Below, in pieces: positions 1 to 37,099 of a DNA stretch of 37,099 bases. The stretch lies in the NCBI GenBank assembly GCA_030705825.1, contig JAUZPR010000017.1, forward strand, positions 1 to 37,099. The letters are read 5' to 3'. The notes under the pieces are model-generated. The model was given only the letters and a program-made list of their open reading frames with translations. It was not told the origin of the DNA and made no database searches. Each line of letters starts with the position of its first letter. The first letter of the stretch is position 1. The position numbers and the translations under genes were made by a program. The stretch is from Bacillota bacterium. GTDB taxonomy: Bacteria > Bacillota > Clostridia > Acetivibrionales > JANLFN01.

Positions 1-534
1 ATCAAATTTTGTCTGTACATATGTAAATCCGTTAATTCTTGAAATAACCTGGGCAGCATCCTTTCCAAGTCCGTTGAGAATAACCTGCAAAGGTTCTTTT
101 CTAACCTTATTGGCTGATTTTGCTATACCAATAGCACCTTCAGCTGCTGCAAAGGATTCATGGCCTGCCAGGAATGCAAAACATTTTGTTTCTTCTCTTA
201 AAAGCATTGCTCCCAAGTTTCCGTGTCCCAAACCAACTTTTCTGTCATCTGCAACAGAGCCTGGTATGCAGAATGCCTGAAGACCTTCTCCGATAGCTTC
301 TGCAGCATCTGCAGCCTTTTTGCAGCCCTTTTTGAGAGCTATTGCAGCGCCTGCGACATATGCCCAGCATGCATTTTCAAAAGCGATTGGCTGGATTCCC
401 TTTGTGATTTCATAAGGATCAAAACCCTTATCCGTACACATTTTTCTAGCTTCCTCCAGGGAGGAAATACCATATTTGTTAAGTACGGCATTAACCGCAT
501 CTATTCTTCTTTCATAACTTTCAAACAGTGCCAT
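1..534 (-). CDS. GGGtGRT family protein, partial (runs off the left edge)
   Basis: Minus-strand reading frame opens at ATG 534 (MALFESYERRIDAVNAVLNKYGISSLEEARKMCTDKGFDPYEITKGIQPIAFENACWAY...) and stays open to base 1. It lies directly downstream of the NifU-like scaffold gene, as is usual for this pair. The GGGtGRT motif itself is outside the window. Confidence 0.75.
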   Translation of the reverse strand, partial: MALFESYERRIDAVNAVLNKYGISSLEEARKMCTDKGFDPYEITKGIQPIAFENACWAYVAGAAIALKKGCKKAADAAEAIGEGLQAFCIPGSVADDRKVGLGHGNLGAMLLREETKCFAFLAGHESFAAAEGAIGIAKSANKVRKEPLQVILNGLGKDAAQVISRINGFTYVQTKFD

Positions 535-553
535 AATCTATATCCCCCCTAAA

Positions 554-1246
554 TTATTCATGCCTCGGGTCTATAACCCTGGCTGCTTCTTCATAACGTC
601 CATATCTGCCTGTTGCCTTCTTAACTGCTTCGTTGGCATCTGTGCCTTTTTTGATCATATCCATCATTTTTCCAAGGTGGACAAATTCATAACCTATTAT
701 TTCATTGTTATCGTCTACAGCTATATGAGTTACATAGCCTTCTGCCATTTCCATGTATCTCGGACCCTTTGCCAGTGTTCCGTACATAGTACCAATCTGG
801 CTTCTCAAACCTTTACCGAGATCTTCAAGTCCTGCTCCTATTGGAAGTCCGCCTTCGGAAAAAGCTGTTTGAGTTCTTCCGTATACTATCTGGAGGAATA
901 ATTCCCTCATTGCAGTATTGATTGCATCGCAAACCAGGTCGGTATTAAGAGCTTCAAGAATAGTTTTTCCGATAAGGATTTCTGCAGCCATTGCTGCGGA
1001 ATGTGTCATACCTGAACAACCGATTGTTTCAACAAGAGCTTCCTGAATTACGCCATCTTTTACGTTCAATGTGAGCTTGCATGCTCCTTGCTGCGGAGCG
1101 CACCAGCCTATACCGTGTGTGAGACCTGATATGTCTTTAATTTCCTTTGCCTGAACCCATTTTCCCTCTTCCGGTATCGGTGCCGGGCCGTGATTAGGTC
1201 CTTTGGCGATACAAGTCATTTTTTCAACCTCAGATGAGTACATCAT
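554..1246 (-). CDS. NifU-like iron-sulfur cluster assembly scaffold protein (GGGtGRT partner)
   Basis: ORF 554..1312; likely true start at ATG 1246 (MMYSSEVEKMTC...) preceded by AAAGGGG. Conserved Cys segments GIGWCAPQQGACKL and GCSGMTHSAAMAAE. Confidence 0.8.
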   Translation of the reverse strand: MMYSSEVEKMTCIAKGPNHGPAPIPEEGKWVQAKEIKDISGLTHGIGWCAPQQGACKLTLNVKDGVIQEALVETIGCSGMTHSAAMAAEILIGKTILEALNTDLVCDAINTAMRELFLQIVYGRTQTAFSEGGLPIGAGLEDLGKGLRSQIGTMYGTLAKGPRYMEMAEGYVTHIAVDDNNEIIGYEFVHLGKMMDMIKKGTDANEAVKKATGRYGRYEEAARVIDPRHE

Positions 1247-1466
1247 ACTTTGACCCCTTTCCATTCTGATTTCTATTTTTATAACATAAAAGTTAATTTT
1301 GGCAGCTTTCATAAAACAACTCCTACTTTAAAATGGCTATTAAAGGAGGAGCCGGTTAGCCGCACATTTTTCATGAAAAAGATAGAATAATTTAGTAATC
1401 ATTATACCATGCATTTTTTAATTGTTCTATACTTATAAGTATATTTTGATAAAAATTTGACGAAAT

Positions 1467-1799
1467 TTACAACGCCCCATACTTGATAACATCCACATCA
1501 CTCATGGTTACCAAGCCTTCCTTGACCATTTCCCTTACAACATCAAGTCCTTTTTCTATTTTTTCTTGTGTATCAACTGCTTCAACAATAATGGGCAGGC
1601 TTAACGCAATATCAAGTACTCTTGCAGAATGCAGCCTCTTTTCCTGTCCATAGCCCTCAATTCCTCTAGTAACGGTGACTCCCGCCAATCCTGCTTCCCT
1701 TAGTTTCAGAACCAGAGCATGGTACAGGTTGTGGCCCTTATACTTGGAATCTTCACTGACATAAATTTTCAAGAGCTTGCACTTACCATCAAGATTCAT
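1467..1799 (-). CDS. DUF190 family (PII-like fold) protein
   Basis: 110 aa, LLKIYVSEDSKYKGHNLYHALVLKLREAGLAGVTVTRGIEGYG..., typical DUF190; adjacent to crcB genes. Confidence 0.85.
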   Translation of the reverse strand: MNLDGKCKLLKIYVSEDSKYKGHNLYHALVLKLREAGLAGVTVTRGIEGYGQEKRLHSARVLDIALSLPIIVEAVDTQEKIEKGLDVVREMVKEGLVTMSDVDVIKYGAL

Positions 1800-1815
1800 G
1801 GTTACCCCGCCTTTC

Positions 1816-2184
1816 CTAAAAGATATTCTTCAAGAGTTTGCCGGCTTCAATACCTATTATAAACCCTATTATTCCCAAAACCAATGACCCGAGAACATAT
1901 TTGAAGGCACTTCCCTTTTCGTTTTCCTGGAAAAGATTAAAGCCCTCATACATAAAAGTCGAAAACGTAGTATAGGCCCCGAGAAAACCATCTGCAAAAA
2001 GAAGGCTTAAATCTCTGACCAATCCCAGGCTGTTAACCATACCTAATAGAAATGCACCGGTAATATTAATCAGAAATGTGGCAATAGGAAAAATAGTATC
2101 GGTTTTTTCAGAGATTACCCTGCCGATGCAATACCTTGCTATACTACCTGCCGCTCCGCCTATTCCTACAATAAGGTATTCCAA
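1816..2184 (-). CDS. crcB: CrcB/FluC fluoride exporter subunit
   Basis: 122 aa, GGAAGSIARYCIGR..., GFLGAYTTFSTFMYE motif of Fluc channels. Confidence 0.92.
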   Translation of the reverse strand: MEYLIVGIGGAAGSIARYCIGRVISEKTDTIFPIATFLINITGAFLLGMVNSLGLVRDLSLLFADGFLGAYTTFSTFMYEGFNLFQENEKGSAFKYVLGSLVLGIIGFIIGIEAGKLLKNIF

Positions 2185-2607
2185 TTAATCCACCTCACTG
2201 TCTTTTTCTTTTTGCTCATGAAATAATTTCGATAAAACTTCTCTTGAGAGTACAACACCCAAATAGGCTGCTGCCAATCCCAGTACTGCAGATATAGTTA
2301 TGTAGGACACTGCTGAAAAATCGTCTCCATTTGAAAGAAGCTTGACAGTTTCCTTGCACAAGGTTGAAAAAGTAGTATAAGCCCCCAGAAAGCCTGTTGA
2401 TATGCCTAATCTTATATTTGCATCAAAATTCCAGATTTCTAAGGCCAAAGTCAGGATCAACGCCAGTATAAAGCTTCCGCTGACGTTGATAATCAGTGTA
2501 TTTAAAGGAATATTCCCTGTATAGCTGTAAATATGTACTCCTTCCAGCAAGAATCGGCATATGGCTCCCAAAGCTCCACCAATACTGATATAAAAGTATT
2601 TTTTCAT
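2185..2607 (-). CDS. crcB: CrcB/FluC fluoride exporter subunit (second paralogue)
   Basis: 140 aa, GGALGAICRFLLEG..., GFLGAYTTFSTLCKE motif; immediately upstream of the first paralogue. Confidence 0.92.
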   Translation of the reverse strand: MKKYFYISIGGALGAICRFLLEGVHIYSYTGNIPLNTLIINVSGSFILALILTLALEIWNFDANIRLGISTGFLGAYTTFSTLCKETVKLLSNGDDFSAVSYITISAVLGLAAAYLGVVLSREVLSKLFHEQKEKDSEVD

Positions 2608-2661
2608 TAGTTGCCGGCTGTCCTTTCGAATATTATTATGTATTATTTGATTATTTAAAAT

Positions 2662-2740
2662 AAAAAACCCCTACAAATAACATCAAAGTTATAAGCAGGA
2701 GTCATCAGCATAAGCGCATTTAAAGGTGAACTCCATCACC
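2662..2740 (-). promoter_or_regulatory. Fluoride riboswitch (crcB motif) with overlapping intrinsic terminator
   Basis: Minus strand reads GGTGATGGAGTTCACCTTTAAATGCGCTTATGCTGATGACTCCTGC (2740..2695), matching the crcB-motif core (GGNGAUGGNGUUCNCC ... UGAUGACUCCU). Its 3' strand CTCCTGC can pair with GTAGGGG (2674..2668), followed by TTTTTT, giving a terminator. Upstream of crcB. Confidence 0.93.
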
Positions 2741-3044
2741 TGAACAGCATGATAATTTTAACATAAATTATAAGTTCTTATCAATATGTTTTAGAAAATA
2801 CGGAACGACGAGGGCATCGTTCCCTACGCCCATTGTTTATTGCCTCTGTATTAGAATTAACCTTCTCAGCTTTACCCGTTGCTAGGCTTTCTCCGCCCCC
2901 TATCAGGCCCTATCAGGGGGACCACGGGGGAGTAAACATTAAGAATATTCCTGAAATAAAAATTGGAGGAGTAGAACCCCGCCCCTACAAAATTACCAAA
3001 TACCCTATTCGACCCATTCTACCTATTACCTATTCTACCCGCGT

Positions 3045-4049
3045 TTAGCAAATCCTTGGCAACTGATCCCCTACCAGCATGTCCACAATCCTGCTTCCGC
3101 CTGTTACCGTCTTTATGCTTACCCTGCCTGCCGGTTTGTCGGTAACTTCACCTATAATTGCCGCATTTTCGCCATATTTATTACTTTTCAGTGCTTTAAG
3201 AACATCATTGGCATGGCACTCAGGCAAAATAATTATCATCTTTCCTTCGTTAGCCATATATATGGGATCCATACCTAATAGCTCACACACCCCTGCAACC
3301 TCCTGCCTTACTGGGATTGCATCTTCATTTAGCTTGATACCCACGCCGCTCTGCCCGGCAATTTCATTCAGGGTGGTTGCAAGTCCGCCCCTTGTCGGAT
3401 CTCGAAGTACATGTATATCCATAGTAATATTAAGAATATCTTCAACTATCTTGTTCATAGGAGCACAGTCGCTTGAAATTTCAGCATTTATATCCAGCTT
3501 TTCCCTTTCAAGAAATATAGAGCATCCATGATCTCCCATATTGCCGGTAATTATAATTTTATCCCCCGGTTTGGCATTTCTTCCGGAAACGTTTACACCC
3601 TCCGGAATAATACCTATCCCCGATGTATTTATAAATACCTTATCGGCAGCACCCTTCTGCACAACCTTGGTATCACCTGTTACTATCCTTACTCCGCACT
3701 CTTTTGCAGTTTCGCCCATCGAGCATACTATTCTTTCAAGCTCTTCAACAGGCATACCCTCTTCAATAATAAACCCACAGCTCAAGTAAAGCGGTTTTGC
3801 CCCTGCCGAAGCAAGATCGTTGACTGTTCCGCAAACTGCAAGCTTTCCTATATTACCACCTTTAAAAAACACAGGACTGACTACAAAGGAATCTGTAGTA
3901 AATGCCATCCTTCCGGCTTTAAACTCCAGGCAGGCCGAATCGTCCCCTTGCCCCAATATGTCATTTGAAAAGTATTTTTTAAATAAGTTATTTATCAGTT
4001 CATGAGTCATTTTGCCCCCACTGCCGTGAGCAAGAGTAATGATATCCAC
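3045..4049 (-). CDS. hypE: Hydrogenase expression/formation protein HypE
   Basis: 334 aa, LAHGSGGKMTHELINNLF..., AIR-synthase-like domains, C-terminal ...LVGDQLPRIC with the terminal Cys typical of HypE. Confidence 0.96.
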   Translation of the reverse strand: MDIITLAHGSGGKMTHELINNLFKKYFSNDILGQGDDSACLEFKAGRMAFTTDSFVVSPVFFKGGNIGKLAVCGTVNDLASAGAKPLYLSCGFIIEEGMPVEELERIVCSMGETAKECGVRIVTGDTKVVQKGAADKVFINTSGIGIIPEGVNVSGRNAKPGDKIIITGNMGDHGCSIFLEREKLDINAEISSDCAPMNKIVEDILNITMDIHVLRDPTRGGLATTLNEIAGQSGVGIKLNEDAIPVRQEVAGVCELLGMDPIYMANEGKMIIILPECHANDVLKALKSNKYGENAAIIGEVTDKPAGRVSIKTVTGGSRIVDMLVGDQLPRIC

Positions 4050-5140
4050 TATTCGATACCTCCAAATTTATAATATGCAGCGCAGGTACCTTCCGATGAA
4101 ACCATACAGGCACCTACAGGATTTTCAGGTGTGCACTGTTTTCCAAAAAAGCCGCATTCTCTTGGTATCCGATTGCCTTTGAGGATTTCACCACATAAAC
4201 ATCCCTTAGGTTCCGAGGAGTCTTTTTCTTTAATTTCATACACAACCCGCGCATCATATTTCTTATATTTTTCCTTAAGTCCAAGCCCTGAAGCAGGTAT
4301 ATTGCCTATTCCCCTCCAAATTGCATCACAAGGCTCAAACACCTCATACATTTTACCCAGTGCTATAGGATTTCCTTCTTTTGTTACAGCCCTGGAATAT
4401 TCATTAATAACAGTTGCTTTACCTTTATTCAAGCTGTCAATCAGCATAATGATTCCATTCAGCATATCCAACGGCTCAAAGCCTGTCACAATTCCCGAAA
4501 TACCATACTCTTCGGCTAAACGCCAGTAAAGCTCGGTTCCGGTAATTGTACTGACATGGCCGGGATATAAATAGCCGTCGATTTTGACTTCACCGCTTAC
4601 TGCCAAAATTTTCAGTGCTTCAGGCATAGTTTTGTTAGCCGTTAATATTGAGAAATTTCCAATCTGGTTTTCATACGCCTTTAAGACTGTCAGTGCAGTA
4701 ACAGGTGTAGTTGTTTCAAAGCCTACAGAAAGAAATACTACTTTTCTGACCGGGTTTTCAGCAGCTATCCTGACTGCGTCAAGGGGTGAGTATATGATCC
4801 TTATATCCCTTCCGGCAGCTTTTTCCTTCAGAAGGGAGGATTCAGTTCCAGGTACTTTCATTAAGTCACCAAAGGTTGTAATTATCATTCCTTCAAGCCT
4901 TGAAAGTTCTATTGCGGAATCTATATAAGAAACCGGCGTTACGCAAACAGGGCATCCCGGTCCCGATATAAGACTTATATTTTGAGGAAGCAGACTTCTT
5001 ATTCCGTACTTGAAAATGGCCATGGTGTGAGTACCGCAAACTTCCATGATCTTGACCGGGCGCCCCTTGTAAGAAGCTAAAACTTCAGCTGCCTGCCGTG
5101 CAAGGTCCGAGTTCCGGAATTCATCCATAAAATTATACAT
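4049..5140 (-). CDS. hypD: Hydrogenase formation protein HypD
   Basis: 363 aa, KIMEVCGTHTMAIFKYGIRSLLPQNISLISGPGCPVCVTP and ECGFFGKQCTPENPVGACMVSSEGTCAAYYK. Confidence 0.97.
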   Translation of the reverse strand: MYNFMDEFRNSDLARQAAEVLASYKGRPVKIMEVCGTHTMAIFKYGIRSLLPQNISLISGPGCPVCVTPVSYIDSAIELSRLEGMIITTFGDLMKVPGTESSLLKEKAAGRDIRIIYSPLDAVRIAAENPVRKVVFLSVGFETTTPVTALTVLKAYENQIGNFSILTANKTMPEALKILAVSGEVKIDGYLYPGHVSTITGTELYWRLAEEYGISGIVTGFEPLDMLNGIIMLIDSLNKGKATVINEYSRAVTKEGNPIALGKMYEVFEPCDAIWRGIGNIPASGLGLKEKYKKYDARVVYEIKEKDSSEPKGCLCGEILKGNRIPRECGFFGKQCTPENPVGACMVSSEGTCAAYYKFGGIE

Positions 5141-5357
5141 TAATGATCTCCTTCAGCTCCTTGAACAGATCTATCGTCTTAATAGCCTCGTCCTCATCAA
5201 GCTTTTGTATTGCACAGCCTGTGTGTATCAGAACATAATCACCTATTTGAATATCTTTAAGAAGTTCAAGGGAGACCTCTCTAGTCACTCCCAATATTTC
5301 TACAGTTCCGCTACCGTTTTCTATTTTTATAACCTTTCCGGGTACAGCCAGACACAT
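5133..5357 (-). CDS. hypC: HypC/HybG/HupF family hydrogenase maturation chaperone
   Basis: 74 aa, starts MCLAVPGKVI; GDYVLIHTGCAIQKLDEDEA. Confidence 0.96.
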   Translation of the reverse strand: MCLAVPGKVIKIENGSGTVEILGVTREVSLELLKDIQIGDYVLIHTGCAIQKLDEDEAIKTIDLFKELKEIINV

Positions 5358-5386
5358 AATTTTTCGCTCCTTTAAAATGAATAATA

Positions 5387-5479
5387 GTTCAGGGTTTATG
5401 GTTCGGAGTTCAGAGTTTGGAGTTCTGAATTAAGTTGTAAATTGCATCTGTTCTGAACTCACAACGCTGAACCCTGAAC
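5387..5479. repeat. Nested inverted repeat in the hypF-hypC intergenic region
   Basis: GTTCAGGGTT (5387..5396) vs AACCCTGAAC (5470..5479); inner GAGTTCAG (5406..5413) vs CTGAACTC (5453..5460). Confidence 0.7.
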
Positions 5480-5484
5480 TTATT

Positions 5485-7818
5485 TTAGCACTTGGGTATA
5501 CTCCTTGCAAGCGCCATAACAGCCTGTCCCAGAGATATTCCCCCATCGTTTGTCGGCACCTGGCTGTGGGTATATACCTCAAATTCCCGGTTTTCCAGAA
5601 GCTTAACAGCCTCTTCAAGCAAAGTTATGTTCTGGAACACTCCCCCGCTGAGAGTAACCCTGTTTAAGCCTGTAATACTCCTTATTTTCAAACAGCCCTG
5701 CGCAATAATTTCTGCTGCCGTATTGTGAAATTTCTTTGAAACTATACTTTTATCCTTATTAGCTTTCAGATCTTCTACTATTTCCTTAAATATCTTTTCA
5801 GCACTTATTTCAAACGATCCGCCAAAATCCAATATATCAAAATCGTACTTATCCGTGCATTTGCCATCTGCCTTGTATTCAAGTTCTATGGCAGCCTGGC
5901 CTTCATAATTTATAGACTCCCTTATACCCAACAATGCTGAGACGGCATCAAATAATCTTCCCGCACTCGAGGTACTCGGACTGTTTATATTTTTTTCAAG
6001 CATTTTAATAATAGTATCTATCTTACTTTTTTCAACACTCTTAAACAAATCAAGTTGATCTATTACCAGTACAGGGTTCTCAAAATAATCGCAAATATAA
6101 CTTAGCGCCATTCTCCATGGTTCTTTTATGGCAGCCTCTCCTCCGGGCATTTTTACATATTTCAAATGACCTGCTCTTTTAAAATTGCAAAAGTCCCCAT
6201 AAAAAAATTCTCCGCCCCATATGTTACCGTCTTCTCCGTAACCGGTTCCGTCAAAAGCAATACCTATAACATCACCTGTCAGACCATTTTCAGCCATGCA
6301 GGAGGCAATATGCGCATGGTGGTGCTGTATGGGTACCTTAACGGGAATATCAAGACTTTTGGCAAATTTTGTTGAAAGGTACTCGGGATGCATATCATAT
6401 GCAATAATACTGCAATTGGTATCAAAAATCCTTTTAAAGTGTTCTATTCCTTCAATAAATGAATCAAGTGTTTCGGTATTCTCAAGATCACCTATATGAT
6501 GGCTGAGATAGAACTCATTCCCCTTATTTATGCAAAAAGTATTCTTAAGCTCTCCTCCGCATGCCAAAACTGACGGCACACCGGTTTTTTCTGTATAATT
6601 GTCTACAGTCACAGGTACCGGAACATATCCTCTTGAACGTCTTATTATATACTCCTTGTTTCCGAATACTCTTGCCACCGAATCGTCGGTTCTTATATAG
6701 ATATCCCTGTTGTTTGTAAGAAAATAATCAGCTATTTCGGAGAGATTTTCCAGGGCTTCATCCTCTTTGTAGTATATAGGTTCACTGCTCCTGTTAGCGC
6801 TTGTCATAACAAGCAAATCGGTAAAGCCGGCTACATCATTTTCATTCTTCATGGGCTTGTAATTGAACATAAGAAGATGTACAGGAGTATAAGGAAGCAT
6901 TATCCCGAGACAGGGATTGCCCGGTGCAATCTCATATGGCAGGTTTACATCATCCTGTTTTTTTAATAGAACGATAGGCTTCCTGTAGGATTCCAGCAAT
7001 CTACGCTCTTCCTTATTTATATGACAGTATTTTTGAGCTGTCCCTATGTCCCTTGCCATTAGGGCAAAAGGCTTGTCATCCCTGATTTTTCTTTTTCTAA
7101 GCTCTTTAACTGCAGATGTATTCCATGCGTCACAGGCCAGATGATATCCGCCCAAACCTTTTATGGCTATAATCTTTCCACTGGAAATAAGTTTACGGGT
7201 CAGTGAAATAATATCATTGGTTTCTACTTTTTTACCGCAGCTGTCAAGAAGAGAGAGTTCAGGTCCGCAGTTATGGCAGGAAACCGGTTGTGCGTGATAT
7301 CTTCTGTCTGAAGGCTCTTTGTACTCCTTCGCACATTCAGAACACATAGGGAATTTATTCATAGTTGTGTTTATTCTGTCATAGGGAATATCGCGGACAA
7401 TGGTAAATCTGGGACCGCAGTTGGTACAATTGATAAAAGGGTACTGGTACCGTCTGTCGGCAGCATCGTATAACTCTCTGATGCAGTCTGGGCATATGGA
7501 TACGTCAGGTGAAATGTAAATATCTTTTTTCCTGCCGCTTATACTTTCTTTGATGGTAAAATCGGAATAACCCAGATACTCCATTTCTTGAACAGATATA
7601 TCTTTAATTTTGGATAGAGAAGGCGCTTGGGATTTTAGTCTTTTAACAAATTGGTCCAATATATCCCTGCTGCTCTCGGCTTCTATGATGACGCCCTCAC
7701 CCGTATTGCTGACCCAACCGTTTATTGAAAGGTCCCGGGCCAGATTGTAAACAAACGGTCTGAAGCCTATACCCTGAACTATTCCGGTTATCTTTATAAA
7801 ATACCTTGTTTTAATCAT
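5485..7818 (-). CDS. hypF: Carbamoyltransferase HypF
   Basis: 777 aa with N-terminal acylphosphatase domain (GIVQGIGFRPFVYNLA), CPDCIRE/CTNCGPRFT zinc fingers, Sua5-like domain and carbamoyltransferase motif QHHHAHIASCMAE. Confidence 0.97.
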   Translation of the reverse strand: MIKTRYFIKITGIVQGIGFRPFVYNLARDLSINGWVSNTGEGVIIEAESSRDILDQFVKRLKSQAPSLSKIKDISVQEMEYLGYSDFTIKESISGRKKDIYISPDVSICPDCIRELYDAADRRYQYPFINCTNCGPRFTIVRDIPYDRINTTMNKFPMCSECAKEYKEPSDRRYHAQPVSCHNCGPELSLLDSCGKKVETNDIISLTRKLISSGKIIAIKGLGGYHLACDAWNTSAVKELRKRKIRDDKPFALMARDIGTAQKYCHINKEERRLLESYRKPIVLLKKQDDVNLPYEIAPGNPCLGIMLPYTPVHLLMFNYKPMKNENDVAGFTDLLVMTSANRSSEPIYYKEDEALENLSEIADYFLTNNRDIYIRTDDSVARVFGNKEYIIRRSRGYVPVPVTVDNYTEKTGVPSVLACGGELKNTFCINKGNEFYLSHHIGDLENTETLDSFIEGIEHFKRIFDTNCSIIAYDMHPEYLSTKFAKSLDIPVKVPIQHHHAHIASCMAENGLTGDVIGIAFDGTGYGEDGNIWGGEFFYGDFCNFKRAGHLKYVKMPGGEAAIKEPWRMALSYICDYFENPVLVIDQLDLFKSVEKSKIDTIIKMLEKNINSPSTSSAGRLFDAVSALLGIRESINYEGQAAIELEYKADGKCTDKYDFDILDFGGSFEISAEKIFKEIVEDLKANKDKSIVSKKFHNTAAEIIAQGCLKIRSITGLNRVTLSGGVFQNITLLEEAVKLLENREFEVYTHSQVPTNDGGISLGQAVMALARSIPKC

Positions 7819-8755
7819 TTGAACTGAAGTACTCCCTTGCAGCGTTCACATCCATAGATATTTGCTGTATTAATGCTTCCTTGTCCCTGAACTTTTTTTC
7901 TCCTCTTATTTTTGCTATAAAAAAAACTTCTATAATTTTGCCGTATAGATTGCCCTCAAAATCAAGGATATGGGTTTCGACACTTTTATGCTCCAGTCCT
8001 TCAAAAGTTGGATTGAAACCGATATTGGTAACACTATTGTATAATGTCCCGCCTATAAGTGTTTTGGTTATGTATACTCCGTTGCTGGGCAGTATCAGAT
8101 ATTCTTCAGGATGGATATTTGCTGTCGGAAACCCAATTGTGCTTCCTATCCGTCTTCCGCTTTGTACGGTGGCAGTTATTGAATAATGCCTTCCCAGTAA
8201 TTTAAAGACTGTCTCCATATCCGATTTGGCTACGCTTTGCCTTATCAAGGTACTGCTTACTATCTGATCGTCAATTTTTATGGGTGGAATTACAATTACC
8301 TTTATGTTATACCTTTTTCCAAACTCTTTTAATGCATTGACATCTCCCTGCCCCTTATATCCGAATCTGTAATCGAAGCCTGCAACTGCAAGTCTGGCAT
8401 TCAGCCTGTCTGCAAGAATATCCTTCACAAATGCTTCGGGCTTAATTCTTGAAAATTCTTCATCAAATTCATCGAAATAAAGGCAGTCCAATGCTGTCTC
8501 ACCAAGCAGCTCTATTTTTTTATTTACGGTAGTTAGTAAAGGTGTGATTAATTTTTTTCTTAATATGTTTTCAGTATGCTTTTTGAATGTGTATACCGTT
8601 GAGCTTAAGGAATTGAGCTTTGATTCTCTTATTACGGTATTTACAAGAGCCATGTGCCCGACATGCAAGCCGTCAAAATTGCCCAGGCCCACCCCCGTAG
8701 GCATTGGAATTTTTATATTTTCCTTATGATTTATAATTACCTGCATATGCTTCAT
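7811..8755 (-). CDS. ribF: Bifunctional riboflavin kinase/FAD synthetase
   Basis: 314 aa; GLGNFDGLHVGHMALVN, FDYRFGYKGQGDV, GRRIGSTIGFPTANI. Confidence 0.96.
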   Translation of the reverse strand: MKHMQVIINHKENIKIPMPTGVGLGNFDGLHVGHMALVNTVIRESKLNSLSSTVYTFKKHTENILRKKLITPLLTTVNKKIELLGETALDCLYFDEFDEEFSRIKPEAFVKDILADRLNARLAVAGFDYRFGYKGQGDVNALKEFGKRYNIKVIVIPPIKIDDQIVSSTLIRQSVAKSDMETVFKLLGRHYSITATVQSGRRIGSTIGFPTANIHPEEYLILPSNGVYITKTLIGGTLYNSVTNIGFNPTFEGLEHKSVETHILDFEGNLYGKIIEVFFIAKIRGEKKFRDKEALIQQISMDVNAAREYFSSND

Positions 8756-8756
8756 C

Positions 8757-9653
8757 CTATAAAAATAATTTTTTTGACTTCAGCATTGTACCTTCTGAAG
8801 TCATACTTACCGAACCTATTCCCAGAAAACGGTTGTCATTATCAAAAACCGCGGCCTCACCTTCTTGTATATCTTCCCGGTTCAGACTGAAAATAACACC
8901 GTTTATATACTTTTTAGTTTCATTATGGCTTAATTGGATTTTGTTATAATTCCTGAATACCTCTTCAACAGCAACTATTTTACTATCAAGATTGTTTTGG
9001 GCTACAGAAGCTTCAACCTCCTCCAATGTAACAGAAGAAGAAATATCAAACTCTCCCGCTTTCATTCTAAGAAGAAAAGACATGTGCCCGCCGCAGCCCA
9101 GCCTGTCCCCGATATCACTGCATAAAGTCCTTATATAGGTGCCTTTTGAACATGATATATCAAAAACAACCTTTACAGTTGCTTCGGCCCTGCTTATGTC
9201 AAGGACTTTCAATTCATATATATTAACCTCTCTGGCCTGCCGTTCTATAGTAATTCCCTCTCTGGCCAGTTCATAAAGTTTTTTTCCGTTAAACTTAAGA
9301 GCCGAGTACATGGGAGGGGTTTGAAGATATTTACCCCTAAAGCCAAGTATTGTATCACTAATTTCACTTATACTGTTCCTGACTTCGGATTTTCCAGTTA
9401 TCTCACCTGAGGAATCCTGTGTATCGGTGCTGACGCCTAGAACCATTTCAGCTCTGTAAAGCTTATCCTTTTCCATCATGTATTCGATTGCTTTTGTCGC
9501 TTTGCCTGCACAAACAGGTAAAACTCCTGCCGCATCGGGATCAAGAGTTCCTGTATGTCCTATTTTTTTTGTTTTCAATACCCGCCTTAGGTGGGCAATA
9601 ACATCAAAAGAAGTCATGCCTGGGGGTTTAAGTATGTTAATAATACCATCCAT
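8757..9653 (-). CDS. truB: tRNA pseudouridine(55) synthase TruB
   Basis: 298 aa; MDGIINILKPPGMTSFDVIAHLRR, KIGHTGTLDPDAAGVLPVCAGKATK. Confidence 0.97.
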   Translation of the reverse strand: MDGIINILKPPGMTSFDVIAHLRRVLKTKKIGHTGTLDPDAAGVLPVCAGKATKAIEYMMEKDKLYRAEMVLGVSTDTQDSSGEITGKSEVRNSISEISDTILGFRGKYLQTPPMYSALKFNGKKLYELAREGITIERQAREVNIYELKVLDISRAEATVKVVFDISCSKGTYIRTLCSDIGDRLGCGGHMSFLLRMKAGEFDISSSVTLEEVEASVAQNNLDSKIVAVEEVFRNYNKIQLSHNETKKYINGVIFSLNREDIQEGEAAVFDNDNRFLGIGSVSMTSEGTMLKSKKLFL

Positions 9654-9671
9654 TTATTAATTTTCACCTTG

Positions 9672-10637
9672 TTAGACCTTATACAGGACTTCCTTTATAT
9701 CATCAAGAAGCTTGCTTTTTATATCTTCTACCCTGCCTGCCGCAGTAAAGCCTGCAGCCCTTTTATGTCCGCCGCCCGAAAACATTCCGGCAATTACCGA
9801 TACATCAACATAGGCTTTGGATCTCAGGTTTGCCTTTACTTCGCCGTTGTCCCTCTGCCTGAGCATTACTGCAACCTCTACACCCTGAATATTCCTTGCA
9901 ATATTGACTATCCCGTCACAGTCCTCTTCCACAGCCTCGGCTTTTTTCATGTCCTGGTCTGTAAGAGTCAGGCAGGCTACCTTTCCATGCTCAAACAATT
10001 CCAATGATTCTATAGCAAAACCCATAAGCTTGACTTTGCGCAAAGTTGAAGTTTCAAATACCTTCTGGGATATTTCTGAAACATCTATTCCGGTGTTTAT
10101 AAGTTCTGAAATTATCTGATGCGTTAAAGCAGTTGTGTTACTGTATCTGAATCCGCCTGTATCTGTTGCAATTGCTACATAAAGGCATTCGGCCGCAGCT
10201 TTGTCCAAACCTGCACCTAACATTTTTATGATCTGATATATAATTTCACCCACTGCCGAAGATTTAGGGTCTACATAGTTTAGGAACGCAAATTCGGTAT
10301 TTGTTTTGTGGTGATCTATATTTATTGTCTTTTTTGCACTGTTGAACAGGAAATCCCTTTCTCCCAGCCTTCCCATATCACCGCAGTCCAGTGCCACAGC
10401 CACATCATATACAATGTTTTGATCCGTGTATATTTCAGTATTTTCCTTACCTGAAAGGAAGCTGTAGATATAGGGAATTTCTTCACTTAAATATATTTTT
10501 ACTTCCTTATTCAGCTTTTTAAGAGCCATAGCCAAAGCAAGACTTGAGCCCAAGCTGTCGCCATCTATGGATATATGCGGCAGAACAGCTATTTTTTCCG
10601 CACCTTTCAGCGTTGAAACAATATTGTCCAATGTCAT
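9672..10637 (-). CDS. nrnA: DHH family phosphoesterase, NrnA-type (nanoRNase/pAp phosphatase)
   Basis: ORF 9672..10643, likely ATG at 10637; DHH motif INIDHHKTN, C-terminal SGGGHKRAAGFTAAG (DHHA1). Confidence 0.92.
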   Translation of the reverse strand: MTLDNIVSTLKGAEKIAVLPHISIDGDSLGSSLALAMALKKLNKEVKIYLSEEIPYIYSFLSGKENTEIYTDQNIVYDVAVALDCGDMGRLGERDFLFNSAKKTINIDHHKTNTEFAFLNYVDPKSSAVGEIIYQIIKMLGAGLDKAAAECLYVAIATDTGGFRYSNTTALTHQIISELINTGIDVSEISQKVFETSTLRKVKLMGFAIESLELFEHGKVACLTLTDQDMKKAEAVEEDCDGIVNIARNIQGVEVAVMLRQRDNGEVKANLRSKAYVDVSVIAGMFSGGGHKRAAGFTAAGRVEDIKSKLLDDIKEVLYKV

Positions 10638-10648
10638 AATCAAGCCTC

Positions 10649-11005
10649 TTATTCTGTTATTTCATCTTTTTTAACCGTGTCATTTATAAGTTTGGTTATA
10701 TAAGCACCCTTTTCAATAGAATTATCAAGCTCAAACTGTATTTCAGGGGTATACCTCATCTGTATCCTGTGGCCTACTTCCCGCCTGATAAATCCGGCAG
10801 CGCTTTTCAAACCGTTGATGGCATTTTTCTTTTCTTCCTCGGTTCCGAATACACTGACAAACACCTTTGCATATCTTAAATCCCTGGTTACGTTAACAGC
10901 AGTCAGGCTTATTATTTTTGGAAGCCTTGGGTCCTTCAATTCATTATTTATTATACTGCTTATTTCCTTTTTCATTTCTTCTGAAATCCTGTCGGTTCTG
11001 TCCAT
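10649..11005 (-). CDS. rbfA: 30S ribosome-binding factor RbfA
   Basis: 118 aa; MDRTDRISEEMKKEISSIINNELKDPRL, typical RbfA; between infB and nrnA. Confidence 0.95.
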   Translation of the reverse strand: MDRTDRISEEMKKEISSIINNELKDPRLPKIISLTAVNVTRDLRYAKVFVSVFGTEEEKKNAINGLKSAAGFIRREVGHRIQMRYTPEIQFELDNSIEKGAYITKLINDTVKKDEITE

Positions 11006-11055
11006 AGCTTACCCTCCAAACTTTAATATGTTCTTTGGCAATGTTTATGAAGAAA

Positions 11056-11102
11056 CAGGTAATAGTGGATGCAAACAATATACCTGCATCACCTATTACC
11101 TG
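11056..11102. repeat. Long imperfect hairpin between infB and rbfA
   Basis: CAGGTAATAG (11056..11065) vs CTATTACCTG (11093..11102), plus ATGCA (11069..11073) vs TGCAT (11085..11089). Confidence 0.75.
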
Positions 11103-11125
11103 ACATTTAGACCCTTACATTAAAT

Positions 11126-14100
11126 TTATCTTGCTACTTCCTCCATCGTAAACGCTTCAATGACGTCTGCCTCTTTAATGTCATTGAATCTCTCTATAGA
11201 AAGACCACACTCGAAATTCTGGGCTACTTCCTTTACATCATCCTTGAATCTCTTAAGAGATGCAAGCTTGCCTTCATGTACTACTATTCCGTTTCTTACC
11301 ACACGCACATCTGAAGCTCTTACAATTTTGCCGTCAGTTACATAGCAGCCGGCAATTGTTCCGATTCCGGATACTTTGAAGGTTTGCCTGATTTCTGCAT
11401 GCCCAAGTACAACTTCCTTGAAGGTAGGATCCAGCATTCCCTTCATTGCTGCCTGTATATCTTCTATAGCATTGTAAATAACTCTGTAAAGTCTCATATC
11501 AACACCGGCATTCTTGGCTGCCTCAAGCACATTTGTTCCCGGTCTTACATTAAATCCGATGATAATTGCATTTGAAACCAGAGCCAGTGTGATATCGGAT
11601 TCGGTTATAGCACCTACACCGCCATGAATTATCTTGACTCTTACTTCATCATTGCTAAGCTTTTCAAGTGACTGTTTGACGGCTTCAACCGAACCTTGTA
11701 CATCTGCTTTTACTATGATATTAAGGTCTTTGACCTTACCTTCCTTAATCTGATTAAACAAATCGTCAAGAGTAATTCTGGCAGTAGATTTAAGCTGCTG
11801 TTCCCTCTGTTTAAGCTTACGTTTTTCTGCAAGCTGTTTTGCTATCTTTTCGTCATCTATTGCATAGAATACTTCACCTGCTTCAGGTACTTCAGGAAGT
11901 CCAAGTATTTCAACCGGTGTTGACGGACCTGCTTTTTTGATCTTGTGGCCTTTGTCATCCACCATGGCTCTTATTCTTCCTACAAGTGTTCCTGTTACCA
12001 ATGAATCGGCTACCTTTAAAGTACCTCTTTGAACAAGCATGGTAGCAACAGGACCCCTGTCCTTGTCAAGCTTGGCTTCAATAATTGTACCCTTTGCCTG
12101 CCTGTTTGGATTAACTTTTAATTCCATTATGTCCGCAGTCAAAAGAACCATTTCAAGAAGCTGGTCAATATTCTGCCTCTTTTTGGCTGAAACAGGAACA
12201 CATATAACATCTCCGCCCCATTCTTCAGCAACAAGTCCGTATTCGGTAAGCTCCTGCTTTACTCTGTCCGGATTGGCACCGGGTTTATCTATTTTATTGA
12301 TTGCTACAATAATCGATACGTTTGCTGCCTTTGCATGGTTTATTGCTTCAATGGTCTGAGGCATTACTCCATCATCAGCCGCAACAACAATTATTGCTAT
12401 ATCGGTAACCTGGGCTCCTCTTGCTCTCATGGCTGTGAATGCCTCATGGCCCGGAGTATCGAGGAAGGTTATATTCCTGTTGTTTATTTTTACGGTATAT
12501 GCACCAATATGCTGCGTAATACCGCCGGCTTCACTTTCAATAACGTTTGACTCTCTGATGGCATCCAGAAGAGAGGTCTTACCATGGTCAACGTGCCCCA
12601 TTACAACAACTACAGGCGGCCTTGGCTCTAGAGCTTCCTCATTGTCTTCCGTTTCATCAAAAAGGATATCCTCTTCATTAACTACAACAGCTTTTTCTGT
12701 TTTAACTTTGAACTCTTCAGCAACTAATGTTGCAGTATCAAAGTCAAGTTCCTGATTAAGGGTAGCCATCATGCCCAAGCCCATAAGCTTTTTAATAACT
12801 TCGGTTGAAGTCTTTTTCAGTGCTTCAGCCAAATCTTTGAGTATGATAGTCTCAGGAATAGTAATTGAAGTCAGCACAGCTCTTGGAGGAATATGCTTGA
12901 CTTCCTGAACTCTTCCGTCCTTCCTTGCCCTCTGGTTCTTCTTTTTCTTGACATCAGAATCATCATAAAACTCATTCAATATATAATCTTCAGATAATAT
13001 TTCATTGATACCTTTTTTCTCAACCAATATTTTCTGAGGTTTGAATTTCTTATCCCTGTCTGATCCTTGGCCTTTTGGAACATCCTTTTTTTGTTCCCTC
13101 TTGGAATCCTTGTCTACATCCTTGTTTGCAAACTCCCTTCTAACTTCTGTTTTCTGGGAATTGATAGTTTCCTTCTGTGCTTCGGTCAGATCCAGTTTAG
13201 GCATATCAAGACCTCTTCCGCCCTGGTTCTGTGCAGGCCTTGGCCTGTCTCCGAATCTATTTGACGGTCCGCCCTGCGGTCTACCCTGGCCGCCCTGTGG
13301 TCCACCTTGGGGTCTGTTTTGCCAACTGGGCCTGTTATCGCCAGGTCCACCCTGTGGCCTGCCGTAATTGCCTTGAGGCCTTCCATAAGATCCCTGCTGG
13401 CGGTCCTGTCCTTGTGAAAATCTGTTGTCAGGCCTACCATCCGGTCTTCTCTGAAAACCTCCCTGCTGACGGTTTTCAGGCCCTCTTGGGCCTTGACCCT
13501 GCGGTCTGTCATAATGAGGTCTCTGCTGATAGGGTCTACTATCATTTCTAGGCGCACCCTGCCTGTTGTCATCTCTTCTTTGTGTTTCTGGCCTTTGCCC
13601 TTCATATTCCCTTGATACGGGCCTTCTAAACTGCTGCTCTGAAGGAGGACTCTGTCTGGGTGCTTTATTTATATCTTCACCGGCAGTATTTACTGGCTGA
13701 TTTTTAATTGTGTTTTCTTCCGAAGCAGCAACCTTTGGAGTTTCTTTTTCTATTTTATTCTTTTCTTCCGGTTTTACTGCTGATACTTGTGCTTGCTGCT
13801 GAACAGGCAGTTGTGTTTTAGAATGTGCTGTCTGCTCTGGATTCTGCTGAACTGGTGCCGGCGTCTGATTTACAGCTTTATGCTCTGGTTTTACAGGTGT
13901 AGTAACTTCCTGTCTTGTTTCTTTTTGATGAGTATCTTTAATTGGCGTATCTTTTACCATATCCTTTTTTGTTTCTGGCTTTTGAGCAGCCATTACATCC
14001 CTTCTAAAATCAGTTCTATTATCCCTGGTATAACCCATTCTCAATCCCGAGTTTGCATCAGCTACCCTGAACATATCATTCTTTTGATTGCCTTTGTTTC

Positions 14101-14479
14101 CACTCCTTACATCCTTGCCTATCTCATTTCTATGAACATCCTGTTGTACAGGCTTGCTATCATTCTCATTTTTAGTATCTATAATTATCTCTGTTGTTCT
14201 TATTATTCTTGGTACATTTTTTGTTTCTTTCTTAGGTTCACTCTTAGGAGGTGTTACAGGGACAGCCTTTTTATCCTCAGTATCACTTTTTTTCTCTTGA
14301 TGCTTGATTACTCCTATGTGATCGTAAAGAGCTTTTAATTCATGGTCATCCAGTAAGCTCATGTGGTTCTTGACATGTACGTTTATCTCTTCAAGCTTTT
14401 CCATAAGCCTTTTACTGGTTGTATTAAGCTCTTTCGCCAATTCATAAACTCTATATTTTTCCAATCTGTTCACCCCCAA
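11126..14479 (-). CDS. infB: Translation initiation factor IF-2
   Basis: IF2_N domain, long low-complexity linker, G domain [20 protein letters not shown]...[10 protein letters not shown]...[18 protein letters not shown]. Start is uncertain (no ATG; GTG 14473 or TTG 14464 are possible). Confidence 0.97.
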
Positions 14480-14795
14480 ATTCTAAATGGTCCTTGTCAA
14501 TCATTTCGGCCAACCTATCTGCAAATCCCTTATCAAGTATCGCAGCGACCGATCGTGCATCTTTACCTGTATAGCTTCCGATCAATTCCTTCTTTCCAAA
14601 AATTCTGAATGCTATATTTCTATAACTGCATATGTCTGTAAACTTTTTTTTAGTATTATCCGAAGCATCCTCCGCAATAATCAACAACTTCACTTTTTCT
14701 CTTTTTAAAGCTCTTTCACAGGTGTCATCACCTGATACAAGCCTTCCTGCCTTTACAGCAAGACCCATGAAAGAGTATATCCTATTGGTCATCAT
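14451..14795 (-). CDS. ylxQ: L7Ae/L30e family ribosomal protein YlxQ
   Basis: 114 aa; [41 protein letters not shown]; located between ylxR and infB. Confidence 0.88.
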
Positions 14796-15057
14796 TTTCC
14801 TCCAGCTGCTGTTTTAATGTATCGTATACCTCATCACTGATCTGCGCCTCAAAAGCCCGTTCCAATCTTTTTCCCTTCTTTGCTTTTTCAAAGCAGGACA
14901 CATTCCTGCAGATATAGGCGCCTCTCCCAGGCTTTTTCCCTGTAAAGTCCACACTGGTTTCATTTTCCTTATTTCTTACAATCCTGATCAGTTCCTTCTT
15001 GGGTTTCATTTCCTGGCATCCAAGGCACATACGCATTGGTACCTTTTTCTGCTTCAT
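14782..15057 (-). CDS. ylxR: YlxR family RNA-binding protein (DUF448)
   Basis: ORF 14782..15069, ATG at 15057 preceded by GGGGTGG; KVPMRMCLGCQEMKPKKELIRIVR, KKPGRGAYICRNVSCFEKA. Confidence 0.92.
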   Translation of the reverse strand: MKQKKVPMRMCLGCQEMKPKKELIRIVRNKENETSVDFTGKKPGRGAYICRNVSCFEKAKKGKRLERAFEAQISDEVYDTLKQQLEENDDQ

Positions 15058-15118
15058 TAAAAATACCACCCCGTATCTTTCTAAAAGGCATACATAAACG
15101 GCTGCTGCCTGGACAATA

Positions 15119-16255
15119 TTATTCCTGTTCCTGATCGTTTTCTTCGTCTTCCGTTACGTTTTCAAGTTCATTTACATCATCATAACTCTCATCATAGTTT
15201 AACAATTGCTGCTCTATAGTAGCCCTTAACTGGGATTCGCTCTTGATATCTATTTTCCAACCGGTAAGCTTTGCAGCAAGCCTGGCGTTCTGGCCTTCCT
15301 TGCCTATTGCCAGTGAAAGCTGAAAATCCGGAACTGTAACCTTTGCAGATTTCTCTTCTTCATTGATATCCACCCGGATAACCTTGGCAGGGCTTAAGCT
15401 GCTTGATATAAATTCTTCCGGGCTGCTGCTCCATTTAATTATATCTATCTTCTCGCCTCTAAGCTCGTCAACGACACTCTGAACCCTTGTACCCTTCTGC
15501 CCTACACAGGCACCTACAGGATCCACATTATCATCTTTTGAGAAGACTGCGATTTTAGTCCTGGAGCCTGGTTCTCTGGCAATGCTTTTTATCTCGACAA
15601 TTCCTTCGTGAATTTCAGGAACTTCAAGTTCAAAAAGCCTTTTTACAAGCCACGGGTGTGTTCTGGAAACCAGAATCTGAGGCCCCTTCGTGGTTTTTTT
15701 GACTTCGGTGATATAGGTCTTCAACCTGTCATTGAACCTGTATTCCTCACCCATTGTCTGTTCAGACGGCGGAAGTGTAGCTTCGGTTTTACCAAGGTCT
15801 ATTATAACATTTTTTCTTTCAGACCTCTGGATTATTCCGGTCACTATATCCCCTTCCTTATTTATAAATTCATCGTAAATAATTCCTCTTTCGGCTTCCC
15901 TTATTTTTTGCACAACCACCTGTTTTGCAGTCTGTGCGGCAATTCTGCCGAATTTTTTAGGAGTAACCTCAATTTCTGCTGTATCTTCCAGTTCATATTT
16001 CTTACTGACTTTTTTTGCTTCGTCAAGGGAGATATCCAGGAAATCATCCTCAGGCTGGTCGGTAACCCTCTTCAAAGCATAAACACGAACATCTCCTGTT
16101 TCTCTATCTATAGTTACTTTAACATTCTGTGCCGTGCCGAAATTTTTCTTATATGCAGAAATTAAAGCTGCTTCAATAGCCTCTATTAGAATTTCCTTAT
16201 CTATGCCCTTCTCTTTTTGTAATTGTTCAAGTGCCAGAATCAATTCGGAACTCAT
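15119..16255 (-). CDS. nusA: Transcription termination/antitermination factor NusA
   Basis: 378 aa; LILALEQLQKEKGIDKEILIEAIEAALISAYKKNFG, DPVGACVGQKGTRVQSVVDELRGEKIDII (KH), FQLSLAIGKEGQNARLAAKLTGWKIDIKSE. Confidence 0.97.
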   Translation of the reverse strand: MSSELILALEQLQKEKGIDKEILIEAIEAALISAYKKNFGTAQNVKVTIDRETGDVRVYALKRVTDQPEDDFLDISLDEAKKVSKKYELEDTAEIEVTPKKFGRIAAQTAKQVVVQKIREAERGIIYDEFINKEGDIVTGIIQRSERKNVIIDLGKTEATLPPSEQTMGEEYRFNDRLKTYITEVKKTTKGPQILVSRTHPWLVKRLFELEVPEIHEGIVEIKSIAREPGSRTKIAVFSKDDNVDPVGACVGQKGTRVQSVVDELRGEKIDIIKWSSSPEEFISSSLSPAKVIRVDINEEEKSAKVTVPDFQLSLAIGKEGQNARLAAKLTGWKIDIKSESQLRATIEQQLLNYDESYDDVNELENVTEDEENDQEQE

Positions 16256-16271
16256 TTTTCCCTTAACCTCC

Positions 16272-16739
16272 CTATTTGAATTTCACAGCCCGTTTGACAA
16301 TAGCAACTTTTTCCCTGTCAAACCCAACTATTTCACTAGATGTCAATTTAATCGAAATAATATTTTCATCCAAACCTATCAATTCGCCTTCAAAAATCTT
16401 CTGCCCGTCAATAGGCTGGAAAAGTTTCAATTCTACAGTCTCACCCTTGTATCGTACAAAATCACTGTCCTTTTTCAAAGGCCTGTCTAGTCCCGGGGAA
16501 GATACCTCAAGGAAATATGCCTGTTCTATCGGATCGGTCTGGTCCAGCAGATCGCTTATTTCCTCACTTACAATCTGACAATCGTCAATGGTAATTCCTC
16601 CGGGCTTATCTATGTATATTCTGAGATACCGGTTGGCGCCCTCCTTTACAAACTCAACATCGACAAGTTCGAATTTGTTTTTGTCTGTCACAGGCTTGGC
16701 AAGCTCGGCAATAATATCCTCAATCCTTCTTTTAGTCAT
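16272..16739 (-). CDS. rimP: Ribosome maturation factor RimP
   Basis: ORF 16272..16853; likely true start at ATG 16739 (MTKRRIEDIIAELAKPVTDKN) preceded by GGAGG; SSPGLDRPLKKDSDFVRY. Confidence 0.93.
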   Translation of the reverse strand: MTKRRIEDIIAELAKPVTDKNKFELVDVEFVKEGANRYLRIYIDKPGGITIDDCQIVSEEISDLLDQTDPIEQAYFLEVSSPGLDRPLKKDSDFVRYKGETVELKLFQPIDGQKIFEGELIGLDENIISIKLTSSEIVGFDREKVAIVKRAVKFK

Positions 16740-16810
16740 GCTAACCTCCGTCTTTTGGCCAAAGGACCGAATATGGTCTTGGTTACGCAACAAGTAGTCC
16801 AACAAAGCGA

Positions 16811-16833
16811 AAGAGTGGGAACAACCCACTCTT
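16811..16833 (-). promoter_or_regulatory. Perfect hairpin in the rimP 5' leader
   Basis: AAGAGTGGG (16811..16819)/CCCACTCTT (16825..16833), 9-bp stem with 5-nt loop, ~70 nt upstream of the rimP start. Confidence 0.6.
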
Positions 16834-17008
16834 CTACTCAAAATGATATTCACCCTTTAGTCAAGAAGTATTATATCATTATTATCTGTAATAAGCAATA
16901 ATTTATTACTTTTTTTGAAATTAATATGCTTCAAACATAACTATTTTAACAAGTTTAAAACATTACCGAAAAACAACCTGTAATCCTGTGACGTTAAACC
17001 CGATACTA

Positions 17009-20000
17009 TTAAAACAGGCACAGCTGATTGCTCTCAGGCAGATCTTTAAGGCAGCCGTTATTCTGGAGTATTTCTATAACCGATTTGCTTATTTTAGCTC
17101 TTACTCTCAGATCGTCAATTGAGAGGAATGGACCGCCCTTCCTTGCTTCAACCATATTCTGGGCTGCAGAAATACCCAGACCCTGCAGTGCGTTCAAAGA
17201 TGGTCTTATACCATCGGATTCAATAATGAATTTTGTGGCTTGCGAATGATACAAATCCACAGGCAGGAATTTTATTCCCCTGGCATACATCTCATTTGCA
17301 ACTTCCATTATCGTAAGAACGTTTTTTTCCTTTTGGGTCATATTATTCCCCTTTTTCTCATATTCCTTTATCTTGTTCCTTACCTTGTCCCTTCCGCAGG
17401 TCATCAGTTCGGCGTCAAATTCGTCGGCTCTGACTGTAAAATAGGTAGTATAGAAGGCTTGTGGATAATAAACCTTGAACCAGGCTATTCTGAAAGCCAT
17501 CATTACATATGCCGCCGCATGAGCTTTGGGGAACATGTACTTGATCTTTTTACAGGAACCTATATACCAGCCCGGAACCTTGTTCTGCTTCATTATTTCC
17601 TCATATTCCTCTTTAAGACCCTTTCCTTTCCTCACGTCCTCCATTATCTTGAAGGAAGTTTTCGGGGGAAGTCCTGCATGCAGAAGGTATATCATTATAT
17701 CATCCCTGCAGCAGATAGCCTCTGAAAGCGTTGCCGAGCCTTGTTTTATCAATTCCTGTGCGTTGTTGAGCCAAACATCGGTTCCGTGGGAAAGGCCCGA
17801 AATCCTTATCAGCTCTGAAAATGTGCTTGGTTTTGTATCTACCAGCATTTGCCTTACGAATTTTGTACCGAATTCGGGTATTGCAAAAGTACCCACTTCA
17901 CTGTCTACATCCTCCGGTTTTATACCCAGAGCCTCTGTATTATGGAAAAGGCTCATGGTTTTTTTATCGTCAAGTGGTATTGTTCTTGCATCCACTCCTG
18001 TAAGATCCTCAAGCATCCTTATTACGGTAGGATCGTCATGTCCAAGTATGTCCAGTTTGAGAAGCCTTCCACTTATGGAATGGTAATCAAAATGGGTTGT
18101 TATAATATTCGATTCGGTATCATCGGCAGGCCTTTGAATAGGACAGAACTCATATATATCCCTGTCCTGGGGAACAATCATTACACCTCCGGGGTGCTGT
18201 CCGGTAGTCCTTTTTATTCCGGTACAGCCTCTTACAAGCCTGTTGATCTCGGCATTTGTTACAACGATACCTCTTTCGTCCAGATAATTTTTAACAAAAC
18301 CATATGCGGTCTTATCTGCTATTGTACCTATTGTTCCGGCCCTGTAAACATGGCCCACACCAAAAAGCTCCTCGGTGTACTTGTGTGCCTTGGGCTGATA
18401 ATCTCCCGAGAAGTTCAAGTCGATATCAGGCTCCTTGTCCCCGTCAAACCCAAGGAAGGTTTCGAACGGAATGTCATAGCCGTCTTTTTTCATACTGGTC
18501 TTACAATTGGGACATTCCTTTTCAGGCAGGTCAAATCCGCAGCCGTAGCTTCCGTCATCAACAAATTCAGTATGCTTGCAGCTGGTGCAAATGTAATGTG
18601 GAGGAAGCGAATTAACCTCTGTTATTCCTACCATGTTTGCAACAAAGGAAGATCCTACCGATCCTCTGGAACCGACGAGATAACCGTCACTTAGCGATTT
18701 CCAAACCAACTTTTGCGCTATTATGTACATAACTGAAAAACCGTTTTTTATAATTGAATTCAATTCCTTGTCCAAACGGTCTCTAACTACCGTCGGGAGA
18801 GGATCTCCGTATATCTCCAGAGCCTTGCTTTCGGCAAGCCTTTTTATTTCTTCCTCTGCACCTTCTATACTTGGCGGGAAGGTCCCGTCCGGAATGGGTA
18901 TTATCTCATCTACAGAATCTGCAATTTTATTTGTATTGGTCACAACTACTTCGTAAGCTTTTTCCTTACCAAGATATTCAAATTCATCCAGCATCTCGCC
19001 TGTTGTCCTGAAATACAAAGGTGCCTGGTTATCGGCATCATCAAAGCCCTGCCCGGCCATCAGAATACGTCTGTACGCCTCATCCCTCGGGTCCATGAAA
19101 TGCACGTCGCAGGTGGCAACTACAGGTTTTCCAAGTTCATCACCCAGTTTTACTATTCGCCGGTTTATGTTCTTAAGCTCTTCCTGGCTTCCGACCTTGC
19201 CGTTGTTAATAAGGAACTGGTTATTACCCAGAGGCTGTATCTCGAGATAATCGTAAAATCTTGCTATCTTTGTGATTTCCTCATCACTTTTGCTGTTTAC
19301 AATAGCGGAATAAAGCTCCCCTGCTTCACAGGCGCTGCCTAAAATCAAACCTTCTCTGTATTTCAAAAGCAGCTTTTTAGGTACTCTGGGCTTTTTGTGA
19401 AAATAATTCAAATGTGAATAGGATACTATTTTATATAGGTTTCTTAATCCAGTATAATTTGACGCAAGAATTATTGCATGATGCGTACCTGCTTTAGCAT
19501 AATTTTCGCATGAATCAAACATACTCTCTATGGAGTTGACCGATTCAGCACCCATTTCCTTAAGCAATAAGATACATTTTAAAAGTATGTAAGCTGTAGT
19601 TTTGGCATCATCCAAGGCTCTGTGGTGGTTATCCATTTTTATTTTCAGATGCTTTGCAACTGCATCCAGTCTGTACCTCTCAAGTCCAGGATACAGGCAC
19701 CTGCATAGCTGCAGTGTATCAATGATTGTGTTTTCAACCTTCAAATCACATTTGTTTGCATAATACTTTATAAATCCAAGGTCAAAGGGAGAGTTGTGGG
19801 CAACAACCACCGAGTCCCCGATAAATTCCAACAGCAGGGGCAGAACTTCATTTACTAAAGGCGCATCCTTGACCATATCATCAGTTATTCCAGTAAGCTT
19901 GGTAATGAAAGCCGGAATAGGTATTTCAGGATTTACAAATGATGAAAATTCTTCTGTAACCTCGCCATTTTTTATCTTTACAGCTCCTATTTCGGTGATT

Positions 20001-21307
20001 CTGTCTTTTCTATGTTCAAGACCGGTTGTCTCTATATCCAGTACCACAAATTCACCGTCAAGCGAATGATCTTTAGGGCAATATACGACAGGAGCCCCAT
20101 CATCCAGCAGATAGCATTCAATTCCGTATATTATTTTGATCTTGTTCTTTTTAGCAGCATCAAATGCTTCAGGGTAAGCCTGAACAACTCCATGGTCGGT
20201 TATGGCAATTGCCTTGTGTCCCCAATCGGCAGCCCGCTTTACCAGCTCCTTTGCGGAAGATACACCGTCCATGGCGCTCATTTGAGTGTGAAGATGAAGC
20301 TCAACTCTTTTTACCTCAGCCTGGTCCAGCTTGATTACCTTTTCGGTTTCAATAATATCCGAGGCTGCAATTGTAAGTTCTTTGGAAAACTTGTCGTATT
20401 GTGCTTCACCTCTTACAACTACATTTAATCCAATTTTTAATTTTTCTTTTATAGCGTCACAGGTGTTTTTATCAACAAAGAATTTTATGGTCAGAGAACT
20501 GGTATAATCGGTTACATCGAAGGTGCCGAGAAATTTACCGCCTCTAATTTCCCTGTACTCAATGCTCATTACCTCGCCGCCGACTGAAATTCTTCCCGAG
20601 TCCTGGGTTACGTTAACCATATCCATAACCTGGTCGTTAAAAATCTTACCGAGAATAATCTTATCAGGTGTGGCGGACTGTATTTGAACTCTACTTGAGG
20701 GTTTTTGTTCCGCTGATTTTTTCTCAACAGCTTCCGACTTTTCAATTATCTTTTTCTCTTCCTGTTCTTTTTTCTCGAAATAATCTACAAGCTCGGCCTC
20801 ATTAATTTGCTTGTCCTGCATCTCAACCTTAATCCTCACCGAAAAACATTGCTCTACCAAAGCCTCGATATACCTGTCGCAGCCCTTTGATTTTAAAACC
20901 TCGGAACCGCTTGTTGCCAGCCTTATTACCAGTTTATTCTTTTCAAAGGTCCATGTGCATTCGGATAAAATACCTCTGGATGAGGCAATTTCCCTGTTTG
21001 TAAAATAAACAATACTGTCCCAGTAATCGGAGATCAATTGTTCAATAGGCTGGTTGATGCTGAATTTGACTTTTATGGCAGCAGAATTAAGGCCGTAGGA
21101 ATTGGTTATATGCTGTTCCAGTTGCACCAGAGCGGCAGCAGGAATAAGTCTTTCCGACTGTACGGTGATTTCAAGTCTTTTTGATTTGCTGAAAACGCTA
21201 ATATTTAGGATTTTAACTTCATTTATAAGAATGGCTTCGTTACTGTCAAGAACAAGGCCGGGAAAAGCTTCAAGTATTTTTTTACTGTCTTGTGCCGAAT
21301 TATCCAT
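17009..21307 (-). CDS. polC: DNA polymerase III alpha subunit, Gram-positive type PolC
   Basis: 1432 aa; OB fold, PHP (VELHLHTQMSAMDGVSS), inserted DnaQ exonuclease (FVVLDIETTGLEHRKDRITEIGAV), CTSCKHTEF...CPNC zinc motif, polymerase core. Confidence 0.98.
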   Translation of the reverse strand: MDNSAQDSKKILEAFPGLVLDSNEAILINEVKILNISVFSKSKRLEITVQSERLIPAAALVQLEQHITNSYGLNSAAIKVKFSINQPIEQLISDYWDSIVYFTNREIASSRGILSECTWTFEKNKLVIRLATSGSEVLKSKGCDRYIEALVEQCFSVRIKVEMQDKQINEAELVDYFEKKEQEEKKIIEKSEAVEKKSAEQKPSSRVQIQSATPDKIILGKIFNDQVMDMVNVTQDSGRISVGGEVMSIEYREIRGGKFLGTFDVTDYTSSLTIKFFVDKNTCDAIKEKLKIGLNVVVRGEAQYDKFSKELTIAASDIIETEKVIKLDQAEVKRVELHLHTQMSAMDGVSSAKELVKRAADWGHKAIAITDHGVVQAYPEAFDAAKKNKIKIIYGIECYLLDDGAPVVYCPKDHSLDGEFVVLDIETTGLEHRKDRITEIGAVKIKNGEVTEEFSSFVNPEIPIPAFITKLTGITDDMVKDAPLVNEVLPLLLEFIGDSVVVAHNSPFDLGFIKYYANKCDLKVENTIIDTLQLCRCLYPGLERYRLDAVAKHLKIKMDNHHRALDDAKTTAYILLKCILLLKEMGAESVNSIESMFDSCENYAKAGTHHAIILASNYTGLRNLYKIVSYSHLNYFHKKPRVPKKLLLKYREGLILGSACEAGELYSAIVNSKSDEEITKIARFYDYLEIQPLGNNQFLINNGKVGSQEELKNINRRIVKLGDELGKPVVATCDVHFMDPRDEAYRRILMAGQGFDDADNQAPLYFRTTGEMLDEFEYLGKEKAYEVVVTNTNKIADSVDEIIPIPDGTFPPSIEGAEEEIKRLAESKALEIYGDPLPTVVRDRLDKELNSIIKNGFSVMYIIAQKLVWKSLSDGYLVGSRGSVGSSFVANMVGITEVNSLPPHYICTSCKHTEFVDDGSYGCGFDLPEKECPNCKTSMKKDGYDIPFETFLGFDGDKEPDIDLNFSGDYQPKAHKYTEELFGVGHVYRAGTIGTIADKTAYGFVKNYLDERGIVVTNAEINRLVRGCTGIKRTTGQHPGGVMIVPQDRDIYEFCPIQRPADDTESNIITTHFDYHSISGRLLKLDILGHDDPTVIRMLEDLTGVDARTIPLDDKKTMSLFHNTEALGIKPEDVDSEVGTFAIPEFGTKFVRQMLVDTKPSTFSELIRISGLSHGTDVWLNNAQELIKQGSATLSEAICCRDDIMIYLLHAGLPPKTSFKIMEDVRKGKGLKEEYEEIMKQNKVPGWYIGSCKKIKYMFPKAHAAAYVMMAFRIAWFKVYYPQAFYTTYFTVRADEFDAELMTCGRDKVRNKIKEYEKKGNNMTQKEKNVLTIMEVANEMYARGIKFLPVDLYHSQATKFIIESDGIRPSLNALQGLGISAAQNMVEARKGGPFLSIDDLRVRAKISKSVIEILQNNGCLKDLPESNQLCLF

Positions 21308-21357
21308 AGTATTTGTCCCCCAACCTCAACATTTGTATGTTATATAATAATAAAAAA

Positions 21358-22425
21358 TCACATCTTGTCTATCTCTTGCAAAAGTTCTTCTACTATTCTG
21401 TCCTGAGGAATTTTCCTGATAATTTTTCCCTTTTTGAACAAAAGTGCTTCACCTTTTCCCCCTGCTATGCCAATATCCGCTTCACGGGCTTCACCCGGCC
21501 CGTTTACGGCACAGCCCATAACAGCTACCTTTATATTCTTGGCGGATTTTTTAAGATAGGTTTCAAGTTTATTCGCAACAGGAATAAGGTCTATCTGGCA
21601 TCTTCCGCAGGTAGGGCATGAAACCATTTCTATACCGTTTTTTCTGATTCCAAGTGATTTTAGGATTTCAATGCCTGCCCTTATTTCTTCCACCGGGTCA
21701 CCTGTCAATGAAACCCTTAAGGTATCGCCTATTCCCCTTGCCAGCAATGCTCCCAGACCTACCGATGACTTTACGGTCCCGGAATATACGGTGCCTGCTT
21801 CGGTAACACCTATATGAAGAGGATAATCCGACTTCTCCGACATTAATGCATATGCGGCTATAGTCAAGGGCACATTTGAGGCTTTTATTGAAAACAGGAT
21901 ATCATAAAAATCAACTTCTTCAAGCAGCCGTGCATGTGATAATGCACTTTCCACCATACCTTCAGGTGTGATTCCTCCGTATTTTTCAATAATATTCTTT
22001 TCGACTGAGCCTGAGTTTACACCTATACGTATTGGTATGCCGCGTTCCTTTGCCATATCCGCAACTGCCTTTACCCGGTCTTTTCCTCCGATATTGCCCG
22101 GGTTGATCCTGATTTTGTCGGCTCCGCTTTCCATACTGGCTAGAGCCAGACGGTAATCAAAATGTATATCTGCCACCAGCGGTATTCTGATTGATCTCTT
22201 TATTTGCTTTATGGCATCCGCCGCTTCCATATCTGGAACTGCAACCCTGATTATTTCACAGCCTGCTTCTTCAAGCCTCTGTATCTGCTCAACTGTTGCC
22301 CGTTCATCCCTTGTATCCGTATTAGTCATAGACTGTACGGTTATAGGTGCATCTCCGCCTATGAATATATCGCCTATACGTATTTTTTTAGTTTGTCTCC
22401 GTTTTAAAAAATCCGAACCGGTCAA
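21358..22425 (-). CDS. ispG: (E)-4-hydroxy-3-methylbut-2-enyl-diphosphate synthase
   Basis: 355 aa; [41 protein letters not shown]. Confidence 0.97.
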
Positions 22426-22437
22426 TTTTTATTCACC

Positions 22438-23733
22438 TCATCCACCTGTAAAAATCCTGACGATATCATTGTATGTCAAAACAATAAACAGACCCATTAA
22501 TATCACAAAGCCAACCATCGAAATCATTGCTTCCTTTTCGACCGGCAAACGCTTTCTCCTTATTTTTTCTATTATAAGGAACAGCATTTTAAAGCCGTCT
22601 GTAGGCGGAATTGGAAGCAGGTTTGTCACACCGAGTCCTATACTGATTATAGCTGAAATACTTAGCAAATTAAGTATTATATCCAAAACCGAAGGACTTT
22701 GCTGAACAAAAGTATTTATAGTTGATACGATACCAACCGGTCCAGCCATCTGATTTAAAGGCACCTGTCCTTGTATCAGCCATGCTATTGAATAAATTCC
22801 GATACGTGTGATGGAATATGAATTTACAAAGGCATCTTTAATTGAACTGAAAATATTCCCGTACTCGGTTGAAAATGCCATACCCGGGTCATATTGTTCA
22901 GGATTCTTATCCTGTACAGGGACAATATTATTCAGTACCTGCTGGTTGCCCCCCCTGATTACCGTAATATTCAACGGATTATTTTTATTGGAATAGATAT
23001 AGCTGCTTATCTGCTGTCTAGTTGAAACAGACTTGTCGTTCATTTTAACTATTACATCTCCGGCTTTCAAACCGCCTTTAGATGCCGGGGATTTTGGCTC
23101 GACACTTTCTACTATATTTGATTTGCTTCCATAGGGTTCGGTAAAAGTGAAGCCCATCATATATCTGTTTGCAGGAATCAAATCCGGGGTAAACGTAGTA
23201 TGAAGCCTGCTGCCGTTTCTCATAAACTCAACTCTTACAGGCTTCCCTTTGGAGGAATACATGAACATGCCAACATCAAGGGGCTGGTATACGCTGTTTC
23301 CATTATAGTCCACAATTTTATCACCTGCCCGGAGTCCCGCCATATAAGCCGGAGAACCGTCAGGAACCGTATCAAGTCTTGTGGTGTTTACTCCTGCAAT
23401 AACATATGAAACTGCCAGGAATATCACCCCAAGCATAATACTGGCAAAAGGTCCAGCCGCAACTGTTACAAACCTTGCCCAAACCGGCCTTTTGTTAAAG
23501 GCTCTGGCATCGTCCGATTCCTCTTCCTCACCCTCCATTTTTACATAGGCCAGTGCAGGTATTATTCGCAAGGAATACATTGTCTCTCCGCGTTTTATGC
23601 TGAAAATCTTCGGACCAATAAACAGTGAGAACTCCAAAACCTTTATACCGGTCAATCTGGCTGCTATAAAATGTCCAAGTTCATGCACTATTACAATCAA
23701 ATCAAAAGCTAGAAAAGCAATTAAAAGCTTCAT
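22438..23733 (-). CDS. rseP: RseP/RasP-type site-2 intramembrane zinc metalloprotease
   Basis: 431 aa; VHELGHFIAAR (HExxH), two PDZ-like segments (GSPAYMAGLRAGDKI, SPASKGGLKAGDVI), LLPIPPTDGFKMLF. Located between dxr and ispG. Confidence 0.93.
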   Translation of the reverse strand: MKLLIAFLAFDLIVIVHELGHFIAARLTGIKVLEFSLFIGPKIFSIKRGETMYSLRIIPALAYVKMEGEEEESDDARAFNKRPVWARFVTVAAGPFASIMLGVIFLAVSYVIAGVNTTRLDTVPDGSPAYMAGLRAGDKIVDYNGNSVYQPLDVGMFMYSSKGKPVRVEFMRNGSRLHTTFTPDLIPANRYMMGFTFTEPYGSKSNIVESVEPKSPASKGGLKAGDVIVKMNDKSVSTRQQISSYIYSNKNNPLNITVIRGGNQQVLNNIVPVQDKNPEQYDPGMAFSTEYGNIFSSIKDAFVNSYSITRIGIYSIAWLIQGQVPLNQMAGPVGIVSTINTFVQQSPSVLDIILNLLSISAIISIGLGVTNLLPIPPTDGFKMLFLIIEKIRRKRLPVEKEAMISMVGFVILMGLFIVLTYNDIVRIFTGG

Positions 23734-23856
23734 GCGATACCTCCCGTATCCGGCTCTGCATTGGAGATTTTGCTTAAACCTGAATCTGCAGGTTAAAAAT
23801 CTTCAGTAAGAAATATGCTAAACTCAAGTATTATATTCTATATAAGTTTCCAACAT

Positions 23857-25008
23857 TTATATCTGTTTTATTTTAATTGAATATTCCCTTGCCCATGAAT
23901 CTGCAGCAAGTATATCCTTTAGTTCAGGATGTTTTACCGGTTGGTGCACGTTCATAACCTGTTCTATTATTCGGGGTATGTCAAGAAATCCTATATCACC
24001 CTTTAAAAACAGATCAACAGCTATTTCATTGGCAGCATTCATTACAACCGGTACAGTACCGCCTTCCCTCAAAGCGCGGAAAGCCAGTTCCAGACATTTG
24101 AATGTTTTAAAATCGGGTTTCTCAAAAGTAAGTGTGCTCATTTCCAGCAAATTTAATCTTGAAAAATTATTTTGTAACCTGTCTGGATATGTAAGCGCAA
24201 ATTGTATGGGTATGCGCATATCCGGAGAGCCCAGCTGAGCAATTATCGATCCGTCCTCATACTCTACTGCCGAATGAACCACACTCTGAGGATGAACAAC
24301 CACCTCTATTTGTTCCTCTGTAAGTCCAAAAAGCCATTTAGCTTCTATAACTTCCAGGCCCTTGTTCATCAATGTTGCCGAATCAATTGTAATCTTGCTG
24401 CCCATAATCCAGTTGGGATGCTTCAGAGCCTGTTCACGTGTAACATGCTCCAGATCTTCCATGCTTTTTCCCCTGAAAGGACCACCTGATGCTGTTAAAA
24501 TTATTTTATTCAATCTCTTTTTATTATTACCGAGAAGGCATTGAAAAATAGCAGAATGCTCACTGTCTACGGGAAGAATCTTGACTCCTTCCCTTTGTGC
24601 CGCAGCCACTACAATCTCGCCAGCAGTTACAAGAGTTTCCTTGTTGGCCAGAGCTATATCCTTCTTCTTTTTAATGGCTTCCAGCGTTGGTACCAAACCG
24701 GCTATACCCACTATGGATGTTACAACGGTATCTGCTTCCTCCATAACGGCAATTGCCGAAAGACCTTCTTTCCCTTCATAAACCTTTGTTTTCAGGTCAC
24801 TTATCCTTTTTTTCAGGACAGCCGCCGCCTCTATATTTCTTACAGCCGCTGCACGTGGCTTGAAACGCCGGATCTGCTGTTCAAGCAGTTCAATATTTTT
24901 ATCTGCAGTAAGACCTACTACTTCTATGCCGCAATTTTCAGCCGCTTCCAGCGTCTGAGTTCCGATTGAACCTGTAGACCCGAGTATTGAAATCCTTTTT
25001 TTATTCAA
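23857..25008 (-). CDS. dxr: 1-deoxy-D-xylulose-5-phosphate reductoisomerase
   Basis: 383 aa; ISILGSTGSIGTQTLEAAE, LPVDSEHSAIFQ, TASGGPFRGKS, KITIDSATLMNKGLEVIEA. Confidence 0.97.
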   Translation of the reverse strand: MNKKRISILGSTGSIGTQTLEAAENCGIEVVGLTADKNIELLEQQIRRFKPRAAAVRNIEAAAVLKKRISDLKTKVYEGKEGLSAIAVMEEADTVVTSIVGIAGLVPTLEAIKKKKDIALANKETLVTAGEIVVAAAQREGVKILPVDSEHSAIFQCLLGNNKKRLNKIILTASGGPFRGKSMEDLEHVTREQALKHPNWIMGSKITIDSATLMNKGLEVIEAKWLFGLTEEQIEVVVHPQSVVHSAVEYEDGSIIAQLGSPDMRIPIQFALTYPDRLQNNFSRLNLLEMSTLTFEKPDFKTFKCLELAFRALREGGTVPVVMNAANEIAVDLFLKGDIGFLDIPRIIEQVMNVHQPVKHPELKDILAADSWAREYSIKIKQI

Positions 25009-25038
25009 AGCTTCATCTCCAACTCAAAATTCAAGTCA

Positions 25039-25875
25039 CTATTTTATTACCAAAGATATGTAGAAATATATCACCGGAGCAATGAAAAGTATACTGTCGA
25101 ACCTGTCCAGCACACCTCCGTGGCCAGGCATCAGGTTTCCGTAATCCTTTACCCCTGCGTAGCGCTTAATTGCAGATGCTGCAAGGTCTCCGACCTGTGA
25201 AAGGATTCCTACCAGTGCTCCTATAACTATAAAATGGTAAATTGCCACATTCAGATAATTACCTGAATTGAGAACTATGCCGTATATTGTTGAAGCTGCA
25301 ACGCAGCCTATTATTCCTCCTATTGAACCGGCTACCGTCTTTTTAGGACTGATTTCAGGCGAAAGCTTGCGTTTTCCGAATGCCCTTCCGGTAAAGTATG
25401 CCATAGTATCAGTAACCCAGGCAAAGAATATAAACCAGATATAGTAATTACCATTCTTAAGATTTCGTGTCAAAATTATAAAGGAAAACATGAATACTAC
25501 ATAGAATATACCCAGAAGAGAAAGGGATATATCTACTACGTTGTATTTATGATGCTTGAATACTATAAGCCCCATTAATACAGCTTCCAGTACAAACATC
25601 CCCAGCATGAAGTAGCTGAGAGTTCCCAGCGGCGAAATATTCCTGTCATAAGAATTAAAGCTTCCATATAAACCCAGCAGCAAGACAGGAATACATGATA
25701 TGTAACCGATAAGCCTTACAGGCTTATGCCCGGCTTTTTCTATACAATTATAGAATTCATGGATACCAATTAGAGCAACTAAAAATACTGCAATTCCAAG
25801 TGCGATCTTTCCAAGCCAGATTACAAAAAACAGCAGTGCAAGACCTACTATCCCGCTAATAATCCTCGTTTTCAT
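25039..25875 (-). CDS. cdsA: Phosphatidate cytidylyltransferase
   Basis: 278 aa polytopic; WVTDTMAYFTGRAFGKRKLSPEISPKKTVAGSIGG and SQVGDLAASAIKRYAGVKDYGNLMPGHGGVLDRFDS. Confidence 0.96.
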   Translation of the reverse strand: MKTRIISGIVGLALLFFVIWLGKIALGIAVFLVALIGIHEFYNCIEKAGHKPVRLIGYISCIPVLLLGLYGSFNSYDRNISPLGTLSYFMLGMFVLEAVLMGLIVFKHHKYNVVDISLSLLGIFYVVFMFSFIILTRNLKNGNYYIWFIFFAWVTDTMAYFTGRAFGKRKLSPEISPKKTVAGSIGGIIGCVAASTIYGIVLNSGNYLNVAIYHFIVIGALVGILSQVGDLAASAIKRYAGVKDYGNLMPGHGGVLDRFDSILFIAPVIYFYISLVIK

Positions 25876-25878
25876 CTG

Positions 25879-26622
25879 TTAAACCCCTCCATACCTTCTG
25901 TCTCTATTCTGATAATTCAGTATTGCTTCAAAAAGATGTTCTTCCTTAAAATCGGGCCAAAGTGTTTTTGTGAACCAGAATTCAGTATATGCAAGCTGCC
26001 AGATAAGAAAATTACTGGTTCTTTGTTCCCCGCTGGTCCTGATAAGCAGATCAGGATCGGGGATTCCATATGTATAAAGCTTTTGTTCTATAGTATCTTC
26101 ACATATTTCTTCCGGCTTAATTTCCCCGCTTTTAATTTGTTCTGCAATGTTACGGACGGCATGAACTATGTCACTTCGCCCGCCGTAATTCAGGGCTATT
26201 ATAAGGTTCATTCCGTCATTGGACTTTGTTGTTTCCTGAACCCTTGCTATTTCTTCCTTGATCTTGTCAGTCAACCTGTAATCATCACCAATTACCCGTA
26301 TCCGGACATTTCTGCCTGCAATTTCCTTATCTGCGTTTTTAAGAAATTCATACAGAAGATCCATCAATGTATTTACTTCACTTTGCGGTCTGTTCCAATT
26401 CTCTGTGGAAAAAGCATAAACAGTAAGATATTTGATACCTATATCATTGCATTTATGTACTATTCTTCTAAGCGCATTTGTACCTTCCCTATGCCCGATA
26501 TTTCTGGGCATGCCTCGTCTTTTGGCCCAGCGGCCGTTTCCGTCCATAATAATAGCTATATGGGCAGGGAGCCTTGATTTATCAATTTCAACATTATTCA
26601 ACCTCTTTTTAAAAGGAAACAT
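25879..26622 (-). CDS. uppS: Isoprenyl transferase (undecaprenyl diphosphate synthase)
   Basis: 247 aa; HIAIIMDGNGRWAKRRGMPRNIGHREG, YAFSTENWNRP, DLLIRTSGEQRTSNFLIWQ. Confidence 0.96.
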   Translation of the reverse strand: MFPFKKRLNNVEIDKSRLPAHIAIIMDGNGRWAKRRGMPRNIGHREGTNALRRIVHKCNDIGIKYLTVYAFSTENWNRPQSEVNTLMDLLYEFLKNADKEIAGRNVRIRVIGDDYRLTDKIKEEIARVQETTKSNDGMNLIIALNYGGRSDIVHAVRNIAEQIKSGEIKPEEICEDTIEQKLYTYGIPDPDLLIRTSGEQRTSNFLIWQLAYTEFWFTKTLWPDFKEEHLFEAILNYQNRDRRYGGV

Positions 26623-26756
26623 TTCATCCTCCTGCAGTTCATGCCAAACCGCTATTGATTTTATTGTTTAATCCTAATTAATTATAATATGAATGCTGTT
26701 CTTTTAAAATAGATATAATGCATCATATATGCATACATTGAAGGTGAACAAAGAAC

Positions 26757-26777
26757 AACCCCTCAGTCAGAGGGGTT
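26757..26777 (-). terminator. Intrinsic terminator overlapping the 3' end of the PASTA-like gene
   Basis: AACCCCTC (26757..26764)/GAGGGGTT (26770..26777) with 5-nt loop; minus strand continues GTTCTTTGTT. The stop codon (26767..26769) lies in the loop. Confidence 0.65.
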
Positions 26778-26967
26778 TACATATAAGCAGTTCAACCTGC
26801 CTACCTTCTATAAAATTTACCCTGAGCACCCTCCAGCTTTCGTCAGGCTCAACATTCCTGTATCTGGGAGGCACCGTCGTTTTAAGCTTAATTATATCAA
26901 TACCTTTTTCCTTTAATAAATATCTTGCCCTTTCAACAGGCAAACCCAAAACATCAGGCAATTCCAT
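26767..26967 (-). CDS. Small single-domain PASTA-like protein
   Basis: 66 aa, MELPDVLGLPVERARYLLKEKGIDIIKLKTTVPPR..., PASTA-like opening (PDVxGxxxxxAxxxLxxxGI); sits between frr and uppS, same strand. Confidence 0.65.
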   Translation of the reverse strand: MELPDVLGLPVERARYLLKEKGIDIIKLKTTVPPRYRNVEPDESWRVLRVNFIEGRQVELLICKPL

Positions 26968-27000
26968 TTTAAAGTCCCTGCTTCCAAGTTATTAAGCCCA

Positions 27001-27558
27001 TTAAACCTCAAGTATTTCCTTGTCTTTGGCTTCAACCAGCTTATCTATATCAACTATGTATTTATCTGTTATTACCTGGATATCTTTTTCTGCGTCTTTA
27101 AGATCATCTTCAGTCATATCGCTGTTTTTTTTCTGTACTTTATAATGTTCGATGACATCTCTTCTAATAGATCTGATTGCTACTTTAGCTTCTTCGCCTT
27201 CCTTTTTCACTACCTTGGTCAGTTCTCTCCTTCTTTCTTCGGTAAGAGCAGGGAATACCAGCCTTATAACCTTACCGTCGTTATTAGGATTAATACCGAT
27301 GTCTGATTTCTGAATGGATTTTTCTATTTCTTTCAATGTCTTGGCATCCCATGGCTGAATTATGATTACCCTTGCTTCCGGAACAGAAATATTGCCAAGC
27401 TGGTTTATTGGTGTGGGGACGCCGTAATAATCTACGGTTATTTTGTCTAGTATAGCCGGATTGGCTCTTCCTGCTCTTAAACCAGCAAGACTTTCCTTAA
27501 GAGCATTTATTGTCTTTTTCATCTTTTCTTCTACCGGTTTATAATTTTCCTTATCCAT
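27001..27558 (-). CDS. frr: Ribosome recycling factor
   Basis: 185 aa; LAGLRAGRANPAILDKITVDYYGVPTPINQLGNISVPEARVIIIQPWD. Confidence 0.98.
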   Translation of the reverse strand: MDKENYKPVEEKMKKTINALKESLAGLRAGRANPAILDKITVDYYGVPTPINQLGNISVPEARVIIIQPWDAKTLKEIEKSIQKSDIGINPNNDGKVIRLVFPALTEERRRELTKVVKKEGEEAKVAIRSIRRDVIEHYKVQKKNSDMTEDDLKDAEKDIQVITDKYIVDIDKLVEAKDKEILEV

Positions 27559-27572
27559 AAATACCCTCCCAA

Positions 27573-28283
27573 TTATGTTATTTGTGTTCCGATATCTTCA
27601 CCCATAATTACTTTTATTATATTTTCCGGCTCATCCAGCCCGAAAACTATAATCGGAATGCTGTTATCCATACAAAGGGATGCTGCTGTTGAGTCCATAA
27701 CTCCCAGCCTTTTGCTCAGAACATCTATATAAGCAAGCCTGTCAAATTTCTTTGCATCCGGATTGACCATAGGGTCACTGTCATAAGCTCCGTCAACATT
27801 TTTCTTTGCCAGCAGTATAACCTCGGCATCTATTTCCGCAGCTCGCAATGCAGCTGTGGTATCAGTCGAAAAATATGGATTTCCTGTTCCGCATGCAAAA
27901 ATTACTATTCTCTTCTTTTCCAGATGTCTGACTGCCCTTCTTCTGATATAGGGCTCTGCAATTTGTCTCATTTCAATTGCGGTCTGTACTCTTGTAGCCA
28001 TGTTTCTGGCTTCAAATGCATCCTGAAGGGCAAGTGCGTTAATTACCGTAGCCAGCATTCCCATATGGTCTGCCGTAGTTCTGTCCATACCTTTGCCGCT
28101 TTTGCCTCTCCAGAAATTGCCCCCGCCTACTACAACGGCAATTTCCACTCCCATATCGTATACTGTCTTTATATTATCACAAATTCTGCCTATTGTTAAT
28201 GAATCAATTCCGGATTTATTTTCTCCTGCAAGTGCTTCTCCGCTTATTTTCAACATGACTCTTCTGTATTTAGGTTGTTGCAT
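27573..28283 (-). CDS. pyrH: UMP kinase
   Basis: 236 aa; [57 protein letters not shown]. Confidence 0.98.
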
Positions 28284-28408
28284 AAGAGAATTCCCCCGTT
28301 TTATTATTTTCTACTTTTTAAGTTAAAATCCTTCTTGACTGCAAGAAAAATCTCAGGACATATTACCCTCGCTATTTCTGGCAGTATTTACCTTCCTGGT
28401 AATAGCTT

Positions 28409-28446
28409 AAAAAAAGGAACATAAACAAAACATGTTATGTTCCTTT
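28409..28446 (-). terminator. Intrinsic terminator downstream of tsf
   Basis: Minus strand AAAGGAACATAACATGTTTTGTTTATGTTCCTTTTTTTAAG: stem GGAACATAA/TTATGTTCC followed by a T-run. Confidence 0.85.
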
Positions 28447-28455
28447 CAATTACTC

Positions 28456-29103
28456 TTAGCCGTTGATCTGTTTCATAACTTCTTCAGCGAAATTCTCTTC
28501 CTTCTTTGCAAGACCTTCGCCTCTTTCAAATCTGACAAATCTTCTGATATTGATATTTTCACCAATAGTTGCAATCTTTTCAGTCATGAGCTGACCTACT
28601 GTCTTATCGGGATCCTTAATAAAAGGCTGTTCCAGGAGGCATATTTCCTTATAGAACTTCTCAATACGTCCTTCAACCATCTTTTCAATGATCTTTTCAG
28701 GTTTGCCCTCATTTAGTGCCTGTGCTTTAAGGATTTCCTTTTCCTTTTCAACCACTTCAGCCGGTACTTCTTCTTTTCGTACATACTCAGGCTTAGCAGC
28801 TGCTATCTGCATTGCAACGTCCTTTACAAATGCTTTGAAATCAGCATTCTTTGCTGCAAAATCAGTTTCAATATTTACTTCAACAAGAACACCTATTCTG
28901 CCATCCCCGTGTATGTATGAATCAACAAGACCTTCTGCAGCTATTCTTCCTGCTTTTTTAGCAGCAGTCGCCAATCCTTTTTCTCTTAAAAATTCAATAG
29001 CCTTATCCATGTCGCCGTTTGTTTCGGTAAGAGCCTTTTTACAGTCCATCATACCTGAACCGGTTCTTTCACGCAGCTGTTTTACCATTTCCGCTGTAAT
29101 CAT
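28456..29103 (-). CDS. tsf: Translation elongation factor Ts
   Basis: ORF 28456..29145; start ATG 29103 with GGAGG upstream; [43 protein letters not shown]. Confidence 0.98.
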
Positions 29104-29181
29104 CTTAATTTCCTCCAACTCAAAATTATTCAATATTATTATCAATAATTTCTTATTTTAGTCATTCCCATTACCGCTTAT

Positions 29182-29220
29182 AAAAAACCGGTCTTCGGTC
29201 TTTTGAGACCAGAAGACCGG
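29182..29220 (-). terminator. Intrinsic terminator between rpsB and tsf
   Basis: CCGGTCTTC (29188..29196)/GAAGACCGG (29212..29220) with further inner pairing; minus strand continues with TTTTTT. Confidence 0.88.
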
Positions 29221-29227
29221 ACTATTA

Positions 29228-29977
29228 TTACTCAGTTACTGCTTCAGCCTCTTCTGCAGCTTGTTCTGCAGCAGCGCCTGAATCTGTCAATTGTTCTCCC
29301 TGTCTTCCTTCGATAATGGCATCTGCTATTTTTGCTGCAATAAGTTTTACAGCCCTTATTGCATCGTCATTACCCGGAATTACGTAATCTACTTCGTCAG
29401 GATCACAGTTGGTATCTACTATAGCTACTACCGGTATACCCAATTTTCTGGCTTCAAGAATAGCATTTCTTTCTTTTCTCGGATCAACTATGAATAATGC
29501 TCCGGGGAGCTTTTTCATTGATTTGATACCACCGAGATATTTTTCAAGTTTTTCCATTTCACCTTTAAGCTTTATAACTTCCTTCTTGGGAAGAACATCA
29601 AAGGTACCGTTTGTTTCCATCTCACTTAATTGGTTAAGTCTCTGGATTCTTTTTTGAATGGTTTTGAAATTTGTAAGCATTCCGCCCAGCCATCTGGCAT
29701 TTACAAAGAATTGTCCGCTTCTTGCAGCTTCTTCCTTGATTGAATCCTGAGCCTGCTTCTTGGTACCTACAAAGAGAACATCTTCTCCGTTCATGGATAC
29801 TTCTCTGATAAAGAAATAAGCCTCTTCTATTTTCTTTACTGTTTTCTGCAGGTCTATGATATAGATCCCGTTCCTTTCAGTAAAGATATATTCGGCCATC
29901 TTAGGGTTCCACCTTCTGGTCTGGTGACCAAAGTGAACACCAGCTTCTAAAAGCTGTTTCATTGATATTACTGACAT
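29228..29977 (-). CDS. rpsB: 30S ribosomal protein S2
   Basis: 249 aa; [46 protein letters not shown]. Confidence 0.98.
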
Positions 29978-30022
29978 ATTACACCTCCAAAAGTTTTATA
30001 CCTCCACGGCCTTCATTTCCGG

Positions 30023-30110
30023 AATACACCCTTTCAGGCACTTTTCCCGGATCCTTCCGCGTGTGTATTTTTTCGTTATGTAGTATAACATACCGGATTT
30101 AATTAATCAA
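30023..30110 (-). promoter_or_regulatory. rpsB promoter and structured 5' leader
   Basis: Minus strand TTGATT-17 nt-TATACT (-35 at 30110..30105, -10 at 30087..30082). The leader can close a stem AATACAC...GTGTATT (30069..30063 with 30029..30023). Confidence 0.6.
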
Positions 30111-30112
30111 GG

Positions 30113-30154
30113 AATTTGTCAAATAAAATATGCAAATAAAAAGGAGAATATTTT
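30113..30154. repeat. Left copy of direct repeat bounding the accessory segment
   Basis: AATTTGTCAAATAAAAT (30113..30129) and AAAGGAGAATATTTT (30140..30154), both repeated exactly in the same order and orientation at 35124..35175. Confidence 0.75.
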
Positions 30155-30193
30155 AAAGTATTTTATAATGACAAAGTAATTCGTTCTTCACCC

Positions 30194-31165
30194 TTACAGC
30201 ATATCATAAAATGATTTTTCACTAATTATAATCAAATCGTACCCTTTCAGAATTAGGTCTTCCGCTTTCTTCTGCTTGTTTGATTTCCCGTCCTTTATTG
30301 AAGAACAATAGTCATTATTTCCAAGAACCAGGATATTTGTAGTTTTAGTTACAGAATCAGAAGGTATTCCCCCTAGGTTAGTTACGATTTGCAAAGCATC
30401 TTTCCTTTGGAACTTTTCAAGTGCGCCAGTAAAGCAGACAGACATCCCATAAATCGGATTACTAACATCAAACTCTTCAGATTCAGGCTTGTAATTATCA
30501 AGATCAAAACTTTTACCATGTGAAGTTTTGTGAAATGCAGCGAGATCGATATTGTTCGTATTGCAATGGTTTCTCATGTATTCATAAACTTTTTGAGTTA
30601 GTTCACAATCTGCCATTGCTCTATGCTGTATATCTGCTGTTATTTTAAATTCCTTCGACAAGTCAACCAATCTATGTCTAATATCTTTGAACAACCTTCT
30701 GCTGATTCTCATTGTATCAATGAAATTATTACTGAATGCTTTATTTATGCAAAACATGCAGTTATCATATAAAAAGTTAATATCAAAGTTCGCATTGTGT
30801 GCAGCAATAACTGAATCCCCCAAAAAATTAATTAACTCGGGAAGTACTTTTTCAATTTTGGGTGCATCCTTAACCATTTCATTTGTAATTCCAGTCAGCT
30901 GTGTTATGTATTCATCTATCAAGCATTCAGGTTTCACTAATGTTGTAAACTCTGCAATCTTTTCACCATTTGAAATTTTAATTGCTGCAATTTCTATTAT
31001 TTCATCATAAGTTGGATCAAGTCCTGTTGTTTCCAAGTCAAGAACAACATAATTATCAATGAATTCCAGAAGACTTTTCCCCTTATTTTCTCTCACTGTT
31101 TTTGGTATCCCACCGATAGAAACGCCATTTTCCATGTCAAACGATATAGTGATCCCTAACGACAT
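30194..31165 (-). CDS. DnaQ-like 3'-5' exonuclease with C-terminal BRCT domain
   Basis: 323 aa; YVVLDLETTGLDPTYDEIIEIAAIKI, AAHNANFDINFLYD, HRAMADCELT (DEDDh-type) followed by BRCT-like MSVCFTGALEKFQRKDALQIVTNLGGIPSDSVTKTTNILVLGN. RBS AAAGGAG upstream. Confidence 0.9.
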   Translation of the reverse strand: MSLGITISFDMENGVSIGGIPKTVRENKGKSLLEFIDNYVVLDLETTGLDPTYDEIIEIAAIKISNGEKIAEFTTLVKPECLIDEYITQLTGITNEMVKDAPKIEKVLPELINFLGDSVIAAHNANFDINFLYDNCMFCINKAFSNNFIDTMRISRRLFKDIRHRLVDLSKEFKITADIQHRAMADCELTQKVYEYMRNHCNTNNIDLAAFHKTSHGKSFDLDNYKPESEEFDVSNPIYGMSVCFTGALEKFQRKDALQIVTNLGGIPSDSVTKTTNILVLGNNDYCSSIKDGKSNKQKKAEDLILKGYDLIIISEKSFYDML

Positions 31166-31319
31166 TCACCTCACTCCTTTCAGATTTCTCTTACAATAAC
31201 ACAATGCCACCATAATAAACTGATGCTGTGATAGACAAGATGTAATATTTTTTCATATATTCCTCCGAGGAATTTGGTTATAAATTTAGAAATACATCTA
31301 CATAGAATCAATTCACTGG

Positions 31320-32132
31320 TTAAAGATATTCTATTTCCACCAACCATCTCCGGAGTTCTGTATTTCGAGTATGCCCAAGTGCCCGGGTTGTTGCTTGTTT
31401 TATTTGACCAATAGATATACCAAAACCTTTCAGTTCCGATGATTTATTTCTTAAATAGTCATATAAGTCCTTTGCTTCTCTGTCAGATAAATTATTGCTT
31501 TGAAGTTTACGAATTAGTTCTATTGGATTGATGTTTTCAATCCGTTTCCTTTCAAGTTCTTTTTCCTGTTCTTCTTTATATTCATTCAATAATACCTGTA
31601 GCCGTTTTTCTTGCCTATTGAGAAGAGGGAGCTTAACCCGAAGCTGGTCTGCCATATCATTTGGTACCGGCATGTCAAATGGAATACTAAAGGGTAGACG
31701 CCATTTATTTTTAACCTTTTCCAGCAGTTCTTCCTTTTCTAGATCTATTTTTTGTAATCCTTTTGTTATTAATCTAACCATTTCCGGGCTCATATCAGTA
31801 TGTTGTTCAAAATGTATAACACCTAATTTATATATTTTACCGGTTGGCTTATGAAGAATGGTGTACCTACGTCTAAGTGATCTACCACATTCACACTTTA
31901 AGTTGCCGTCAACGATTATATTATCCTCATATTCTATTAACTGCCATTCTAGCAGACTCTCAATAGTTTTGTCGGGATTGTCCAATTCTTCTTCAGTCAA
32001 AACACTTCCGAGTTTTTCAGCCCATGAATTAAGCCACTTTGTTTTCAGACCCCGTTTTATATAACCGTCTAAAACTTTCTTTTGTTCTTCGGTTAAAGAT
32101 AAATACGTTTTCTTCAAATCGTTCTTATCCAT
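31320..32132 (-). CDS. Uncharacterised protein, possibly DUF3895-like, with a CxC motif
   Basis: 270 aa; LTEEQKKVLDGYIKRGLKTKWLNSWAEKLG..., NLKCECGRSLRRRYTILHKPTGKIYKLGVIHFEQHTDM, charged coiled C-terminal half. Family assignment is from memory and tentative. Confidence 0.6.
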   Translation of the reverse strand: MDKNDLKKTYLSLTEEQKKVLDGYIKRGLKTKWLNSWAEKLGSVLTEEELDNPDKTIESLLEWQLIEYEDNIIVDGNLKCECGRSLRRRYTILHKPTGKIYKLGVIHFEQHTDMSPEMVRLITKGLQKIDLEKEELLEKVKNKWRLPFSIPFDMPVPNDMADQLRVKLPLLNRQEKRLQVLLNEYKEEQEKELERKRIENINPIELIRKLQSNNLSDREAKDLYDYLRNKSSELKGFGISIGQIKQATTRALGHTRNTELRRWLVEIEYL

Positions 32133-32184
32133 TCTAGCAGGACCCCCAAATAAGCAATAAGTTATATTCTATATTAAAGTCCTT

Positions 32185-32550
32185 TTACCGTGATAACTTA
32201 GGAATATTAATTGGTTCACTTAACCCATATTGCTTTAAGTACCAGATAGCATACTTATAAGCGTTTACTTCTTTTTCCCTTTTATCATAAATATTTTTGT
32301 TTCCAAACTTATACTCTTTGACCTGATTCATATATTGCCAAGCATGACGCATCTCATGTGCTAAAGTTCCAATATGATTTTCGTCTTTTACAGCAACAAT
32401 AAATTGCCCGTCATTCCATAAAAACCCACCATTTTGAGTAATAGTTCCCCCATTATCCGTTATTACCCTACATGCCTCTGGGCCAGCCAAAATGACTGGC
32501 GCTATGTTTAACTTATTCTTTAATTCATTAGAGTGATAAGTGAAATCCAT
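32185..32550 (-). CDS. HExxH metallopeptidase-like protein (start uncertain; may be the C-terminal part of a frameshifted product)
   Basis: 121 aa; IGTLAHEMRHAWQYMNQ zincin motif with downstream EKEVNAYKYAIWYLKQ. No good RBS at ATG 32550; frame is open upstream into the preceding gene. Confidence 0.7.
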   Translation of the reverse strand: MDFTYHSNELKNKLNIAPVILAGPEACRVITDNGGTITQNGGFLWNDGQFIVAVKDENHIGTLAHEMRHAWQYMNQVKEYKFGNKNIYDKREKEVNAYKYAIWYLKQYGLSEPINIPKLSR

Positions 32551-32585
32551 ACAAGATTGTATTGATATAAATGCCTCTGCCCCTC

Positions 32586-33125
32586 TTACCCCCCTAGAAC
32601 ATTTGCTTTAGAGTTGATATATTTTAGTGTCTTACCACTAAGCAGATTTGTATCTATTATAGCTTTTATATAAGGGTTTTTACTCTTCTTTTTATAATAC
32701 CACATATCAATTTTCCCAATAGCCAACTCAAAAAAAGAAGGTTTGATAATTGTAATTGCATTGCCGAATACATGTTCAAGTGACTTTCTTTTAAAGTGCC
32801 AGGTGCAAAATACTACATTCTTTTTTAAATTTTTAGCTTTTAAAATATTAATAGAGCACATACCTAAAAAGCTATTTATATCGTGATTACTCTTGTTAAA
32901 AACATGCAGTTCGATGTATCCAAATGGATTATATAAGCTCGGTGAAAATTCCTTTGTTCGGGATTTACTGACCAGTAAAAACCATATATATACTGCTGCG
33001 ATTATTAGCCATATACCAAGATTGTATTTTGCTTGTGTTACCCTCAGTATTAATATCCCTGCTAAGGTAAAGGTTAATAGACCAAATATGAAATTGATTT
33101 TAGTTATATAGTATTTTATCCTCAT
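32586..33125 (-). CDS. Membrane protein of unknown function, two N-terminal TM segments
   Basis: 179 aa; two hydrophobic stretches (INFIFGLLTFTLAGILIL; LGIWLIIAAVYIWFLLV) followed by a soluble region; GAGG RBS. Ends CTA GGG GGG TAA. Confidence 0.65.
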   Translation of the reverse strand: MRIKYYITKINFIFGLLTFTLAGILILRVTQAKYNLGIWLIIAAVYIWFLLVSKSRTKEFSPSLYNPFGYIELHVFNKSNHDINSFLGMCSINILKAKNLKKNVVFCTWHFKRKSLEHVFGNAITIIKPSFFELAIGKIDMWYYKKKSKNPYIKAIIDTNLLSGKTLKYINSKANVLGG

Positions 33126-33187
33126 GTAATCCTCTGTTATCGAAATTCAGACGGTATTTATCTAAGTTTCAATGGTTTGTGAAAGAG

Positions 33188-33733
33188 TTAACTATTAAGT
33201 GTACTTTTATCTCTTTTTTTCCTTTTAATATTATCTAATATAATAGCCTCAATAACATATGGCTGCTCACAATTATCTTCATTAGCTCTAAAATTACATC
33301 GAGGACAATCAAACCTTATTCCATAAATAGATGAACTTTGTATTAATGAAGTTTCACAGTTAGGACAATGAGCCTCTAAATCTGTGATTAACCAAGCATT
33401 TTCGTAATTACTCCATCGCCAACTCCATGTCCACTTCCACTTTTTTAAAATATCCTCTCTATAATTGTAAAATTCTGGTCTGTCATCTTCCCCATGTTGA
33501 AATCTCATAATCAAATAAATAATTGAAATTAAAGCTATCAGAAGCCACCATACTTTTAGTTTAATATTTAAAACATAAATAATAATGTTCAAAATAAACT
33601 TTAGTACTTTTCCAAAAGTATCAGCTATTGGCTTGTTCTTTGAATAATCATAAATGATAGTAAGAATAAAACTTAATATTGCTGTACCTATACTAATTGT
33701 CCAAGGAGATTTTACCCATTTCCCTTTTATCAT
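33188..33733 (-). CDS. Two-TM membrane protein with C-terminal zinc-ribbon
   Basis: ORF 33188..33760; start ATG 33733 with GGAGG upstream. WVKSPWTISIGTAILSFILTIIYDYSKNKPI..., KVWWLLIALISIIYLIMRF, then CPNCETS...CPRCNF. Confidence 0.75.
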   Translation of the reverse strand: MIKGKWVKSPWTISIGTAILSFILTIIYDYSKNKPIADTFGKVLKFILNIIIYVLNIKLKVWWLLIALISIIYLIMRFQHGEDDRPEFYNYREDILKKWKWTWSWRWSNYENAWLITDLEAHCPNCETSLIQSSSIYGIRFDCPRCNFRANEDNCEQPYVIEAIILDNIKRKKRDKSTLNS

Positions 33734-33799
33734 TTTGCCTCCATGTACCCAACGCACCAAATGTATCGTCCATTTTATAGGAACATCTTATTTCCAATA

Positions 33800-34126
33800 T
33801 TATTGTGACTCAAAGTGTTTATAAACAATATTTAGAACCATAACGGATAAGTCAGCTAGGTTTTGACTTTCTTGCTGACTTATCCTTTTGTTTATTAAGC
33901 TATCAATATCCATTGATATCATCTTATTTTCATAATAGGAAGTAAATATAGTATACTCAGACGTGGTATTTGTGTAAGGTACAAGAATATCACAGATCCT
34001 TCTTCCAAAATTGTCAAGTAAATCAATATCCTCTTTGCTTAAGGCGACATAGGATGGATATTTATATTTAAAATTTAACTTATTACAATCAATTAGTTGT
34101 ACTGAGCAAATCTCTAATTTTTCCAT
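33800..34126 (-). CDS. Hypothetical protein
   Basis: 108 aa ORF with CGGAG just upstream of the ATG; same strand as and closely spaced with neighbours. Confidence 0.55.
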   Translation of the reverse strand: MEKLEICSVQLIDCNKLNFKYKYPSYVALSKEDIDLLDNFGRRICDILVPYTNTTSEYTIFTSYYENKMISMDIDSLINKRISQQESQNLADLSVMVLNIVYKHFESQ

Positions 34127-34139
34127 TCATATCTCCGTT

Positions 34140-34436
34140 TTAGCCAACATATCTTTTTATAGAAATTTTTTGTGGAAATTCATTATAAATATATCCCTGT
34201 TCGGGTGAAATCCCAATTAATTCCGGACGTTCATCATATATCTCTTGCAACGATTTTTCTCTCACGCCTCCAACAATACTAAGTGGTTCTTGCAATTTTA
34301 TAGGATAATTCTTAATCATATCTTCAATTAGTTCTTTTACTCTTTCTTGGTCTTTTGCAAATACAATACCTTCAAACTTATTTGGCTGCTTTCTACTATT
34401 AAGTTTACTATAATAAAAATGTACTGAATAAATCAT
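34140..34436 (-). CDS. Hypothetical protein
   Basis: 98 aa ORF with GGAGGTAAG RBS; MIYSVHFYYSKLNSRKQPNKFEGIVFAKDQERVKELIEDMIKNYP... Confidence 0.6.
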   Translation of the reverse strand: MIYSVHFYYSKLNSRKQPNKFEGIVFAKDQERVKELIEDMIKNYPIKLQEPLSIVGGVREKSLQEIYDERPELIGISPEQGYIYNEFPQKISIKRYVG

Positions 34437-34624
34437 ACTTACTTACCTCCGTTAAATCAATTTTGAAAAATAAACTTTGATTTCGCAACTGCTTAAACTT
34501 ATAGTAAGCAATTTTATTTGTTGCGTATTTTATTAAGTTCTTCATTTGTGTGTTTCATAACTATGCCCGTTTTCAAAGCATTACCAGCAGCTTTTACATA
34601 TGTAACCATATAGTTTCATATAAG

Positions 34625-34858
34625 CTACCTGGGGTAATTATGTGATTCAACCTTAGAGAAAGCACTCACAAGCCCGATAGCAGCAATTAAAAATCCTACA
34701 ATTACTACTATAGTTGGAACGTTAGATTCAAAATACTTACCCCTTTGAATTTCATAAGTATATACTCCCAATAAAAGAGCGGATATCTGAATACGAAGGA
34801 AAATTATTGCTACCCCTACAACTGCTATAACTATACCAGATGTCTTAGGTTTGTTCAT
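34625..34858 (-). CDS. Small two-TM membrane protein
   Basis: 77 aa with GGAGG RBS; two hydrophobic segments (GIVIAVVGVAIIFL; IVVIVGFLIAAIGLVSAF). Confidence 0.6.
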   Translation of the reverse strand: MNKPKTSGIVIAVVGVAIIFLRIQISALLLGVYTYEIQRGKYFESNVPTIVVIVGFLIAAIGLVSAFSKVESHNYPR

Positions 34859-35123
34859 TTAAATACCTCCGTTTATATAAGTAGAATCTATTTCTCATAA
34901 TACTCAATTATTTAATATTTTGTAATTATTTAGGTTATCATAATATATTTAGTATTATAGCAAAGAATTGTTGGGAGTAAAAGCTTATTTATTCTTTTAT
35001 ATGAATATAACGAACAAGAAATTTAGATAGTTTCCATAGATTTTGCCGAATTTATAAAAATTAAAATGACTTACGATTGGACAAGATGTCGTGTTAAATT
35101 GAAAAGTTGTCGCTTCCAAATGA

Positions 35124-35175
35124 AATTTGTCAAATAAAATCTTAGTTATATGAACAAAACAAAGGAGAATATTTT
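35124..35175. repeat. Right copy of direct repeat bounding the accessory segment
   Basis: AATTTGTCAAATAAAAT (35124..35140) and AAAGGAGAATATTTT (35161..35175), same order as 30113..30154. Confidence 0.75.
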
Positions 35176-35193
35176 TCTGAAATAATATTCTCC
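35158..35193 (-). terminator. Probable sigK terminator
   Basis: Perfect inverted repeat GGAGAATATT (35164..35173)/AATATTCTCC (35184..35193); minus strand continues TTTGTTTTG. Confidence 0.65.
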
Positions 35194-35271
35194 TGAACCT
35201 ATACAACTTATATTATATTTGTAATCTATACTGTCAACTGTCTTCTATTAACTGTACACTGTCAACTGATT

Positions 35272-35982
35272 TCATCTTACCGTTTCTGCCTTCAGTTCCT
35301 TGCTCAGCTTCTTTATAGCCTTTTTCTCTATTCTCGAAACGTATGACCTTGAAATACCCAGCATTTTTGCAATTTCCCTCTGGGTTTTGGTTGTACCGTT
35401 TAAAAGACCGTACCGGAGTTCAAGCACAATTTTTTCCCTATTCTTTAAAACAGATTTCATTTTATTATACAGTTTTCTAACCTGCATTTTCAATTCAACT
35501 TCATCGACTATGGATTCTGCTTCATTGCCGATAACGTCAATCAGGGTGATTTCATTGCCTTCCTTGTCTACACCTATAGGGTCCTGCAGCGATACTTCGG
35601 CCTGTGTTTTTTTACTTGACCGTATTTGCATAAGGATTTCATTTTCAATACATCTTGCCGCATAGGTTGCAAGTCTGGTTCCTTTCTGCTGGTCGAACGT
35701 AGATATGGCTTTAATCAGACCGATGGTACCTATTGATATAAGATCGTCACAGTCATTTCCGTTTGAAGTGTATTTTTTTACAATATGCGCAACAAGCCTA
35801 AGGTTTCTCTCAATAAGGACATTTCTGGCATCCTCGTTTCCCGCTTTGTACATCTCGATGTATTTCTGTTCTTCTTCTGGTGAAAGTGGAAGAGGGAATG
35901 AATTTGCGTTTGATACATAACCAAGCAGAATAAAGACGTTGTTTAAAGCCCCGGATAGTAGAGAAAACAGCTCCGTAAGCAA
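35272..35982 (-). CDS. sigK: RNA polymerase sporulation sigma factor SigK (uninterrupted)
   Basis: 236 aa; hydrophobic pro-sequence MLTELFSLLSGALNNVFILLGYVSNANSFPLPLSPEEEQKY, then NLRLVAHIVKKY, DDLISIGTIGLIKAISTFD, and region 4 GTTKTQREIAKMLGISRSYVSRIEKKAIKKL. Confidence 0.95.
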   Translation of the reverse strand: MLTELFSLLSGALNNVFILLGYVSNANSFPLPLSPEEEQKYIEMYKAGNEDARNVLIERNLRLVAHIVKKYTSNGNDCDDLISIGTIGLIKAISTFDQQKGTRLATYAARCIENEILMQIRSSKKTQAEVSLQDPIGVDKEGNEITLIDVIGNEAESIVDEVELKMQVRKLYNKMKSVLKNREKIVLELRYGLLNGTTKTQREIAKMLGISRSYVSRIEKKAIKKLSKELKAETVR

Positions 35983-36082
35983 ATAGGGATCCCTCCTAAA
36001 AATGGGATACCCTATAAGTATATGAGCGAAATTCTTATTAATTGCCAGTACAACAAAAATAAATCAGAAATTATTTTAGTAA

Positions 36083-36126
36083 ATATAAAAAAGGACAGCA
36101 ATTCAATTAATTTTGAAATGCTGTCC
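36083..36126 (-). terminator. Intrinsic terminator downstream of the zinc-ribbon membrane protein
   Basis: Minus strand GGACAGCA...TGCTGTCCTTTTTTATA (36126..36119 / 36100..36093), followed by a T-run. Confidence 0.85.
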
Positions 36127-36159
36127 ATAGTATCTACTTTTTTTAATTGATAAGAACTT

Positions 36160-36651
36160 TTAAGCCTTAAGCTGGTTTCCGCAATTCTGGCAAAACCTTG
36201 ATGACTCGTCGTTTAGTGACTGGCAGGCTGTACAGCGTACCATAATCGGCTGGTTATACTGGGGTCCCTGATTAACCGGAGGGTATTGGTTCATTTGTGG
36301 CTGATTTATCGGATTCTGCATCTGAGAATAATATGTATTCTTTTTGGATGATCCTACCGCCAGAAGTATTATTCCGAAAACAAGCAATATACCGCCGCAT
36401 ACGAACAATGCTATCATTTCTTCATCACTACCCCCGAAAGCTCTAATTAGCCTCGATTCTGTGGAAGTAGCTCTAAAAACACCAAGACCGGCCATAACAA
36501 TACCGGCTGCTAAAAAAATTCCGCCAAATACCTTTCTGAATGTAGGGAATTTTACAGATAAAAATATAAATACCACAACTGCAATAGCGCTTATAATTAT
36601 AATAGCTGTTGATGAACTACTGCCAATGCTGCCTACGTCAAAATTGGCCAT
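36160..36651 (-). CDS. Membrane protein with C-terminal zinc ribbon
   Basis: 163 aa; several hydrophobic segments, Q/N/P-rich linker, C-terminal CTACQSLNDESSRFCQNCGNQL. Confidence 0.8.
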   Translation of the reverse strand: MANFDVGSIGSSSSTAIIIISAIAVVVFIFLSVKFPTFRKVFGGIFLAAGIVMAGLGVFRATSTESRLIRAFGGSDEEMIALFVCGGILLVFGIILLAVGSSKKNTYYSQMQNPINQPQMNQYPPVNQGPQYNQPIMVRCTACQSLNDESSRFCQNCGNQLKA

Positions 36652-36762
36652 AACAACTCCCCTTTAATAAAAATATTTTATAACAACAATATTATAGTAC
36701 AAAAAATATCAGTAAAGATAGCTAAATTTGATTTTTTTATGCATATTGTATATTTTATGTAT

Positions 36763-37099
36763 TTACAGTCCTTTCCTGGATATTTCCTCAGCAATTTCTT
36801 CAAACACCGGGGCTGCTGTCTGACCACCGCTTTTTCCGTCTTCTGCGAAAACAGCTATTGAATATTTGGGGTTATTTTGCGGAAAATAGCCTGCAAACCA
36901 TCCGTGTACCACTTTTATTCCATTCACATACTGTCCTGTTTCGGCTGTTCCTGTTTTGCCGCCTGAACCTCCGTATTGGACAAGGCCGGCTTTAGTACCG
37001 GTACCGTTTTCAGTTACCTGTTCCATAACCTCCCTGACTTTTTGAGCTATATTTTCCGAAACAATCCTGCTTCCCTGATTTACCCTGTGCTCCTTAACA
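36763..37099 (-). CDS. Penicillin-binding protein transpeptidase, C-terminal part (runs off the right edge)
   Basis: Frame open to the window end (...VKEHRVNQGSRIVSENIAQKVREVMEQVTENGTGTKAGLVQYGGSGGKTGTAETGQ...HGWFAGYFPQNNPKYSIAVFAEDG); KTGT box of class B PBPs. Confidence 0.92.
   Translation of the reverse strand, partial: VKEHRVNQGSRIVSENIAQKVREVMEQVTENGTGTKAGLVQYGGSGGKTGTAETGQYVNGIKVVHGWFAGYFPQNNPKYSIAVFAEDGKSGGQTAAPVFEEIAEEISRKGL

Follow-up and report, generated by a model that had tools for sequence, protein, structure and literature searches.

The window (the whole stretch of 37,099 nucleotides analysed here) comes from a spore-forming clostridial bacterium, and its locus between the housekeeping genes sigK and rpsB raises the question of how a block of accessory genes came to lie there with a piece of the same junction at each of its edges. 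The block comprises 4,969 bp (30155..35123), carries all of its genes on the minus strand and is absent from G001, a genome of the same family but of another genus, and the only other member of the family in the compared set.

An imperfect direct repeat at the edges of the block

The initial annotation had described two exact words in the same order and orientation at both edges, with spacers differing by about 10 nt, and this was borne out in full. AATTTGTCAAATAAAAT (17 nt) was found at 30113-30129 and at 35124-35140, and AAAGGAGAATATTTT (15 nt) at 30140-30154 and at 35161-35175; the spacers between them measure 10 nt on the left and 20 nt on the right. Gapped alignment showed that the spacers are also homologous (ATATGCA-AATAAAAAGGAG against ATATGAACAAAACAAAGGAG after a 9-nt gap), the middle of the pair aligning with this gap, a 1-nt gap and 3 mismatches. 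The edges of the block therefore carry the two copies of one imperfect direct repeat (left copy, 30113..30154, 42 nt; right copy, 35124..35175, 52 nt; neither assigned to a strand) and not two separate words.

Each copy is joined to a regulatory signal of the neighbouring gene. The putative rpsB promoter (TTGATT-17-TATACT, 30082..30110, minus strand) begins 2 nt past the left copy; the insertion left it intact, and alignment with G001 shows it to be conserved there. Behind sigK, the right copy passes into a hairpin that folds (35162..35193, minus strand), the sigK terminator, with an 11-bp stem and a T-rich tail on the minus strand. The left copy had been said to contain only half of this hairpin, and indeed it has a single arm and does not fold into the structure. 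With one junction copy staying with each neighbour, sigK (intact, 236 aa) retains its full terminator and rpsB retains its promoter.

In order to estimate how often such a pair arises by chance, both intergenic regions were subjected to 30,000 dinucleotide shuffles. An exact match of at least 17 nt was obtained in 2 of the 30,000 and one of at least 15 nt in 17, while two colinear exact matches, even of 12 nt each, never appeared. The generic gapped score of the pair is less extreme (reached by 1 in 2000 shuffles) because the DNA is very A+T-rich, and genome-wide BLAST found a 22-nt stretch elsewhere in the genome that matches the left copy as well as the right copy does. Given this moderate raw score and the additional match, the case rests on where the pair lies, with one copy at either edge of a single gene block.

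No further place matching the paired repeat was found in the rest of the 3.65-Mb genome, so it is not a dispersed sequence. The matches on contigs C216 and C126 proved to represent a single ribosome-binding-site region, present twice because the contig ends overlap, and another match (C35) was the terminator region of a different gene.

An empty site in a sister genus

An empty sigK-rpsB site had been predicted in close relatives, and G001 has one. Its sigK and rpsB share a strand and are separated by 295 bp, with nothing inserted; the gap consists of an rpsB promoter region alignable to that of the window, a short A+T-rich stretch and one strong terminator hairpin, so that a single hairpin runs into a single promoter. 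On the rpsB side, the left flank of the window and the left copy can be aligned to G001 from the start of rpsB as far as the first arm of the hairpin; beyond the gap, the flank next to sigK aligns as well. Because the empty site comes from a different genus, the alignment of the G001 sequence is no more than loose across the repeat, where the left copy is orthologous to its single copy. Where G001 has a single middle without any insert, the window thus has a duplicated middle and the 5-kb block.

Gene content of the block

The G+C content of the block is 31.8%, against 38.9% in the rpsB-side flank, and it contains eight ORFs, every one on the minus strand. The ORF nearest rpsB (30194..31165) encodes a DnaQ-like DEDDh exonuclease with a BRCT domain (323 aa; Pfam PF00929, 6e-42, and PF00533, 7e-6; PHROG 192). 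It is ~45% identical to phage proteins and ~42% identical to a plasmid protein, and proteins with ~50% identity were found in 7 scattered Clostridia genomes. Next to it is a 270-aa protein (31320..32132) whose N-terminal two thirds are related to Bacilli plasmid proteins, some of them annotated as 'DUF3895 domain-containing'. The sole relatives found came from Bacillus, Paenibacillus, Brevibacillus and Priestia plasmids, with none detected in 58 genomes of the order or in a 391-genome sample of the class. A small metallopeptidase-like protein (32185..32550; DUF3920, Pfam PF13058, 8.6e-8) has an AHEMRHAWQ motif. The remaining ORFs are orphans: a membrane-anchored protein of 179 aa (32586..33125) that ends at a run of six G; a protein of 190 aa (33188..33760) with a hydrophobic N-terminal part and a Cys-rich, zinc-ribbon-like C-terminal part; proteins of 108 aa (33800..34126) and 98 aa (34140..34436); and a small hydrophobic protein of 77 aa (34625..34858).

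The G run (32586-32593) closes the 179-aa ORF; the reading frame of the metallopeptidase ORF downstream stays open across the run. One gene may therefore be split here, whether by a frameshift of one base, a sequencing error or a phase-variable run; when the 179-aa and 121-aa (metallopeptidase) ORFs were read as a single frame, the DUF3920 match became no longer.

No recombinase, integrase, transposase, relaxase or replication initiator was recognised among the eight ORFs, in agreement with the initial annotation, which had seen neither integrase nor transposase inside. For three of the cargo proteins no viral relatives were found, and searches for a phage or plasmid donor gave no match at the DNA level. 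A defence system was also considered and rejected, as only generic DEDDh-exonuclease models matched. Most of the cargo families are without relatives in the collections searched; the cargo looks horizontally acquired, with genes mostly of unknown kind.

We also asked whether the same cargo is fixed between sigK and rpsB in relatives. It is not: none of its genes was present at any sigK-rpsB locus examined, and the exonuclease and 270-aa genes, the two that were searched, had no counterpart in the 57 other genomes of the order at the thresholds used. A repeat that is beyond chance and unique, an empty site in the sister genus, cargo that is absent from these relatives and has phage and plasmid homologues, and a low G+C content together make an insertion with target duplication of about 45-50 bp well supported, both by the anatomy of the site and by the outgroup. 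The earlier proposal that a sigK-terminator/rpsB-promoter junction was split by unrelated genes and partly duplicated is upheld on these grounds.

Origin of the block

We favour, with a probability of roughly 0.55, the reading that the foreign ~5-kb block inserted in the lineage of the window is a small mobile element without a recombinase, in other words an island that is decayed or CIME-like. The element would have entered the short gap between the sigK terminator and the rpsB promoter, and its integration would have duplicated about 45-50 bp of the gap, each neighbour keeping one copy. Its own recombinase may have been lost later or never carried, and the imperfect repeats would be the remains of its two ends. 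The cargo probably forms one or two operons transcribed from sigK towards rpsB; no terminator was seen at the left end of the block, and transcription may continue into rpsB. Since the repeat copies differ by a 9-nt indel, the block is probably immobile now.

The ends had initially been read as attL/attR-like and the element as possibly mobilised in trans. This is possible but unproven. Four tyrosine-recombinase loci were found in the genome, none of them with a good copy of the paired repeat; no matching site was detected elsewhere in the genome, and no attP-like match in viral contigs. The copies are unequal in length (42 and 52 nt), in contrast to attL/attR cores that are fresh, and there is no integrase inside.

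The block was also compared with known element classes. CIMEs (cis-mobilizable elements) are remnants of ICEs or IMEs that have kept attL and attR and lost the genes for integration and transfer, and the att sites of tyrosine-recombinase elements are usually 8-60 bp long (PMC5704250). Like a CIME, the block has accessory genes between direct repeats of that usual length, lacks recombinase and transfer genes of its own and sits at the end of a transcription unit. Flanking repeats and an empty site were both found, but the copies differ in length through their internal indel and no cognate att system is known. Also unlike a CIME, the block has no known integrase-bearing relative with its site, and neither descent from an ICE or IME nor att sites shared with one could be traced: the genome holds no other copy of the site, at its tyrosine-recombinase loci or elsewhere, and the cargo holds no ICE/IME genes. 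An insertion sequence or transposon fits poorly, with no transposase and no inverted repeat pairing the block ends among the longest pairs listed. We regard the block as an ordinary small genomic island and its insertion as one of an ordinary kind, here well documented because a sister genus has the site empty. It offers a clean small example, with the states before and after, of foreign genes at a safe spot between a terminator and a promoter.

Integration may instead have been driven by homology, through RecA-dependent or illegitimate recombination (for example, a Campbell-type single crossover of a non-replicating circle or a transformation fragment), the repeat then being the crossover homology and not an att site. 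We consider this rather unlikely, yet it is a real rival, as it accounts for the diverged copies without any enzyme: 3 mismatches and a 9-nt indel fit recombination between related, non-identical sequences, and no recombinase would be required, none having been recognised in the block. A parallel case is found in G033 (family f5; L127 10001-17243), where an intact sigK is followed by a ~6-kb accessory block and then by a second sigK 3' end. This duplicate is ~300 bp long, starts from about codon 137 and, judged by eye on the alignment, is about 94% identical to the original, an outcome that homology-driven integration could produce. On the other hand, ~45 bp is a short length of homology for RecA to act on, and the search for a donor replicon carrying the repeat or the cargo yielded none.

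The G033 block resembles that of the window in being accessory, in lying between an intact sigK and duplicated junction sequence and in having ORFs among which inspection revealed no recombinase. It differs in its cargo, in its family and in the duplicated piece, which is the 3' end of sigK itself. Duplicated junctions behind sigK have thus arisen at least twice by some route, and the second accessory block shows that the sigK neighbourhood takes such insertions repeatedly.

The sigK-rpsB interval across the order

In most other families examined, sigK and rpsB are separated by an AI-2E permease gene that is ytvI-like and lies on the opposite strand. This arrangement was seen in G023, G012, G007, G015, G017, G021, G033, G011, G009 and G029. 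In both members of the family of the window the best ytvI homologue lies on another contig, so that one loss before their split is the simpler account; most simply, the family ancestor lost ytvI from this spot and the insertion followed in the lineage of the window. The junction that the initial annotation had called ancestral is therefore ancestral for this family; for the rest of the order it is not, as the ytvI-like gene lies between.

The prevalence of this arrangement allows a different history, in which the block replaced a ytvI-like gene, G001 lost ytvI in a separate event, and the repeat arose when terminator-region sequence was duplicated by coincidence or in an unrelated way. The A+T-rich DNA, the only moderately unusual alignment score and the 22-nt genomic match described above would suit a coincidence. 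We nevertheless find this history improbable, as two long colinear exact matches exactly at the two edges of the block were never reproduced by shuffling, and two independent losses are less simple than one. An assembly artefact, with two contigs misjoined via the short repeat in this 242-contig draft, is very improbable, given that the copies differ, the exact words are just 15-17 nt, all genes share one orientation and synteny with G001 holds on both flanks.

In a stronger form of the island reading, an island with no recombinase of its own would target the sigK-terminator/rpsB-promoter gap, rebuild both signals as it integrates and be mobilised by an enzyme from elsewhere, with a recurrent hot spot for islands of this sort behind sigK in the order. 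We hold this to be doubtful. As a single data point, the window does indicate that insertions gather behind sigK even with sigK uninterrupted.

Skin-type elements occupy the same neighbourhood: in G046, G036, G027, G005 and others sigK is split by recombinase-bearing elements. In contrast, the sigK of the window is intact, the insertion lies downstream of its terminator and not inside the gene, and no excising recombinase is present. In G046 (a 5.0-Mb single-contig genome; L118 608-12345) sigK is in three pieces (approximately residues 1-112, 112-141 and 141-233 in the numbering of the window sigK), separated by two serial recombinase-bearing elements of ~6.5 and ~4.4 kb at two different sigK sites, and rebuilding the gene would need two excisions. 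The sigK duplicate of G033 begins at about the site used by the second of these elements.

Other changes were noted around sigK. Between sigK and a penicillin-binding-protein gene, the window has a 163-aa membrane and zinc-ribbon protein (DUF3185; 36160-36651), and the corresponding gap of G001 contains no gene. G017 (L114 2515-10077) has another accessory insertion, a 2,520-aa ORF that is NRPS-like by inspection, between sigK and ytvI. Within the order, sigK and rpsB have also changed their orientation with respect to each other: in G041 (L124) and G034 (L125), both of family f6, rpsB and sigK (or the 5' part of sigK) stand in a divergent, head-to-head arrangement.
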